DNA of 64,000 nucleotides from Candidatus Nitronauta litoralis (GTDB lineage Bacteria > Nitrospinota > Nitrospinia > Nitrospinales > Nitrospinaceae). Position 1 is the stretch's first letter. The number at the start of each line of letters is the position of its first letter. Location: positions 3,348,001-3,412,000 of the forward strand of contig CP048685.1 of NCBI GenBank assembly GCA_015698285.1, in the 5' to 3' direction. This document shows, piece after piece, positions 1 through 64,000 of this stretch. The notes below the pieces were generated by a model. That model saw only the letters and a program-made list of their open reading frames with translations, was not told the origin of the DNA and searched no databases. The position numbers and the translations under genes are program-made.

Positions 1-760
1 ACGCGGTCCCCAGTACCATTGTGATATTAAAAATATTGCTGCCAAACACATTTCCAAGGGCCATTTCCCCGTGACCTTTTAGGGCTGAGAGCGTGGCTGA
101 AACAATCTCGGGAAGGCTGGTTCCAACCGCAACAATAGTGATCCCGATGAGCCATTCACTGATCCCGTAGGATCGGGCAATATTGACCGCGCCCTGTACC
201 ATCCAATGCGCTCCAAGAACAAGCCCAACCAAACCCACAATGATGAGTCCAACCTGAATGAGAAGTCCTGCGCTTGGGAAATAGCTGGATTCCTCTTCGA
301 GCTCCAGATCCCCCCCATCTTTTGCGGTCAATGCCAACAAGACATACCCCACAATGCAGGCGAATAAAATGCCTCCTTCTATCCGGCTTAAAAATTGATT
401 CCAGGTAAAAAACAGAAGCATTCCGGTTGCAAACAATAATGGAGGAGTTTCTTTTTTCAGACGTCCCGGCTCAATAGTAACAGGGGCAATAAGTGCTGTT
501 ATTCCTAAAACCAACCCGATATTTGCAATGTTGCTACCCACTACATTGCCTAGCGAAACCTCTGGGGCTCCCTGTAGGGTTGCTAACAAACTGACACATA
601 GTTCGGGAGCCGATGTGCCAAAACCTATCACAACGGCGCCAATGGTAAAGGGGGATAATTTGAAAAACTTGGCAACTTGAATGCTACCCGAAATCAAAAA
701 CTCCCCACCGAAATAAAGAAAGCCGAGTCCTAAAAGGATGAGGAGAAGGTCAAACCACAT
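1..760 (-). CDS. CaCA-family calcium/sodium antiporter, 3' end cut by window
   Basis: Integral-membrane cation exchanger of the YrbG type, which swaps Ca2+ for Na+ or H+ across the inner membrane. Reading the minus strand from the ATG at 758-760 gives about 253 residues without a stop before the window edge, so the C-terminus is missing. Two inverted alpha-repeats are visible. The first has GFGTSAPEL followed by GNVVGSNIANIGLVLG. The second has AVGTSLPEI followed by GNVFGSNIFNI. The GTS-PE and G-N-GSN signatures are the ion-binding motifs of the family. An acidic Leu/Glu-rich loop separates the halves. No good Shine-Dalgarno precedes the start, so the start is less certain than the family. 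The gene runs away from the His-rich gene's terminator and has no partner here. Confidence 0.9.
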   Translation of the reverse strand, partial: MWFDLLLILLGLGFLYFGGEFLISGSIQVAKFFKLSPFTIGAVVIGFGTSAPELCVSLLATLQGAPEVSLGNVVGSNIANIGLVLGITALIAPVTIEPGRLKKETPPLLFATGMLLFFTWNQFLSRIEGGILFACIVGYVLLALTAKDGGDLELEEESSYFPSAGLLIQVGLIIVGLVGLVLGAHWMVQGAVNIARSYGISEWLIGITIVAVGTSLPEIVSATLSALKGHGEMALGNVFGSNIFNITMVLGTA

Positions 761-920
761 AGGCAGTCATAATAATAACGCAACAGATAATAAAAGAGCG
801 TTGCGGCTGGTTGATGGTGTGTTGATTGACGAGAAACTCTATCAGGTTATATGGAAAATTGAAAGAGACTCCTATCTAATTTAGCGGGTGATACAACTAA
901 TTACCACTGGTTATCTAAAG

Positions 921-960
921 CAAATAAAAAAACCCTGGAACTCTTGTGAGCTCCAGGGTT
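921..960 (-). terminator. Rho-independent terminator of the His-rich peptide gene
   Basis: A 13-base arm at 931-943 (AACCCTGGAACTC) pairs with GAGCTCCAGGGTT at 948-960 with one mismatch and a TTGT loop. On the minus strand the stem is followed by a T-rich run (921-930), so it terminates transcription leftward from the gene at 992-1294. Confidence 0.85.
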
Positions 961-991
961 AATTCATAACTAAAAAATCTGAAATATGATT

Positions 992-1294
992 CTAATGGGC
1001 GTTGGCAATATGGCCTTCTTTCATGTTGCCTGCGCCTTTCTTATCATGTCCCATTTTCTTGCCTTTATGGTCACCATTTTTTTCACCACTGCTGCCTTCA
1101 CCTTTATGACCGTCTTTATATTCCGAACCACCGGCATGTTTGTCCGTTTTAGAAGAACCGCTTCCTTCTTCCATGTGAGCCTTATCTTTTCCGTGCCCCT
1201 TGCCGGGATGTTTACCATCGTCTGCCACGGCTGTCCCAATAAAGAAAAAGATAGCCATGAGTGCTGTTACAATTGCAATACCTGATTTTTGCAT
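992..1294 (-). CDS. Small exported His/Lys/Gly-rich protein, function unknown
   Basis: A 100-residue protein. Residues 1-24 form a clear Sec signal peptide (KSGIAIVTALMAIFFFIGTAVA, cleavage about AVA-DDG). The mature 76 residues are low-complexity: nine histidines, many lysines, glycines and acidic residues, and no cysteine or hydrophobic core, so it is probably disordered. The composition suggests metal or polyanion binding in the periplasm, but no family is recognised. An AGGAG Shine-Dalgarno lies 7 bases before the ATG and a strong terminator follows the stop, which supports a real single-gene transcript. The plus-strand reading frame opposite it is a shadow. A large stem-loop (1333-1385) lies in its upstream region. 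Confidence 0.8.
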   Translation of the reverse strand: MQKSGIAIVTALMAIFFFIGTAVADDGKHPGKGHGKDKAHMEEGSGSSKTDKHAGGSEYKDGHKGEGSSGEKNGDHKGKKMGHDKKGAGNMKEGHIANAH

Positions 1295-1332
1295 TTTAAT
1301 CTCCTTTTAAAATTAATTTGTGCGCAGCCATG

Positions 1333-1385
1333 CTGGGTTGAAGCCGACATAGCCAAAGCATGTTTCCTGAAGTCGCTTCACCCAG
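1333..1385. other. Long imperfect stem-loop upstream of the His-rich gene
   Basis: CTGGGT-T-GAAGC-C-GAC at 1333-1348 pairs with GTCGCTTCACCCAG at 1372-1385: fourteen base pairs with two single-base bulges and a 23-base loop. It lies 38 bases upstream of the His-rich gene start and about 90 bases past the SPOR gene stop. No T-run follows on either strand, so it is not a simple terminator. It may be a structured leader, a processing site or a REP-like repeat; I saw no second copy in the window. Confidence 0.55.
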
Positions 1386-1476
1386 AGTATCTTAGATGTG
1401 GAACGAAAGAATATAAAAAAATCAGGCAAAATCGTTTTAAACTTTTGCCACCAAAACCGTTAATTGGGGTAGGGCA

Positions 1477-2337
1477 TTAACCCTTTTTAACGAAAAAAAT
1501 GAACGAGTTTTTATACCCCGCTTTCGCCAGACCAGACCGGGCCGTTTGTGCCTGCGAAGAGGTATTAAACCCGCCAAGCTTTACTACATTGATGGATTTG
1601 TTGTTTACCGTTTTGGTGCCTATGGAGGGATTAAAGCCGGCTTTTTTTAACTTTCCTGCCAGACGATCAGCATTGGCTTTTCTGGAAAATGCTCCTATCT
1701 GAATAAAATAGCCGGAGGAAGCAGATACTTTTGATGTTGAAGACAGGTTTGAACCTGGGGCTTTAAGATCTCGCGCTGGTGGCAAGTTCATGGCTTTCAA
1801 AGTTGTGCCCACAACCTTCTTTTTAGTTTTTACTTTTGCGCCCGTTTCAGAAAAACTGATTTGTGGGTTTTTGACCGATGGGTTGGCTTGCGAGGATTTC
1901 ACCGCTTTGGTAGTTTTTGCAGGATTTTTTACTGTCGGTTTGGTTTCCGGTTTTTTTGGGGCCGGTGGAGGCGTCTTGGCAACAGGTTTAATTTCTGGAA
2001 CCTTGCTGTCTAACTTGGTGCCTCCATTTAGTGGAAAAGGAATTGGTTTCGCTGGTGCTTTCGGAGGCAACTTGGCAATCTGAGTTTTGTTTGCCACAGA
2101 ATCCGACTTTGAAGTATTTGACTGGGACTGAATGCCATAGTAAAGAAAAACCAGTAAACTTATAGCCACGCCCGCGATGGCGACAATCTTGGTGTTCTTT
2201 GCACGAACTTTACGTTCCGCTTCGATTTCCGCCTCAATCTCGGCATCTTCAATCAGGTCATCAATGCGCTTGGTGTAACGAACGGCAGGTTCTTCGGTAT
2301 TGGCTTCTGGTTTTTCTAAGGTCAGATTGATGGACAT
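1477..2337 (-). CDS. SPOR-domain inner-membrane protein
   Basis: A 286-residue bitopic protein. An acidic N-terminal segment (1-45, repeated E-A-E-I-E) faces the cytoplasm. One transmembrane helix spans about 50-67. A Pro/Lys-rich periplasmic linker covers about 85-205, and a C-terminal SPOR domain about 209-284 starts GYFIQIGAFSRKANA and ends with the typical aromatic strand. SPOR domains bind denuded peptidoglycan glycan strands, usually at the division septum, so a role in septal wall remodelling (FtsN/DedD-like) is likely. No division gene flanks it. It is transcribed away from pyrD; the 270-base gap between them should hold both promoters. Confidence 0.85.
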   Translation of the reverse strand: MSINLTLEKPEANTEEPAVRYTKRIDDLIEDAEIEAEIEAERKVRAKNTKIVAIAGVAISLLVFLYYGIQSQSNTSKSDSVANKTQIAKLPPKAPAKPIPFPLNGGTKLDSKVPEIKPVAKTPPPAPKKPETKPTVKNPAKTTKAVKSSQANPSVKNPQISFSETGAKVKTKKKVVGTTLKAMNLPPARDLKAPGSNLSSTSKVSASSGYFIQIGAFSRKANADRLAGKLKKAGFNPSIGTKTVNNKSINVVKLGGFNTSSQAQTARSGLAKAGYKNSFIFFVKKG

Positions 2338-2511
2338 GGCTTTACCCAGTGGTGTAGGTTGTTAATCCTGTTGGCAGTTTCAGACTGATGCTAAAACCAA
2401 TTGATTTCCAAGGGATTAGAAAGTAGGACTCGAATCTTGTTAGCATCTCTGTATTTAAATGCTTGTATTTTAATGTGTTAAAGAAACCAATTTTTAACTA
2501 ATTGATTTCTT

Positions 2512-2520
2512 TGGTATTAT
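2512..2520 (+). promoter_or_regulatory. Candidate extended -10 promoter for pyrD
   Basis: TGGTATTAT is an extended -10 element (TGn plus TATTAT, five of six matches to TATAAT). No good -35 lies 17 bases upstream (TTTTAA), as is usual for extended -10 promoters. It would give a leader of about 80 bases before the pyrD ATG. The 2338-2607 gap also carries AATTGATTTC twice (2399-2408, 2500-2509), of unknown meaning. Confidence 0.35.
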
Positions 2521-2607
2521 ATTTTCACAGAAATCAAGTGTCAAGCACAACTATTTGTTGTTTAAGAAGTTTCGACCTTTTTGATAGAAAGTTAGAACAG
2601 GATCTAT

Positions 2608-3525
2608 ATGGCCCAGGCTCAACAAAACCCAGACATTTCTGTGGATATGGGAGGGCTTTTCCTTGAAAATCCTGTGGTTGCAGCATCAGGCACATTTGGA
2701 TACGGCCTGGAATTTACTCCTTTTGTCGATTTGAATGCCCTGGGTGGATTCTCAACTAAAGGCCTATCACTCAAGCCAAGGCTTGGTAATCCGGTTCCTA
2801 GAGTTGTTGAATCGGAAGCGGGGATGCTCAACGCCATTGGGCTGGAGAATGTTGGTCTTGAAAAATTCATCCAGACCAAGCTTCCTCTTATTCATCCTTA
2901 TCAATGCCGCCTGATATGCAATTTTTTTGGAAATACGGTAGATGAGTATATTGAGATGGCCGGCGCCCTTTCTGATGAGAAACGGGTCGATGCCCTCGAA
3001 ATGAATATCTCCTGCCCTAACGTTAAAGAAGGTGGACATCAGTTCAGTTCAAAACCGGAGCTTGTTGAGGAAGTCGTGGAGGCAGTGAGGGCGGTAACAA
3101 AAAAATTCCTGATTGTTAAACTCTCCCCGAATGTTACGGATATTACGGAAACTGCACGTGCTGCTGAAAAAGCAGGAGCGGATGCCTTGTCCCTGACGAA
3201 TACTTTTGTTGGTATGGTGATGGATATGGAGACCCGACAGCCTTATCTTGCGAATGGCACTGGTGGTTTATCCGGCCCCGCCATAAAACCAATTTCCTTG
3301 CAGATGGTTTATCAGACAACTCGCGCAGTGAAGATACCTGTTTTTGGGATTGGGGGTATTCGCACGGCGGAAGATGCCTTGCAGTTTTTGGTGGCTGGGG
3401 CTAGCGCTGTGCAGGTTGGAACTGCTAATTTTTTTGATCCTGGAGTAACTATCAAAATAGTGAACGGTATTCGTGAGTGGTGTAAACAAAACGGGGTCAA
3501 GTCGTTAAACGAGCTAAAGCCATGA
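2608..3525 (+). CDS. pyrD: Dihydroorotate dehydrogenase, class 1B type
   Basis: Oxidises dihydroorotate to orotate, the fourth step of pyrimidine synthesis, using FMN in the cytoplasm. At 305 residues it has the class 1 length. The active-site loop NISCPNVKEGG (about 133-143) carries the catalytic cysteine C135 that separates class 1 from the membrane class 2 enzymes, which use serine. STKGLSLKP (about 49-57), VKLSPN (170-175), and the FMN phosphate sites GIGGI (247-251) and VGTANF are present. Class 1B enzymes normally pair with a PyrK Fe-S/FAD subunit; no pyrK is in this window. An ACAGGA Shine-Dalgarno precedes the ATG. It converges on alr with only 9 bases between the stops. Confidence 0.95.
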   Translation: MAQAQQNPDISVDMGGLFLENPVVAASGTFGYGLEFTPFVDLNALGGFSTKGLSLKPRLGNPVPRVVESEAGMLNAIGLENVGLEKFIQTKLPLIHPYQCRLICNFFGNTVDEYIEMAGALSDEKRVDALEMNISCPNVKEGGHQFSSKPELVEEVVEAVRAVTKKFLIVKLSPNVTDITETARAAEKAGADALSLTNTFVGMVMDMETRQPYLANGTGGLSGPAIKPISLQMVYQTTRAVKIPVFGIGGIRTAEDALQFLVAGASAVQVGTANFFDPGVTIKIVNGIREWCKQNGVKSLNELKP

Positions 3526-3534
3526 GACTTGGCA

Positions 3535-4728
3535 TCATTCCACTGTATAAACTCTGGGCACTCGTTTTCCGACACAACACATGATTTCATATGGAATCGT
3601 ATTACCATGCAATGCCACTTCTTCAATGCGAATGGTTTCGTTGCCTTGATTCCCAAACAAAACAACCTCATCCCCTTCACGTGGCTCCGGGATATCTGAC
3701 ACATCGACCAGGCAAAGGTCCATACAAATAGTGCCCACTTGGGGTGCCCGCTTCCCATTTACAAGAACTTCTATTTTTCCCGAAAGGTTTCTTTGCAAAC
3801 CATCGGCGTACCCCACAGGCAGAGTGGCTATTTTGCTTTGTTTTTTTGTAGTGAATTTCCTGCCATAACTAAGAGACGAATCACTCGGAACTTCATTTAT
3901 GTTAATAATTCGCGTCTTCCACTGCATCACAGGTTGAAAAGAGGTTGATTGTTGTTCCAGCACTTTTCTATAGGGCTCAAGACCGGGAGAAGTCAGCGCT
4001 CCGTAAAGAAGAATTCCGGGTCGAACAAGGTCAAACTGGCTTTCCGGAAATTTAAGAAGGGCAGAGCTGTTTGCTGCATGAATCTTCGGTATCAAAATTT
4101 TCCTGAAAGCCAATCGGGTCATTAGCTCCTCAAAAAGCTTTAATTGCTTTTGCGAATATTCAGGATCATGCTCATCTGCTGTTGAAAAATGAGTGAATAA
4201 TGAATCGATACGAAGGGTCTTTAGTGAGCGTACCTGTTCAATAAAATCTGTTGCCTCTTCTGGTGGAATGCCCAGGCGCCCCATTCCGGTATTTACCTTG
4301 ATATGAACCCCAACCTGGGTATTTAACTTTTCGGCACGAATAGCCAGCGTTTTAGCCATTTCCAGGGTACTGAGAGTTGTTGTCAGTTTGAAACGAATCA
4401 GGTCGTCGATTTCTTCCGGGAATATTCCACAAAGCACCTGGATGGGTACGCTAATACCTTTCTCTCTAATTTGTACTCCTTCTTCCACTACTCCCACCCC
4501 AAGCGACCGGGCTCCAGCTTCAACCAGGGCCTGGGCACAGGGCAAGGCACCATGACCGTATGCATCGGCCTTCACCACTGCCATGGTTTCAACGCCGGGC
4601 TTCAGCAGACTTTGCAAAGTTTGAAAGTTATTTTTGAGCGCAGGAATGTTGACCTCTGCTACTGTTGCTCTGTGCTGGCCTTTACTGTTTTCGATTGTGT
4701 TTAGGATGGGGTCCGAAATGGGGTTCAC
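3535..4728 (-). CDS. alr: Alanine racemase
   Basis: PLP-dependent racemase that makes D-alanine for peptidoglycan. The PLP lysine is in VVKADAYGHG (about 51-60, K53). The second acid/base tyrosine is in LSYGRKF (about Y288), followed by LPVGYADG and VGTICMDL, all Alr signatures. The length of 397 residues is slightly above the usual 360-390 because of an N-terminal extension of about 20 residues before the TIM barrel. The gene stands alone, tail to tail with pyrD and 35 bases downstream of the DUF1566 gene on the same strand, so co-transcription with that gene is possible. The start ATG has no strong Shine-Dalgarno; a downstream start would only trim the extension. Confidence 0.95.
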   Translation of the reverse strand: MNPISDPILNTIENSKGQHRATVAEVNIPALKNNFQTLQSLLKPGVETMAVVKADAYGHGALPCAQALVEAGARSLGVGVVEEGVQIREKGISVPIQVLCGIFPEEIDDLIRFKLTTTLSTLEMAKTLAIRAEKLNTQVGVHIKVNTGMGRLGIPPEEATDFIEQVRSLKTLRIDSLFTHFSTADEHDPEYSQKQLKLFEELMTRLAFRKILIPKIHAANSSALLKFPESQFDLVRPGILLYGALTSPGLEPYRKVLEQQSTSFQPVMQWKTRIININEVPSDSSLSYGRKFTTKKQSKIATLPVGYADGLQRNLSGKIEVLVNGKRAPQVGTICMDLCLVDVSDIPEPREGDEVVLFGNQGNETIRIEEVALHGNTIPYEIMCCVGKRVPRVYTVE

Positions 4729-4763
4729 ACAAAAAGTAGGAGAATAGAGTTTGCCGGCAGGAT

Positions 4764-5366
4764 TTATTCCCTGCGGCTTCGACCGGATGTTGAAACCCGG
4801 TTGGCGACTTTCGCTTTTCCTGTGGAGCGAACGGCACGAGCGGACATATTGGATTCATCCTTGGCTGTTTTCCGGATCAAATAACCGCGGTCGCTGTAGA
4901 AATTATAGGCCATGGCGTTGATCCCATTTTCTTCCTGGCACCAATAGGTAAACCCGCAACCTTCAGGGAATATGTAATCAAGGTGGACAATGTCATCATT
5001 AAAGTCCATGTTCTTTGAATCATGGTCATACAAATTACGGCACTCCTGATTTTTGGGAAGGCGCCAATCATTAAATCCACCAAAATTTTGTTCATTCAGC
5101 CAGGCCACAAATTTATTGGCCCCTCTCCAGTTACACCAGCGACCTCTCATCTGATAGCTGTCTTCTTTGGTCCACATTAACTTGTACTTGGTATCGCTTA
5201 TGGTACCGTTTTCGTTGTCGATAAAACGCTCGGACATAAATGTGATTTCTGGATGAAGTTTTTCAAAAGTCCTAAGAAGGACTGGATACAGCATTAAACC
5301 ATTAAAATACCTTAACTCACCTGTCAAGTTCAAACCAAATTTAGGATTCGGGTCACCCCTATCCAA
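4764..5366 (-). CDS. DUF1566 (Lcl C-terminal-like) domain protein
   Basis: Up to 200 residues. The DUF1566 core starts around residue 50 (RFIDNENGTISDTK, then LMWTKED) and continues with the hallmark NDWRLPKNQECRNLYD and the closing arginine-rich ARAVRSTGK. Such domains have a C-type-lectin-like fold and are usually exported or surface-exposed, with unknown ligands. This copy has no signal peptide in frame. The longest frame opens with TTG (5364-5366) after an in-frame TAG. The first ATG in frame is at 5292-5294, which would give about 176 residues. Neither has a convincing Shine-Dalgarno, so the start is unsettled and the N-terminus may have been lost. Confidence 0.75.
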   Translation of the reverse strand: MDRGDPNPKFGLNLTGELRYFNGLMLYPVLLRTFEKLHPEITFMSERFIDNENGTISDTKYKLMWTKEDSYQMRGRWCNWRGANKFVAWLNEQNFGGFNDWRLPKNQECRNLYDHDSKNMDFNDDIVHLDYIFPEGCGFTYWCQEENGINAMAYNFYSDRGYLIRKTAKDESNMSARAVRSTGKAKVANRVSTSGRSRRE

Positions 5367-5501
5367 AAACAGGGAAGAAGAACTGAAAAATATTTTTATT
5401 GGCTATTTTGCCTGTCCGGGTAAAGGTGATATATGATATCAATAGTTTTCGCACTGCTGGATTCAGGCAATGATCAATCTTTCAACTGACAGGAACTACT
5501 C

Positions 5502-5798
5502 ATGGCAGCCAAGATAGAAATTCAAAGCTTTTTTTATGACATGATCCACTGTAAAGATAAGGTTCTATTAACTTTTGATAAATGGGACGAAGAGTTTGGC
5601 GAAGACCCTCGTGGACCCTTGGTTGCAGGTATTCGGGAATGCCCGGATGAGGATTTGATAAACCTTTTGATCAACATGCAGCGTATGGCTACTGGTTTTG
5701 GGCAAATAAAGGAATTAATGGATGCAGCAGAACAGGCTGAAGTTGATGCACAACATGAAATTGTAGAAAGCGATGACGATGATGATGACGATTTTTAG
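5502..5798 (+). CDS. Small acidic protein of unknown function
   Basis: A 98-residue cytoplasmic protein with no recognised family. It is predicted mostly helical, with WDEEFGEDPRGP near the middle, a Leu/Ile-rich helix (DEDLINLLINM) and an extremely acidic tail of consecutive aspartates (SDDDDDDDF). CAGGAAC sits at a good distance before the ATG. Its stop is 15 bases before the next gene's TTG, so the two are probably co-transcribed. The acidic tail could engage a basic partner or metal ions; this is inference. No transmembrane segment or signal peptide is seen. Confidence 0.75.
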   Translation: MAAKIEIQSFFYDMIHCKDKVLLTFDKWDEEFGEDPRGPLVAGIRECPDEDLINLLINMQRMATGFGQIKELMDAAEQAEVDAQHEIVESDDDDDDDF

Positions 5799-5813
5799 AA
5801 CGGTACATTTCCA

Positions 5814-6701
5814 TTGATACAGTTAACTCGATTGCAATTTTCGTTGCTGGCTACTTTTGCAATTCAGTTTATGGTTTTCTCCGGCTGTTCTCCCGAAGGA
5901 AAAAATAAAAACAGCAGGGATTTCCCAACCTCTACAGTTTTTAAGAAGGATGGGAAAGAAATGGTACTGGTCCCTGCCGGAGAATTCTGGATGGGAACCG
6001 ACAAAGTTGATACTGAGGACACTCACCTCAAAATCGGTACAGTAAAACCACTTTATCTTGATCAAAAACCAAAACAAAAAATCCATCTGGATGCATTTTA
6101 TATAGATAAGTACGAAGTGACCAACCGGGAGTATAAAAAGTTTATTGATGAAACCCTGTACCATGACCGCCCCTCTAACTGGCAGGGAGACAATTATCCT
6201 CCTGAACTTGCGGATCGCCCGGTGACCAATGTTTCCTGGGGAGAAGCGATGGCTTATGCCCTATGGGCTGGGAAGACCCTCCCCACAGAACAACAATGGG
6301 AAAAAGCTGCCAGAGGAGAGGATGGACGTCTTTACCCATGGGGCAATGATTATAAAAAAGGGGTTTCCAACATAGGACTGGAAGGTCGAAAAGACTCAGC
6401 CAAAGTGGGTAGTTATCCAAAAGACATAAGCCCTTACGGTGCCATGGATATGGGGGGAAATGTTATGGAATGGACTCTGAGCTGGTATCTTCCATATTCG
6501 GGAAGTGACTACCGCAATAAAAAAATGGGGCAACGTTTAAAAGTATTGAGAGGCAATGGATTTCAAAAAGGGGGGCACTATTTTCTTGATGCTTATCGAT
6601 TTGTTTTCCATCGAACAGAGGCTGATCCGGATGAGTTCTATGAAAACGTCGGTTTCAGATGTGTTAAGGACATAAAACGTTTGATGGATGGAGACGAGTA
6701 A
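5814..6701 (+). CDS. Lipoprotein with FGE-sulfatase (SUMF1-like) domain, cysteine-poor
   Basis: 295 residues. The N-terminus is a lipoprotein signal peptide with lipobox VFSGC (C25). A formylglycine-generating-enzyme-type fold follows: EMVLVPAGEFWMGTD, then FYIDKYEVTNREYKKF, VTNVSWGEAMAYALWAGKTLPTEQQWEKAARG, YPWGN, and GGNVMEW. The C-terminal part that carries two catalytic cysteines in true FGEs (RGG...SYCNRYR type) reads RGNGFQKGGHYFLDAYRFVFHR here and contains no cysteine. Sulfatase activation is therefore unlikely; a structural or ligand-binding role at the membrane is more plausible. The start is TTG at 5814, chosen because it gives a complete signal peptide. Only 19 bases separate its stop from the convergent pentapeptide gene. 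Confidence 0.85.
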   Translation: MIQLTRLQFSLLATFAIQFMVFSGCSPEGKNKNSRDFPTSTVFKKDGKEMVLVPAGEFWMGTDKVDTEDTHLKIGTVKPLYLDQKPKQKIHLDAFYIDKYEVTNREYKKFIDETLYHDRPSNWQGDNYPPELADRPVTNVSWGEAMAYALWAGKTLPTEQQWEKAARGEDGRLYPWGNDYKKGVSNIGLEGRKDSAKVGSYPKDISPYGAMDMGGNVMEWTLSWYLPYSGSDYRNKKMGQRLKVLRGNGFQKGGHYFLDAYRFVFHRTEADPDEFYENVGFRCVKDIKRLMDGDE

Positions 6702-6720
6702 TCTGTATATTAAGGGCTAT

Positions 6721-7572
6721 TCAATCGAATATAGTATTTTTGATATCTGCTCCTTTTGTATTCGCTTTAGAATGGTTTGAATCTACAAGATAAGCATTTT
6801 TCAGATTGGTTTTAGAGAGGTCAGTTCCGTGCAGGTTGCTTTCCAGTAAAAATGCATTTTCCAAGTTTGCTCCTTCGAGATTAGCGTAAGTCATATCGGC
6901 ACCCTCCAGATTGGTTTCCACCATAATTGCCTCTTTGCAAAAAACATCTTTAAATTCGCATCCAACCAAAACGGCATTTGAAAGATCAGCATTGGTGAGT
7001 GTGCTGGAATTGAAATCTGAATATTTAAGAATCGCACCTTTCAGATCGATATTCTCCATTTTAGAAAAACTGAAATCGGAACCGCGGGCATTGAGTCCGG
7101 TCATTTGACATTTCTCTACTTCAATTGATTTGGCAAAGGCGTACATCATTCGTGCAAAACCAAAGTCGGATTCAATGATTTTTGAATGGTAAAGGTTTGA
7201 ATGATTTAGGTTGCATCCTCGGAATTCACATCCTCTAATAGTCCCTCCGGAAAATACTGAATTCTGAAGGCTGGAATTACGAAAGGTGCAATTCACCAGC
7301 ATGGCATCTTCAAAGTTGGATTCCTGAAGATTGGTATTGGCAAAATTTACATTCTTGAGGCGGGCATTTCGAAAGGTTGATTTTTCAAGATTGGCTTCTG
7401 AAAAATTGATATCGGTCAATTCGGCGTTATCGAAAGTAACTTCATTCAGGACTGCAAAAATAAAGGAAGTTCCGTTCAGGCTGATTCCAGTTAAATCGTA
7501 TTCATGAAGGTTTATCCCATCCTGTGTGGGATTTTTCAACGCTTGATTTAAAACTTCTTCAACCTGTGACAT
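6721..7572 (-). CDS. Pentapeptide repeat protein
   Basis: 283 residues. From about residue 25 to the end it consists of A(D/N)LxX-type pentapeptides, such as ANLEK-STFRN-ARLKN-VNFAN-TNLQE, predicting a right-handed quadrilateral beta-helix. There is a short helical N-terminus and no signal peptide or membrane helix. The middle third (about residues 125-165) is degenerate, as if two beta-helix segments are joined. Its ATG overlaps the motA stop as TAATG, so it is probably translationally coupled to motA and made with the stator. That suggests a role with the motor or its membrane, but no function is known. Some pentapeptide proteins act on DNA gyrase; nothing here points to that. Confidence 0.9.
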   Translation of the reverse strand: MSQVEEVLNQALKNPTQDGINLHEYDLTGISLNGTSFIFAVLNEVTFDNAELTDINFSEANLEKSTFRNARLKNVNFANTNLQESNFEDAMLVNCTFRNSSLQNSVFSGGTIRGCEFRGCNLNHSNLYHSKIIESDFGFARMMYAFAKSIEVEKCQMTGLNARGSDFSFSKMENIDLKGAILKYSDFNSSTLTNADLSNAVLVGCEFKDVFCKEAIMVETNLEGADMTYANLEGANLENAFLLESNLHGTDLSKTNLKNAYLVDSNHSKANTKGADIKNTIFD

Positions 7573-8396
7573 TACTTTTGACTATCCGGGGGCAGCAAAG
7601 CATTCATGCTTCTGCGGATTTTTTGTGGATTGACACGATCATGAATTCCCATTACGCCTACTCGAATCGCTTTTAAAAGTGTTGTTTCATTTTCAGTGCG
7701 GGTATTCAATTTGGCCACAAGTGGAATGATGATAAGGTTGGCCAGCATGATCCCGTAAAATGTCGTGATCAGTGCGGTAGCCAGGCCAGAACCAATCTGG
7801 CTTGGGTCTTCAAGTTGGGACAGCATTTGAATCAACCCGATAAGAGTTCCAGCCATTCCAAACACGGGTGACTGGACCGCCATGAACCTCAGGATTTTCT
7901 GACCACTATTGTGCCTTTCTACGAGGGCCTGCATCTCGCGCTCCATGATTTCCTGGATCTCCCTTGAATTGTAACCATCAACAATCATGGAAACCCCGGA
8001 CCGTAAAAACCGGTTGTTAAGAAATTCCTCTTCGGATTCAAGTCGCTTCATTCCACCAGTGCGGTATTTCGACGAAAGCGCCATAATTACGTCAACATAA
8101 TCCGCCGGTTTGTGAACATCCGGTTTATAGGCATTGATGATAACCGGGATCATTCCCAGAATTTTTTGGGAAGGGAAAGCAATAAATGCCGTGGTTACAG
8201 TTCCCCCAAAGACAATCAAACCAGAGGGGATACTCCAGAACAACCCAACTTCCCCCTGATAAAGGATGGCCCCAAAGATCAAAAGGAATCCGCACAGAGT
8301 TCCCAGAATCGTCCCCATATCCACAACATTCTGTTGTGGAGTGGCATCGATAGCCTGTTGCCTGAGTTCTTCTTGTGTTTTTACGGCAGTTGCCAT
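7572..8396 (-). CDS. motA: MotA-type stator protein
   Basis: Proton- or sodium-channel subunit of a rotary stator (MotA/PomA/ExbB superfamily). At 274 residues it has the MotA length. A cytoplasmic N-terminal tail of about 25 residues precedes the first helix pair (DMGTILGTLCGFLLIFGAIL, then IPSGLIVFGGTVTTAFIAFP). A long cytoplasmic loop with the conserved RSG and EREM segments follows. TM3 (SPVFGMAGTLIGLIQML) and TM4 (GLATALITTFYGIMLANLIIIPLVAKL) carry the typical Pro, Thr and Tyr residues. It lies 34 bases downstream of the cyclase-like gene and overlaps the pentapeptide gene. No other flagellar gene is in the window, so a non-flagellar motor cannot be excluded. Confidence 0.9.
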   Translation of the reverse strand: MATAVKTQEELRQQAIDATPQQNVVDMGTILGTLCGFLLIFGAILYQGEVGLFWSIPSGLIVFGGTVTTAFIAFPSQKILGMIPVIINAYKPDVHKPADYVDVIMALSSKYRTGGMKRLESEEEFLNNRFLRSGVSMIVDGYNSREIQEIMEREMQALVERHNSGQKILRFMAVQSPVFGMAGTLIGLIQMLSQLEDPSQIGSGLATALITTFYGIMLANLIIIPLVAKLNTRTENETTLLKAIRVGVMGIHDRVNPQKIRRSMNALLPPDSQK

Positions 8397-8430
8397 TTAA
8401 CTTTGTTATTCCCGTTCCAGTTGGATCCAG

Positions 8431-10512
8431 TCATGATTTTACCCCGGCAGAGCGATCACGTGTTCTAACTCTTAGAGACTTTAAAATATAACCATTTAGC
8501 CAGGAGAGGCTCATTACATCTCTGCGGCTTCCCGGGATAAAAACCTTAAGAAAATCTTCCTTATCTGCTTCTGTTTCCGTAACTTGCGGGCCAAGCTCTG
8601 CAACAGCCCGGTGCATGCAATTCAGCCCTCCAAAGGTTTTACAGAACAGTTCGCCCCAGGAGGTGAGATAAATCACTGTAACTGCCCGAAGTCGTCCAAC
8701 CCTCAAATTAATAAATTCACTGTATTGTGCGGAAGTCTGGCATTCCTTGATACTCCCCTTCAGGACTTCTGCAGGAAGGGGATTCCCAAAATCGAGAATC
8801 ATATAAAGCTGCTCGACATGAGCATCCATCAGCAATTGTTCATTGGGGATATTGGCTACATCGACTTGAGACAGAAAGTTGGATAATTCCTGGAGAATAC
8901 ACCGCAAATCATATTCCTTGATAGATTGATGGTGCTCAGATCTGAGGAGAAGGTTCGAATCTGGTCGAAACAAATTATTAAAACAAGTGAAGGCTAATAA
9001 AAAGGGGAGGGTGGAGGCTTTCTTGATGATGTTTTCTTTTGGAATTTGCTCAAGAAAGGCTTTTGATTTTCCACGGATAAGATACCATTCGCCTTTTTCC
9101 CTTGGATCTTTCTGGTGAAAAAGAAAAGTGAGTTCTTTTTCGCCCGTTTCCCCATCAATGAGGGCAAACAGACTTTCAACTTTATGATTGGATTTGTTGA
9201 AAAAGCTGAATAACTTTCGACCCAAAAGATGTGTGTCTCGTTCGGTTATGAGGGTTTTGCCTTCGCCCAGTGATTTGTTTTTCTCCGAGATCATTTTGTA
9301 AGAACTCATAAGAATCTTATTGATTCTGTCTCCAAGAGCAACCTTTTGCATCATTTGCCAATCAATGTATTTATTCAAATGATCCAATCTAGACCCCGGC
9401 CAGTCCCATTTTTTAATAAGGTCAATTAAAATTCTTTTTTTCTGATCGCGACTCCTGCGATCCAGGTCTTCCGCTGAAACCTGGGTGCCAACTTTAATAT
9501 AAAAAGCAGTGCGTAGGGCATCCAGTTCATTGAATCCTTTTTCTTCTTTAAAATATGCTTCAGACCTTAAAAACAGTGTCAGATAAGGATCTATGTCTTC
9601 AAAAGATTCCTGGGAAAACACCTTTTTCTTAATATCGTGGCATAAAAGGTTGAACCGGGTTTCCCGGAACATGTACTCCTCTAAAAGCCCCATCTTTATC
9701 AGGGTTTTAAAAGGGGACTTGAAAGACTTGATCAAGGCCCAGATCGAGCCTCCAAAAAACTCTCCCTCAGAAATATCTTCCACATTTCCGATGTCCACAA
9801 ATTCATCCGGGTTGAGCAATGTCTGGTAGTTCCGGATCATTTTACAGGCCTCGTCATATTGCTGATCAGTTGTTTCCAGGGGCATGATCCACCAGAAAGG
9901 TATTTTGCCTGCAATGATAACTAGAGAACGATACATTTCTTCCTTCAACAATTTAGCCAGTGCAGACCCCGTGCTTTCACTATCACTTTCCCCAAAAATA
10001 TTTTGTTTAACCTCCTCAATATCATTTACAAAAAAGTGGATTTCAAGACGGTGGTTTTCCCATACCCATTCTTCAATCAGGCGCAATTTTTTGGAAAAAA
10101 GATCCAGCTGTTCGGACGAGACATTATCTTTGTGGACTAAAAGCGTGTAGTCGAGATCTGATTTTTGAGTATGGGCGATTGAGCCGATACTCCCCATTAA
10201 AAGAACCGTCTCAATAAAGGGATTTAGCTCAATATTTCTCCGGATGACGACATCGGGGAAGAGCTCTTCGGCAGTGAATAGTATCTCTGGGGTCAATACG
10301 TAATTGGATATTCCTTGAGGAATATCTCCAGGAATATAGCCAGGCAACCCCTCCTGATTGGAGTGAAGCAACCTTGGAATCAGGGTGAAAACCCGTCTAT
10401 CCTTGAATGCAAGGATTTCATTTATGCGATCGAGTTTGAAACGATTGTAACGAATAAATAACTGCCGATTGTTAAACAATTCATTTATAAATCTTGATTT
10501 GTCTGCAGTCAT
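8431..10512 (-). CDS. Class I adenylate cyclase homologue (CyaA-like)
   Basis: 693 residues resembling enterobacterial class I adenylate cyclase, recognised from recall. The N-terminal block IPRLLHSNQEGLPGYIPGDI corresponds to the E. coli LPTLLH...PGY segment. The nucleotidyltransferase core MGSIGSIAHTQKSDLDYTLLV (about 106-126) holds the metal-binding pair D119/D121. Further shared blocks are LIEEWVWENHRLEIHFFVND, EEMYRSLVIIAGK, LNPDEFVDIG, EFFGGSIWALIKSFKSPFK, IDPYLTLFLR and ALRTAFYIKV. It is shorter than the 848-residue E. coli enzyme, mainly at the C-terminus where the regulatory region lies. Predicted to make cAMP from ATP. GCGGAACC precedes the ATG. It sits between motB and motA on the same strand, 181 bases after motB. 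The inactive-paralogue alternative is less likely because the DxD pair is intact. Confidence 0.8.
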   Translation of the reverse strand: MTADKSRFINELFNNRQLFIRYNRFKLDRINEILAFKDRRVFTLIPRLLHSNQEGLPGYIPGDIPQGISNYVLTPEILFTAEELFPDVVIRRNIELNPFIETVLLMGSIGSIAHTQKSDLDYTLLVHKDNVSSEQLDLFSKKLRLIEEWVWENHRLEIHFFVNDIEEVKQNIFGESDSESTGSALAKLLKEEMYRSLVIIAGKIPFWWIMPLETTDQQYDEACKMIRNYQTLLNPDEFVDIGNVEDISEGEFFGGSIWALIKSFKSPFKTLIKMGLLEEYMFRETRFNLLCHDIKKKVFSQESFEDIDPYLTLFLRSEAYFKEEKGFNELDALRTAFYIKVGTQVSAEDLDRRSRDQKKRILIDLIKKWDWPGSRLDHLNKYIDWQMMQKVALGDRINKILMSSYKMISEKNKSLGEGKTLITERDTHLLGRKLFSFFNKSNHKVESLFALIDGETGEKELTFLFHQKDPREKGEWYLIRGKSKAFLEQIPKENIIKKASTLPFLLAFTCFNNLFRPDSNLLLRSEHHQSIKEYDLRCILQELSNFLSQVDVANIPNEQLLMDAHVEQLYMILDFGNPLPAEVLKGSIKECQTSAQYSEFINLRVGRLRAVTVIYLTSWGELFCKTFGGLNCMHRAVAELGPQVTETEADKEDFLKVFIPGSRRDVMSLSWLNGYILKSLRVRTRDRSAGVKS

Positions 10513-10693
10513 ATTGGTTCCGCAAAAATTACAATTTAAAAAAACCGGGATTAAGTTCCGACCTCGCGTTGTGAGTATTCAGGCTCTTTTATTTTGCCGC
10601 CGTTTGGGAGTTTTAACGGGGTCTTTTTAAGTATAAGGGAGGATAGAGAAAACCAACAATTTAAAATTTTGAGTCCAAAAAACCGGGTAAAAG

Positions 10694-12268
10694 TTAATTT
10701 TTTCCGGAAGCCTCCATTTCTTTTATTTCGGAGGGAGATTTTCCAAAGGCACTACTCGCTTTCTTTATCCGCTCTGAACCAATTTTAAGCCCCTGTTTAT
10801 TGGACTCTTCTTCAACAACATCTTTATCTTTAACTAAAACTACTTCCACTCTGCGGTTATGAGCTCGGGCATCATCTCCTTTGGAATTGTCCATTTTGGG
10901 GCGAAATTCCCCGAACCCTGTGACAGACATTTTTTCGGGGGGAAGTTTGAGTCTGTCGATCATTACTCTTGCAACACGAGCTGCCCGCGCGGCCGAGAGT
11001 TCCCAATTGGAGGCATAAACTCCACCACCACGAAGCGGCACATCATCAGTGTGCCCTTGAACCATAACTTCCTTAAGACCTTCGAGATACCGGTCACCAA
11101 TCGATTCAATGATTTTTTCTTCAGCACCACTAACAAGGGTTGCCGAGCCTGGGGAAAAGAACTCATCTGACTTCAGAGCGATATGTATGGTTGCCCGGTT
11201 TCCTGGAATAAAAGTTTCGTATCGGGCTTGATGCTTCTCGGATTCTTTTTTTATCCAATTCAACATCTCCCATTCTTTTTGAGTCAGATAAAAGTTTTTT
11301 TTATCGACTCGTATTTTTCTGTCTTGCCAGGAGGATGTAACATCGAACAATTTTTGCGCATCAATACGTGAAACCGACACCATTAGGATGAACACAGCCA
11401 ACAATAATGTGATCATATCTGAATAGGTAATCAAAAATCCTTCCAGACCTGAGGAAAACTCAGCGGTGGCCTGCGCCCGGCTCTCAACCCCCATTCGATG
11501 CTCCATTTTTTCTGAAGCATCTTTTTCTTCATTCAAAGAAACTTTCATTTCTAACTGAGCAATATAATCCTGAAGTTTGTCCAGGTCCGAGACCATTTTT
11601 TTTCGTTCTTCTAGTAGATCGTTAATCTCCATTTTGAGATCCAGTATGATTTCGGAAGGAAGCATACCTTCTTCACCTGGCTCGACACTTCCGTAGAGCA
11701 TCTTTTCATAGTTTTCTATTAGGTCATCTTTTTCCCGCAGCAATCTTTCAATTTCTTTGGTGGGTTTTCCGGACCGTTTATTCAAATCCTCTTTTAATTG
11801 CTCAATCTCATCATTAAGAGTTTCAAACTTTTCCTGGTCTTTACGTAGGCGTTTGAGTTCTTTCAAAAGAAGGGATTTGTCCTTTTGGTTTTTTTCATTA
11901 ACCTGTTTTTCTTCCTGAATACGCTCCTTTAAATGTGCCTCTCGTTCCTTCAATCTTTCAAATTTATCCTGTAGAACCGGGTCTTGATCGACAATCTCCT
12001 GAGTGGGTTCTTCAATTTCCTTTAATGAATCCTTGATCCCGGAATGACGAGCCAACCTGGCCGCCCAGGCTTGCGACTGGGCTTCCCGGATTTGCTCATC
12101 TTTGGCTTCGATCTCCTTGTGCATTTCCTGAATCTTTTTTCGATTCAGGGTCAGAATGGCCTGGATCTTTTCGTTGAGCTGGGATTTTTCCTTTTCCTGC
12201 TTTTTCAGCTCATTCGATTTGATCTTTAGCTGTTCTTTGACAAGCTGTATGTTATCTGAAGTTTCCAT
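10694..12268 (-). CDS. motB: MotB-type stator protein with long N-terminal coiled coil
   Basis: 524 residues. Residues about 5-265 are a Lys/Glu/Gln-rich coiled coil with no membrane segment, broken near residues 85-100 and 165-215. The MotB transmembrane helix follows at 277-300 (GFLITYSDMITLLLAVFILM), where D284 is the expected ion-carrying aspartate. A periplasmic linker leads to an OmpA-like peptidoglycan-binding domain at about 362-480 with FFSPGSATL, VQGHTDDVPL, NWELSAARA and NRRVEVVL. A charged tail closes the protein. Ordinary MotB has about 30-50 residues before the membrane, so the 276-residue cytoplasmic extension is exceptional. First gene of the motB-cyclase-motA-pentapeptide series. 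The start ATG has only a weak, distant Shine-Dalgarno, but the coiled coil reads continuously. Confidence 0.85.
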   Translation of the reverse strand: METSDNIQLVKEQLKIKSNELKKQEKEKSQLNEKIQAILTLNRKKIQEMHKEIEAKDEQIREAQSQAWAARLARHSGIKDSLKEIEEPTQEIVDQDPVLQDKFERLKEREAHLKERIQEEKQVNEKNQKDKSLLLKELKRLRKDQEKFETLNDEIEQLKEDLNKRSGKPTKEIERLLREKDDLIENYEKMLYGSVEPGEEGMLPSEIILDLKMEINDLLEERKKMVSDLDKLQDYIAQLEMKVSLNEEKDASEKMEHRMGVESRAQATAEFSSGLEGFLITYSDMITLLLAVFILMVSVSRIDAQKLFDVTSSWQDRKIRVDKKNFYLTQKEWEMLNWIKKESEKHQARYETFIPGNRATIHIALKSDEFFSPGSATLVSGAEEKIIESIGDRYLEGLKEVMVQGHTDDVPLRGGGVYASNWELSAARAARVARVMIDRLKLPPEKMSVTGFGEFRPKMDNSKGDDARAHNRRVEVVLVKDKDVVEEESNKQGLKIGSERIKKASSAFGKSPSEIKEMEASGKN

Positions 12269-12456
12269 ATGTATTCTTATCCCGTTCCTTACATAACGGT
12301 TGGAAAGGTTAAGATAATTATATTAAAATCAACTGGTGAAAGGTATATTGTTTCAATTGGCCTGCCAGATAATCCCATTCAGGCCTATAAATCCTCTTTT
12401 TCCTGAGGCCAGTTGAAGGTCTCATACCTCCGAACCCACCTTTTTCGGCGCGTTTC

Positions 12457-13938
12457 TTGAAAAACCAACCTCCCTTGTTAAAGTCAAAATTTTTTTGGAT
12501 AGGCATTTTTTATTTTGCCGAGGGCTTTCCTCTGGGGGTTTTTTACGATGTTTTTCCCGTCCACTTCCGACAACAAGGCGTTGATCTTTGGAAAATAGGG
12601 TTTATGAGTTTACTGGGTTTGTCATGGACCATTAAATTTTTATGGGCTCCAGCCATCGATTATTTTCGTCACCACCGAAAATGGATTTTTGGTATGGATA
12701 TGCTCATGGGAGGGGTGCTTCTTCTTTTTGCACTTTGGGTGGATTTTGGACCCTGGGTTTGGGTTGCAATAGGTCTTTTCACCTTGTTTTCGGCCACCAG
12801 TGATATTGCCATTGATGCATACACCATCGAGATGCTTGAGAAAAAGGAGCTGGGAATGGCAAATGGGCTCCGCAACGGATTTTATAGAGTGGGAATGTTG
12901 GCAGCCGGTTTTATTTTAATTCTAAGCGACTGGCTTGGGTGGGCAGCAACTTACATGGCGGGGGCTGGAATCCTGGCATGTTGTGGAATGATTTGTTTGT
13001 TTGCTCCAGATGAAAAGCAAATCAATACGCGATCCTCGATCTCCGTAAGGCAGGAATGGAAAAACCTTGCAAGTCATCCAATGGCCGTACTTGGAGTGTA
13101 CTTCATTTTTCTTGGTGTTCTTCGACTCGTGGATTTGAAAACCGGGATTCTGAGTTCAAGCCCTTATCTTTGGCCATTTCTGTTGTTGTCCGGAGGGGTT
13201 CTATATGGGGCTGCAGTAATTTTTTATTCCTCTTCAGCTAAACGAACAGACAATGAAACCAAAGCCCGACTCAAGGAAGGACCTGTCTTTGGCGCAATTT
13301 TTGAGTTATTACAGCGGCCGTATATTATTCCCATCATTATTTTTATACTTATCTTTAAACTGGCAGACACCTCTATGGGATTTATGGTGAAACCTTTTTG
13401 GGTGGATACCGGTTTTTCTGCATCACAAATCGGGCTGGTTTCTGTTCAAATAGGGCTTGGACTTTCAATTGCTGGTGGGCTGGTAGGGGGGTGGTATACG
13501 GACCGCGCTGGAATATTCAAAGCGATTTGGGTTCTGGGGTTGTGGCAGGCTTTGTCTAATCTTGGATACGCTTACGTTGCTTCTGTCATTCCCCTGGCTG
13601 AATCGGGAATACCGTTAACAGCCGATTCAAAAATATTAATGTACAGCGCTAGTGTACTCGAGTCATTTACAGGCGGCCTTGGATCCGCTGCTTTCCTTGC
13701 GTTCCTGATGGCCATTGTCAATCAGCGTAGATCAGCTGCAGAGTATGCATTGCTTTCATCAATTTTTGCTTTTAGCCGTTCAGTAGCAGGCTGGGCTGGC
13801 GGATTTGGCGCTCATGCGATGGGATACGCTCCCTATTTTCTTTTGACCTTTTTTCTGGCTTTCCCCGCTTACTTTTTTCTTCCCTGGGTGAAAAAAATGT
13901 TGGCCTGGTCCGAAGGAGAAAATCGTGGAAGCGGATAG
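12457..13938 (+). CDS. AmpG-family MFS permease
   Basis: 493-residue, about 12-14 TM transporter. AmpG-type signatures are present: YFAEGFPLGVFYDVFPVHFR, then GLSWTIKFLWAPAIDYF, ATSDIAIDAYTIEML in the first half, and ESFTGGLGSAAFLAFLMA with EYALLSSIFAFSR in the second. AmpG proteins carry anhydro-muropeptides into the cytoplasm for wall recycling. The family also contains other solute carriers, so the substrate is inferred. The start used is TTG (12457-12459); the frame is open upstream but offers no ATG and the Shine-Dalgarno is poor, so the N-terminus could be off by a few residues. Its 3' end overlaps the hydrolase gene by 14 bases, indicating an operon. Confidence 0.85.
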   Translation: MKNQPPLLKSKFFWIGIFYFAEGFPLGVFYDVFPVHFRQQGVDLWKIGFMSLLGLSWTIKFLWAPAIDYFRHHRKWIFGMDMLMGGVLLLFALWVDFGPWVWVAIGLFTLFSATSDIAIDAYTIEMLEKKELGMANGLRNGFYRVGMLAAGFILILSDWLGWAATYMAGAGILACCGMICLFAPDEKQINTRSSISVRQEWKNLASHPMAVLGVYFIFLGVLRLVDLKTGILSSSPYLWPFLLLSGGVLYGAAVIFYSSSAKRTDNETKARLKEGPVFGAIFELLQRPYIIPIIIFILIFKLADTSMGFMVKPFWVDTGFSASQIGLVSVQIGLGLSIAGGLVGGWYTDRAGIFKAIWVLGLWQALSNLGYAYVASVIPLAESGIPLTADSKILMYSASVLESFTGGLGSAAFLAFLMAIVNQRRSAAEYALLSSIFAFSRSVAGWAGGFGAHAMGYAPYFLLTFFLAFPAYFFLPWVKKMLAWSEGENRGSG

Positions 13939-14581
13939 TACTATTTTATATTTGCACGGGTTTTCATCTGGTCCGCAATCCAACAAGGCAGTTTTATTCC
14001 GTAAAGAGTTTTCCCGACATGGAATAAATTTGATTATTCCTGATTTGGAAGGAGGAAGTTTTAGGAATTTAACCATTAGTAGCCAGATGAATATTATCCG
14101 CAATGTTATTTATCAAAATCCTTCTTCGAAATATGGGGTTATTGGAAGCAGTATGGGAGGTTATTTGGCTTTGCTGACGGCAGAAACTCAACCTCTGGTA
14201 ACGACCTTGTTTTTAATGTGTCCGGGAATAAACTTTGTAAAACGGTGGCAAAGACGGCTCGGATTTGAATATCCCCATAGAGTAAGAATTCCAAGCTTGA
14301 TTCAGGTTTTTAATTTTCGTTACAATAAAGTGATGGATTTAAGCAGTGAAATTTTTTGTGATGCCAAGCGTTGGGAGCAAATCAATTTGGGAAGACAGAT
14401 TTCATCCCGGTTGGTTCATGGAATGTTGGATGATGTTGTCCCGATCGAAGAATCGAGAAATTATGTCCAAAAAAATTTCCGTGCGGAATTGGTGGAGCTT
14501 AAATCCGATCATGGGTTATTATCTCATTCCAATTGGATAGCCAAAGACGCTGTTCATTTTTTTAAACTTCATGGATTTTAA
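13925..14581 (+). CDS. YqiA/UPF0227-type alpha/beta-hydrolase
   Basis: 218-residue cytoplasmic esterase-like protein. LYLHGFSSGPQSNK near the N-terminus supplies the oxyanion-hole segment. GSSMGGY (about 74-80) is the nucleophile elbow with S76. LVHGMLDDVVP (about 175) gives the acid and the SDHGLLSH region the histidine. The family contains short-chain acyl esterases; the natural substrate is unknown. The GTG start at 13925 follows AAGGAG at good spacing and overlaps the permease gene, so the two are coupled. It lies 9 bases before the response regulator, which may share the transcript. Confidence 0.85.
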   Translation: MEADSTILYLHGFSSGPQSNKAVLFRKEFSRHGINLIIPDLEGGSFRNLTISSQMNIIRNVIYQNPSSKYGVIGSSMGGYLALLTAETQPLVTTLFLMCPGINFVKRWQRRLGFEYPHRVRIPSLIQVFNFRYNKVMDLSSEIFCDAKRWEQINLGRQISSRLVHGMLDDVVPIEESRNYVQKNFRAELVELKSDHGLLSHSNWIAKDAVHFFKLHGF

Positions 14582-14590
14582 TTAACAGTC

Positions 14591-15310
14591 ATGATAGGTA
14601 CCAGCAACCTGGCAAGCAGAAGAGAGTTTTCCATTATTGCAGTTGACGATGATCCTGAGATTCTAGAATCTCTTGTGGAGGATATTCGTGGCGATGGATT
14701 GCATTTGTCTGTGGCCTGTAATGGGGAGGAAGGATTACAGCTCATTAAAAATGAAAACCCAGACCTGGTAATACTGGATGTAAACATGCCATGCCTGAAC
14801 GGGTTGGAGGTTTGTGAAATGTTGCGCAAGGATAAAAAGTTTTCACACCTCCCTGTTATTTTTCTCTCTGGACGGGATATGGAAATAGACAGAATCAATG
14901 GACTTGAAACCGGTGCCGATGATTATGTTTTGAAACCTTACAACGCGAAAGAACTGCTCCTCAGGATAAAAGGAATACTCTGGCGAGTGTATGGGCGCAA
15001 TCCACGGGAAAAAACTCTGAGTCTTGGAGAACTACAGGTGAATTTTGAAAACTATCAGGTCTGGGTAGATGACCGTCCCGTATCCCTTACCCTCACAGAG
15101 TTTCGTTTACTTTCGGAGTTACTGGAAGTTCCTGGTAGGGTGAAAAGTCGGGATTCCCTATTGGACAAAATCTGGGACCATACCGAAGAAATTTTTTCAA
15201 GAACAGTAGACACCCACATTCAACGGTTAAGAAATAAATTACAGAACGCAGGACGGTACATTGAAACAGTTCGAGGCATTGGATACAGGTTTCACCTGGA
15301 AGACCAATAA
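14591..15310 (+). CDS. OmpR/PhoB-type response regulator (orphan)
   Basis: 239 residues. The receiver domain covers about 13-130 with acidic triad DDD (19-21), phospho-acceptor D63 in LVILDVNMP, and K115 in DYVLKPY. A winged-helix DNA-binding domain covers about 140-236 with LTLTEFRLLSELLEVPG, SRTVDTHIQRLRNKL and the closing VRGIGYRF. It is a two-component transcription factor, but no histidine kinase is encoded nearby, so its partner is elsewhere. The ATG at 14591 has no clear Shine-Dalgarno; expression may rely on the upstream hydrolase/permease genes. Targets cannot be deduced from the window. Confidence 0.93.
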   Translation: MIGTSNLASRREFSIIAVDDDPEILESLVEDIRGDGLHLSVACNGEEGLQLIKNENPDLVILDVNMPCLNGLEVCEMLRKDKKFSHLPVIFLSGRDMEIDRINGLETGADDYVLKPYNAKELLLRIKGILWRVYGRNPREKTLSLGELQVNFENYQVWVDDRPVSLTLTEFRLLSELLEVPGRVKSRDSLLDKIWDHTEEIFSRTVDTHIQRLRNKLQNAGRYIETVRGIGYRFHLEDQ

Positions 15311-15425
15311 CTCTTTTGAAAGTTATCTCCAATACTCCCCAAGTTGCTTCTACCTATCTTAATCGAGAAAAAAATTTCGGTTGTGACAAAATTGTAACTT
15401 AATCAACATATTTTCTTCAAATTTA

Positions 15426-15439
15426 GTCAGTATTCTGAC
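15426..15439. promoter_or_regulatory. Inverted repeat before the XRE regulator, possible operator
   Basis: GTCAG-TATT-CTGAC is a perfect 5-base inverted repeat 33 bases upstream of the XRE gene start. XRE-type repressors often bind such short dyads in their own promoters, so autoregulation is plausible. It could also be chance; no second copy was noticed. Confidence 0.3.
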
Positions 15440-15472
15440 AACATCATAAATCTGATATGGGAGAATCACCCA

Positions 15473-15916
15473 ATGGATATGGTCATGGAGGATGTAATGA
15501 CAGAAACAAATAACTCACCGAAAATCGATTCCGTAGGAGCAAGGCTAAGAATGTGGAGACATTCCAATATGCTACGCCTTGTTGATTTAGCGGAATTAAT
15601 CGGTGTTTCTCAAGGGTCGCTTTCTGACCTGGAAAATGATAAATCGCTTCCCTCGGCCGGAACTCTCACGGGCCTCTGTATTCGGACGGACTTGAATATT
15701 TACTGGCTGTTAACAGGGACCGGGCCGATCACTGTAAAGGACCGCAATATTGAAATAGACACTTCCCATGAAGCGGCTTTTATGCAAATGATGCAGGATA
15801 AGGACCTGAGGAAAACGGTAAATCGCCTTGTTGAAGTTTATAAAAGGGGCACTTCATCTCAAAAAGCTATGTTAAAAGGTTTTTTAAGTGGGGTTGAGTT
15901 AGACGTTTCTGGCTGA
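15473..15916 (+). CDS. XRE-family HTH regulator
   Basis: 147 residues. A lambda-repressor-type helix-turn-helix spans about 20-80: VGARLRMWRHSNMLRLVDLAE, then LIGVSQGSLSDLENDKSLPS, ending in NIYWLLTGTGP, a pattern common in CI-like repressors. The C-terminal 60 residues are helical and resemble no peptidase or ligand domain I know. A GGGAG Shine-Dalgarno lies about 9 bases before the ATG at 15473; M4 and M9 are alternative starts. The gene is monocistronic, closed by a strong terminator at 15925-15971. No phage genes are nearby, so it is probably a host regulator. Confidence 0.85.
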   Translation: MDMVMEDVMTETNNSPKIDSVGARLRMWRHSNMLRLVDLAELIGVSQGSLSDLENDKSLPSAGTLTGLCIRTDLNIYWLLTGTGPITVKDRNIEIDTSHEAAFMQMMQDKDLRKTVNRLVEVYKRGTSSQKAMLKGFLSGVELDVSG

Positions 15917-15924
15917 CTTGAAAA

Positions 15925-15971
15925 GGGTGGGTTCAAATCAACACAGAACTACTGGGAACCCACCCGTTTTT
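15925..15971. terminator. Bidirectional terminator overlapping the batE stop
   Basis: GGGTGGGTTC (15925-15934) pairs perfectly with GAACCCACCC (15956-15965) over a 21-base loop, and GTTTTT follows at 15966-15971. It terminates the XRE gene on the plus strand. On the minus strand the same stem is followed by TTTTC and overlaps the last batE codons and stop (15933-15935). Confidence 0.8.
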
Positions 15972-16676
15972 ACCGTTTGGAAGTTCCAGTTCGACCCACT
16001 CTCCCTTTCTATCCAAGACTGGCAAAACTGCTCCCTCATGCAGTTGAAGGGCCACTTCGTCTTTATCTCCTTCCCCAGAGTAAACGTCCAGGCTTTTTTC
16101 ACTAACAACGGCGTTCACTACAAAGTTTTCCAAATGCCAGCGAGCCCCTGTTGAAAGCAAGGTAATTATCAGAATACCTGCAAGGATCTGCTTTACCTTT
16201 CCAAGCGATTCGTTTTCTCTCTGAAAATGAAAGACAGCTACGACCCAGAACAAAAAATTCAATACAATGATTCCTTTTATATGCTCATCAAGGGTAAAAT
16301 CATTCAACCAAAATAAAACGGCTGATGCAGGAGAATTTTTCCTTCCGTCCCAGATATCTTCAGTTTTTCGGAGTGTTATTGAAAGATTGGCCTCGACATC
16401 CTCATCGCGAGGGAGTTGTTTTTTGGACTGAAGATAATGGTAGATAGCCTTGGCGTACTCGTTACTCTGGTAAAAAGCATTACCCAAATTATAATGAAGA
16501 TGTCCGTTTGACGGATTTTCCTCCAACAATTGCAGGTAGCCTGTAGCCGCTTTTTTGTAATCCCCTTCTTCGTAAAGTTTGTTTGTCTGTGCAAGTTTTT
16601 GGAAAAACCCTGAACCGGCCTGAACCCCGTTGGCAAAAAACAAAAGAAAGAATAGGGTGAAAAGTATATTTTTCAT
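15933..16676 (-). CDS. batE: BatE-like TPR/SH3 protein
   Basis: 247 residues. Signal peptide 1-20 (ends GVQA), TPR repeats about 30-100 (YEEGDYKKAATGYLQLLEENP, LHYNLGNAFYQSNEYAKAIYHY), two membrane helices at about 135-151 and 164-180, and a C-terminal bacterial SH3 domain about 190-247 (GEWVELELPNGKNGWV). This is the BatE architecture. Bat proteins form an envelope complex with MoxR and VWA proteins, linked in some species to stress or oxygen tolerance, but the mechanism is uncertain. Its ATG overlaps the batD stop (ATGA, 16673-16676), so it is translationally coupled and last in the operon. Confidence 0.85.
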   Translation of the reverse strand: MKNILFTLFFLLFFANGVQAGSGFFQKLAQTNKLYEEGDYKKAATGYLQLLEENPSNGHLHYNLGNAFYQSNEYAKAIYHYLQSKKQLPRDEDVEANLSITLRKTEDIWDGRKNSPASAVLFWLNDFTLDEHIKGIIVLNFLFWVVAVFHFQRENESLGKVKQILAGILIITLLSTGARWHLENFVVNAVVSEKSLDVYSGEGDKDEVALQLHEGAVLPVLDRKGEWVELELPNGKNGWVPSSSVLI

Positions 16677-18463
16677 GCCCTTGTTTTCTCCAGGGTATTG
16701 ATAAGGCTTAGAGATTCTGCTACCAAATCATCATTGCCTCGTAAACCATCCGGCGTGAACTCTGCTGTCTGACATTTATCCAGAAGACTCAGGGCAGCAG
16801 CAATATGATTTTCGGAAAGTTCTTTATGTTTTAATTTATCATCGACTTCTTCTGGAGTTAGTGCGGTTCCCTGGAATTCAAACCTGTCACCCAGATATTC
16901 CCGGAAAATAGCGGAAACATCTTTTGCTTTGGTAGGTTTCCCTTGTTTACCCAGTCCTTCAAGCCTTTTAACTGCTTTTGGAAAAGCTTCCTGCTTTTTT
17001 GCAAATACATGGTCACGTTTTTTTCTAAGCCGATTGCCATAAAAGGATCTGAACATGAGGTAACCCAATATGGGCATTATAAAAGCAGCAAATTTAAATG
17101 TATTGGATGTTGTAAAGCTTCCAGGATCATCAAAATATTCTGTCCTGGTATGGATTGGCAGGAGACCTGGGCCGACTGCAGGTTGTGATCGAATTTCGCG
17201 GGAACTATCTGAAGGAGAAATATTCATAGAGTTGCTTTGCCCCCCGGACACCGAAAGTATCTGATCTTTGGTAGTAACCATACGGTAAATATTTTCCTTT
17301 GGGTCCCAGTATCCAATTTTCACCTTGGGTAATTTTAAAGAACCCTCTTTGATAGGAACCAGGGCGGTGGTGAATGATTTAGTGGCTTCAATATAACCAG
17401 CAACAGCCCTTTCATCTAAAACCGGTTGATCTTTGTAAACCTTATATTCAGACGTGTTTTCAGGAACCTCAATAGAAACACCTTCCAGGTTTCCTCTACC
17501 TTTAAGAGTCAGAATCCAGGTAGCTGTTTCTCCAACTTTGAGAGAATCTACACTTAACCTGGAATCCAGGGCGATTTCTCCAACTAAACTTTGAAAGTTT
17601 TTGGGTTTGTTTTTTTCAGGAAACGGGAGAACCTTGATATCAATGGTTCGGGTTCTCAGGATTTTACGATCGAGAGTGGCTCCTCCTGAAAAAAAGGGAT
17701 CGTCAAAGATAGAGCCAGGAAAATGCCTCGAACCAAAGGGTCGGCGGCCTCCACCATTTCTATTCACAACATCCAGTTGGAATGTGGCAGCCGGGATTTT
17801 TACAACCCCTGATTGCAACGGATAGAGGGCATAGTTTATTTCCGACACATAATAGCGAACTCCGTTTATCACCCTACTGGTTTCTGTAGGTTCACCTAAA
17901 GGGATTTTGCGAAAATGTTCCAGAGGGGCGTCCAGGGAAAGGTTTCGGACCTCGACCTTTCGGTAAAATCGATAGGTCAATCTGATTTGCTCTTGAAGGT
18001 AGGCGGTAGACTTAGAAACGATTGCCTCTGCAAAAACGTTCTTTTCTCCATCGGGTAAATTAGAGGATGTTTCAGAAACATCGACCGTAATGGAGGGGGA
18101 TTGGTAACTTTTCCCGTCGCGCTCCAACCGAATGGCACCAATAGTAAATGTTCCCGTTCTCTTTGGGAAAAGAGCATACTTGAAGGTGAGGGTTGCCTTC
18201 ATTTTCCCGTTTATTACCTGTATGGATGATGAAGTTCCCTGTGGTTGAATTTGAAAATCGGGGAGGGGAGGTAAAACGGGTTCGGCGGATTCCCTTACTC
18301 CGTTGATTTTTACCGAGAGGATAAGGGTGTCTTCCAATGTGAGGTGGGTTTTATTGACAGTGGCCGATATACTCACTGTCGCCTGAGACTTTGAAGTCAT
18401 CCCCAGAATGACCAGCAGCACAAAAAAGAAAATGGCTACCAGGTTTTTTGCAGAAAATTTCAC
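16673..18463 (-). CDS. batD: BatD-like envelope protein
   Basis: 596 residues. Signal peptide about 1-28, then several immunoglobulin-like beta domains: SATVNKTHLTLEDTLILSVK at the start and VGETATWILTLKGRGNLEGV further in, the typical BatD/oxygen-tolerance layout. One transmembrane helix lies at about 452-468 (AAFIMPILGYLMF). A cytoplasmic helical tail follows with repeated K/E-rich segments and a final helix bundle (VAESLSLINTLEK). BatD is thought to be the periplasmic binding arm of the MoxR-VWA complex. It overlaps both batC (18460-18463) and batE by ATGA. A second, shorter BatD-like gene lies upstream of batA. Confidence 0.87.
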   Translation of the reverse strand: MKFSAKNLVAIFFFVLLVILGMTSKSQATVSISATVNKTHLTLEDTLILSVKINGVRESAEPVLPPLPDFQIQPQGTSSSIQVINGKMKATLTFKYALFPKRTGTFTIGAIRLERDGKSYQSPSITVDVSETSSNLPDGEKNVFAEAIVSKSTAYLQEQIRLTYRFYRKVEVRNLSLDAPLEHFRKIPLGEPTETSRVINGVRYYVSEINYALYPLQSGVVKIPAATFQLDVVNRNGGGRRPFGSRHFPGSIFDDPFFSGGATLDRKILRTRTIDIKVLPFPEKNKPKNFQSLVGEIALDSRLSVDSLKVGETATWILTLKGRGNLEGVSIEVPENTSEYKVYKDQPVLDERAVAGYIEATKSFTTALVPIKEGSLKLPKVKIGYWDPKENIYRMVTTKDQILSVSGGQSNSMNISPSDSSREIRSQPAVGPGLLPIHTRTEYFDDPGSFTTSNTFKFAAFIMPILGYLMFRSFYGNRLRKKRDHVFAKKQEAFPKAVKRLEGLGKQGKPTKAKDVSAIFREYLGDRFEFQGTALTPEEVDDKLKHKELSENHIAAALSLLDKCQTAEFTPDGLRGNDDLVAESLSLINTLEKTRA

Positions 18464-19332
18464 CAGTCCTTGCCACCCTCAACAAACAAGTCCTTCATTT
18501 GGCCCTGCACCTGTCGACGGCTCATTTTTTTGAGGTCCTCATCCAGGGAATTTAACCAGCGGTCAGCCTCATCCTTGTTCATTGAGGTGATTTCCTGCAT
18601 GGCCTTGGCCATTTTTTGTTCTTCGTCAGAAGGTTCCCCGGCAGGTGGAGAGTGAGGTTCTTCGTTTAGTTTTCCTCCGCCCGAATCTTGTGGTTTATCG
18701 ACTTCGGCTTTTTGGCTGTCCTTTTCATCCTCGGGCGGGTTAGAGTCCGGTGGTTCCCCTGTCTCATTTGTTTGTTCTTTGCTTTCATTTGGGTCTTGCT
18801 GATGAGCCGGGTTCATTCCATTTTCATTGTCTTTCTCCGTTTTGTCATTACCCCTGGGAGCCATCCGGTTGGCCTGCTTAGCCCGTTCATATTGCTTTCG
18901 TGCATATTCCAGGTTGAACTTGGCGTCTGTATCACTGGGGTCCAATTCCAAAGCTTTCTTGTAGGATTCTATTGCCCGTTCCACGTCTCCCATTCGGTAA
19001 TAGGCATTGCCACGATTGTAGTGTGTTTTCTGCTTCATGGCAGGGTCGTCTAAAACGGACTCTGCCTCTTCCAGTGCCTTGAGTGCATGATCAAAATTTC
19101 CAAGCTTGTAGTGGGTGTTTGCGAGGTTGTAAAGCACATTACCATTTTCTGGATCTGTTAACCGGGCTGCCTCAAAGCTTTTCAGAGCCTTTGCATAATC
19201 CTCCTGGTTGTAAAGGTCAATCCCGTCTTGAGCCTCTGAACCAAACGGACTTCCGTATGCATTGCTCCATACGAAACTTAACAGACCAATAGCGACCAGA
19301 GCCCACCGTGTTGTATTCCGAATAGAAATCAT
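18460..19332 (-). CDS. batC: BatC-like TPR protein
   Basis: 290 residues. Signal peptide about 1-28 (ends NAYGS). TPR repeats about 33-150 (LYNQEDYAKALKSFEAARL, LYNLANTHYKLGNFDHALKAL, HYNRGNAYYRMGDVERAIES). A long disordered, acidic Pro/Glu/Asn-rich stretch of about 160-240 follows, then a conserved helical C-terminus ending MKDLFVEGGKDW, typical of BatC/VWA-operon TPR proteins. Probably scaffolds VWA and BatD proteins on the periplasmic face. It starts 16 bases after the Bax-inhibitor-type gene and overlaps batD by 4 bases. Confidence 0.85.
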   Translation of the reverse strand: MISIRNTTRWALVAIGLLSFVWSNAYGSPFGSEAQDGIDLYNQEDYAKALKSFEAARLTDPENGNVLYNLANTHYKLGNFDHALKALEEAESVLDDPAMKQKTHYNRGNAYYRMGDVERAIESYKKALELDPSDTDAKFNLEYARKQYERAKQANRMAPRGNDKTEKDNENGMNPAHQQDPNESKEQTNETGEPPDSNPPEDEKDSQKAEVDKPQDSGGGKLNEEPHSPPAGEPSDEEQKMAKAMQEITSMNKDEADRWLNSLDEDLKKMSRRQVQGQMKDLFVEGGKDW

Positions 19333-19348
19333 TTGCCGGTTTTATTCT

Positions 19349-20050
19349 CTAACGACGGTCACCCATGATTCGGAGAAGATGAAGAAACAGATTTATGAAA
19401 TCAAGGTAAAGAGTCAGAGCACCTACGATAGCTTCTTTCGTGTCTTCTTCCGTACCTTCATTTCCTAAAATGTTCATCTGCTTGATTTTTTGAGTATCGT
19501 AAACAGTTAGTCCTGCAAAAATCAAAACGCCAATAATATTGAGGGCACTATCAAAAGATGCGCTCTCAATAAACATATTGGCTACTCGTGACAATATAAG
19601 ACCGATTAGTCCCATAAAAAGGAATTGACCCATTCCGCTCAAGTCCTTTTTGGTGACATAGCCATAAAGACTAAGCGATCCAAATGTTCCGGCTGTAACA
19701 AAAAAAGTCCAGGCAACAGAGGCGGTAGTGTAAACAAGGAAAATAAATGATAACGTGACTCCGGTCAGACCCGCGTATAGTAGGAAGACACCTGTAGCCT
19801 GGCTTGCAGACATTTTCTGTGCCCATCCGGATAGATAAATCACAAGTCCAATCTGGACAACAAACAAAATAATGGGAACCGCTTTATTGCTGTAAACCAG
19901 ATTCATCATGGTTTCACTGCTGGCTACATAAAGGGCCATAATACCGGTAAGAGCCAGACCAGCTGCCATCCAGTTATAAACGCGAACCATGAACCGTTGC
20001 TGTTCAGATGCAATAGCGTCGGCACTCATGCGGTAAGGTATGTTTTGCAT
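19349..20050 (-). CDS. Bax inhibitor-1/YccA-family membrane protein
   Basis: 233 residues with seven transmembrane helices (TMBIM fold). The N-terminus MRxxxNWMAAGLALTG motif is present as RVYNWMAAGLALTG. The C-terminal helices include NIIGVLIFAGLTVYDTQKIKQM and ALTLYLDFINLFLHLLRIMG, family hallmarks that carry the pH-sensing aspartates of the bacterial BsYetJ homologue. The family forms Ca2+ leak channels or protease-associated membrane proteins. AAGGAG lies 6 bases before the ATG. Its placement inside the bat operon, between batB and batC, is unusual; its own promoter is possible in the 104-base gap upstream. Confidence 0.92.
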   Translation of the reverse strand: MQNIPYRMSADAIASEQQRFMVRVYNWMAAGLALTGIMALYVASSETMMNLVYSNKAVPIILFVVQIGLVIYLSGWAQKMSASQATGVFLLYAGLTGVTLSFIFLVYTTASVAWTFFVTAGTFGSLSLYGYVTKKDLSGMGQFLFMGLIGLILSRVANMFIESASFDSALNIIGVLIFAGLTVYDTQKIKQMNILGNEGTEEDTKEAIVGALTLYLDFINLFLHLLRIMGDRR

Positions 20051-20095
20051 TCGTTACTCCTTAAGGTTTATCAAATCTACTCACTTAATAGTTTA

Positions 20096-20124
20096 CCAAT
20101 AAAATCGCCGGATAGTGGGGTCAA
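20096..20124 (-). promoter_or_regulatory. Candidate internal promoter for the BI-1 gene
   Basis: On the minus strand TTGACC (20119-20124) and TATTGG (20096-20101) are spaced by 17 bases, about 45 bases before the BI-1 ATG. The -35 has five of six consensus bases and the -10 only three. It could separate BI-1/batCDE from moxR-batB. Confidence 0.3.
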
Positions 20125-20154
20125 GTTAAGGCTTTAATTTTTCAACAGAAGAAA

Positions 20155-21144
20155 TCACCTTTCCCGAATTCCCCGCTCCACAACCAGAAAGACCAGGCCT
20201 AATGCTATGAACCATTGGAACTGCTCCTGCCAACGGCGTCGACGGTTACTCTTGAGATCCTTCTGCTCGACCCGGGTTTTTATTTCCTCTTCATAGATTT
20301 TTTCAAGGTCCAGATCTCCTGTAACCGAACGCACAAAACTTCCTCCCGTTTCCTCGGCGATTTTTCGTAATAAGGTTTCATTCAATCTGGACATCACCAC
20401 ATTGCCTTTCGCATCTTTCTTAAAACCTCCTCCGGAGGAAGGATCAGGAATAGGCACCGCATCATCACTTCCAATACCTATCACAAAAATTTTGACTCCT
20501 TCTTCTCGAGCCTCCTGGGCAGCCATCATAGCCGTTCCGCTATGGTCCTCCCCGTCTGTAATCAAAATGAGAGCTTTGGACTTCTTTTCTTTTTTACTGA
20601 AAGCATTGATGGAAGTCCGGATGGCATGCCCCAGAGCGGTGCCTTGAACCGGAATTAAATCCACATCCAGTGCTGAAAGGAAAATTTCTGCTGCTTCATA
20701 ATCAAGGGTCAAAGGACATTGAACGAAACTGGTTCCGGCAAAAGCAACCAGACCAATACGATCACCGTTCAGCATGTGTATAAGGTCTGTGACCTTGCGT
20801 TTCGCGCGCTCCAGTCTGTTGGGTTTAATATCAGTCGCAAGCATGCTGGTTGACACATCAAAGGCGACAATAACGTCAGCTCCTCGTTGGTGCAATTGAT
20901 CCCATTGGAAACCCCATCGCGGCTGGGCCAAAGCCCCGGTGAACAACATCCAGGCCGCGATCCACCAAAGGGCCCTGTACTTTTGAACCGTCAGGCTTCG
21001 TCCTGGGACAAGCTTCTGGAATGAACCCCATTCAGCAAATTGACTGGCGAGTTTACGCTTTCGAAGATTTGCCCATTTAAAAAAATAAAAAAGAACAATG
21101 GCAGACCACAATAAGTATAAGAATTCAGGTTGGGCAAATTTCAT
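20155..21144 (-). CDS. batB: BatB-like VWA-domain membrane protein
   Basis: 329 residues. Two N-terminal membrane helices (about 8-24 and 59-72), a von Willebrand factor A domain about 90-285 with MIDAS motif DVSTS (96-100), TALGHAI and ITDGEDH, then a C-terminal helix (QWFIALGLVFLVVE). VWA MIDAS sites bind Mg2+ and acidic ligands, and MoxR-type ATPases act on them. Its ATG directly follows the batA stop (TAAATG). It is closely related to batA but distinct; paired VWA proteins are normal in this operon. Confidence 0.9.
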   Translation of the reverse strand: MKFAQPEFLYLLWSAIVLFYFFKWANLRKRKLASQFAEWGSFQKLVPGRSLTVQKYRALWWIAAWMLFTGALAQPRWGFQWDQLHQRGADVIVAFDVSTSMLATDIKPNRLERAKRKVTDLIHMLNGDRIGLVAFAGTSFVQCPLTLDYEAAEIFLSALDVDLIPVQGTALGHAIRTSINAFSKKEKKSKALILITDGEDHSGTAMMAAQEAREEGVKIFVIGIGSDDAVPIPDPSSGGGFKKDAKGNVVMSRLNETLLRKIAEETGGSFVRSVTGDLDLEKIYEEEIKTRVEQKDLKSNRRRRWQEQFQWFIALGLVFLVVERGIRER

Positions 21145-22143
21145 TTAAGGAATCCTCACCAGAATGAGATTTGCAAGCAAGGCCTCAAGTAAAAGTAACA
21201 ACATACCCGGGATCAGAAAATATGGATACAATTCGTTGTATTCAGAATGATCGATCCAGCGTACTTCCGATGTTTCCAACTCATCGATCGTCGCATAAAT
21301 TTTCTGTAGGGAGTTGGCATCGGTCGCTTTGTAATATTGACCCCCGGTAATTTCTGCGATTTGCCGCAAAGTTGTTTCATCGAGATAAGCTTTTCGCATA
21401 AGGGATCTGGGGCCGAATGACGGATCAAAGACCGAGTTTGTCGTTTTACTTGTTCCCATTCCGACGGCATAAATTTTGACTCCATATATTTTAGCCACCT
21501 CTGCCGCCTGAGCGGGCGTAATGTTTCCTGCGTTGTTTCTGCCATCGGTGAGCAATACGATTACTTTCGATTTTGAAGCTAATTCCTTTAACCTCTTGAC
21601 CGAAATTCCAATTGCTGAACCAATAGCAGTTGCATCACCCGCTATACCAATTGTGAGTTTTTCAAGGAATCCATGAAGGATACTGTGATCCAGAGTTAAG
21701 GGGCATTGAGTAAAGGCTTCGGCCCCGAAGACCACCATCCCCATACGGTCGAATTCTCGACCTTCGATAAAACGCGAGACAACTCCCTTCACGGCGGTTA
21801 ACCGGTCTATCGGTTGACCGTTTTGCTCAAAGTCCATAGCCCGCATACTGCCTGAGGTATCGATCGCCAGGATAATATCCACCCCGGCAGAAAGAATTTC
21901 GGTACTTTTTCGTCCTTCCTGTGGACGAGCCAGGGCCGCAACCAGTAGAACAATTGCCAAGCAGCGCAATAAGATCGGAATTGCTCCAAGGAAGGCAGTT
22001 CTGGGGGATGGAAATTTCCTGAGAATTGAAAGATCGGAAAACTGGAGTCGAGCCCGTCGATTCTTTGAACTATAAAAAAGAACAAGCGGAATCAACAAAA
22101 GCAGACTGAACAACCAGGGATCCTGAAACTGAAAATAGGTCAT
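21145..22143 (-). CDS. batA: BatA-like VWA-domain membrane protein
   Basis: 332 residues. N-terminal helices (about 11-24 and 54-72) with the typical PLVLFY and ARPQ segments. The VWA domain covers about 88-290 with MIDAS DTSGS (95-99), TAIGSAIGI and LLTDGRNNAG. A C-terminal membrane helix follows (FLIPGMLLLLLEALLANLILV). Likely partner of BatB and MoxR at the inner membrane. Its ATG overlaps the preceding batD-like stop (ATGA at 22140-22143), which fixes the start. Confidence 0.92.
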   Translation of the reverse strand: MTYFQFQDPWLFSLLLLIPLVLFYSSKNRRARLQFSDLSILRKFPSPRTAFLGAIPILLRCLAIVLLVAALARPQEGRKSTEILSAGVDIILAIDTSGSMRAMDFEQNGQPIDRLTAVKGVVSRFIEGREFDRMGMVVFGAEAFTQCPLTLDHSILHGFLEKLTIGIAGDATAIGSAIGISVKRLKELASKSKVIVLLTDGRNNAGNITPAQAAEVAKIYGVKIYAVGMGTSKTTNSVFDPSFGPRSLMRKAYLDETTLRQIAEITGGQYYKATDANSLQKIYATIDELETSEVRWIDHSEYNELYPYFLIPGMLLLLLEALLANLILVRIP

Positions 22144-23174
22144 GAGGTATTGGTTACCGTTTCCAATTCGGTGGATGTCTCTGGTTTGGAGGTTTTGGTG
22201 ATTTTCTGTATCAGGCTTCGGGCTGATTTCATCAAGCGGACAGCCGTGTCAGAATCAACCTCAAATTTCGCAAATTTAACCAGATCAGTACTTGTCAGAA
22301 TCCGCAGGATTCCATCAAGTTCTGCTTTCGATAAATCGTTGTGATGGTTTAACACCCGGCCGATTTCTTCGGTTGTCCAGTCCAGGGCTGGAATGTTGAA
22401 ACGGAATCCCAGGTACCGGCGAAAAATTTCAGAAAATTCAAAATATAGTTCGCGATTCTGATTTTTCAGGTGATAACCCTTTGCATACAACCTTTCCAAT
22501 TCTTTAAGGGCTAATTCATGAGGAGGCAGGGCAGGGGCCCTCGGAATCTGGGGTTTTACTAAATTTCGTTTAACCCACCAATTTGCAGCGAATCCGATCA
22601 GGCTGGCCAATAAAACAAAAGCTAACGCAGGTAACAGGTATTTTTTCCAAGGCCAGGCCGCGCCAACAATAGGCTTGATCGACTTGATATCCCTTGGCTC
22701 TCCATCCAGATAAAGTACGGAACGGATAGTAGCTTGAACATCGGGTCCTGACACCTCTCCGCTATCAAATTCCCCCACGATATCCGGTTGCAGGCCTTTA
22801 TATTTTACTTTTGGCCCTGGAAAGATATGGACCCCAACGTGGTCGCCTCTCAATTTGTACCAAAATTGATGCTCCGTTTTTCCCGCCTTTAAATTTTTTT
22901 GGGAAGTTCCCTGATCGACCAGTTCAAAGCCAGTAAAGTCACCATTGGGAACTGGAGGGGACGTTTGAACAGATTTATCATGGGTAATGGTTACCGTATA
23001 AATTGCCAGGTCACCAACGGTTATCTCTGCCGGAGAAATTTCCGCATCAATCTTCACCCCGGAAGAAGCGGGCTTGTCTTCTGCCCACGCAGAAAATGCT
23101 GTAAGCACCATCAACAATCCCAAACAAATGGATAGCGAACAATATCGTTTTAAAAACTTTTGCAGACAGATCAT
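22140..23174 (-). CDS. Short BatD-like protein of the bat operon
   Basis: 344 residues from the ATG at 23172-23174. I chose this start because it overlaps the upstream stop (ATGA) and begins directly with the signal peptide (MICLQKFLKRYCSLSICLG, cleavage about AWA-ED); a start 33 bases further upstream is open but less likely. One periplasmic beta domain about 35-155 (ISPAEITVGDLAIYTVTITHD), a transmembrane helix about 178-201, then a cytoplasmic helical domain with LYAKGYHLKNQNRELYFEF and EIFRRYLGFRFNIPALDWT. This resembles BatD fused to the DUF4381-like part found in other VWA operons. It precedes batA and is separate from the full-length batD. Confidence 0.8.
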   Translation of the reverse strand: MICLQKFLKRYCSLSICLGLLMVLTAFSAWAEDKPASSGVKIDAEISPAEITVGDLAIYTVTITHDKSVQTSPPVPNGDFTGFELVDQGTSQKNLKAGKTEHQFWYKLRGDHVGVHIFPGPKVKYKGLQPDIVGEFDSGEVSGPDVQATIRSVLYLDGEPRDIKSIKPIVGAAWPWKKYLLPALAFVLLASLIGFAANWWVKRNLVKPQIPRAPALPPHELALKELERLYAKGYHLKNQNRELYFEFSEIFRRYLGFRFNIPALDWTTEEIGRVLNHHNDLSKAELDGILRILTSTDLVKFAKFEVDSDTAVRLMKSARSLIQKITKTSKPETSTELETVTNTS

Positions 23175-23707
23175 TTGGGAGGTGATTGATTTAAGCGGGT
23201 CAGACAATGGTCAATATGTGAGGTCAGTTCTGCAGCCCAGGGTGCTTTGGGAAATGCCACCTGGGATTGAAAAAAATAAACCAATCCTTCGGCGCAATTG
23301 TCCAGTTTCAAATAGAGCTTTCCGGTGTCGAAAGAAACCTTAGCCCGGGTTTCTCTACCAATTCCGGGCAATACCAGAAATTTCTCATATTGCTCCAGAG
23401 CCTGTTCTTCAAGCCCCGCCTGATGAAGGCGTTCCGCTACTGTCAAAACCTCATGGTTTTCCGGACGGGTTTCCTTCCCTGGACTCAAGAGCTTTTTAAT
23501 CAGAAGGGTCCCAAAAACTCCAAAAATCAGTACCGTTATGGCTGTAAACCCAATAATGCCTTTTTTAAGTGTGGGACTTATTCCATCTACAGGTTCCCCG
23601 GTGCTCGAATTATTTTCCTCATTTTTCAATGGAGGTAAAACCGGATCCGTTTTCTTGTGTCCTGATGCGGTTTCCTTTTCTTTTGAAATTCCTTTTTCGT
23701 TTTCCAT
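23171..23707 (-). CDS. Membrane-anchored TPR-like protein of the bat operon, unknown function
   Basis: About 178 residues from the ATG at 23705-23707, which overlaps the DUF58 stop as TGATG; a TTG one codon upstream is also in frame. A polar, Lys/Glu-rich N-terminus (about 1-48) is followed by one transmembrane helix (about 50-71, KGIIGFTAITVLIFGVFGTLLI). A soluble C-terminal domain has helix pairs like TPR (AERLHQAGLEEQALEQYEKFL, TGKLYLKLDNCAEGLVYFF). Similar tetratricopeptide anchors occur in bat operons but I do not recognise a named family. It overlaps the next gene by 4 bases. Confidence 0.75.
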   Translation of the reverse strand: MENEKGISKEKETASGHKKTDPVLPPLKNEENNSSTGEPVDGISPTLKKGIIGFTAITVLIFGVFGTLLIKKLLSPGKETRPENHEVLTVAERLHQAGLEEQALEQYEKFLVLPGIGRETRAKVSFDTGKLYLKLDNCAEGLVYFFQSQVAFPKAPWAAELTSHIDHCLTRLNQSPPK

Positions 23708-24660
23708 CAATGTTTTTTCTCGCGCATTTTGAAATATTGGATTATGGGATTGATCAGGGAACCGTCCGTTCGGATATGAATAGTGTCTACCCCGATAGAT
23801 CTAAAACTCCTCTTCCTGTTTTTCCTTTCTAACTCCATTTTTTTTTCGTACTTCATGATGAGGGCCTTGTCCCGTGTATTGACTAGAATCATTTCCCCGG
23901 TTTCAGCATCTTCAAGGTGAACCAGGCCTATCGGAGGAAGTGTCATTTCCCGCGGATCCGTAATTTCGATGGCGACCAGATCATGCCTTTGCTGGGCGAG
24001 CCTGAGAGCCGTCTCGTAACCGCTGGCTTGAAAGTCCGATATTAAAAATGCCACACATTTCTTTTTTTGCACACGAAGCAAATATTCGAGGGGGAGGGTA
24101 ATATCGGTTCTACGTCCTTCTGGTTTGAAATTTAAAATCGTCCGGATGAGACGCCATATGTGAGAACGTCCCTTTTGAGGTGTGACAAAATGTTCAATCT
24201 GATCTGAAAATATGATCAATCCAACCTTGTCATTATTTTTGATTGCTGCATAAGCCATAATGGAAGCCACTTCAGCAGCCACCTCGTTTTTCAGTTTCTG
24301 CCGGGAACCGAATTGCCCTGAACAACTCACATCCACCAGGAGCATCATGGTCATCTCTCGCTCTTCGCGAAACTCTTTTACATAGGGATGCCCCATACGC
24401 GCAGTAACATTCCACTCAATCAGGCGAATATCGTCTCCGGGTTCATACTCTCTTACCTCCCTAAACTCCATACCTTTACCTTTAAACGCTGAAACATATT
24501 CCCCTGCCATCATATGGTTCACCAGATGATTGGTCTTGACCTGGATCTCCTTGATGGTCTTGATCATTTCAGGAGTCAGTTGACGCTCTTCCCCAGTATC
24601 CCTGACTTTAGGAATGGGGGCCCAAAGGCTTGTGAAAATGGATTTAAGTGATTGCCACAT
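23707..24660 (-). CDS. DUF58 (VWA-like) protein
   Basis: 317-residue cytoplasmic protein. The DUF58 hallmark GKGMEFREVREYEPGDDIR-x-IEWNVTAR is at about 61-86, followed by a VWA-like domain with LLVDVSCSGQFGS, DKVGLIIFSDQIE and FLISDFQA. These proteins are encoded beside moxR and relay the ATPase to VWA/Bat membrane partners. The start follows the moxR stop by 9 bases. The MIDAS here reads DVSCSG rather than DxSxS, as in many DUF58 proteins. Confidence 0.9.
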   Translation of the reverse strand: MWQSLKSIFTSLWAPIPKVRDTGEERQLTPEMIKTIKEIQVKTNHLVNHMMAGEYVSAFKGKGMEFREVREYEPGDDIRLIEWNVTARMGHPYVKEFREEREMTMMLLVDVSCSGQFGSRQKLKNEVAAEVASIMAYAAIKNNDKVGLIIFSDQIEHFVTPQKGRSHIWRLIRTILNFKPEGRRTDITLPLEYLLRVQKKKCVAFLISDFQASGYETALRLAQQRHDLVAIEITDPREMTLPPIGLVHLEDAETGEMILVNTRDKALIMKYEKKMELERKNRKRSFRSIGVDTIHIRTDGSLINPIIQYFKMREKKH

Positions 24661-24669
24661 GGAATGAAT

Positions 24670-25665
24670 TTATGGAACCTCAACAGTATCGAAAACCTGT
24701 TTTAAAACATCATCCGCGGTCAGGTTTTCGGCTTCGGCTTCATAAGATAAAATCAAACGATGCCTCAAAACATCCAGGGCTATGGATTTGATATCTTGTG
24801 GGACGACATATCCTCGGGTTTGCATAAAGGCATAGGCCTTGGCAACCCGGTTTAAGAAAATCGATGCTCTTGGTGAGGCTCCAAATTGAATCAATGGTGC
24901 CAGGGATTTCAAGCCATGTGAGGACGGATCTCGGGTTGCGGTTACCAAGTTTACAATATAATCCTGTAAATTTTCATCGATGTAAATCGTATCGATAACC
25001 TCGCGGGCCTTCACAACTTGTTCGGGGTGGACAACCGCTTTGACACGCGGCCTGTGATTTGAGGAATTCCCCATCCGCTGCAAAATTTTCTTTTCTTCTT
25101 CCTTGGTTGGATAACCGATTTTGAGTTTAAACATGAAACGGTCTACCTGAGCCTCAGGTAAGGGATAGGTTCCTTCCTGTTCAATCGGGTTTTGTGTCGC
25201 CAGAACCATAAATGGTGATTCCAGGGCAAAAGTTTCGCCACCTATGGTGATTTGTCTTTCTTCCATAGCTTCGAGAAGGGCACTCTGCACCTTCGCTGGT
25301 GCTCGATTGATCTCGTCTGCCAAAATTATGTTGGCAAATACAGGTCCCTTTTTAATCACGAATTCTTCTGTACGTGGCTGGTATATCTGGGTCCCGATTA
25401 AATCGGCAGGAAGAAGGTCCGGAGTGAATTGAATGCGTTTAAACGAGGCGTGGATAGTATCTGCCAGAGTCTTTACGGCGGTAGTTTTTGCAAGACCCGG
25501 TACACCTTCTACCAGGACATGCTCTCCAGTCAACAGGCTTAGCACAAGCCGTTCGATCAGATAGCGTTGGCCGACCACCACACGCTCCATCTCGTGAAAT
25601 ATCTCTTGAATAAATCCGCTCTGTTCGCGGACCTGCTGGGTCAAAACTTCAATTTCCTGGGTCAT
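24670..25665 (-). CDS. moxR: MoxR-family AAA+ ATPase
   Basis: 331 residues. Walker A GVPGLAKT (about 54-61), Walker B IILADEINRAP with the following LLEAMEERQITI sensor region, ATQNPIEQEGTYPLPEAQVDRFMF (the MoxR signature, split across about 150-173), and a C-terminal lid with GASPRASI. MoxR ATPases are chaperone-like enzymes that mature or activate VWA-domain proteins. First gene of the operon; its promoter should lie in the 449-base divergent gap to the leucine-rich repeat gene. Confidence 0.95.
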   Translation of the reverse strand: MTQEIEVLTQQVREQSGFIQEIFHEMERVVVGQRYLIERLVLSLLTGEHVLVEGVPGLAKTTAVKTLADTIHASFKRIQFTPDLLPADLIGTQIYQPRTEEFVIKKGPVFANIILADEINRAPAKVQSALLEAMEERQITIGGETFALESPFMVLATQNPIEQEGTYPLPEAQVDRFMFKLKIGYPTKEEEKKILQRMGNSSNHRPRVKAVVHPEQVVKAREVIDTIYIDENLQDYIVNLVTATRDPSSHGLKSLAPLIQFGASPRASIFLNRVAKAYAFMQTRGYVVPQDIKSIALDVLRHRLILSYEAEAENLTADDVLKQVFDTVEVP

Positions 25666-26114
25666 TTGAAGGGTCTCGGGAATAATTTAGGGACTAATAG
25701 AGCCTTGGAATAAGTCAATTGCTGTTTTTCGTAATGGGTCTAAATGGTCCTGTCTATAAATCAGGACAGGAAAAGGCCAAACCAGGTTGCATTCTGAACT
25801 TTAAATATATCAATTCCTAGCCTTAAGTCTCAAGTAGTGGTTGAACCAGGTAAAAATTATAAAATTTTTGGCACCGGATTACCGGGATAAGGGAACACCC
25901 CTTAAAATTAAACCTTTACAAAATACGACGATTTCCTAAAATACACCAGTTACACGCCCGAAATTCATTTAGTGGGCCCCGGCCAACCCTGTTTTTACTT
26001 TGCTGCAGGCATTCATATGTTCTAAATTTAGCAACAGTCTTTAGCAAAGAACAAAACCGTAGTTGTGAAACTCATCCTGAAACATCAAAATCTTTAAGAA
26101 AGCTAGTTGCCATC
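25666..26114. other. 449-base divergent intergenic region
   Basis: Separates moxR (minus) from the leucine-rich repeat gene (plus). It is AT-rich with no supported gene. Two short hairpins are visible: GTCCTG/CAGGAC (25747-25752 and 25762-25767) and TAAGGG/CCCTTA (25888-25893 and 25899-25904). Neither has a terminator T-run. Promoters for both directions are expected but I cannot place one confidently. Confidence 0.6.
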
Positions 26115-27014
26115 ATGACTGAAGCCAGTGCAGAAACAATTATTGAACAATCCCTGAATATTGAAAACCAGGAACTGGATTTACGCGAAAAAGAAATTGA
26201 TGATGCTACGCTCGCAGAAATCCTCAAAAACGAAAAGTTAAATGGAGTTACTGCGCTCTTCCTCGAATTCAATGAAATCGGGGATGAAGGAGTTCACGCT
26301 CTGGTTGATAGTGAACATGCCAAACACGTTACTGTAATCAATCTCTTTAAAAATGAGGTTACAGATGCGGGTGTTAAGGCAATTGCAGGATCGAAAAAGT
26401 TTTTGGATCTTTCAGAACTGGTGCTGAGCGACAATCAGGTGACCGCAGAGGGAGCTAAAGCTATTGCAGAGTCGCCCATTATGGGAAATCTTGTCTCACT
26501 CTGGTTGGGCGACTCACTGGAAGATGAAGGAACAAAGTATATAGCTGAATCCGAGATTCTCACTCGATTGAATTTGTTGTCCCTTTACCGGAATAATATT
26601 TCGGATGAGGGAGCTAAAGCGATTGCCCGATCCAAAAATCTTTCAAAACTGACGGAGCTTAATCTTAACTGGAATTACATCGAAACAGCTGGCCTGATAG
26701 AACTGGCTAATTCCGAGACGCTCCAGAACCTGGAACAATTTACTCTCACTTACAACCCGATTGGCAATCGTGGTGCAGAAGCATTGGCAAAATCTGAGGT
26801 TTTAAAAAATTTGACGTTACTGGACCTTTACGAATGTGGAATTACAGATGAAGGAGCCAAGGCACTCGCAAATTCTCCATATCTAAAAAATCTGGAATCC
26901 CTGGTTCTCATTCATAATGACATTAGTCTGGAAACCCAGGAATTGATCAAAAACTCCGAGAATCTCCCCAAACTAAAGCAAGCAGTATTTAAGATGGGTG
27001 GGGTGGAAGATTAA
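26115..27014 (+). CDS. Cytoplasmic leucine-rich repeat (ribonuclease-inhibitor type) protein
   Basis: 299 residues with no signal peptide. After an acidic leader of about 25 residues it consists of roughly nine 28-30-residue repeats of the RNI type. Each has the pattern N-x-I-x-D-E-G-A-K-A-I-A-x-S followed by a spacer and L-x-x-L-x-L: for example VTDAGVKAIAGSKKFLDLSE, ISDEGAKAIARSKNLSKLTE and ITDEGAKALANSPYLKNLES. Such horseshoe proteins bind other proteins; the ligand is unknown. It starts a three-gene run with the two propeller proteins, 111 bases downstream. A secreted relative lies at 43076-43876. The ATG has a weak Shine-Dalgarno. Confidence 0.88.
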   Translation: MTEASAETIIEQSLNIENQELDLREKEIDDATLAEILKNEKLNGVTALFLEFNEIGDEGVHALVDSEHAKHVTVINLFKNEVTDAGVKAIAGSKKFLDLSELVLSDNQVTAEGAKAIAESPIMGNLVSLWLGDSLEDEGTKYIAESEILTRLNLLSLYRNNISDEGAKAIARSKNLSKLTELNLNWNYIETAGLIELANSETLQNLEQFTLTYNPIGNRGAEALAKSEVLKNLTLLDLYECGITDEGAKALANSPYLKNLESLVLIHNDISLETQELIKNSENLPKLKQAVFKMGGVED

Positions 27015-27125
27015 CTCCATTCTGATTTCCCTTTCGATTTCATTCCACAAGCCCCACCATTGCAGTTAACATATTGGTCCCTGCCATTCAGGACAATAAA
27101 GAAACGCTAGAGGATTAAATCAACA

Positions 27126-27974
27126 ATGTTCACCGGCGCTAAACCAGATTTAATGGATATCTGTCCATTTCGCCATGACAGTATTTATGTCGTGGGAAAG
27201 GATGGAGTGCCCCAACACTGGGATGGGGAGGATTGGACCCCCGTTCGGACAACGAACACCAACCCGCTTATGGGGATCTGGGCTTCCAGTGAAGACAATA
27301 TTTATGCTGTGGGAATTGGCGGAATAGTCCTTCACTATAATGGGAAGGAATGGACCCAGGTAGATACGGGCAATTACGACTCATTGAACTCGGTTTATGG
27401 GTTTGGTCCGGATTCTATGTTCATCTTCGGGGTGGGTGGACGGGTGTTGTTTTGGAACGGAGAAAACTGGGAATACCGGGAACCCAATACTATCCATGAT
27501 CTATTCGGGTTTTGGGGAGAAGATATCAATCGTATGCACGCGGTTGGTGGCGAAGGAATTTACAGGTTTTATGACGGCAAAGAGTTTAAACGGAAAGAGG
27601 AATTAACCGAAGAAACCATTTCCCTATATGGGGTTTGGGGAGCTAACAGTAACAGTGTTTACACTGTAGGCTCCTACGGTACCATTCTGCATTTTGATGG
27701 TGAAGAATGGAAAAAAATGGAATCTGGAACAGAAGAATATTTGCTCAGCATCTGGGGCACGGGGGATGATGATATCTGGGTGGTAGGGGATGCCGCTACT
27801 TTGCTCCACTATGACGGTACAAAATGGAACAAAGAGGATCCCGGAACAGAGCAATACCTTGCCAAAGTGCATGGTTTATCTAAAGACCACATCTATATTT
27901 GTGGTGAAAATGGAACTGTCTTGCGTTGGGATGGTGCTAAATGGCACGATATGTCCCTCCCTGATCAATACTGA
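27126..27974 (+). CDS. Seven-repeat beta-propeller-like protein, copy 1
   Basis: 282 residues with no signal peptide. It is built from seven repeats of about 38-40 residues. The unit pattern is L-x-x-I-W-G-x-x-x-x-D-I-Y-x-V-G-x-x-G-x-I-L-H-x-D-G-x-x-W; examples are SIWGTGDDDIWVVGDAATLL and GVWGANSNSVYTVGSYGTIL. Repeat number and strand pattern predict a closed seven-bladed propeller with conserved Trp and DG turns. The family is similar to WD/Kelch-like repeat regions of myxobacterial-type proteins, but no function is known. It is followed after 26 bases by a paralogue of the same repeat count, so the pair arose by duplication. Confidence 0.85.
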   Translation: MFTGAKPDLMDICPFRHDSIYVVGKDGVPQHWDGEDWTPVRTTNTNPLMGIWASSEDNIYAVGIGGIVLHYNGKEWTQVDTGNYDSLNSVYGFGPDSMFIFGVGGRVLFWNGENWEYREPNTIHDLFGFWGEDINRMHAVGGEGIYRFYDGKEFKRKEELTEETISLYGVWGANSNSVYTVGSYGTILHFDGEEWKKMESGTEEYLLSIWGTGDDDIWVVGDAATLLHYDGTKWNKEDPGTEQYLAKVHGLSKDHIYICGENGTVLRWDGAKWHDMSLPDQY

Positions 27975-28000
27975 ACGCCTTCTGTTGAGAAAGTAAGAGT

Positions 28001-28828
28001 ATGGCAAACCTGACTGAAAGTAACCTGCTTTCAATTTTCGGATTTGGAAGTGATGATGTGTTTATCGGCGGTGCTGAGGGCACCATTCTCCATTTCAATG
28101 GTAAGGACTGGACCAAGATGGAGACAGGTGGTCGATGGACGGTGAAAGACATGTGGGGACATGATCGGGAGAATTTGTACGCCGTTTGCACAGACGGAAA
28201 AATCCTGCATTTTAACGGCAGTGCCTGGAATATGGTGGAAAGCGAAAACTTCCCCCCAATGCAGGGAATCTGGGGGCTGGGACCGGATGAAATTTACGCA
28301 GTTTGCCGTCTGGGAAAAATTTCTAAATTTAATGGCACCGAGTGGAAGTTCATGAACACCGGAACCAATAACGATGTCGCCAGTGTCTGGGGTTGTGCCG
28401 AAGCGACGTACGCCGTTGGAGTCGATGGACTGGTACTTCAACTGGAAGGCGATAAATGGAAAAGGCTGACCTACAATTCGAATGAAGAGCTTTATGGAAT
28501 TTATGGTTTTGGTCCGAACAATATGTACTTTTGTGGGTCAGACGGAGCCATTGTCCATTTTAATGGCTCCGAATTTAAAGAGATGCCCACACGTACCATG
28601 GAGTTTTTCCTCGATATCTGGGGTCCCAACGAAGACATGGTCTTTGCCGTAGGTGATCTTGGAATGATTATGTATCTCGACGGGGACCAGTGGACCCGCA
28701 TTGAATCCAATACAGAGGAATACCTGACTGCAATCTGGGGCAGTTCAGAAGATGATATCTACGCAGCAGGAGACCTTGGGCTTATTCTTCATTGGGATGG
28801 AGAAGACTGGAAACAAGTTGAAGCCTGA
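28001..28828 (+). CDS. Seven-repeat beta-propeller-like protein, copy 2
   Basis: 275 residues, a paralogue of the preceding gene, again with exactly seven repeats. It runs from SIFGFGSDDVFIGGAEGTIL to AIWGSSEDDIYAAGDLGLIL. The first blade begins at residue 6, so the ORF is complete and not a fragment of copy 1. Repeats 3 and 4 carry extra cysteines (AVCRLG, WGCAEATYAVG). No signal peptide is seen. GAGAAAG-type purine-rich sequence precedes the ATG. A likely terminator follows at 28912-28940. Function unknown; protein-protein binding is the default inference for propellers. Confidence 0.85.
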   Translation: MANLTESNLLSIFGFGSDDVFIGGAEGTILHFNGKDWTKMETGGRWTVKDMWGHDRENLYAVCTDGKILHFNGSAWNMVESENFPPMQGIWGLGPDEIYAVCRLGKISKFNGTEWKFMNTGTNNDVASVWGCAEATYAVGVDGLVLQLEGDKWKRLTYNSNEELYGIYGFGPNNMYFCGSDGAIVHFNGSEFKEMPTRTMEFFLDIWGPNEDMVFAVGDLGMIMYLDGDQWTRIESNTEEYLTAIWGSSEDDIYAAGDLGLILHWDGEDWKQVEA

Positions 28829-28911
28829 GTCAATATTTTTCTAAAAACCACCTTACTCAACCCAAGCACTGATACCAGGATAATTTAACACCGCACAAAC
28901 AGAGATTGTGG

Positions 28912-28940
28912 GCGTGGACGTTAAAACAGTCACGCTTTTT
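28912..28940 (+). terminator. Probable terminator after the propeller genes
   Basis: GCGTGGAC (28912-28919) pairs with GTCACGC (28929-28935) with one bulged G over a 9-base loop, followed by TTTTT (28936-28940). It lies 83 bases past the copy 2 stop. The rest of 28829-29081 shows no supported gene. Confidence 0.5.
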
Positions 28941-29081
28941 AACCTGCCGTTGCACCTGTAATTTGCAGCACCCAACCCGGCCTCGAATGGTCCAACATGG
29001 ACTTCCACCACCTGCTCACCCATCATTATTTTTAAAAGAGAGGTTGCTAAAACTGTTTCGGGTCCGTTCTAGCTGGACCAG

Positions 29082-30701
29082 TCAAGGCCACGCGACCCGA
29101 TGCGTGGCTCCTTTCCACTCGTGAATGGTCAATCCAAATGATGGCGGATCGGGCGAAAGAGTTTTTAGGTTAATGACAACGGGTGAAAGGCTGGGTGATC
29201 CCTCCAGCAAGGCGGGGGATGCATTAGGCAGGTTTGCTTTCAAATAAACTGTTTTGATCTTACGGAGAGAATCTGGGCTCAGTTCAACCTTCGCCTTCAA
29301 CGGATTGCTGCCTGTATTGGGATACTGAATCTTCAGTTCGGCCTGATAAGGTCCGGCGGATTTTTTTCCGAGGCTGACCCATTGAGGAATTGGTTCCGGC
29401 TGGATACTTATTATGAATCCGGCTGCTGGAATCACCAGAACGGCGATATTGATCCACTTCCATTTACCCAGCCACCAGAGTCGGGATGAGGGGGAGTCTG
29501 ATTCCGGTGCGAATTGTTGAGTTGCACGCACTGTTCTTTTCAGGAATATCCAGACTCCTGTAACAGACAGCAGGCAAAGAGCTGTTCCGAACCCAAACCA
29601 GATCAGCTTCGTTGGCAATCCGCCGAAATTGCCAAAGTGGATGGGGTCCGCCATGTGAGAGAAGCGCCAAAAGGCATTCAACTCTTCTGCGCGACCTTTT
29701 TCCAGCACAGCTCCGGTATAAGGATTGAGAGAGACAAAGCTGGCGCGGTCACGGGTCAACCAGGCGCCGGTCTGGCCGGAAAATTGAACGGCACCCAAGG
29801 GGGGCCGCCCCCAGTAAATAGACCGAATCTTCAGGTCGGGCATCAAATTTTGTGCCCGGTCTAGGAGGGTTTTAAAGGGGAGAGGGCCCATTACCTCCGT
29901 TGGTAAATTGTCAATATCTGACTCAGTTAAGCGTAGGGCGTTGTCGGCAAATTGAGGCAGACCGGAGCGCCAGAGCAGCTCTTCCGCCAGATACCAGACA
30001 CCAGTCAAGGAAATGAGCAGGATAAACCAGAGGCTCCAGACCGACACCAGACGGTGCAGGTCCCCTAAAAAGGTTCTCAGGCCTTTGTTCCGGCGTGGGA
30101 GTTTAAAAAAGCTGCTCGTAAACCGTTTAAAAATCATTAATCCGGTTACCGTGGAAATTAGCAGCAGGAAGGAAACCAGGCACACGAGGAAAAAACCCAA
30201 CGGGTAAAAAAAAAGGCTCAAATGTAACCAGCGCATATACCAGGGAAAATCAGGATGCCCGCGTTGACCTATAATATGGCCTGAATCCGGGTTGACGAAT
30301 ACCGTGTTTCGTTTCCCGTCAGGGAGGTAGAGGGTCACCCTCGGAGCAAACCCCAGGCCTGCCCATGGTGCGATTTCTTCCGGAGACAGCTCCAGGTATT
30401 CCAGCCGGCTATCTGGGAATTGTTTCTGGACAGTGTTCCAGATCATGGACAAATCAACCGGGTGGGTGCCGGGTGAAGCCCTGATACTGGGGTCCCTCAG
30501 CCAGTCGATTTCATGACTGACCGTGGCAAGTGTTCCCGTGCCCAGCACCAGCAAGGTGAGAAATGAAAGCTTGAGTCCAAGCAGGGAGTGAATGAGAAAC
30601 GCGAGCGGCCTCCCGGCGGCACGATTACTCGCCGAAGGAAGAGGAGTCCGGCGGTTTGTAACGGTGCTGCGGGAGGGCTCAACGTTTTCCGGGTTTGCCA
30701 T
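29082..30701 (-). CDS. PepSY-associated transmembrane protein of an iron-uptake cluster
   Basis: 539 residues. An N-terminal helix (about 37-60, SLLGLKLSFLTLLVLGTGTLATVSHEIDW) is followed by a PepSY-like periplasmic part. Three or more further helices follow (FFYPLGFFLVCLVSFLLLIS, SVWSLWFILLISLTGVWYL, and GFGTALCLLSVTGVWIFL). HRLVSVWSL contains a conserved histidine typical of the PiuB/PepSY_TM ferric-reductase-like family. Such proteins accompany TonB-dependent siderophore receptors and may reduce or release iron. GGAG precedes the ATG by 5 bases. It starts 9 bases after the receptor stop and shares its transcript. Codon and base composition match the receptor, with higher GC than flanking genes. 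Confidence 0.88.
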   Translation of the reverse strand: MANPENVEPSRSTVTNRRTPLPSASNRAAGRPLAFLIHSLLGLKLSFLTLLVLGTGTLATVSHEIDWLRDPSIRASPGTHPVDLSMIWNTVQKQFPDSRLEYLELSPEEIAPWAGLGFAPRVTLYLPDGKRNTVFVNPDSGHIIGQRGHPDFPWYMRWLHLSLFFYPLGFFLVCLVSFLLLISTVTGLMIFKRFTSSFFKLPRRNKGLRTFLGDLHRLVSVWSLWFILLISLTGVWYLAEELLWRSGLPQFADNALRLTESDIDNLPTEVMGPLPFKTLLDRAQNLMPDLKIRSIYWGRPPLGAVQFSGQTGAWLTRDRASFVSLNPYTGAVLEKGRAEELNAFWRFSHMADPIHFGNFGGLPTKLIWFGFGTALCLLSVTGVWIFLKRTVRATQQFAPESDSPSSRLWWLGKWKWINIAVLVIPAAGFIISIQPEPIPQWVSLGKKSAGPYQAELKIQYPNTGSNPLKAKVELSPDSLRKIKTVYLKANLPNASPALLEGSPSLSPVVINLKTLSPDPPSFGLTIHEWKGATHRVAWP

Positions 30702-30710
30702 GTATCTCCA

Positions 30711-33140
30711 TCAGTAACGGAATTTCAACTGTCCGTGAAAGGTGCGGGGGTTTTGCAAATAAACATATGGACCAAAGGCGGTTGAGAAAATATTCTCATC
30801 GGCCAGGTTTTCAATCCAAAACGCGATATCCACCTTGGGTACCGGTTGGTAATTAACTCCCATGTCCACTTTGGTGTAGCCCGGAATTATCAAGGTATTG
30901 GCGTTGTCGGCCTGCCGGGATGCGGTGTACTGGATATTGCCGTTGAGACTGAACTTGTCCAGAGGCCCTCCCCGGAAATCGTACCGGCTTTGCAAGGCAA
31001 ACGTATGCTGGGGTACATTGCGTAATTCATTGCCCATATTGCCGTCATTGTCATTGGTGATTTCCGTATCTGTGTATCCGTATGAAGCGATGAGGTTCAG
31101 GTTGGGTAGTGGTTGACTTTGAAGAGATGCTTCGAGTCCCTGACTTTCCACTTCTCCGATCGCGATTGAAAACCCAGGATTGTTGGGGTCCGAGGTCTGA
31201 ACATTGCTTTTGGTGATGTGGTAATAACTGACCGTCGTGTTCAAGAGCCCGTCCAGAAAGGTGGTTTTGACTCCGCCTTCGTACTGGGTACCGGATTCAG
31301 GGTCGAACGGGGTACCGCCAACGGAAGTTCCACCCTGTGGAACAAAGGATTGCATGCGATTGACAAACAACGACACCGGCTCCCAGGGTTGGTACACCGC
31401 TCCGGCCTGGGTGGTCCAGGCTGAATCGTGACGGTTGTTAGGCACTAGCGGCCCGAGCCCGCGGGCGAAGGAGGTATCCTGATCCAGGTAGGTGTACCGG
31501 AAACCGCCCACCAGCTTGAAGTTTTCGAAAACCGTTATACGGTCCTGCAGGAACCCACCGAAGGTACTGATGTCTTGAATGAATGTGTTGGTCGGCGATA
31601 GGGGGGGCAACGGAGTCACGTTGCGGACCGGAGCAAACAGGTCGATGGAACCCATAGGGACAGACAGGGTATGAAAATCTGCTGTTTGCCGCTGGTAATC
31701 AACTCCCAGTAACAGGTCGTGACTCACGGGGCCCGTATCAAAGTTGGCCGTGACATCCACAAGGTAGTAAAAATCATCCGATGTATCGCCAGGCGTGTAA
31801 AACATTCCCCGGGTCAGGGTGCGTTCATCAGCTAAAAACGAATTTGCAAACCCTTCTTGAAAGGTCCGGCGGTTTTGCATCCAGGAAAAATTTGCCCGGG
31901 CCACCAGCCAGTCATTGAAACGGTGCTCCAGACGGGACATGACGTTGATGCCACCTCGAGTGGTGCCAAAAAAATTGGGTTCCGATATCTGAGTTGCAGG
32001 GTCGTATTTTCCATTAATATTGGGAGTGAGCAGACCGCTTGCGGGTTGTCCGTTGTTGATTGAGCTCCAGTGGTCATTAGAATAGGTTGCCTCTACAGTC
32101 AAACGGGTATCCGTCGTGAAATCCACTGATACGACTGGAGCGACAAAAATGTGCCTGTGAGTAAAGAAGTCGATATAGGATTCATTGTCTTCGTAAGCCG
32201 CGTTGATCCGGAATTTTACTTTTTTGTTGTCAGTAACCGGTCCGCTCACGTCGCCGGTCAGGCGGTAGTCATCGAATGTGCCGAACTGCACGCCCCCCTC
32301 CGCGAAAAAATGGTCGAGGGGTTGTTTGGTGACGACGTTCACTGTTGCGCTGGGTTCCATTTGCCCGTACATCACCGATGCGGGCCCTTTGAGTACCTCG
32401 ACGCGCTCTACATTTTGCGTGTCACGCTGAGTGATCATCCCTGTGCCGCCTCTCAGCCCGTTGACCACTTCATTGCCAAAGAACCCACGAAACAGAAAAT
32501 TGTCACCAAATGGCCCCATTTGGTCTCCGTCCCAACTGGCACCGGGGGAAAACCGCAGGACTTCACCAATGCTGTTGCTGCGGGTGTCTTCCAGTAAATT
32601 CCGGTTATAGACTTCGATATTCTGCGAAATATCATGCGCATCGGCTCCGGACCGGGTGGCCGATATGGCCTTCTGGCTCAGGTAGCCGATATTGTCGGTC
32701 CCAACCACATCGATCGGGGACAGTTCGATCTGATCTGAGGAATTGGAAAGTGTAATGCTTTTAGTACCGACAAATTTGTATTTCAGACCTGTACCCTCGA
32801 GCAACCGTCGCAATCCATCCTCTGTGGTGAAGGTGCCATCGAGGCCAAGCGTATGCATCCCCTGGGTCAGTTCGGTCGGATACAGGAGTTGAAGGTTGAG
32901 TTTCTTGGAAAATTCAAGGAGCGCCGATTGCAGATCCTGGGCACGGATATGAAAAGTATGTAGCGTGATTGCCTCGGCTATTTGAAAAGGTTTTTGGGGC
33001 AATTCTTCCTGTGCAGCGAAACAGACTGAAGAAAATCCAGCCCAAACAAAAATCAGGCCTGTCGCAAGCGTACGAAAGGTTCGTTGGGGGTATAGAGTCC
33101 AGCCCGGAATGCATCCGGAAAGTTTCAGGTTTTGATCCAT
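30711..33140 (-). CDS. TonB-dependent siderophore receptor with STN signalling domain
   Basis: 809-residue outer-membrane receptor. Signal peptide about 1-43. STN signalling domain about 55-130 (HTFHIRAQDLQSALLEFSKK, then LLEGTGLKYKFVGTKSI). TonB box/plug about 150-270 with VLRFSPGASWDG, NFLFRGFFGNEVVNGLRGG and VEVLKGPASVMYGQMEPSA. The 22-strand barrel follows to the C-terminal aromatic end (GQLKFRY). The STN domain means ligand binding can signal through FecR to the sigma factor, as in FpvA/FecA. The plug and barrel resemble hydroxamate or pyoverdine-type siderophore receptors; the ligand is not identifiable. AGGAG lies 9 bases before the ATG. It follows fecR by 147 bases, where a sigma-dependent promoter may lie. 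Confidence 0.93.
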   Translation of the reverse strand: MDQNLKLSGCIPGWTLYPQRTFRTLATGLIFVWAGFSSVCFAAQEELPQKPFQIAEAITLHTFHIRAQDLQSALLEFSKKLNLQLLYPTELTQGMHTLGLDGTFTTEDGLRRLLEGTGLKYKFVGTKSITLSNSSDQIELSPIDVVGTDNIGYLSQKAISATRSGADAHDISQNIEVYNRNLLEDTRSNSIGEVLRFSPGASWDGDQMGPFGDNFLFRGFFGNEVVNGLRGGTGMITQRDTQNVERVEVLKGPASVMYGQMEPSATVNVVTKQPLDHFFAEGGVQFGTFDDYRLTGDVSGPVTDNKKVKFRINAAYEDNESYIDFFTHRHIFVAPVVSVDFTTDTRLTVEATYSNDHWSSINNGQPASGLLTPNINGKYDPATQISEPNFFGTTRGGINVMSRLEHRFNDWLVARANFSWMQNRRTFQEGFANSFLADERTLTRGMFYTPGDTSDDFYYLVDVTANFDTGPVSHDLLLGVDYQRQTADFHTLSVPMGSIDLFAPVRNVTPLPPLSPTNTFIQDISTFGGFLQDRITVFENFKLVGGFRYTYLDQDTSFARGLGPLVPNNRHDSAWTTQAGAVYQPWEPVSLFVNRMQSFVPQGGTSVGGTPFDPESGTQYEGGVKTTFLDGLLNTTVSYYHITKSNVQTSDPNNPGFSIAIGEVESQGLEASLQSQPLPNLNLIASYGYTDTEITNDNDGNMGNELRNVPQHTFALQSRYDFRGGPLDKFSLNGNIQYTASRQADNANTLIIPGYTKVDMGVNYQPVPKVDIAFWIENLADENIFSTAFGPYVYLQNPRTFHGQLKFRY

Positions 33141-33287
33141 TTTTTAAGCTCCTATGAACGGTTGGGTCCAGTGCAAAAACTTTGAGTTTATGTCTGGTAA
33201 GACCCAAATTCAGAAGGAACCCCTGACCCTGGATTGAAAAAATATTTGGAGGGGGTGTGTCCGTGGTGGGGTAGATATGTTTACGAA

Positions 33288-34286
33288 TCAGCTTGCGGGA
33301 CGGATCAGGATTAGATAGCGGGTGGCCTGGTGGATGGTAACGGGCAAAGCCGCTTCGATGACTTCGAGAGCGGAGTCCGGGTGATTCAAATCGAATACAC
33401 CGGTGAAAGGGACCTCCCTCAAGGAGGAATCCATTAAAAGAATGGTGCCAGCGCGGTGGCGGTTCAATTCGTCAATAACCTTGCCTAGTGGCTGGTCTGT
33501 AAAGACCAGTTTTTTTTGCTGCCATGAGACAACCTCTTCCACTTTGAACGGTTTAGAAGCCAAAACAGGATTTTCCCGATTGTAGTGAGTTGCCTGTCCT
33601 GCCTTCAACAGGACTGGCTTCGGGCCCTCGTTTAACTGTTCGTTTGGAATCACGAGGACGGTCCCGGATACAACCGATACAGTCACTCCAGCATCCGACC
33701 GTCTGACGTTGAATTTCGTGCCGGTGACGCGGGTCAGGGTTTGTCCGGCAACTACTTCAAACGGTTTGCCAGGGTTTTTAACCACTTCAAAGAAAGCCTC
33801 TCCCCGGTCAAGAATGATTCCCCGATGTTGTCCATTAAAATCCATACGATAAGCGGTGTCGCTGTTGAGGTGAATTTTGGAACCGTCCGGCAAATTGACG
33901 ATTCGAATATCACCGAACCCGGTGGACTGGTCTGCCAGCATCTGGTCCAAATACCGCGGACCTTGCCACCATAGTCCCAAAGTAAGAACCAGCGATGCGG
34001 CAAGGACGAGCAGGCGCGAGGCCTGGCTGCTAACGGCAGACGCTGACGGATACGGGGTAGGAGTAGGGGGGGAGTCCACTGGTGGTGGTGCGTGAGCGGG
34101 CATCTTCCCCAATTTTTCCCAAAGGGTTTTCACTTCCCGATAGGCCCCCTGGTTGCGCGGGTCTTCTTTAAGCCATTTGCGAAAGGCACGGTGGTCCGCA
34201 GGTGTTACCTTGTCCGACTGCATTCGGACAAACCATGCTGTGGCTTTTTCTATCTGGGATTCGTTAGTGGAACCGGTCGTATTCAT
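33288..34286 (-). CDS. fecR: FecR-type anti-sigma/signal transducer
   Basis: 332 residues. N-terminal cytoplasmic DUF4880 domain about 10-60 (ATAWFVRMQSDKVTPADHRAF, then WLKEDPRNQGAYREVKTLW). A Pro-rich linker leads to one transmembrane helix about 89-107. The periplasmic FecR domain is about 120-215 (VNLPDGSKIHLNSDTAYRMDF, DRGEAFFEVVKNPGKPFEV, VTGTKFNVRR), and the C-terminal domain about 255-330 would contact the receptor's STN domain. It binds the FecI-type sigma factor and releases it on receptor occupancy. It is 115 bases downstream of the sigma gene. No fault is seen in the reading frame. Confidence 0.92.
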   Translation of the reverse strand: MNTTGSTNESQIEKATAWFVRMQSDKVTPADHRAFRKWLKEDPRNQGAYREVKTLWEKLGKMPAHAPPPVDSPPTPTPYPSASAVSSQASRLLVLAASLVLTLGLWWQGPRYLDQMLADQSTGFGDIRIVNLPDGSKIHLNSDTAYRMDFNGQHRGIILDRGEAFFEVVKNPGKPFEVVAGQTLTRVTGTKFNVRRSDAGVTVSVVSGTVLVIPNEQLNEGPKPVLLKAGQATHYNRENPVLASKPFKVEEVVSWQQKKLVFTDQPLGKVIDELNRHRAGTILLMDSSLREVPFTGVFDLNHPDSALEVIEAALPVTIHQATRYLILIRPAS

Positions 34287-34401
34287 GGGTCCTATACTGC
34301 TCCAAAGGACACATTACCGTCAAGCAGGAGCTGAAGAGGGGTGTTCTCATATATAATTAGTTAAGACCTCGAGAACACATGAACCCCTGACCTTTAAATT
34401 G

Positions 34402-34926
34402 TTATAAGTCTTGCTTAAGATATTTGCGGCATTTAAGGAGAGCTTTGATTATATGTTTTTCAACCATGTTTACTGATATTTTTAGTTCCCGACTGATTTC
34501 GCTGTAACTCATACCCTGGAACCGGTTCATGCGGAATACTTGCCGACACCGTGGAGGAAGTTCTTCTATGGCACGTGCCAGCATATCAAGTTCCTGCTGT
34601 ACGCTGGCGATTTGCTCTACAGAAGAGGCTGGTGAAGAAATTTCTGCGGTGGTGGCAGGATCGAGGAAAACTACAGTGGGATTGCTTTCCTTGGCCAAAC
34701 GTGACCGCGCCACATTAGAAGCTACCTGAAACAGGTATGCCCGTGGATTGGTTACCGGAGAACGGGAAGCAAACCGGAGGAGGCGCAAGTAGGTTTCCTG
34801 GGCGACTTCGGCAGCGGCTTCTTCGCACCTCATCATCCGAGCCAGATACCGGCACAGGGCAGAATGATGTTGCCTGAACAACTGTTCCACCCATTCTTCC
34901 CTGGATCTTGTGGAAACCAGATTCAT
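34402..34926 (-). CDS. fecI: FecI-type ECF sigma factor
   Basis: 174 residues with sigma-70 region 2 (LFRQHHSALCRYLARMM, then AQETYLRLLRF and PRAYLFQVASNVA) at about 17-85, and region 4 (AIEELPPRCRQVFRMNRFQG, then MSYSEISRELKIS) at about 115-165. This is the iron-responsive FecI group, sequestered by FecR. The start ATG (34924-34926) lies 53 bases downstream of a Fur-box-like site, so its transcription is probably repressed by iron. The two-step control would be Fur first, then receptor occupancy. Confidence 0.93.
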   Translation of the reverse strand: MNLVSTRSREEWVEQLFRQHHSALCRYLARMMRCEEAAAEVAQETYLRLLRFASRSPVTNPRAYLFQVASNVARSRLAKESNPTVVFLDPATTAEISSPASSVEQIASVQQELDMLARAIEELPPRCRQVFRMNRFQGMSYSEISRELKISVNMVEKHIIKALLKCRKYLKQDL

Positions 34927-34979
34927 ATAGTTTTTTAAAAGACCGAAATTATCGTAGAATTACATTTCCCGAGGAAAAT

Positions 34980-34998
34980 AATAATCATAATCAATATC
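34980..34998 (-). promoter_or_regulatory. Candidate Fur box before fecI
   Basis: On the minus strand the 19-mer GATATTGATTATGATTATT matches the classic Fur box (GATAATGATAATCATTATC) at 15 of 19 positions by my count. It lies in an AT-rich stretch 53 bases upstream of the fecI ATG, where iron repression is expected for such clusters. No other site of this strength was noticed. Confidence 0.6.
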
Positions 34999-35811
34999 AA
35001 TATATACACATTAGCCTGGCCTTGTCCATTAAAAACTTTGTTCTTAGGGCGCTTCCACCAGAATACTGGTGCAGATCGGATTATTTGCGAGTGAAGAATT
35101 TGTTTAATTCCGGTCCAGAAAAGTAAAGCTGATCGGCCAATTTAATACTTCCAAACCGGTCCGCGAAGCCTTTGGGATCGTTTGTTTGACCTTAAAAAAT
35201 GAAGGGGTTATTTTCTTTCGGTTGAACCGGTTGTTGCCCAACAAACAGCTTTGGTTAAAATTCTTCCACGAAGTGGAATTGGGTGATAATTATTAATGGA
35301 AACAAGTTAAAGCACGATCGTGGCGTGGTGGAGCCAGCAAAATCTCTTTTCTCGGTCTTCTGAAGCGTTGATACCTGCCAATATTCAAAGTATAGATTTA
35401 CCCGGTAGCATGGACTGCACCGACAGCTTTCGACCACCCTGTATCTATCATTTGGAAAGTTTTGCTGACAAACAGAACTTCATTATCGGGATTTTGTTTT
35501 CCCGGAATCAGGTCACGCGGCGTATGTTGAATTAAAATGTACAAAGCAGAAAAAATTTTTGATGTATTTTTTAGAATATGAATAGCGTTCTAATGGGGGG
35601 ATTCATTACCTGTTTGGATAACAATTTTAAAACTGGTTAAAAAGCAAAACATTAAGGGGTAAACGAATCATCTCCAACTACATTGATACGCCTTGCGCAA
35701 CACCCTGCCTTCATGCTACTGTGCAGAGTTTAAACCCTTGATTTAGTAGTATTTTACAGGGACCCTGCAATGGCAGATCAGTGTCTTGAGGGCTCTTTTT
35801 AATTTTAGCGA
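34999..35811. other. Gene-free region between the iron cluster and the trp operon
   Basis: Together with the fecI upstream region this is about 900 bases without a supported gene, long for this window. Short frames exist on both strands but have no Shine-Dalgarno, no signal peptide and no recognisable family. A small perfect hairpin TTCCAC-GAA-GTGGAA and a CAGGG-A-CCCTG dyad are present. Divergent promoters for fecI (left) and trpE (right) must be here. It may also hold decayed gene remnants or an unannotated RNA. Confidence 0.5.
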
Positions 35812-35832
35812 AAGAAGGTCAAATACCTTCTT
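35812..35832 (+). promoter_or_regulatory. Hairpin just upstream of trpE
   Basis: AAGAAGGT (35812-35819) pairs with ACCTTCTT (35825-35832) over a CAAAT loop: eight base pairs ending 11 bases before the trpE ATG. It would form in the mRNA leader near the ribosome entry site and could affect trpE translation. No tryptophan-rich leader peptide precedes it: the only nearby short frame (ATG at 35770, ten codons) has no Trp codon. Confidence 0.5.
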
Positions 35833-35843
35833 GTTGTTCGATC

Positions 35844-37328
35844 ATGCTTTTCCCCTCGTTAGACGAATTCAAAGAAAAAGCCAGTAAAGGTAACTTGATC
35901 CCGGTCTGCAAAGAGATCATTGCGGACCTCGATACCCCTGTTTCTGCTTATATGAAAATAGGGCATGGCCCATATTCGTTCCTACTTGAAAGTGTGGAGG
36001 GAGGAGAGAAATGGGCACGCTATTGTTTTCTCGGATGCAATCCATCGACCATCGTTCGAACTGAGGGGCGAACCGTCGCTATTGAGACAAACGGCGAAAC
36101 CGTTACCCAAACCATAGAAGGGGAGTCACCCCTTTCTGCTCTCCGTAAAATATTAAAGGATTACGAACCGGTTGTGGACGATCGCCTCCCGAGGTTTTTT
36201 GGTGGGGCGGTAGGGTTCATCAGCTATGACATGGTCCGGTTTTTCGAGGAACTCCCCGACGAAAACGAAAACGATCTGGAGCTCCCGGACTCCCTTTTTG
36301 TTATCACAGACACACTTCTGATATTTGACAATGTTTCTCACACGATCAAGATTGTTTCCAATGCCCATACCGACCAGGGGGAGCTTGAGGAAGTCTATCG
36401 GGAAACAATAGAAAAAATTGAAAAACTTGAACAGCTTTTAAGACAACCCACACCGGAAGTTAAGTTTACTGAGTCAAACAATACCCCCGCGACTTTTGAA
36501 TCCAATTTCCAAAAAGAAGATTTTCTCAAGGCGGTCGAACGCATTAAAGATTACATCAATGAAGGGGATGCCATTCAGGTAGTTCTGGCGCAAAGATTAA
36601 AATTCACCCTGGGGCAGGACCCGTTTACCGTTTACCGAGCCCTCAGGACGATCAATCCATCTCCCTACATGTACTATTTAAACTTTGGAGATGTTCAGAT
36701 AGTCGGGTCCTCTCCGGAAGTTCTGGTAAGGCTTGAAAATAACCAGGTGGAAGTACGACCCATTGCAGGTACGAGGCCCCGCGGGAAAGATGAAGCTGAA
36801 GACGTGGGCCTGGCAGAGGAATTGCTGGACGACGACAAGGAAGTTGCAGAACATATCATGCTGGTTGACCTGGGACGCAATGACCTGGGGCGGGTCTCCC
36901 AAACCCATAGTGTAGAGGTTAACGAGCAGTTCACAATTGAGCGTTATTCCCATGTCATGCACATCGTTTCCAATGTCAGAGGACAATTAAAGCAAGGACT
37001 CGATAGCTTTGATGTATTGGAAGCATCTTTCCCAGCCGGTACCGTAAGTGGAGCCCCAAAAATCCGGGCTATGGAGATCATTGATGAAATGGAACCCACC
37101 AGAAGGGGAGTCTATTCGGGATCGGTGGGTTATATAAGCTTCAATGGCAATATGGATACCGCTATCGCCATTCGCACCCTTGTGGTTAAGGGCAACACAG
37201 CCTACCTTGGTGTTGGAGCTGGAATTGTTGCAGACTCTGTACCTGAAAAAGAATTTGAAGAAACCATGAACAAGGGCAAGGCATTGCTTAAGGCAATTGA
37301 GTTGGCTGAAAAGGGGTTGCAGCCATGA
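35844..37328 (+). CDS. trpE: Anthranilate synthase component I
   Basis: 494 residues. Converts chorismate plus ammonia (delivered by TrpG) to anthranilate. The N-terminal feedback-binding motif is LLES at about 47-50, followed by RYCFLGCNP. The catalytic core has [36 protein letters not shown], and the C-terminal [12 protein letters not shown] in slightly variant form ([19 protein letters not shown]). All point to TrpE rather than PabB. First gene of a complete trpEGDCFBA operon; its stop overlaps the trpG start (37325-37328, ATGA). Confidence 0.95.
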
Positions 37329-37891
37329 TTCTAATGCTCGACAACTACGATTCTTTTACCTACAACCTGGTTCAATACATGGGTGAACTGGGCGCGGATA
37401 TGCAGGTACATCGAAATGACAAGATCACACTGGATCAAATCGAGAAACTAGCCCCAAGTAAAATCGTAATCTCACCAGGGCCCTGCACCCCGGAGAAAGC
37501 GGGAATTTCCGTCGAAGTAGTGAAACGATTTAAGGGGAAAATTCCAATTTTAGGTGTCTGCCTGGGCCATCAATCTGTCGCTTCTGCATTTGGGGGCGAC
37601 ATCGTAAAAGCCTCGAGAATCATGCATGGTAAAACTTCGATGATCTATCATGATAATAAAACGGTTTTCAAAAATTTACCGCAGCCTTTCCAGGCTACGC
37701 GTTATCATTCCCTTGTTGTAAAGAGGGAAACTTTACCAGAATGTTTTGAAGTATCCGCCTGGACAGAACAGGAAGAAATTATGGGAATCCGTCACAAAGA
37801 ATTGGCAGTCGAGGGAGTTCAGTTTCACCCGGAATCAATCCTGACGTTGCAGGGCAAGGATTTATTAAAAAACTTTCTTGTGGGTGCTTGA
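37325..37891 (+). CDS. trpG: Anthranilate synthase component II (glutamine amidotransferase)
   Basis: 188 residues, the usual size. Releases ammonia from glutamine for TrpE. Catalytic Cys79 is in LGVCLGHQS, and the His/Glu pair in VQFHPESI near the C-terminus. [13 protein letters not shown] opens the class I amidotransferase fold. The start overlaps the trpE stop by 4 bases, ensuring equal synthesis. It could also serve PabA function if no other copy exists; no separate pab gene is in the window. Confidence 0.96.
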
Positions 37892-37897
37892 TAATCC

Positions 37898-38911
37898 GTG
37901 ACAATTAAAACTCTTCTTCACAAAATTGTGGAAGGAGAAAACCTTTCCGAAGATGAAATGATGCAGGCAATGACTGGGATCATGGAAGGAACCGTGTCCC
38001 CCGCGTCTGTTGGTGGTTTTCTCACGGCTTTACGGATGAAGGGAGAAACAGTACCGGAATTGCTTGGCGCCGCACGGGTCATGCGGGAAAAATCGGAAAA
38101 AATTGAGAGTCCCAAATCTCCCGCTGTGGACACCTGTGGGACAGGCGGTGACGGTGCCGACACGTTTAATATTTCCACCACCAGCGCCTTTGTTGTTGCT
38201 GGAGCTGGTGTGACGGTGGCAAAACATGGAAACCGAGCGGTTTCCAGCCGGGCGGGAAGTGCTGATGTTCTGGCTTCTCTTGGTGTTAATCTGGATATAG
38301 ACCGTTCCAGAGTAGAACAGTGTCTCAAGGAAATCGGAATCGGTTTTCTGTTTGCACCTTCATTTCACCCTGCCATGAAACATGCAGCGCCAATTAGAAA
38401 AGAACTTGGATACCGAACTATATTCAATTTACTTGGACCCCTGACTAATCCGGCAGGGGTTTCGGCTCAGGTAATTGGGGTTTATGATGACAAATGGCGG
38501 GAACCGTTTGCTCATGTCCTTAAAGGTTTGGGGTGTGAACGTGGAATGGTGGTGCATGGGGAAGACGGGTTGGATGAAATCACCCTCGCTGCCGACACTC
38601 GTGTCTCTCAATTGAAAGATGGGGAGGTGACTGAGGGGTTGATCGATCCCACAGGTTTCGGGTTTTCGTATTGTTGCGAAGAAGATCTGGCAGGAGGCGA
38701 TGCTGTTCAGAACGCAAAAATCCTGCGTGAAATACTGGATGGCTCCGGCGGACCTCCCCGCGACATCACCTTGATGAATGCTGGTGTAGCAATTTTTACA
38801 AGTGGGGCAGCTGAATCCATGAAAGAGGGTATCGACAAAGCCAGGCAATCGATTAATTCCGGTGCGGCAAGGCAAAAGCTGAAAGATTTGTGTCGACTGA
38901 CAAATGAGTGA
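37898..38911 (+). CDS. trpD: Anthranilate phosphoribosyltransferase
   Basis: 337 residues. Joins anthranilate with PRPP to form phosphoribosyl-anthranilate. PRPP-binding GTGGDG (about 81-86) with FNISTTSAFVVAGAGV and KHGNRAVSS are canonical, and FAPSFHPAM and RTIFNLLGPLTNP complete the active site. It starts with GTG (GTGACAATTAAA) 6 bases after trpG; an ATG start is not available nearby. Separate from TrpG, unlike the fused E. coli form. Confidence 0.95.
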   Translation: MTIKTLLHKIVEGENLSEDEMMQAMTGIMEGTVSPASVGGFLTALRMKGETVPELLGAARVMREKSEKIESPKSPAVDTCGTGGDGADTFNISTTSAFVVAGAGVTVAKHGNRAVSSRAGSADVLASLGVNLDIDRSRVEQCLKEIGIGFLFAPSFHPAMKHAAPIRKELGYRTIFNLLGPLTNPAGVSAQVIGVYDDKWREPFAHVLKGLGCERGMVVHGEDGLDEITLAADTRVSQLKDGEVTEGLIDPTGFGFSYCCEEDLAGGDAVQNAKILREILDGSGGPPRDITLMNAGVAIFTSGAAESMKEGIDKARQSINSGAARQKLKDLCRLTNE

Positions 38912-38917
38912 ACGCTG

Positions 38918-39718
38918 ATGGCAAATATTCTCGACAAAATTTTTGCAGATAAAAAGGAAGAGCTTAAGGAAACAAAATCCAAACGCTCCTTGTCCGAACT
39001 CAAAAACCGAATTGAAAGTCGACACGAGCCAAAACCGGTGATACCTGCCTTGCGTGAAAAGGAAGGGTCTCGAATCATAGCCGAAATAAAACGAAGAACT
39101 CCATTCAAGGGAGACCTTGTGGAGCAGTTCGACGCTCAGAGCATTGCAAAAAGTTATGCTGATAATGGTGCTGCGGCAATTTCTATTCTAACGGAATCTC
39201 GCCATTTCGGAGGCGATCTGGATTATCTGGACCGTATTTCCATTGATGTGCCGATCCCCATTATCAGGAAAGATTTTATTTTTTCGGAGTATCAGGTTTA
39301 TGAGGCGCGTGCATTTGGGGCGGATTTTTTTCTTTTAATTGCAACCTCCCTGGAAAAAAATCAGTTGTGCGACTTAAAAGCACTGGGCTTGGAGTTAGGG
39401 ATGCCTGCACTTGTGGAAGCGCATGACGAAGCCGACCTCGAAAAAGCGTTTTATGCAGAATCGGATTTAATAGGGATAAATAACCGCGATCTGACCTCTG
39501 GAAAGACGGACTTGAATATTACCCGGCGATTGCTCAAAATGGTCCGGGGATATGGAGACCCAACCCTTGTCTGTGAAAGCGGGATTCGTGGCCGACAAGA
39601 AATTGACGAATTTGAGAAAGCCGGAGTGCATGCATTTTTAATTGGTGAAACGCTCATGCGGGCTGACTCCATCCCTGATAAGTTACGCGAATTACTGGGC
39701 CATGAAAAAGCAGCTTAA
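38918..39718 (+). CDS. trpC: Indole-3-glycerol-phosphate synthase
   Basis: 266-residue TIM barrel. Closes the pyrrole ring of CdRP to form indole glycerol phosphate. Key elements: IIAEIKRRTPFKGDL (catalytic Lys), ISILTESRHFGGDLDYL, PIIRKDFIFSEYQVYEARA, GINNRDLTSGKTD and VCESGIRGRQEI with the phosphate-binding loop (HAFLIGETLMRA). One variation is KRRTPFKG for the common KRxSPSKG. Its last 17 bases overlap trpF. Confidence 0.95.
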   Translation: MANILDKIFADKKEELKETKSKRSLSELKNRIESRHEPKPVIPALREKEGSRIIAEIKRRTPFKGDLVEQFDAQSIAKSYADNGAAAISILTESRHFGGDLDYLDRISIDVPIPIIRKDFIFSEYQVYEARAFGADFFLLIATSLEKNQLCDLKALGLELGMPALVEAHDEADLEKAFYAESDLIGINNRDLTSGKTDLNITRRLLKMVRGYGDPTLVCESGIRGRQEIDEFEKAGVHAFLIGETLMRADSIPDKLRELLGHEKAA

Positions 39719-40337
39719 TACCAGGGTAAAAGTCTGCGGAATGACCCGTGAAGACGATGCGCAAAAAGCGGTTGAACTGGGTGCAGATGCAGTTGGTTTC
39801 ATTTTTTATAAGAAAAGCCCAAGGGCGGTAACCGTCAGGCAGGTAAAATCAATAATCAAAGAACTTCCACCTTTCGTTCATCGGGTTGGAGTGTTCGTGA
39901 ATGAATCTGCTGAGCGAATAAATTCATTGCAGGAAAAGCTGGGACTGGACGTGGTTCAATTACATGGCGACGAATCACCGGTCTTTTGCAGGAAGATAAA
40001 ATCCCGGGTTTTGAAAGCAATCAGAGTCAATGATGTCTCATCCCTCAATGAATTGAAAAAATTCGATGTGGATGGTTTCCTGCTGGATACCTTCCATCCT
40101 GGCGTTTATGGGGGAACGGGAAAAGTTTTTGACTGGAAACTGGCAAAACAAGCCAATAAGTTTGGAAGGATAATTGTCGCAGGCGGACTGACTCCAAAAA
40201 ATGTTTCAGAAGCAATTCAGAAGTCACGGCCATACGGTGTTGATGTCTGCTCCGGAGTTGAAAAGGTTCCTGGAATAAAAGACATAAAAAAACTACGTGC
40301 ATTTCTCAAGGCAGTAAAAGGTGCAAAAAAGGAGTAA
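39702..40337 (+). CDS. trpF: Phosphoribosylanthranilate isomerase
   Basis: 211 residues from the ATG at 39702-39704, inside the trpC 3' end. A longer TTG-initiated frame adds 20 unrelated residues encoded within trpC, so I prefer the ATG. The TIM barrel shows RVKVCGMTREDDAQKAVELG (catalytic Cys in VCGMT), VGFIFYKKSPRAV, VQLHGDES, DGFLLDTFHPGVYGGTGKVFDW (split hallmark of PRAI) and VAGGLTPKNV. Catalyses the Amadori rearrangement that feeds TrpC. Separate genes for TrpC and TrpF differ from the E. coli fusion. Confidence 0.95.
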   Translation: MKKQLNTRVKVCGMTREDDAQKAVELGADAVGFIFYKKSPRAVTVRQVKSIIKELPPFVHRVGVFVNESAERINSLQEKLGLDVVQLHGDESPVFCRKIKSRVLKAIRVNDVSSLNELKKFDVDGFLLDTFHPGVYGGTGKVFDWKLAKQANKFGRIIVAGGLTPKNVSEAIQKSRPYGVDVCSGVEKVPGIKDIKKLRAFLKAVKGAKKE

Positions 40338-40340
40338 GTG

Positions 40341-41540
40341 ATGGGCACACCCGTTTTACCGGATGTAAAAGGACATTTCGGACAATTTGGCGGAAAATAT
40401 GTCATCGAAACGCTGATGCCAGCGCTTAAAGAGCTGGAATCTCTTTACGATGAAGCGATCCAGGACCCTGAATTCAAAAGTGAACTCGAGTACTATCTGC
40501 GCCAATATGTTGGTCGGCCTTCTCCTCTTTATTTTGCAAAAAGACTGACCGAACAACTCGGCGGGGCCAAAATTTACTTGAAGCGCGAAGATCTTAACCA
40601 CACCGGAGCCCATAAAATAAACAATACAATAGGCTCCGCCTTGCTCACGCTTCGCATGGGCAAGAAACGGGTTATCGCAGAAACCGGCGCCGGACAACAT
40701 GGCGTTGCCAGTGCCACCGCAGCGGCCTTGTTTGGGCTTGAGTGTGATGTCTTCATGGGCGAAGAAGACATGAAACGTCAGGCGCTTAATGTTTTTCGAA
40801 TGGAATTGCTCGGTGCCCGGGTAATCCCGGTTACCTCAGGCACCCGTACTCTTAAAGATGCCACCAGCGAAGCTATCCGGAACTGGATCACCACGGTTGA
40901 AAGCACGCATTACATCATTGGATCGGTCGTAGGCCCTCATCCTTTCCCGAAAATTGTACGAGACTTCCAACGAATCATCGGAGACGAGGCACGCCAGCAA
41001 ATCCAGGAAATTGAAGGGCGCCTTCCGGATGCTTGCGTGGCCTGTGTTGGTGGCGGCAGTAACGCTATGGGATTGTTTTACCCCTTCCGTGAAGACGAAT
41101 CAGTAAGATTGATCGGGGTAGAAGCTGCTGGTCATGGTGTTGATACGGATAAGCACGGAGCCTCCCTTAGCAAGGGTGATGTTGGAGTCCTCCACGGAAT
41201 GAAAAGTTACCTGCTATATGATGAGGATGGACAGATCAAGGAGGCTCATTCGATATCCGCCGGGCTGGATTATCCCGGTGTGGGTTGTGAACACAGTCAT
41301 TTTAAAGAATCGGGCCGTGCGGACTATGTTTCGATTACGGACAAACAGGCTCTGGATGGTTTAAAACTTCTTTCAAGAGCAGAAGGCATCATTCCAGCTC
41401 TGGAATCAGCACACGCTATCGCTTACCTTGAGGAGCTGGCACCCAAAATGAAAAAAGACCAGACCATTGTTGTCTGTCTTTCTGGACGCGGGGACAAGGA
41501 TGTACAACAAGTGGCTGACTTACTGAAAAATGACTTATAA
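40341..41540 (+). CDS. trpB: Tryptophan synthase beta subunit
   Basis: 399 residues from the ATG at 40341; a GTG directly before it is in frame, but GGAG is best spaced from the ATG. Condenses indole with serine using PLP. The PLP lysine is in HTGAHKINN (about K92), with GAGQHGVA and the phosphate-binding GGGSNAMG. The C-terminus has [24 protein letters not shown], a trpB1 feature, so it should form the alpha2beta2 complex with TrpA rather than act as a salvage trpB2. It starts 3 bases after trpF. Confidence 0.97.
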
Positions 41541-41554
41541 GGATTGGATTTAAC

Positions 41555-42349
41555 GTGAGTCGAATTACAGAAACTTTTAATGGCTTAAAAGCAGAAAATA
41601 AAAAAGCTTTGGTGGCTTTCATTACCGCAGGTGACCCTGATCTCGACACCACCAAAGAAATTTTCAAAGCGATCGAAGCAGGTGGAGCCGATATTATAGA
41701 ACTCGGAGTCCCTTTTTCAGATCCTCTGGCTGATGGACCAGTTATTCAGGCTTCCGCCCAGCGGGCTTTAAAATCTGGGACCACCCTGAAAAAAATCATT
41801 AAACTTGTGTCCGAAATCCGCCAGACTTCCCAACTTCCCATTGTTTTAATGACCAGTTACAACCCTGTATGGGCTTACGGACCCGAGAAATTCGTTGCCG
41901 ATGCCACGAAAGCAGGGGTGGACGGAATGATTGTTCCCGACCTTCCGCCCGAGGAAGCTGAGGAATTTGAAGTAGACTGCAAAAACAATCAACTGGATTT
42001 AATCTACCTCCTGGCCCCTACCAGTACCCACGAACGTGTTTCCTGGATAGGAGAAAAGAGCCGTGGTTTTATTTATTATGTTTCCTTAACCGGGACCACT
42101 GGCATGCGTGAGGGCCTTGCAAAGGGAGTTGCGGAGAAGGTTAAGTCTATAAAAAGCGAAACCACGCTTCCGGTCCTCATTGGATTTGGAATTTCAAATC
42201 CGGAAAATGCAAAAGAAGCTGCTTCAATCAGTGATGGTGTGATCGTAGGCAGTGCGATAGTCCGTTTGATTGAAGCAAACCCGGACTCAAACGAAAGGGT
42301 GAACCAGGTTAAAGACTTTGTCAGTCAAATGAAGCAGGCTTTGGCCTGA
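41555..42349 (+). CDS. trpA: Tryptophan synthase alpha subunit
   Basis: 264-residue TIM barrel starting with GTG. Splits indole glycerol phosphate into indole and glyceraldehyde phosphate; indole tunnels to TrpB. The catalytic Glu49 and Asp60 are in IIELGVPFSDPLADGP. VYYVSLTGTTGMRE-type loop is present as IYYVSLTGTTGMRE, and GFGISNPENAKEA forms the phosphate site. AAGGA precedes the start. It ends 12 bases before the glycosyltransferase gene, which may be read through from the operon. Confidence 0.96.
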   Translation: MSRITETFNGLKAENKKALVAFITAGDPDLDTTKEIFKAIEAGGADIIELGVPFSDPLADGPVIQASAQRALKSGTTLKKIIKLVSEIRQTSQLPIVLMTSYNPVWAYGPEKFVADATKAGVDGMIVPDLPPEEAEEFEVDCKNNQLDLIYLLAPTSTHERVSWIGEKSRGFIYYVSLTGTTGMREGLAKGVAEKVKSIKSETTLPVLIGFGISNPENAKEAASISDGVIVGSAIVRLIEANPDSNERVNQVKDFVSQMKQALA

Positions 42350-42361
42350 CAACCTCCCTGA

Positions 42362-43045
42362 ATGCCAAACAAAATATCGGTCATTATCCCCGCCTTTAAT
42401 GAAGAGCAATCCATTGGCCTCGTTCTCGATGCTCTTCCCAAAGAAATACTTCACCAAATACTGGTAGTTAATAATGCCTCCACAGATAACACCGTAGCCG
42501 TTGCCCAAATCCATGGGGCAAAGGTAGTGCATGAACCACGAAGAGGTTACGGAAGTGCCTGCCTTGCTGGAATGGCACATTTGGATGAGCCAGATATTGT
42601 GGTCTTCCTGGATGGAGATTTCAGTGATTATCCGGAAGAAATTCTTTCCCTTTTAAAACCCATTGAAGAGGAAAAAGCGGATTTTGTTCTTGGCAGCCGG
42701 ATGATTCTGGCTGAGTCCAGAAAAGCCCTCCTTCCCCAAGCCCGCTATGGAAACTGGCTGGCCGTTTTCTTGATCCGGTTGTTTTTCGGAAAAAGCTATA
42801 CAGACCTGGGCCCATTCAGGGCCATTCGTTACAAATCTTTGAAGAAACTCAAGATGCAGGATACCAACTTCGGGTGGACTGTTGAAATGCAGATCAAGGC
42901 TGTTAAAGAAAATCTGTCTATCCTTGAAATCCCAGTCCGCTACCGCGACCGGGTAGGGGTATCGAAAATAACCGGGACGGTATCCGGAACCTTTAGGGCA
43001 GGAACAAAAATCATATACACCATAATTAAATATTTGCTAATCTAG
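42362..43045 (+). CDS. Family 2 glycosyltransferase (dolichyl-phosphate sugar synthase-like)
   Basis: 227 residues. GT-A fold with SVIIPAFNEEQSIGLVLDALP at the N-terminus, nucleotide-sugar aspartates in VVFLDGDFSDYPEE (DGD) and the GSRM motif, then LGPFRAIRYKSLKKL and GWTVEMQIKAV, typical of DPM1/DPG synthase-like enzymes. No transmembrane helix apart from a hydrophobic C-terminus (IIYTIIKYLLI) that may touch the membrane. Probably transfers a sugar to a lipid or phosphate carrier in envelope synthesis; the donor is unknown. It follows trpA closely but is unrelated in function. Confidence 0.88.
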   Translation: MPNKISVIIPAFNEEQSIGLVLDALPKEILHQILVVNNASTDNTVAVAQIHGAKVVHEPRRGYGSACLAGMAHLDEPDIVVFLDGDFSDYPEEILSLLKPIEEEKADFVLGSRMILAESRKALLPQARYGNWLAVFLIRLFFGKSYTDLGPFRAIRYKSLKKLKMQDTNFGWTVEMQIKAVKENLSILEIPVRYRDRVGVSKITGTVSGTFRAGTKIIYTIIKYLLI

Positions 43046-43075
43046 ATTGGTTGAAATTCAATCTGGAGAAAACCT

Positions 43076-43876
43076 GTGGCCGCCAAATGTTTTCGAAATA
43101 AAAAAATACTGCACATTCTCTCTATCTGTATGTTCTGGTTTTTAGTTTGCGAAGCGGCATTAGCAAAAGATATCACCACATTAATAAGTAGTCGTTTAAG
43201 TGCCGATGGAAAAAAACTGGACCTCAGTGGTGCCCGCATAGGGCCAAAAGGAGTCCAGGCTCTGGCCGATGACCAGCGACTGGCAAATGTGACGACCTTG
43301 CTCCTTCAAGGTAATCAAATCCAATACAAAGGAATGAAAATTCTCGCCAAGTCACCGCATGTCGCAAATCTGGAACATCTTGATCTCTTTGGGAATTTTC
43401 TTGGGGATAGAGGGATTCAGGCTCTTACCCAATCTTCCTATTTAAAAAATCTGGTCACCTTGAAGCTTTGGAAAAATGAAGTGGGGGAGGCCGGTGTCCG
43501 GTTATTGGCAGAATCGCCAAATTTTTCAAATTTAAAAACACTTTTGCTTAGCGACAACCTCATTACTCCAGAAGCCTTACAACACCTGGCCCAAACAAAG
43601 GGTTTTCAGAAATTAGAAATTCTAAGTCTTTTTCGAAATGAGATTGGCGATGAGGGGGCTATGATACTCGCTGACGCTCAGCATTTAAAAAACATTAATA
43701 AATTGTTTATCGGACAAAACAATATAGGTGACAAGGGGGCCATCGCTTTAATTAAATCTGACCGATTCCCCAATCTTCAGGTTTTGGATTTAAGCCAGAA
43801 TTCTCTGGGAGACGAAACTTTACGTGCTGTTTTTAAATATAATCCGGACGGAAAACGCAAGATTGTGACACGTTGA
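43076..43876 (+). CDS. Exported leucine-rich repeat protein
   Basis: 266 residues. An N-terminal signal peptide (about 1-30, ILHILSICMFWFLVCEAALA) precedes eight or so RNI-type repeats: GPKGVQALADDQRLANVTTL, YKGMKILAKSPHVANLEHL, DRGIQALTQSSYLKNLVTL and so on, closely similar in pattern to the cytoplasmic protein at 26115. It should fold as an extracytoplasmic horseshoe. Start is GTG at 43076, with GGAG at proper distance. A paralogous relationship to the cytoplasmic copy, with relocation, is likely. Ligand unknown. Confidence 0.88.
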   Translation: MAAKCFRNKKILHILSICMFWFLVCEAALAKDITTLISSRLSADGKKLDLSGARIGPKGVQALADDQRLANVTTLLLQGNQIQYKGMKILAKSPHVANLEHLDLFGNFLGDRGIQALTQSSYLKNLVTLKLWKNEVGEAGVRLLAESPNFSNLKTLLLSDNLITPEALQHLAQTKGFQKLEILSLFRNEIGDEGAMILADAQHLKNINKLFIGQNNIGDKGAIALIKSDRFPNLQVLDLSQNSLGDETLRAVFKYNPDGKRKIVTR

Positions 43877-43922
43877 CGCAGTTTCGGAAGGTAAAAAGCA
43901 AACGACTTCACCGCTCTTTCAA

Positions 43923-46088
43923 ATGAGAACTTTTAAAATGAACAAACTTCAAAACCAGGTTACCTGGTTCCTGGCATTTTTTCTGATTGGAAGCGGGGCA
44001 GTTTTACAAGCCAACGCCAAAACCTGGCCTTATCCGGAAATTGGCGATGGAAAGCCGGCAATAGATGTGCCCCTCACTCTGGTGGATGGAGTGACCGTTG
44101 ATAAATCTGGAAACATTTTTTTGTCACACAGATCCCAGAATCGTGTTCGAAAAGTGGGTCTGGATGGAAAAATAACAACCGTTGCTGGAAATGGTGCTGC
44201 AGGCTTTTCGGGAGATGGAGGACCGGCTCTCGACGCAGCCCTCAATTTCCCGGCTGGGCTTTGCATTGGCCCGGATGAAGATTTGTACATTGCAGATCGA
44301 AATAATCATCGCATTCGAAAAGTTGACAAGCACGGGATCATAACTACCGTAGCAGGAAATGGACTACCAGAATTTACCGGTGATGGATTAAAGGCTGTTG
44401 AAGCATCTCTTCATTTTCCATCCGATATCGCATGTCAAAATAATGGGGGGCTAATTTTTTCCGACCGATCCAACAGCCGGATCCGAAAAGTCGATACAAA
44501 TGGAATCATCACCACAATAGCTGGAATGGGGGAACCTGATTTCGGGGGGGATTATGGGATGGCCACTGAAGCCCTTCTAAAATACCCATTTGGAGTTGAA
44601 CTTGATGCTAAGGGAAACCTTTACATTGCGGACCGAGGGAACAATCGAATTCGAATGGTTCGGCCTGACAAAACCATCGTCACAATTGCTGGAGATGGGA
44701 ATCATTTTTTTTCAGGTGACTACGGCCCCGCTCCTCGGGCGAGTCTTGCTTATCCCACAGATGTAGTCAAAGATGAAGAAGGGAACCTGTACATAGCAGA
44801 TCGCAACAATAACCGAATTCGAAGAGTAGACCCCCTCGGCATTATCACAACCCTTATGGGAATCGGGGAGTATGAGTATAATGGCGACAACGAAGTCGCT
44901 TCGGAAACCTCTCTGCATTTGCCATTTGCTTTGGCGATGGCCCCAGGAAACCGCCTCATTGTGGTCGACAGATCACATTTCAGGGTACGGCAAGTAGATC
45001 TAAAAACCGGGGATATTAAAACAATCGCGGGTAATGGTAAAGCTTTGTTTAAAGGCGACGGGGGCCCAGGACTGGGTGCAAGCCTTCGGTCACCCACAGG
45101 TATCGTGGTCAAAGGGGATGGTAGCGTCATCTTTTCTGACAAACAAAGCCACAGGATTCGTCGCGTTGATCCAAATGGGTTTATTCATACCATTGCGGGA
45201 ACAGGGAAACAGGGGAATGAAGGAGATGGTGGACCCGCCGACCATGCTGCGTTATTTCTTCCAGGCGAAATGGCCCTTGATTCAAAAGAAAATCTATATG
45301 TGGTTTCACCGGTAGGAAGAGGCTCCCTGATCCGGAAAATAAGCCCCGACGGAATTATCACCACCTTTGCAGGTATGGGAGGCCATGGCAGCAAGGGAGA
45401 TGGTGGAAAAGCCATTGATGCAGCGTTTTCCATGCTAAAAGACATCACAATAGACTCAAATGGGAACATGTATCTGGTGGACTACTCCAACAGAAATATC
45501 AGAAAAATCACTCCGAATGGAATCATTTCGACCATTGCGCCAAACGCCATCAACAGCCTTCCAGACCATGAAGTCCACATCAATGGGATTGCTGTAGATA
45601 AAAAAGGGAATGTCTTTTTTTCTGATTCAGGAAGCAGTAAAATCCGTAAAATTTCGCCTGATGGGAAAATTTCCATTTTTGCTGGAAATGGAGATTTTGA
45701 AGACTCCGGTGACGGAGGACCTGCAATTGAAGCGGGGATCAGGTCTCCTGGTGGACTGAAGTTTGGACCGGAGGGTGACCTTTATATCATCGAAGAAACG
45801 TCCAATCGGATCCGAAAGATAGACAAAAAGGGAATTATCACAACGGTTGCCGGAAAGGGATTGCCCGGATACTCTGGAGATGGAAAATATGCCAGGGACG
45901 CATTGCTAAAAGCTCCGTATAGAATGGCTTTTGACAAGCAGGGAAACCTCTATTTTACTGACCGGGACAATAACAGGATCCGTAAAATTGATAAAAACGG
46001 GATCATCACCTCGATTGCGGGGAATGAAAACATTGGCTGGATGCAGGACGGTTTGGAGGTGCGGGTAACGGTCCACAATTTTCCTTGA
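43923..46088 (+). CDS. Exported NHL-repeat protein, about twelve repeats
   Basis: 721 residues. Signal peptide about 1-37 (WFLAFFLIGSGAVLQANA). Then about twelve NHL units of the pattern IITTVAGNG-x-x-G-F-x-GDGGPA ... NLYIADR-x-NRIRKVD-x-x-G. The N-terminus supplies the last three strands of a blade (VDGVTVDKSGNIFLSHRS) and the C-terminus the first strand (IITSIAGN), so the ring closes by mixing both ends. Twelve units fit two six-bladed propellers. One unit (near 45481-45660) lacks the GDGGPA segment. NHL propellers bind proteins or glycans outside the cell. The alternative ATG at 43938 would shorten the signal peptide by 5 residues. Confidence 0.9.
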   Translation: MRTFKMNKLQNQVTWFLAFFLIGSGAVLQANAKTWPYPEIGDGKPAIDVPLTLVDGVTVDKSGNIFLSHRSQNRVRKVGLDGKITTVAGNGAAGFSGDGGPALDAALNFPAGLCIGPDEDLYIADRNNHRIRKVDKHGIITTVAGNGLPEFTGDGLKAVEASLHFPSDIACQNNGGLIFSDRSNSRIRKVDTNGIITTIAGMGEPDFGGDYGMATEALLKYPFGVELDAKGNLYIADRGNNRIRMVRPDKTIVTIAGDGNHFFSGDYGPAPRASLAYPTDVVKDEEGNLYIADRNNNRIRRVDPLGIITTLMGIGEYEYNGDNEVASETSLHLPFALAMAPGNRLIVVDRSHFRVRQVDLKTGDIKTIAGNGKALFKGDGGPGLGASLRSPTGIVVKGDGSVIFSDKQSHRIRRVDPNGFIHTIAGTGKQGNEGDGGPADHAALFLPGEMALDSKENLYVVSPVGRGSLIRKISPDGIITTFAGMGGHGSKGDGGKAIDAAFSMLKDITIDSNGNMYLVDYSNRNIRKITPNGIISTIAPNAINSLPDHEVHINGIAVDKKGNVFFSDSGSSKIRKISPDGKISIFAGNGDFEDSGDGGPAIEAGIRSPGGLKFGPEGDLYIIEETSNRIRKIDKKGIITTVAGKGLPGYSGDGKYARDALLKAPYRMAFDKQGNLYFTDRDNNRIRKIDKNGIITSIAGNENIGWMQDGLEVRVTVHNFP

Positions 46089-46165
46089 GTTTATCGGGTA
46101 ATCCGTGCCCGAAGAATTTGTTCTCAATACCAGTTTCATTCATTCCCCATTTTTGGAAAAACTTA

Positions 46166-47482
46166 ATGCCTAGTAAATCTCTCGATGAAATTGCAGCAAG
46201 AGCTAAAGCAGCTTCTTTGACTCTGGCTGGTATCAGTACTGAAATCAAAAATCAGGCACTTTTGGCCATGGCTGATGCCTTGGAGGCCCATTCAACAGAA
46301 ATATTGGAGGCGAACAGCAAGGACCTCGAATATGCGAAAAAGGAAAACCTGCCAGGTCCACTTATTGCCCGCCTTGCTGTAAACGAAAATAAAATAACAG
46401 GCATGTCGGAAGGAATTCGGTCGGTAGCTTCCCTTCAAGACCCCGTTGGTGAGTGTCAAATGGCCATGGAACTGGATGAAGGATTGACTCTTACCAGAGT
46501 AACCTGTCCGTTGGGTGTGATTGGGGCTATTTTTGAGGCACGCCCTGATGCAGTTCCCCAGATATCCTCCCTGTGCCTCAAATCTGGAAACGCCGTAATC
46601 CTTAAAGGAGGCGCTGAGGCCCAGAACTCCAACCGCGTGATTGTTGAAAATCTGAGAAAAGCAGTGGGCACGATAGAGGGGGTTCCCGTAGATGCGATTC
46701 AATTGATCGAAACCCGTGAAGAAGTGGCGGAAATGTTAAAACAGGATGAATACATTAACCTCATTGTTCCTCGTGGCAGCAATGCCTTTGTCCGCCACGT
46801 TCAGGACAACACCCGGATTCCTGTTTTAGGCCATTCTGAGGGTCTATGCCACGTGTATATCGATTCAAAGGCAGATCCTGAAAAAGCACTGGCCATTGCT
46901 TTGGACTCCAAGCTGCAATATCCCGCAGCCTGTAACGCCATGGAAACCCTGTTGATCCATTCAAAGGTGCCACCAGAGTTGATACCTGAACTGGTGCATG
47001 CTTTTAAGGAAAAACAAGTCGATCTGGTTGGCTGTGTTCGGAGCTGTACGCTTGTCCCCGGTCTGGATCGTGCTGACGAATCTGAATGGGATACTGAGTA
47101 TAACGACCTTAAACTTGCCATCAAGTTGGTGGATTCCCTTGATGAGGCTATAGCTCATATCAATAAACACGGTTCAGGTCATACAGACACCATTGTGACG
47201 GAAAATCCAAAAGCCGCTGAACGGTTCATGAATGAAGTGGATTCCTCAAGTGTCATGTTGAACGCTTCAACCCGATTTGCAGATGGATTTCGTTTTGGTT
47301 TAGGAGCTGAAATAGGTATTAGCACCAACAAGACCCACGCACGGGGCCCGGTCGGCCTGGAAGGACTGGTAATTTACAAATATAAAGTGAAAGGGCAGGG
47401 CCAGACCGTCTCAGAATATTCGGATGCAAACGGAAAATCATTCACACATAAAGCATTGCCATTACCAACTAACAATGGGTAA
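46166..47482 (+). CDS. proA: Gamma-glutamyl phosphate reductase
   Basis: 438 residues from the ATG at 46166; the longer frame from a TTG at 46085 adds 27 unrelated residues and no Shine-Dalgarno, whereas GGAAAAA precedes the ATG. NADPH-dependent reduction of gamma-glutamyl phosphate to the semialdehyde in proline synthesis. The aldehyde-dehydrogenase-like Cys is in YPAACNAMETLLIH, with CPLGVIGAIFEARPDAVPQ, SGNAVILKGG, and VPRGSN. The C-terminal STNKTHARGPVGLEGL closes the fold. Its usual partner proB is not in the window. Confidence 0.94.
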   Translation: MPSKSLDEIAARAKAASLTLAGISTEIKNQALLAMADALEAHSTEILEANSKDLEYAKKENLPGPLIARLAVNENKITGMSEGIRSVASLQDPVGECQMAMELDEGLTLTRVTCPLGVIGAIFEARPDAVPQISSLCLKSGNAVILKGGAEAQNSNRVIVENLRKAVGTIEGVPVDAIQLIETREEVAEMLKQDEYINLIVPRGSNAFVRHVQDNTRIPVLGHSEGLCHVYIDSKADPEKALAIALDSKLQYPAACNAMETLLIHSKVPPELIPELVHAFKEKQVDLVGCVRSCTLVPGLDRADESEWDTEYNDLKLAIKLVDSLDEAIAHINKHGSGHTDTIVTENPKAAERFMNEVDSSSVMLNASTRFADGFRFGLGAEIGISTNKTHARGPVGLEGLVIYKYKVKGQGQTVSEYSDANGKSFTHKALPLPTNNG

Positions 47483-47484
47483 TC

Positions 47485-48393
47485 ATGGATTCCAAGAAGG
47501 AAGAACATGAAGATCAAGAAACACCTGTGGCCTCGGAGTCATTCTCTTCTGAACCTGGAATTCCTGCTGTCCAGCCCGTTTCCTCCCGCTTCGAATTAAC
47601 CCCCAAAACCTGGGGACTGTTCAGTATCCTCTTCTTTGCAACAGTTTGGACCACATGGGCTCAGGGTGGGCCCTGGTTCTCATTTTGTCTCTTGCTCATC
47701 CTCACCGCCCATGAATTTGGACATTATTTTGCCTGCGTAAAAAATAATGTAGACGCCAGCCTGCCTAATTTTATACCAGCACCCTCCATATTTCTGGCTG
47801 GAACTTTTGGCGCTTTTATAAATATTAAGGAACCCATTCCGAATCGTAAAGCTTTAATGGAAATTGGAGCATCAGGCCCCCTGGCCGGTTTTGTGGTGGC
47901 TCTTCCTGTTCTCTTGATAGGTGTTGCTTTGTCAGAAGTTCGACCTGCCGTCGGAATTGGAAGCGATCAATCGTTCGGGCATTCGATTCTTTCCATGGGA
48001 GTCACTCAATTATTAGTCGGGTCACCTTCCAGGGAAGGAATGATGTTGTGGATTCATCCAGCAGCTTTTGCAGGGTGGTTTGGTTTGTTTTTTACCGCAA
48101 TGAACCTTCTTCCGCTAGGACAACTTGATGGTGGGCATGTGATTTATTCAATGTATAAGAGGCAAAAGCATCTCCTGGTCGCCAGACTATCCTTTGGCGC
48201 TTTAATAGCGCTTGGATTCATTTGGGCAGGGTGGTGGATACTAGCGGCCATGGTTCTTCTCATGGGGCTTCAGCACCCTCCTATTACATATGATGATGAC
48301 CTGCTGGAGCCCGTCCATAAGTGGATGGGGTATTGCTGTATGGGGATATTTTTGCTTACATTCATTCCCGTTCCCCTTTCACTTATAAAGTAA
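47485..48393 (+). CDS. Site-2-protease-type M50 membrane metalloprotease
   Basis: 302 residues. A 40-residue acidic cytoplasmic N-terminus precedes about six membrane helices. Zinc ligands are in HEFGH (76-80) and LDGGH (214-218, in NLLPLGQLDGGHVIYSM), both hallmarks of M50B peptidases. GASGPLAGFVVALPV lies between them. No PDZ domain is present, so it is of the short plant EGY/archaeal type rather than RseP. Substrates are unknown; intramembrane cleavage of regulatory proteins is the family role. It begins 2 bases after proA. Confidence 0.92.
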   Translation: MDSKKEEHEDQETPVASESFSSEPGIPAVQPVSSRFELTPKTWGLFSILFFATVWTTWAQGGPWFSFCLLLILTAHEFGHYFACVKNNVDASLPNFIPAPSIFLAGTFGAFINIKEPIPNRKALMEIGASGPLAGFVVALPVLLIGVALSEVRPAVGIGSDQSFGHSILSMGVTQLLVGSPSREGMMLWIHPAAFAGWFGLFFTAMNLLPLGQLDGGHVIYSMYKRQKHLLVARLSFGALIALGFIWAGWWILAAMVLLMGLQHPPITYDDDLLEPVHKWMGYCCMGIFLLTFIPVPLSLIK

Positions 48394-48460
48394 AAATTTC
48401 ATAAATAAATCAACAGGTTATAAGATAAAAGTGAGAGCTTTTTCTAGGCAAATCCCCATT

Positions 48461-48480
48461 CCAATAATTATTGGTTTTTG
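48461..48480 (+). terminator. Weak AT-rich terminator after the M50 protease gene
   Basis: CCAATAATTATTGG is a perfect 14-base palindrome followed by TTTTTG. The hairpin has only five stable pairs, so termination may be partial. It lies 67 bases past the protease stop. Confidence 0.4.
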
Positions 48481-48579
48481 ATTATTGAATACAGGATATA
48501 AAAAGAGAAGCCCCTTTATTTATAAAGAGTTAGAAACAATAAAGTTGGCGGTATTAGGTTGAAATCATCTAGAATTGTA

Positions 48580-48608
48580 TTGACAGCCATAAGGCCATGT
48601 GCTAGATT
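48580..48608 (+). promoter_or_regulatory. Sigma-70-type promoter for the TolC-like gene
   Basis: A perfect TTGACA (48580-48585) is separated by 17 bases from TAGATT (48603-48608, four of six). This is the best consensus promoter I saw in the window. Transcription would start about 48615 and give a leader of roughly 85-155 bases, depending on the start codon of the TolC-like gene. Confidence 0.6.
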
Positions 48609-48640
48609 CGAGTCCTTAAAGTTTCTGGGTACTGGACAAT

Positions 48641-48696
48641 TGCCCAAAAAAAGGGCATTTTCCAAAAAAGAGTTGCCTAGGTAGTGAGAACTGCCT
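48641..48696 (+). other. Two hairpins in the leader of the TolC-like gene
   Basis: TGCCC-(A7)-GGGCA (48641-48657) is followed by TTTTCC. AGGTAGT-GAGA-ACTGCCT (48679-48696, one G-U pair) is followed by TTCTTGG. Both lie downstream of the promoter at 48580 and upstream of the start codon. They could act as an attenuator or as part of a small RNA. Confidence 0.4.
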
Positions 48697-48771
48697 TTCT
48701 TGGTTGCCATCAAGACCTCTTTTCGGATTGTTCAGTACCCTTTTTTCTTTCCTTTCGCCTGCCTCCTCTCG

Positions 48772-49617
48772 ATGTTAAACCGAAATATTACAAATAGTTT
48801 TTTAACAAGGTTTCGTTTTATTGTTCCTCATTTGAGGATCATTAGTCTTCTGTTTCTTCTGCTTCCCATTCAGATTGAATTTAGTTTTGCGGGGGGTCCG
48901 GACACTGTCAACCCCCTACCGTCGCTAAAGGAAGCCATTCAAACAGCGATCAAGTTGCATCCTGAAACTGACCAAAACCAGGTTGAGTACGAAGTCAGTA
49001 AATCCTACTTCACGCTTTTAGCAAAACGTGAGCAGCTTGGAATATCTGATGAGGTCAAGGGCCATTTTGAAACGGCAGTGACCAAGGCTGATGAACGGAT
49101 GGAATCTGATGATGGGGAGGTAACCCAGTCGGCAATTACAAAGTTAAAACTTGGACTCTCCGGAACCCAGAACGATATTTCCAATTTTAAAGCAGATATC
49201 CAAAAATCAAGACTTCAACTTGAATTCTGGACAGGAAAACCGATAGATGAAAATGGTGAAGTTACTGATGAGGGGCTAGTGGTCCTTAAATTTCCTCACC
49301 AGAATTTTGAAGCCTTCCAGAAATCGATCGATAAAACAAAAAAACCGGTTGGCAAGAAGCTTCTTGAAATTCAGGAGGCCTTTGTCGATGTCAACAATTC
49401 CCGGGAAAAACTGGAACTAGCCCGTAAAGTCCGCAAACTCACCAGGGCTTTATTGGTTACCGAAGTAGCAAACTATGATTTTGGAATTGGAGATGAAGGG
49501 GACCTGTTTGAAGCCTTAATAATCTACACGAAGGTTTTAGTTGGATATTATGGTTCGATATATCAGTTCAATTTATCTGTTTTGGATGTGAACAGGCTTT
49601 ACGACTCCATCCCATGA
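48772..49617 (+). CDS. TolC-like exported helical protein, short form
   Basis: 281 residues from the ATG at 48772; a TTG frame at 48700 adds 24 residues and neither start has a clear Shine-Dalgarno. An N-terminal signal peptide is visible (IISLLFLLLPIQIEFSFA). The rest is predicted long helices: VSKSYFTLLAKREQLGISDEV, QSAITKLKLGLSGTQNDISNF, and a final VLVGYYGSIYQFNLSVLDVNRLYD that resembles the closing helices of outer-membrane efflux proteins. Full TolC proteins are 400-500 residues with two repeats; this one has room for one. It may be a derived or truncated TolC homologue or a periplasmic coiled-coil protein. No efflux partner is nearby. Confidence 0.7.
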   Translation: MLNRNITNSFLTRFRFIVPHLRIISLLFLLLPIQIEFSFAGGPDTVNPLPSLKEAIQTAIKLHPETDQNQVEYEVSKSYFTLLAKREQLGISDEVKGHFETAVTKADERMESDDGEVTQSAITKLKLGLSGTQNDISNFKADIQKSRLQLEFWTGKPIDENGEVTDEGLVVLKFPHQNFEAFQKSIDKTKKPVGKKLLEIQEAFVDVNNSREKLELARKVRKLTRALLVTEVANYDFGIGDEGDLFEALIIYTKVLVGYYGSIYQFNLSVLDVNRLYDSIP

Positions 49618-49860
49618 GCTAAAAGATTCCGATGGTTGTTTAATCGAACTCCAGTTATTTTAACAGGGGTTTTTATAGTGATAAACTCTCCCTCAAAACA
49701 ACATTAATAGTTGGGAAATATTACAACCTGCGTTTAAGAGAATTGATTATTTCGTAGTTCCATATTATTTTGTGTTCAAGAGCTTTTTCTTAGACTCTGG
49801 TAGTTGAAGAATTAAATTAACTTTATAGCGTGTAGAGATTTTTTGATTCAGGAGGCTATT

Positions 49861-50988
49861 TTGTCAGGAGGATTGAGCCGGGAAGAGCAGTATTGGGTTG
49901 CCCTCAATATGGTGGCCGGCATCGGAAAAACCCTCTTTTACCGTTTGATCAACCATTTTCATTCTGCTGAGGACGTATTTAAGGCAAGCAATCGGGATTT
50001 ATTGCAGGTCGAAGGGGTTGGGAAGAAAACTGCAGAACAAATCAAAGATTTTGATTCGGTTTCTCGAATTGAACGTGAACAGGTATTACTGGACAGGCTC
50101 AATGCTGGTGTTTTGACCTTAAACAGTGCGAGGTATCCAAAACTTCTCAAAAACATCTATGATCCTCCACCGGTAATATATTATCAGGGGGCAGTTCCTG
50201 ACACTTTTCCGGTTTCTATAGCTGTTGTGGGAACCCGGTTAGCTTCAAGCTATGGGAAAATCGTGACCCAACGTCTTTGTTCCCAATTGGCTTCGTTGGG
50301 AATAACGCTTGTAAGCGGTATGGCTCGGGGCATTGATACCCTGGTTCACCGAACCGCACTGGACAATGGAGGCACTACAGTGGCAATATTCGGGTGTGGC
50401 CTGGACTACACGTATCCTCCTGAAAACAATAAGCTCCGTGAGGAAATTATAGGAACCGGATGCGTCCTTACCGAATTTCCTGTTTCAACGAGACCTGATC
50501 GTAATAATTTTCCTGCAAGAAATAGAGTGATATCCGGCATATCCCTGGGAACGCTGGTCATTGAGGCCGGTGAAAAAAGTGGCGCATTGATTACTGCAGA
50601 ATTTGCTTTGGAGCAGGGTCGTGAAGTTTTTGCCGTCCCTGGAAATATCACATCTGAGAAGTGCAGGGGGACCAACAATCTGATACGATGCGGGGCCAAA
50701 ATGGTGACAAGCATTGATTCCATACTGGAAGAATTGCCGGATCATGCCTTGGACACATTATCCGGAAAAAGGGGGGATTCAGGCATTTCCGCTGAATCCT
50801 TGAATGACCGGGAGCAGAAATTAATGTCTTTTATTGGCGAAAATGAAATTCAGATTGATGAACTCATTCTGAAGAGCGGGTTGTCTCCAGCCGAAGTTTC
50901 GGCTACTCTGGTGGAATTGGAGCTCAAAAACCTGGTGCGCCAAACAGAGGGTAAGAAGTTTATTAACAATCAAGTCGAAATTTCCTGA
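49861..50988 (+). CDS. dprA: DNA-processing protein DprA
   Basis: 375 residues from the TTG at 49861, which is preceded by a perfect AGGAGG five bases away; a TTG 18 bases upstream lacks one. DprA binds incoming single-stranded DNA and loads RecA during natural transformation. N-terminal helix-hairpin-helix region (LLQVEGVGKKTAEQIKDFD), then the Rossmann-like DprA fold with VAVVGTR-type motif (IAVVGTRLASSYG), GMARGIDTLVH, GLDYTYPPEN, FPARNRVISGIS and GSGALIT-type EKSGALITAEFALEQGREVFAVPG. A C-terminal winged helix (about 315-375) is present. It leads the dprA-topA-trmFO series, a common bacterial order. Confidence 0.93.
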   Translation: MSGGLSREEQYWVALNMVAGIGKTLFYRLINHFHSAEDVFKASNRDLLQVEGVGKKTAEQIKDFDSVSRIEREQVLLDRLNAGVLTLNSARYPKLLKNIYDPPPVIYYQGAVPDTFPVSIAVVGTRLASSYGKIVTQRLCSQLASLGITLVSGMARGIDTLVHRTALDNGGTTVAIFGCGLDYTYPPENNKLREEIIGTGCVLTEFPVSTRPDRNNFPARNRVISGISLGTLVIEAGEKSGALITAEFALEQGREVFAVPGNITSEKCRGTNNLIRCGAKMVTSIDSILEELPDHALDTLSGKRGDSGISAESLNDREQKLMSFIGENEIQIDELILKSGLSPAEVSATLVELELKNLVRQTEGKKFINNQVEIS

Positions 50989-50994
50989 GGTTGT

Positions 50995-53277
50995 ATGGGT
51001 AAGTCACTCCTTATTGTCGAGTCCCCTACCAAGGTGGACACGCTTAAAAAAATTGTCGGCAAAAACTTTATTATTAAGGCATCGGTAGGCCATATCAAGG
51101 ATTTGCCCAAGAAGGACCTGGGTGTCGACATAGAAAACGACTTCAGCCCGAAATATATCACCATACGGGGTAAGGGGAAAATATTAAGCGCCCTGAAAGC
51201 TGCCGCCAAAAAGGTTGATGATGTCTATCTCGCCCCTGATCCCGACCGCGAAGGAGAAGCCATTGCCTACCACATCCTGAATGAAGTGGCACCCTTGGTT
51301 AAGGGAAAAGTCTACCGGGTCATGTTCAACGAAATCACCAAGAAAGGTGTTACTGAGGCTCTGAAAAACCCGACGGAATTAAATACCAACCGGGTAAACG
51401 CTCAACAAGCCCGCCGAATTCTGGACCGGCTCGTGGGATACAAGATCAGCCCACTCCTTTGGAAAAAAATTCATCGCGGCTTGAGCGCCGGTAGGGTGCA
51501 GTCGGTTGCCCTTAGGATGATTTGCGAGCGGGAACAGGAAATCAAGGATTTCAAACAAGAAGAATACTGGAGTATCACCGCTGACCTTGAAGGAAGCAAA
51601 GAACCCACCTTTTCTGCCAAACTCCATAAAATTGGAGAGGACAAGGCCGAAATCGCTAACCAGAAGCAGGCTGAAGAACTGGTAGCCCAAACCGAGGGCA
51701 AAGACTTTAAACTGGAGGATGTTGTTAAAAAGGAGCGCAAGCGAAACCCGGTGGCTCCCTTTATCACCAGTTCCCTGCAACAGGAGGCGTCCCGAAAGCT
51801 AGGGTTTTCTCCAAAGAAAACCATGATGCTGGCCCAAAGGTTGTATGAAGGAGTCCCTCTTGAGGGCAAGGGAAATGTTGGCCTGATCACTTATATGAGA
51901 ACGGATGCTACGCGCCTTGCTGACGAGGCTATCGAAGCCATTCGTGGGTATATTGTAGAAAAATTTGGGAAAGATTATCTGCCTGGAAAACCAAATGTCT
52001 ATAAAAGTAAAAAATCAGCACAGGAAGCCCATGAAGCCATCCGCCCAACGGATGTCACTATTGAACCCAAAAGCTTAAAGCCGAAACTCGAAAAAGACCT
52101 GTACAGGTTGTACAACCTGATCTGGGCCAGAGCAGTCTCCTGTCAAATGGTCCCTGCCAAACTGGACACCACCCAGTTTGATATCAAATGCGGTGATCTG
52201 GTGTTCCGCGCCAATGGTTCGGTCATTAAATTTCATGGCTTCATGAAAGTCTATGTTGAAGACGCGGAAGAGGAGGCTCAGTCAAAAAACGTGAAAGAGG
52301 GTGAGGAGCAAAAAGGCAAGCCCGGAGAAAAAGTTTTACCTGACCTTCCCAAAGGCGAAATGTTAAAGCTCCTGAAAATAGATCCGGAGCAACATTTTAC
52401 CCAGCCTCCACCTCGGTTTTCTGAGGCCATGCTCGTAAAGGAGCTGGAAGCTCGTGGAATCGGCCGACCCAGTACTTATGCATCGATCATAAGTGTTATC
52501 AAAGATCGGGATTACGTCCGGAACGAAGAAAAGCGGCTTTCACCCACCGAATTAGGGGTCATGGTCAGTGAAATGCTGGTGGAGAATTTTCCCGATATCC
52601 TGACAGAAAAATTTACTGCGGAGCTTGAAGGCAATCTAGACCTCATAGAGGAGGGAAAATCTGAATGGGTTGATACCCTGCGGAATTTTTATGGGCCTTT
52701 TGAGAAAAACCTGGTTGAAGCAGAAAAGAAAATGAAGGATGTCAAAAGCCAGGTAGAAGAAACTGACGAGGTTTGTGAAAAATGCAATCAGCCCATGATT
52801 ATTAAGTGGGGAAGATTTGGTAAATTCATGGCTTGTTCCGGCTATCCTGATTGCAAAAACACTCGTGAGGTCAAGAAACCTGGTCAGGAGGAGGAAGAGG
52901 CTCCTCAGGAAATTGAAGGAGAATGCGATAAGTGCGGAGGTTCTCTTGTACTCAAAATGGGAAGATTTGGAAAATTCCTGGCCTGTTCGAAATATCCTGA
53001 TTGTAAATTCACTAAACCCCTCAGTCTCGGAATTGACTGCCCGGAGGAATCCTGTAAAGGTTACGTGACATCCCGCCGTTCCAAAAAAGGGCGAACATTT
53101 TACGGTTGTAGCGCGTATCCTGATTGCTCTTTTGTTTCCTGGGACAAGCCCGTTCCAGAGCCATGCCCGGAAAAAGATTGCGATAGCAAATTCATGGTGG
53201 AAAAATGGAAGAAGAATGAGGGTGCCTCTATTATTTGTCCCAAGTGCAAATTTAAAAAATCTGAAGAAGCCGCTTAA
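50995..53277 (+). CDS. topA: DNA topoisomerase I
   Basis: 760 residues. Type IA enzyme that relaxes negative supercoils. Toprim domain with LLIVESPTKVDTLKKIV at the N-terminus and DPDREGEAIAYH (about 82-93). The catalytic Tyr is in GLITYMRTDATRLAD (Y300). Four C-terminal zinc-ribbon units follow about 595-755: CEKCNQPM...CSGYPDC, CDKCGGS...CSKYPDC, CPEESC...CSAYPDC and CPEKDC...CPKC. GAGG lies before the ATG, 6 bases past dprA. Complete and typical in size. Confidence 0.96.
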   Translation: MGKSLLIVESPTKVDTLKKIVGKNFIIKASVGHIKDLPKKDLGVDIENDFSPKYITIRGKGKILSALKAAAKKVDDVYLAPDPDREGEAIAYHILNEVAPLVKGKVYRVMFNEITKKGVTEALKNPTELNTNRVNAQQARRILDRLVGYKISPLLWKKIHRGLSAGRVQSVALRMICEREQEIKDFKQEEYWSITADLEGSKEPTFSAKLHKIGEDKAEIANQKQAEELVAQTEGKDFKLEDVVKKERKRNPVAPFITSSLQQEASRKLGFSPKKTMMLAQRLYEGVPLEGKGNVGLITYMRTDATRLADEAIEAIRGYIVEKFGKDYLPGKPNVYKSKKSAQEAHEAIRPTDVTIEPKSLKPKLEKDLYRLYNLIWARAVSCQMVPAKLDTTQFDIKCGDLVFRANGSVIKFHGFMKVYVEDAEEEAQSKNVKEGEEQKGKPGEKVLPDLPKGEMLKLLKIDPEQHFTQPPPRFSEAMLVKELEARGIGRPSTYASIISVIKDRDYVRNEEKRLSPTELGVMVSEMLVENFPDILTEKFTAELEGNLDLIEEGKSEWVDTLRNFYGPFEKNLVEAEKKMKDVKSQVEETDEVCEKCNQPMIIKWGRFGKFMACSGYPDCKNTREVKKPGQEEEEAPQEIEGECDKCGGSLVLKMGRFGKFLACSKYPDCKFTKPLSLGIDCPEESCKGYVTSRRSKKGRTFYGCSAYPDCSFVSWDKPVPEPCPEKDCDSKFMVEKWKKNEGASIICPKCKFKKSEEAA

Positions 53278-53298
53278 CAGTTTTACCGGACCCTCCCT

Positions 53299-54612
53299 AT
53301 GAACTCATTTCTAACGGTGGTTGGGGCTGGACTTGCCGGTTCCGAAGCGGCCTGGCAGGCTGCAGAAAACGGAGTTCCCGTTGTCCTTTATGAAATGCGG
53401 CCCAATCAGCCTACTCCCGTTCATAAAACCAGCCAATGCGCTGAACTGGTTTGCAGTAATTCACTGGGGTCGCTGAACGAAACCTCGGCTCCCTACCTGT
53501 TAAAAAAAGAACTGCGAAATTTAAACTCCCTTGTCATAAAGGCAGCAGACCAACATGCCGTCCCCGCCGGTGCTGCATTGGCCGTGGATCGCGATTTGTT
53601 TTCTGCCGAGATAACCCGACACCTTGAAAACCACCCCAATATCACTTTCAAAAGGGAAGAAATAGAAAAAATCCCCGATGAAGGGCCGGTCGTAATCGCA
53701 ACGGGTCCGCTCACCTCTCCTTCTTTATCCAGTGAAATTGCAAAGTTGATGGGTGATGAATATCTCTATTTTTACGACGCGCTGTCTCCCATTGTGGATG
53801 CCAATACAATAGACACTTCCAAAGCCTTTTTTGCTTCCAGATATGGCAAAGGGACGGCTGATTATTTAAATTGTGGGATGACCCGGGAACAATACGATGC
53901 TTTTCTGGATGCTCTTCTCAAAGCTGAAAAAGTGGCGCTAAAAGAATTTGAGAAGCCGGTCTACTTTGAGGGCTGCATGCCCATTGAGGAACTGGCATCA
54001 CGTGGCCACAAGACTCTGGCATTTGGTCCGATGAAACCGGTCGGGTTAAACCATCCTGTAACCGGAGAACGATTTTATGCAGTGGTCCAACTAAGAAAAG
54101 AAAACAAGGAAGGTACGGCCTATAATATAGTAGGCTTCCAAACCAAACTCACATATCCAGGCCAAAAAGAAATATTTCGAATGATCCCTGGTCTGGAGAA
54201 AGCGGAATTTTTTCGCTACGGCGCCATTCACCGGAATACCTACGTCAATGCACCCGAATTACTGGATCTTAATTTTCAGGTTAAAGAAAAACCAGGTCTT
54301 TATTTTGCAGGGCAAATTGTTGGAGTAGAAGGGTATGTGGAATCCTGCGCCATGGGAGCCATGGCAGGGTTATCCGGATCAAGACAAATCCAGGGCAAAC
54401 CTTTCAAACTTCCTCCGGGGGATACTGCGATTGGTTCCTTATTAAAACACGTTCTTGAAAAAGGGAAGGGAAGCTTCCAGCCTATGAATATAAATTTTGG
54501 TCTCTTTACTGGCAAGGAAACCCGCATACGGGACAAAAAATTGCGAAATGCGGCGATAGTCGAGAGAGCACTAAATGCTCAAGAGGATTGGTTGGAAAAT
54601 TTAAAAAGCTGA
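53299..54612 (+). CDS. trmFO: FAD/folate-dependent tRNA U54 methyltransferase TrmFO
   Basis: 437 residues. Uses methylene-tetrahydrofolate and FAD to make ribothymidine at tRNA position 54. FAD-binding VVGAGLAGSEAAWQAAENG at the N-terminus; TSQCAELVCSNSLGS (about 44-58) and YFEGCMPIEELASRG (about 217-231) carry the two catalytic cysteines. FAGQIVGVEGYVESCAMGAMAG completes the flavin site. It follows topA by 21 bases, the usual arrangement in many phyla. It converges on the PilB-like gene; the 12-base gap holds no terminator of note. Confidence 0.96.
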   Translation: MNSFLTVVGAGLAGSEAAWQAAENGVPVVLYEMRPNQPTPVHKTSQCAELVCSNSLGSLNETSAPYLLKKELRNLNSLVIKAADQHAVPAGAALAVDRDLFSAEITRHLENHPNITFKREEIEKIPDEGPVVIATGPLTSPSLSSEIAKLMGDEYLYFYDALSPIVDANTIDTSKAFFASRYGKGTADYLNCGMTREQYDAFLDALLKAEKVALKEFEKPVYFEGCMPIEELASRGHKTLAFGPMKPVGLNHPVTGERFYAVVQLRKENKEGTAYNIVGFQTKLTYPGQKEIFRMIPGLEKAEFFRYGAIHRNTYVNAPELLDLNFQVKEKPGLYFAGQIVGVEGYVESCAMGAMAGLSGSRQIQGKPFKLPPGDTAIGSLLKHVLEKGKGSFQPMNINFGLFTGKETRIRDKKLRNAAIVERALNAQEDWLENLKS

Positions 54613-54624
54613 CAATTAATACTG

Positions 54625-57468
54625 CTAAACGATACAAACTGCCATGACCTGTTTGAGGTCGCAGTCCCCTTTGAAGATTTTCTTAATCCCATCCTGTTTC
54701 AGGGTAGTCATACCATCGCTTAAAGCTTGCTCACGTAATTCTTCGACGAGGGATTTTTTCATAATCATCCGTTTGATCTCATCTGTTCCTTCTAGCAACT
54801 CATGCAGACCAGTTCTTCCTGCATAACCGGTATTGCCGCACTTATCACAACCCTTTGGACCTTTTAAAGTCAGGTCGTCCGTATATTCTATTCCTACATT
54901 TTTCATAAATAATTCTTCACTACCATATTCTTTGACAAGAGTATCGTATTCGTCGCGGCCAGGATGATAGTCCTCCTTGCATTTCTTACAAAGCGTTCTC
55001 ACCAGACGCTGGGCCACAATCAGGAGCAATGCATCTGCAAAATTCAGCGGATTCATTCCCATGTCCAAAAGACGAGTAATGGTTTCGGGAGCTGAGTTGG
55101 TATGCAGAGTACTGAAAACAAGGTGACCCGTGAGGGAAGCCTCTAATCCAATAGCACAGGTTTCGGCATCCCGCATTTCACCCACCATGATGACGTCAGG
55201 GTCAGCTCGGAGGAAGGATTTCATTGCCCTTGCAAAGTTCAACCCGATCTTGGGATGCATCTGGACCTGTCTTAAACCCCTTTGTGTGATTTCCACAGGA
55301 TCTTCTGCCGTCCAGATTTTACGATCAGGTTTGTTGATGAATCCAAGTGTTGAGTGAAGAGTTGTCGTTTTACCAGATCCCGTCGGGCCCACCACCAGGA
55401 TAAGACCGTATGGCTTTGCAGCCAGACGTTGAATCAGCTCCAGGTTTCTTTGGGCAAAATTCATTCCTTCAAGAGGAATTGGTTTGCTGGCTGCCAGAAT
55501 ACGTAAGACCGCATCCTCATTTCCGCCAACTGTCGGACATGTCGCAACGCGGTATTCAATATCCTTCCTGCCGTATTTCATTTTGATTTTGCCATCCTGG
55601 GGGAGACGTCTTTCGGCAATATCCAGCTTAGACATAATCTTGATACGGGACAAAATCGCTTGTTTGTATAGAGGAGGAATTTCCTGGTATATCCGACAGG
55701 AGCCATCCTTGCGATAACGAACCAGCATATTGTCCTTACCCACGCCGGGTTCAAGGTGAATATCTGAAATTCCCTGGTCGTAAGCGTCGATTAAAATTTT
55801 GTTTACAAGCTTAATGATAGTGTTATCAGCTTCATTGATTGCATTTATTTCATCATCATCGTCATCGATGGTTTCAACACCATCATCTTTTTCACTTTGC
55901 AGCGCGTCCAGGAGGGAGGACATTTCACCGATTCCAGCCCCCTCCTCATCGTCCTCTTCAACCGTATCATCGGCCAGGGTTCCCGTAAGAAAGTCATGAA
56001 TATCAGCTTTCAAAGAAACCTTGAACTCTAATTCATGTTTTGCAAATATCAATTTTATGTTCTGGATTTTATCCTGATTAAGTGGATTATCTATCAGGAT
56101 AGTTACCTTTTTGCCTTCTCTTCCTATTGGTACCCAGGCATTTTTTTGCAGAAAATTCAGGTTCAATCCTTCAAACAAGGAGGAGGGTAGAACCGTTCCC
56201 TGCTCATATCCCACATAAGAAACATTGTAAAAATTCTCAAGTGACTTCCCCAGGTCATTTCTGGAAATTTTGAGTTCACCAAGCAATAGTTGCTCAATAT
56301 CAATCTGGTTTCGTCTTGCTTTTCCTATAGCTTGGTTTAATTCAGTATCTGAAAGGATTCCATTGTTGATTAAGTATGAAAACTTGGTTGGTTTTTGTTG
56401 TACAAACTTGGTCTGGTTAAAAAATGCCAGGCCAATCGTTTCAGCTATAGAAGTCGCGTTTTTCTCGTCGTTTGAAGTGAAGGGAGCACCTGAATGTTTA
56501 TTGATCAACTGAAGAACACCCATGAGACGGTTCTGGTTCATCATGGGAACCACTAGCATGTTCTGGGTTTTGAATCCGGATTTTTTGTCCCACGAACTGT
56601 CAAATGACAATTCCGAGTGGAATGCCTGTAGCTCGTTTTGATCGTAAACATTCTTGATGACCACCGCTTTTTGGGCCATGGCCACACAACCGGCTATACT
56701 TTGCGGGGCAATGGGGACACGAATTTCATTTACCGTATCACCCGATTTCATTTTTGAGTAAATCTCATTCTTGGGCTGGTCTACAGCATATATTGTCATC
56801 AACTCCGCGTCGAATAGCTCCAGGATGGAGGGCTTGAGTTCAATTAAAATTTCATCCACATTTTTAGCAGAGTGGATGGCATTAACGATTGAAACCATTT
56901 TCTCCTGGGAGTTCTGTCCGCCCCCAGCGGACCCTGAACCATTACTCACTTCATCCAATTTGGTTACCATTAAACCGAGAGGGATCGATAAGTCTTTGGC
57001 GGTTTTAAAGTCTTCATCGGAAAACTTTCCGTTTCCCTTTTTATTGATGATCTCTATCACCCCCACCAGTTTTTTATTGTGGGCAAGGGGAGCGACAATC
57101 AATGATTTTGTGGTGAATCCTGATTCGCCGTCCAGCGCTGATCCGAGGTCCATATTCGGGTTGTACATGGCAAGTTCAGCCTTGGAATTAACATCTGAAA
57201 TGTTAAGAGCTTTGCCACTGGTGACCACATGGCCGACAATTGTTTTAGGCGAAATATCTTGTCTGATTTCGCCAACTCCGTTGCCGAGATGATTTCGGGA
57301 AACAAGTTGCTTGGTTGCCCGTTCCAGGCTGAAAAGCACAATAGCCTCTGACTCAAATAACTCTTTAAGCTCATCTATGATATTAGGCACCACAGTAGAC
57401 AGGTCACTTGCAGAATTTATTCGGGAGGTAAGTGATTTAACTTTTTCTCCCGCAGTTGTGGTTGCCAT
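54625..57468 (-). CDS. PilB/GspE-type secretion ATPase with two N-terminal GAF domains
   Basis: 947 residues, far longer than the usual 500-600. GAF domain 1 about 22-172 and GAF domain 2 about 200-355 (both with the closing VGVIEIINKK / MGVLQLINKH strand-helix). A MshEN/T2SSE_N domain about 365-505 (ILSDTELNQAIGKARRNQID) follows, then an acidic linker (about 507-550, including DDDDDE). The ATPase core has Walker A GPTGSGKT (694-701), Walker B-like LRADPDVIMVGEMRDAET (about 753-770), and the zinc pairs C817/C820 and C854/C857. Drives pilus assembly or secretion from the cytoplasm. GAF domains sense small ligands, including cyclic nucleotides, so regulated activity is likely. No other pilus genes are in the window. 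Confidence 0.92.
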   Translation of the reverse strand: MATTTAGEKVKSLTSRINSASDLSTVVPNIIDELKELFESEAIVLFSLERATKQLVSRNHLGNGVGEIRQDISPKTIVGHVVTSGKALNISDVNSKAELAMYNPNMDLGSALDGESGFTTKSLIVAPLAHNKKLVGVIEIINKKGNGKFSDEDFKTAKDLSIPLGLMVTKLDEVSNGSGSAGGGQNSQEKMVSIVNAIHSAKNVDEILIELKPSILELFDAELMTIYAVDQPKNEIYSKMKSGDTVNEIRVPIAPQSIAGCVAMAQKAVVIKNVYDQNELQAFHSELSFDSSWDKKSGFKTQNMLVVPMMNQNRLMGVLQLINKHSGAPFTSNDEKNATSIAETIGLAFFNQTKFVQQKPTKFSYLINNGILSDTELNQAIGKARRNQIDIEQLLLGELKISRNDLGKSLENFYNVSYVGYEQGTVLPSSLFEGLNLNFLQKNAWVPIGREGKKVTILIDNPLNQDKIQNIKLIFAKHELEFKVSLKADIHDFLTGTLADDTVEEDDEEGAGIGEMSSLLDALQSEKDDGVETIDDDDDEINAINEADNTIIKLVNKILIDAYDQGISDIHLEPGVGKDNMLVRYRKDGSCRIYQEIPPLYKQAILSRIKIMSKLDIAERRLPQDGKIKMKYGRKDIEYRVATCPTVGGNEDAVLRILAASKPIPLEGMNFAQRNLELIQRLAAKPYGLILVVGPTGSGKTTTLHSTLGFINKPDRKIWTAEDPVEITQRGLRQVQMHPKIGLNFARAMKSFLRADPDVIMVGEMRDAETCAIGLEASLTGHLVFSTLHTNSAPETITRLLDMGMNPLNFADALLLIVAQRLVRTLCKKCKEDYHPGRDEYDTLVKEYGSEELFMKNVGIEYTDDLTLKGPKGCDKCGNTGYAGRTGLHELLEGTDEIKRMIMKKSLVEELREQALSDGMTTLKQDGIKKIFKGDCDLKQVMAVCIV

Positions 57469-57734
57469 GGATTATCTCGATATTTTGAGGTTAGCAAATT
57501 TGACTACACAGTATAGTGCGCTTATAAAACCTTGCATTTCCGCATTATTATCTTACTGACTTTGCCCTTTAGGTTCAACGACTTTTTGTTTGATCGGGTT
57601 AGGGAGAACAAACACATAAAGCTTAAAAGAGTAAGACCAGGATTTCGAGTAGTCGAAATTTTTTTGAAAGAGGGGAGGTTAGGCTAAAATAAAAAAAGCC
57701 GGGTGCATTGAAAAACAGAAAATACTTTTTAAAA

Positions 57735-59624
57735 TCAAATATCCAAGTCCTGGAAAAAAGGCGCTTTTTCCTTAATAAAAACGAATCGAGAGCCCGGGTC
57801 CTTTCCCATGAGGCGATCAAACAGATCACTGGTTTTTTCCTGGTCTTCAATTTTCACTTGAATAAGGGTTCGTTTTGACTTGTCCATGGTAGTCGATTTT
57901 AAATCGGCCGCTGGCATTTCGCCCAATCCCTTAAACCGACCAATCTCGTGCTTCGAACCATTAAGTTTCTCAACAATGGAATCCTTTTCTTGATCATCCA
58001 AAGCATAAAAGGATTTTTTACCTGCATCAATTCGATACAACGGTGGCTGGGCAATGAATAAATTTCCATTTTCAATAATCTGCGGCATATACCTGAAGAA
58101 AAAAGTGAGTAGAAGGGTACAAATGTGAGCACCATCTACATCAGCATCTGTCATTAAAATAATCTTTCCATAACGCAACTTACTATAATCAAATTTGGGT
58201 TCAATCCCAGTGCCAAGGGCGGAAACAATATTCTTTATTTCCGTATTTGCCAAAATTTTGTCCAGGGTCGCCGTTTCAACGTTTAGAATTTTTCCGCGGA
58301 TAGGGAGAATCGCCTGGGTCTTCCTGTCCCGTGCCTGCTTACTGGACCCTCCGGCAGACTCACCTTCACATATAAAAAGCTCCGATTCCTGCATAACAGT
58401 TGAGGCACAATCGGAAAGTTTTCCCGGAAGGTTCAGGCGGTGGGAAATGTTACTCTTTCTTTGAACCGCGTCTTTTGCCAGGCGGGAAGCAATACGTGCC
58501 TGCGCCGCCAAAACCACACGGTTGGCTACTTGATCTCCAATAGTCTGGTTATCAAGAAGAAAATGTTCCAGAGAATGTTTTACGACCGACTCAACCTGTG
58601 AGGCTATATCCGAATTCAATCGGCCTTTGGTCTGCCCCTGGAATTCAACCTCCCCTTGCAGGTAAACATTTAGAATGGCAATCAAACCTTCTTTCACATC
58701 TTCCCCGGTAATACTTGGAACCCCTTTTGGAAGAAGGCTGCGCCGCTCTATATAAGATTTCAAAGCGCGGGTCATCCCATTTCTGAAACCTGTTTCATGC
58801 GTTCCACCATCAATCGTCCGGATTGCGTTCGCATAAGAATAGATCTGTGATTCAGTATTTGAGGTCCATATAAAAGCAAACTCCATCCTCAGTTTGTCAG
58901 CTTCCTTTTCTACATAAAAAGGATCAGGTGACAGGATCGGTTTCCCATCCGTTAATTTTCTCAGGTAGTCTTTAATACCCTCAGGATATTGAAACGAATG
59001 GTTGTTCTTTCCTTCTTTTACCAGGATTTTAAGCCCTTTATTCAGGAATGCCTTGGATTCTGCCTGTTCTAAAATCAGTTTGACGTTGAAGTCTGTTTTC
59101 TTGAAAATCTTGGGATCCGGGCTAAAGGTTATCCGCGTTCCCTTGTTCCGGGTCTTGGGCCCTTTTTTAAGTTTCGTTTTTGGTTTCCCTTGTGAATACT
59201 CCTGGGTCCATTCGTGGCCCTCCCTGTAAGAGGTGGATACCAGCGACTTGGATAAGGCACAAACAACCGCCATGCCAACACCATGCAACCCTCCAGAAAC
59301 TTTATAAGAACCTTCATCAAATTTTCCACCGGAATGCAGGGTGGTAAATAAAATCTCCATGGCGCTTTTTTTGGTTTTCTTGTATTGGTCCACGGGCACT
59401 CCGCGACCGTTATCTTTGATGGAGATCCTGTTTGAATCGAGCAAATTGATTTCTATAATGGTGCAGTGTCCATTGAGGGCTTCATCAACGGCATTGTCCA
59501 GAATTTCCCAGACAAGATGATGCAGTCCGGTTGAAGAGGTTGAACCGATGTACATTCCGGGTCGACGGCGAACGGGTTCAAGACCTTCGAGAACCTGGAT
59601 ATCCTTAGCTTTATAATCCGACAT
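57735..59624 (-). CDS. parE: DNA topoisomerase IV subunit B
   Basis: 629 residues, the ParE length. GHKL ATPase with LEGLEPVRRRPGMYIG, EILDNAVDEALNGHC, DNGRGVPVD and GGLHGVGMAVV, then the Toprim part EGESAGGSSKQARDRKTQAILPIRGKILN (split here for reading: EGESAGG and LPIRGKILN) and TDADVDGAHI. The C-terminus FKGLGEMPAADLKSTTMD is of the ParE/GyrB kind. It lies 5 bases downstream of the parC stop on the same strand, so both subunits come from one transcript. Assigned to ParE rather than GyrB by size and ParC neighbour. Confidence 0.9.
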   Translation of the reverse strand: MSDYKAKDIQVLEGLEPVRRRPGMYIGSTSSTGLHHLVWEILDNAVDEALNGHCTIIEINLLDSNRISIKDNGRGVPVDQYKKTKKSAMEILFTTLHSGGKFDEGSYKVSGGLHGVGMAVVCALSKSLVSTSYREGHEWTQEYSQGKPKTKLKKGPKTRNKGTRITFSPDPKIFKKTDFNVKLILEQAESKAFLNKGLKILVKEGKNNHSFQYPEGIKDYLRKLTDGKPILSPDPFYVEKEADKLRMEFAFIWTSNTESQIYSYANAIRTIDGGTHETGFRNGMTRALKSYIERRSLLPKGVPSITGEDVKEGLIAILNVYLQGEVEFQGQTKGRLNSDIASQVESVVKHSLEHFLLDNQTIGDQVANRVVLAAQARIASRLAKDAVQRKSNISHRLNLPGKLSDCASTVMQESELFICEGESAGGSSKQARDRKTQAILPIRGKILNVETATLDKILANTEIKNIVSALGTGIEPKFDYSKLRYGKIILMTDADVDGAHICTLLLTFFFRYMPQIIENGNLFIAQPPLYRIDAGKKSFYALDDQEKDSIVEKLNGSKHEIGRFKGLGEMPAADLKSTTMDKSKRTLIQVKIEDQEKTSDLFDRLMGKDPGSRFVFIKEKAPFFQDLDI

Positions 59625-59629
59625 GAAAT

Positions 59630-61906
59630 TTAACCTGAAAGTTGTTCTACTTTATTTCGTTTAACTACCCCGACACCCTGGCTGCCGCGCTTGTATACCG
59701 GGACTCCCGACATTTTTATTTCACTTTCCTTCCCATTTGAAAGGAGCAGTTTCACTTTATCCTTTTTAGTAACGCTCGCACCGCCAACCAAATAGCTGTC
59801 TCCAACATTGATCAGCTTCACTCCCTTACCGGTGCCTGATAACTGGGCTATTGGACCCGGTTCAATCAACATGCCTTTCCCGGCATGGGTTATCAGGAAC
59901 AGGTGGGACTTTGTGATTGGAACGACAGCTGCCAAACGATCATCACCTTTCAGAGTCATGACCCGTTTACCTGCCCGAGTGGTTTCTGCAAGACTGCCCA
60001 TTGGAAACCGAAAACCAAATCCTCCAGTTCCAGCTAACAACAATTCCGTTTCCGGTTCGACCTGTTCCTCAAAAAAAAGACTTTGCTGTTTACCCTGACT
60101 GGTCTTTTCTTTTTTCTCATCATCGTTTTGTATTAAGGGGAAAACACGGACAACCCGCTCTCCATCACCAAATTTAAACAGACTCTGAACCGGCTCTCCA
60201 AATCCTGAACGCGTATAGGGCAGGCTGAAAATTTTCTGAACATAGACCATGCCGCGGGATGTGAATATAGCCACAAGATCTTTTGTATTTGCCTGAACTA
60301 TTGCAAGTGAAGAGTCATTCTCTTTAAATCGCAATGTCGACGGATCATTTAAGGTTTTTAGTTTGCGTAACCAGCCGTTACGGCTTAAGACCAGAACAAC
60401 GTCTTCGTGTTCAATAAAATCTTCGGCATTAAACTCAACGGTTTCGAGGTTAGCCTTCAATTTGGTTCTTCGCTTGTCTCCAAACTCTTTCTTAATCTCA
60501 TCCAATTCATTAGTGACTTCCTGCCATATTTTCTTCTCCGAATTTAAAATGCTTTTGAGACGCTTTTGCTCCTTCAGCTTTTCTTTTTGCTCCTGAAGAA
60601 TTTTCTCAATCTCAAGAGACACCAGACGGAATAAGGGTATATCAAGGATCGCTCCGCTTTGTTCTTCGTCAAGTTTAAATGTCTTTTGAAGTTTTTGGCC
60701 TGCCTCTTTTTTTGACTTGGAGGAACGTATGAGTTTAAGTGCCTTGTCCAGGTTGTTAAAAATAATGGCAAAGGCAGCCAGTAGATGAAGCCGTTTTTCA
60801 ATCAGAGCCAGGTCGAAAGTCAACCTGCGTGTGACCACATCCTTGCGAAAATCCAGAAAATGAATACAGATTTCTTTTAGCGGCATGCGGGTTGGTTCGC
60901 CGCTGGGTTTGAGGCAATTAAAATTAATCTGAAAATTGCACTCAAGGTCCGTGTGCTTGAACAAATAGGCCATTACCTTTTCAGAATCGACTGAACCTTT
61001 AAGCTCAAGCACAACCCGGATGCGATGGTCACTTTCATCACGTACATCAATGAGGCCTGGTACCTTCTTCGCAATAATGATCTCCGCAATCTTTTCAATC
61101 AACCTGGCTTTGTTTACACCGTAGGGGATAGCCGTCACAATGATCTGAGTCTTCCCACGGGGTAATTGTTCTGTTTCCCACTCGCCCCTCATTTTGAGCG
61201 CTCCCTGACCCTCCTCGTAAGCCTTGCGGATCTCCGTTTTAGAACTCAGCAAAATCCCGCCAGTCGGGAAATCGGGTCCTTTAATGTGTTTCATGATTTG
61301 AGGGGTAGATAACTCCCGGTCTTTGACAAGAGCCTTGAGTGCTTCCAGAGTTTCAGAAAGGTTATGACTTGGAAAGGAGCAGGCCATCCCTACTGCTATA
61401 CCTGATGATCCATTGATCAGAAGATTGGGAACTCGAGAGGGTAGGACTACAGGCTCCTTCAGGGTATTGTCGTAGTTCGCCCTGAATTCAACTGTCTCCT
61501 TTTTAATATCACTAAGGAGGTACGAGGTGATCGGAGTCAGCCTTCCCTCTGTGTATCTGTATGCAGCTGGAGCATCCCCGTCGAGTGATCCGAAATTGCC
61601 TTTCCCGTCTACCAATGGATATCGCATTGAAAAATCCTGAGCCATGCGTACCATGGACTCATATGTGGAAGCGTCACCGTGAGGGTGGTACTTACCGAGG
61701 ACTTCACCGATAATTTTGGCGGACTTTACCGGTTTGGCGTCCCCCGAAACCCCCATAGCATGGATTGCATATAATATCCGCCTGTGGATAGGTTTCAGGC
61801 CATCCCGTACATCAGGGAGCGACCGAGAGACAATGGTCGAGAGGGCATAGGTCAGAAAGCGTGTTTCCAGCTCGGAAGCAATATCAGATGGTTTTTCTTT
61901 GGCCAT
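59630..61906 (-). CDS. parC: DNA topoisomerase IV subunit A
   Basis: 758 residues. Cleaves DNA through the tyrosine Y118 in AAYRYTEGRL. The DNA-gate helix reads GKYHPHGDASTYESMV, with Ala at the position that is Ser in E. coli ParC/GyrA and Glu four residues on. The tower and coiled-coil parts follow, and the C-terminal beta-pinwheel (about 500-758) contains no canonical GyrA box, only RGSQGV near the end, which supports ParC over GyrA. First gene of the parC-parE pair. Its ATG faces mrp across a 453-base divergent gap. Confidence 0.9.
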   Translation of the reverse strand: MAKEKPSDIASELETRFLTYALSTIVSRSLPDVRDGLKPIHRRILYAIHAMGVSGDAKPVKSAKIIGEVLGKYHPHGDASTYESMVRMAQDFSMRYPLVDGKGNFGSLDGDAPAAYRYTEGRLTPITSYLLSDIKKETVEFRANYDNTLKEPVVLPSRVPNLLINGSSGIAVGMACSFPSHNLSETLEALKALVKDRELSTPQIMKHIKGPDFPTGGILLSSKTEIRKAYEEGQGALKMRGEWETEQLPRGKTQIIVTAIPYGVNKARLIEKIAEIIIAKKVPGLIDVRDESDHRIRVVLELKGSVDSEKVMAYLFKHTDLECNFQINFNCLKPSGEPTRMPLKEICIHFLDFRKDVVTRRLTFDLALIEKRLHLLAAFAIIFNNLDKALKLIRSSKSKKEAGQKLQKTFKLDEEQSGAILDIPLFRLVSLEIEKILQEQKEKLKEQKRLKSILNSEKKIWQEVTNELDEIKKEFGDKRRTKLKANLETVEFNAEDFIEHEDVVLVLSRNGWLRKLKTLNDPSTLRFKENDSSLAIVQANTKDLVAIFTSRGMVYVQKIFSLPYTRSGFGEPVQSLFKFGDGERVVRVFPLIQNDDEKKEKTSQGKQQSLFFEEQVEPETELLLAGTGGFGFRFPMGSLAETTRAGKRVMTLKGDDRLAAVVPITKSHLFLITHAGKGMLIEPGPIAQLSGTGKGVKLINVGDSYLVGGASVTKKDKVKLLLSNGKESEIKMSGVPVYKRGSQGVGVVKRNKVEQLSG

Positions 61907-62359
61907 TTCAGGATTATCGAAGATAAGGGTTTTGAGTGATTAATTCAGTCTGAGGGAGTTAAAAAGCGTTTTACCGGGCTTCGGCTTGAAAAGAAGGATA
62001 CTAGCAAGAATAAAGGAAGATGAGCCTGGGTTGAAACCGGGCGAAAGGGCTTGATACTCTTAACTGTTTGATTTATCACATGGCTTGAGTATTGTAAAGG
62101 TGAAACCCTAAAAAACACCTGATTCCGGATTCCAGCCAGTTTTGAAAGGGGTAGGGGGGCCCGTTAGTCAATTAAGATAAAACTTTAGGCTTACGAACGC
62201 ATCCTAAGAAAAGGGATTATTTATCAAAAGGTCCTCTCAATTGGTTATAAGACGGGCTTGCTTTTGATTTTTAACATCTTATCTTTGATAAGCAGCTTTC
62301 AATATTTTGACGGCCTCTGCCGGTTATACAGAGCCCGGATTCACCCATAGGAGATTTTC
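61907..62359. other. 453-base divergent region between parC and mrp
   Basis: No gene is supported here. A perfect inverted repeat CTTATC-TTT-GATAAG lies at 62278-62292, about 68 bases before the mrp ATG; it could be an operator or chance. Promoters for parC (left) and mrp (right) should be inside. No tRNA-like or riboswitch-like fold is apparent. Confidence 0.5.
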
Positions 62360-63457
62360 ATGTCTGAACAGGAAATTCAAACTGGAGTCATGACGGCCCT
62401 GAAAACCGTTATGGACCCTGATTTGCATAAGAACATAGTCGACCTTGGTTTTGTGAAAAACATGAAAATAGAGGGTGGCAGCGTTTCTTTCGACGTTGAG
62501 TTGACAACGCCTGCTTGCCCCGTCAAGGAACAATTAAAAACGGAATGTCAGGAAAAAGTAGGAGCCGTTGAGGGAGTCAGTGAAGTTTCCGTCAACATGA
62601 CTGCTGCTGTAAGGTCTACCGATCACTCACAACCCATCCTCACTACAGTAAAAAACATCATTGCAGTTGCCAGTGGTAAAGGCGGTGTTGGTAAATCCAC
62701 AGTGACCGTTAACCTGGCCTGTGCCCTTGCCCTGACAGGGGCAAAGGTGGGAATCATGGATGGGGATATATACGGACCTAGTATTCCAAAAATGCTGGGC
62801 ATCCCAATCTCACCACCAAAAGGCGGAGAGAACAATAAAATTTTTCCCCACGAAAAATACGGCATGAAAGTAATATCTGCCGGTTTTTTGACTGAAGAAG
62901 GTCAGCCTTTAATGCTCCGTGGTCCCATGCTTGGAGGAATCATTCAGCAATTTCTGCAAAATGTGGAATGGGGTGAACTCGATTATCTGGTGATTGACCT
63001 GCCTCCTGGAACGGGGGATGTTCAGTTGACTCTCACGCAGAAGGCGCCTCTTTCCGGTGGGGTAATCGTCACCACGCCGCAGGAGATCAGCCTGATTGAT
63101 GCCGAAAAAGGTGTCAAAATGTTCCAGCAGGTTAAAGTACCGGTGTTAGGTGTGGTAGAAAATATGAGCTGGTTTCAAACTGAAGAGAGCGACAAGAAAT
63201 ATTTCATCTTCGGGCAGGGTGGGGGACAAAAGCTGGCCAATCAATTCGAAACCACCATGCTGGGACAAATCCCGATCATCCCGAAAATTGTGGAAGCCGG
63301 TGATACAGGACAACCGATCACGATCACTGATCCGGATTCTCCAGCAGGGCTCGCTTACAGGAATCTCGCTGAGCAAGTCGCCGCGCAAATCAGTATCAAT
63401 CAATTTAATAAAGAAGATAAAATCGATTCAGGCTTTGAACTCGCCTGGGAAGGGTAA
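62360..63457 (+). CDS. mrp: Mrp/NBP35-type Fe-S carrier ATPase, HCF101-like, lacking CxxC
   Basis: 365 residues. N-terminal DUF59/MIP18 domain about 1-80 with the conserved Cys in TTPACPVKEQ (C53). The P-loop ATPase has deviant Walker A SGKGGVGKST (105-114), then VGIMDGDIYGPSIPKMLG and YLVIDLPPGTGDVQLTL. In most Mrp proteins a CxxC near the C-terminus (ENMSxFxCPxC) holds the bridging Fe-S cluster. Here the loop reads ENMSWFQTEESDKKYF (about 267-282) without cysteine, as in chloroplast HCF101 (ENMCHFDADGKRYY, recalled). Delivers Fe-S clusters to target proteins. AGGAG precedes the ATG. Followed 9 bases later by DUF971, the third HCF101 domain. Confidence 0.92.
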   Translation: MSEQEIQTGVMTALKTVMDPDLHKNIVDLGFVKNMKIEGGSVSFDVELTTPACPVKEQLKTECQEKVGAVEGVSEVSVNMTAAVRSTDHSQPILTTVKNIIAVASGKGGVGKSTVTVNLACALALTGAKVGIMDGDIYGPSIPKMLGIPISPPKGGENNKIFPHEKYGMKVISAGFLTEEGQPLMLRGPMLGGIIQQFLQNVEWGELDYLVIDLPPGTGDVQLTLTQKAPLSGGVIVTTPQEISLIDAEKGVKMFQQVKVPVLGVVENMSWFQTEESDKKYFIFGQGGGQKLANQFETTMLGQIPIIPKIVEAGDTGQPITITDPDSPAGLAYRNLAEQVAAQISINQFNKEDKIDSGFELAWEG

Positions 63458-63466
63458 GGAGTACTA

Positions 63467-63844
63467 ATGAGTGAAAAGAACCCTTCACCTGTAGAGCAGC
63501 GCTACCAGGAAAAAAAGGAGTTGAGGCAGAGCCAGGAAGACACGCCGGTTCCACGTGACATAAAACAGATCGATCCTGTCACGTTGGGCATTACCTGGAC
63601 TGACGATAAACAGTCTACCTATTCTGTACGAATGCTACGCGAAAGCTGTCCGTGCGCACACTGCATCGACGAGTGGTCTGGTGAGAAAAAAATTAAACCG
63701 GGAGATATTCCCGAAACCATTCGTCCACTGAAGATAAAGGCGGTCGGTCTCTACGCTCTTCAGTTCGACTGGAATGACGGCCATAGCACAGGACTTTATC
63801 CCTACGCCTTGCTTCGACAACTTGAAGGCAAGCAGCCCCTTTAG
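63467..63844 (+). CDS. DUF971 (GBBH-like) protein, probable Mrp partner
   Basis: 125 residues. After a charged leader of about 32 residues the DUF971 fold begins: ITWTDDKQSTYSVRMLRESCPCAHCIDEWSG (cut here: ITWTDDKQS, RESCPCAHC), with zinc- or cluster-capable cysteines C61, C63 and C66. It continues with PLKIKAVGLYALQFDWNDGHSTGLYPYALLR, shown in pieces as VGLYALQFDW and DGHSTGLYPY. In plants the same domain is fused to the C-terminus of HCF101. AAGGAG precedes the ATG. Co-transcribed with mrp and ended by the strong terminator at 63871. Role in Fe-S transfer is inferred from context. Confidence 0.9.
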   Translation: MSEKNPSPVEQRYQEKKELRQSQEDTPVPRDIKQIDPVTLGITWTDDKQSTYSVRMLRESCPCAHCIDEWSGEKKIKPGDIPETIRPLKIKAVGLYALQFDWNDGHSTGLYPYALLRQLEGKQPL

Positions 63845-63870
63845 CTCACTCCAGTCACGGTAAAAAAAAG

Positions 63871-63909
63871 AAACCCCCGAAGGAAATACCTTCGGGGGTT
63901 TTATTTTTA
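63871..63909. terminator. Strong bidirectional terminator
   Basis: AAACCCCCGAAGG (63871-63883) pairs with CCTTCGGGGGTTT (63889-63901) over AAATA, a perfect 13-base stem. TTATTTTT follows on the plus strand, and on the minus strand a T-rich run (complement of 63862-63870). It ends mrp-DUF971 and the minus-strand gene entering from the right. Confidence 0.92.
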
Positions 63910-63919
63910 AACTAAACAA

Positions 63920-64000
63920 CTAATTAAGACTGTCGCGCTTTTTCTTCATTTCTGCGAGAAGGGCACGGGCGGCATCCTGGATTAGAGGTATAGCGTCTCC
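63920..64000 (-). CDS. 3' end of a minus-strand gene, product unknown
   Basis: The last 26 codons of a frame that enters from the right edge: it reads IPLIQDAARALLAEMKKKRD and ends SLN with TAG at 63920-63922. The charged helical tail is uninformative. The shared terminator 11 bases downstream supports a real gene end. The product cannot be named from this fragment. Confidence 0.55.
   Translation of the reverse strand, partial: GDAIPLIQDAARALLAEMKKKRDSLN

Follow-up and report, generated by a model that had tools for sequence, protein, structure and literature searches.

A predicted operon conserved in the order Nitrospinales suggests a link between a nucleotide signal and the swimming motor

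Introduction

The known links between cyclic nucleotides and flagellar stators, such as that of cAMP with MotAB in Pseudomonas aeruginosa or those made by PilZ brakes, involve separate loci. In Escherichia coli, cyaA adjoins hemC and cyaY, whereas the class I cyclase gene described here lies among mot genes; and while the canonical stator order is motA-motB, the order here is motB-cya-motA. For P. aeruginosa, a published study reports that cAMP halts flagellar rotation in tethered cells and that the MotAB stator is required for this (PMC6855561). In a literature search from which subscription journals were mostly absent, we found no text combining a class I adenylate cyclase with motA and motB, and none joining “pentapeptide repeat” with “class I adenylate cyclase”.

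The genes considered here belong to a marine nitrite oxidiser, “Candidatus Nitronauta litoralis” EB (PMC8026999), and were singled out in an earlier note on a 64,000-nucleotide stretch of its genome, all of which we refer to as the window. They are relevant to the dominant marine nitrite oxidisers, whose motility control receives little attention in the genome papers we examined.

Results

Within the window, motB, a class I adenylate cyclase homologue (cya), motA and a pentapeptide-repeat gene (penta) follow one another in this order on the minus strand, each identified with Pfam profiles (Table 1). The earlier note had read the same order from the sequence, together with a 181-base gap ahead of cya, a 34-base gap ahead of motA and a TAATG overlap behind it, and all of these were confirmed. 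Its description of the second gene as CyaA-like also held: the two Pfam domains (Adenyl_cycl_N and Adenylate_cycl) score 159 and 225 bits against cut-offs of 27, the catalytic residues are kept, and NCBIfam class I cyclase models score up to 442 bits, which is under their equivalog cut-offs. The protein is 24% identical to E. coli CyaA. The pentapeptide protein scores 147.6 bits against a Pfam cut-off of 20.2. As the motB-cya gap is far longer than the gaps downstream, a separate promoter ahead of cya, inside this gap, is possible; promoter- or terminator-like signals in the motB-cya region were no commoner than in shuffled sequences, and the RNA fold of the gap was no more stable than that of shuffles, giving no structured RNA. 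A 33-nt direct repeat (73% identity) flanks the gap at 10525-10557 and 10663-10695 and may be due to chance.

Table 1. Positions of the operon's features in the window and of the loci compared with it.
Feature	Position	Strand	Evidence
motB, long-form stator subunit, 524 aa, first gene of the operon	10694..12268	-	MotB_plug E=4.6e-12, OmpA E=4e-14 (Pfam)
MotB N-terminal cytoplasmic extension, residues 1 to about 275, predicted coiled coil	11444..12268	-	
Codon for MotB Asp284, counterpart of the ion-channel residue Asp32 in E. coli MotB	11417..11419	-	YSDMIT motif and position
motB-cya gap, 181 nt	10513..10693		
cya, class I adenylate cyclase homologue, 693 aa	8431..10512	-	PF12633 (Adenyl_cycl_N) E=1.8e-46, PF01295 (Adenylate_cycl) E=2e-66
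Codon of Cya Thr123, at the position of E. coli CyaA Trp118	10144..10146	-	SDLDYT vs SDLDIW
cya-motA gap, 34 nt	8397-8430		
motA, MotA-like stator subunit, 274 aa	7572..8396	-	MotA_ExbB E=9.7e-29
motA-penta 1-nt overlap, TAATG	7572	-	
penta, pentapeptide-repeat gene, 283 aa, last gene of the operon	6721..7572	-	Pentapeptide E=5.9e-44
Stator A locus	L095:7929-12822 (G000:C1 about 3119928-3124821)		
Pentapeptide-class I cyclase fusions	L168:7752-11165; L205-L234; L235-L252		

Gammaproteobacteria, with which the earlier note had chiefly associated class I cyclases, are not alone in having them: they are present in 56 of 77 Nitrospinota genomes and in several other phyla. A scan of genome contigs with the cyclase as query returned only three loci, all from Nitrospinota. 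The neighbourhoods of 60 cyclase copies, that of the window included, were then searched with profiles of all four proteins; 51 of these copies belong to the order Nitrospinales (families f1-f4). A search for the gene order in related genomes had been set as a test of the earlier note, and the order proved not to be unique to this genome: it is found whole in 32 of the 51 Nitrospinales loci and in all four families, and therefore is not due to chance. Five loci end at a contig edge and agree with the order in what remains of them, three are rearranged (G031, the second copy of G043, and G059), ten lack both stator genes, and at the G066 locus no motB lies upstream and the sequence stops inside cya. 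MotB is broken into two reading frames in G025 and G027. At L040 and L045 (G031 and G043), motA lies upstream of cya and the cya-penta gap is wider; the genus also has the standard order.

Among relatives, the gaps measure 24-220 nt between motB and cya, 8-35 nt between cya and motA (except at three loci where these genes overlap) and -8 to +8 nt between motA and penta, one locus excepted. The MotB proteins of f1 and f2 are only 43% identical, indicating that the gene order has outlived much sequence divergence. Judged from comparative sequence analysis, the four genes are a conserved operon of the order Nitrospinales, with a cyclase subfamily of its own.

To E. coli numbering, the equivalents of G102, S103, S113, D114, D116, R188 and K260 are invariant in all 56 near-full-length Nitrospinota cyclases, which thus keep the nucleotidyltransferase motif GS...SDxD with R188 and K260; many further CyaA positions are also invariant in these proteins. 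Trp118, reportedly essential in mutagenesis of E. coli CyaA, is replaced by Thr in 48 of 48 Nitrospinales proteins, whereas Trp occupies this position in 8 of 8 proteins from other Nitrospinota and in 30 of 34 from other phyla. Because of this substitution, cAMP production cannot be assumed, and we class the protein as a class I cyclase homologue and not as a proven adenylate cyclase. The remaining four proteins of other phyla carry Ile or Val and are second cyclase paralogues of their genomes. These four (L192, L193, L194 and L195; see also L199, L200 and L202) belong to the phylum of G138, and a gene of about 343 aa, response-regulator-like by eye, adjoins them where the flanks were read.

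The Pfam profile has 601 positions, of which the match reaches only the 416th; the regulatory C-terminal part of the E. coli enzyme is therefore either missing or diverged. Nitrospinales proteins form one group in the cyclase tree (support 0.63), and since its deeper branches are not resolved we make no claim on origin or transfer. A sequence search with the cyclase gave no match among solved structures, and an AlphaFold2 model built with four sequences was unusable (mean pLDDT 36).

A pentapeptide gene lies downstream of cya in all 49 Nitrospinales loci where the sequence extends past the cyclase, including all ten loci without stator genes. The latter represent at least three separate lineages (f1/g2-g3, f4/g15 and G033), and their genomes mostly retain FliG as well as other MotBs, indicating loss of this stator and not of motility overall. 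Persistence of the pair without the stator means that a cyclase role needing this stator is not required. Conserved cyclase positions showed no clear relaxation after stator loss, with 8.6 changes in f1, 2.0 in G033 and 20 in g15, compared to 0.5-10.8 in stator-linked clades, and just three weak candidates (Y122, L185 and S266) shift with it. In three other Nitrospinota families (f6, f7 and f9), the cyclase has neither pentapeptide nor stator neighbours.

Pairing of the two functions also recurs in another bacterial class, reached via G098, where 30 of 30 cyclases examined are single pentapeptide-cyclase polypeptides of about 1,300 aa with the repeats before the cyclase domain, providing independent support for the association. 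This class is probably Desulfovibrionia; dsrAB-like genes are adjacent in G098. No mot gene was observed within about 6 kb of the fusions (18 neighbourhoods) or in 12 cyclase neighbourhoods from other phyla. Taken together, gene content indicates that the cyclase and pentapeptide genes are the older unit of the operon.

The stator between whose genes the earlier note had placed the cyclase is a real MotA/MotB pair, but it is accessory: “Ca. Nitronauta” has three MotB genes, that of the window and those of two more MotA/MotB pairs, which the note omitted along with the MotB extension of about 275 aa. In B-type MotBs, as we term those of the operon, an extension of about 270-300 aa precedes the channel Asp. 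An AlphaFold2 model of MotB (pLDDT 62), used only for its N-terminal helices, places these at residues 2-82, 97-165, 168-192 and 205-275, with pLDDT mostly 70-86 up to residue 240 and lower beyond. The OmpA/peptidoglycan motif NWELSxxRA is conserved. The nearest solved relative of MotA is PomA (8brd, E=3.2e-43). In E. coli, MotA R90 and E98 face FliG; their equivalents here are Arg112 and Glu120, and those of R90, E98, P173 and P222 are kept in 37 of 37 B-type MotAs, whereas A-type MotAs have Ser or Gly at E98. FliG is encoded in 60 of 77 Nitrospinota genomes, “Ca. Nitronauta” included.

Of the other two pairs, one is a canonical stator locus (L094) consisting of a receiver-HD (REC-HD) gene, motA and a motB of about 270 aa. 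The second, stator A (L095), comprises a cNMP-PAS-GGDEF-EAL gene, motA, a long motB (527 aa) and a PilZ gene; motA, long motB and PilZ recur together in 12 of 13 loci, and the cNMP-GGDEF-EAL gene is present in the two of family f1. The three kinds of MotA form separate clades (support 0.988-1.0). The long MotBs of A and the window's stator, B, are 30% identical over a nearly full-length alignment, coil included, which identifies them as paralogues with a common coiled-coil extension. By sequence, stator B looks like a flagellar but accessory third stator, and not the main one of the genome. L111, L112 and L113 (G033 and G031) encode MotB-like proteins of 600-711 aa beside distant MotA homologues, perhaps a fourth stator kind in two Nitrospinales genomes. 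The defence system Zorya was rejected as a candidate, as padloc matches none of MotA, Cya and Penta, and MotB matches ZorB via the general MotB/OmpA domain only.

The “Ca. Nitronauta” genome encodes 15 cNMP-binding domains, which could be cAMP receivers, and six class III cyclase domains, a large network for a nitrite oxidiser. Owing to the latter, any cAMP made by the operon would not be exclusive to it. One of the 15 cNMP-binding domains lies in the protein whose gene is upstream of stator A, and it has a canonical-looking GEMAVIEEKPRSA phosphate-binding cassette.

Discussion

The arrangement of the operon suggests a link between a nucleotide signal and the swimming motor. Our preferred reading, to which we give an even chance, is that it combines an accessory flagellar stator with a nucleotide-signalling unit, both serving one decision. 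Stator B would consist of MotA and a MotB extended by a long coiled coil in the cytoplasm, and the signalling unit of the class I cyclase and its pentapeptide-repeat partner, which we infer to form a soluble complex. The nucleotide product of this complex and stator B would act in the same decision, which might concern contact with a surface, the load or the medium; in the simplest form, the signal would govern whether stator B, or the motor, is used, and the complex may dock on the MotB coiled coil. Stator A with its PilZ gene would correspond to this on the c-di-GMP side, and in family f1 cAMP from B could influence c-di-GMP turnover at A, given the cNMP-binding domain encoded at that locus.

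This reading is supported by a gene order kept in 32 loci of four families despite the divergence of MotB, by the tight downstream gaps, the invariant catalytic residues, the MotA R90 and E98 equivalents (37/37) and the presence of FliG in the genome, as well as by the co-occurrence there of canonical and PilZ-linked long-MotB stators, the 15 cNMP-binding domains and the precedent of cAMP and MotAB in P. aeruginosa. It is weakened by the ten loci that keep cya and penta without the stator and without clear relaxation of cyclase positions, by Thr at the Trp118 position, the possible promoter in the 181-nt gap and the six class III cyclase domains, and by the lack of any fusion or structure showing contact between cyclase and MotB. 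Coupling of a nucleotide signal to the accessory stator is plausible but unproven.

Operons often unite functions merely by timing of expression, and shared expression alone would also explain the gene order. The four genes could thus belong to one lifestyle regulon, with the cyclase signalling cell-wide via CRP-like proteins and without action on the stator, as the retention of cyclase and pentapeptide where stator genes are missing and the 15 cNMP-binding domains would allow; we consider this possible but rather unlikely, since stator genes stand on both sides of the cyclase in four families, beyond what co-regulation needs, and the paralogous long-MotB stator likewise has a second-messenger gene, PilZ. 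Equally doubtful in our estimate is that the Nitrospinales enzyme is no ordinary adenylate cyclase, the change from Trp118 to Thr altering its substrate or product or making it a nucleotide sensor. This overlaps our preferred reading, which leaves the product unspecified, and draws on the reported essentiality of W118, the uniform Thr of Nitrospinales against the Trp of most other cyclases, and the finding that the four other non-Trp (Ile/Val) proteins are second paralogues; the invariance of all remaining catalytic positions argues for a working nucleotidyltransferase.

A more specific version, in which the cyclase is borne by the motor, is improbable: here, the MotB coil would recruit the Cya-pentapeptide complex, and stator engagement or load would set the output of the nucleotide signal. 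That signal would be cAMP or, given the change at Trp118, another product. We also regard as improbable that MotA and MotB form an ion-driven 5:2 motor not meant for the flagellum, for example of Zorya-like or gliding type. The length of MotB, far beyond that of flagellar MotB, the canonical flagellar-type pair elsewhere in the genome and weak ZorB matches to MotB would fit such a motor, but MotA matches flagellar PomA/MotA and retains R90, E98, P173 and P222, and there is neither a ZorA match nor any Zorya partner gene.

If our preferred reading is true, the operon is a genetically fixed tie of a cyclic-nucleotide enzyme to one particular stator. Two wider claims would follow for the proteins themselves: that class I cyclases have conserved partners in pentapeptide-repeat proteins, whose function is mostly obscure, and that a whole order has replaced a residue considered essential in the CyaA of E. 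coli.

Compared to known systems, the Nitronauta cyclase has in common with E. coli CyaA both Pfam domains and the seven catalytic residues listed above, but is shorter (693 vs 848 aa) and has Thr in place of W118. The fusions of G098 type, which are sulfate-reducer-like, join a class I cyclase to pentapeptide repeats as the Nitrospinales operon does; they differ in being one polypeptide and in keeping Trp118 where the motif was read. Stator B shares the MotA family, channel Asp, OmpA peptidoglycan domain and rotor-facing residues of canonical MotA/MotB (PomA/PomB), from which its MotB differs by the additional N-terminal cytoplasmic residues. The stator-associated PilZ proteins MotI, FlgZ and MotL place a second-messenger protein on a stator, comparable to the PilZ gene of stator A, whereas stator B is accompanied by a cyclase and a pentapeptide protein and has no PilZ. 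Finally, in P. aeruginosa cAMP and a second stator jointly affect flagellar rotation, and the accessible part of that study reports no cyclase-stator operon (PMC6855561); in the Nitrospinales, the genes are physically linked.
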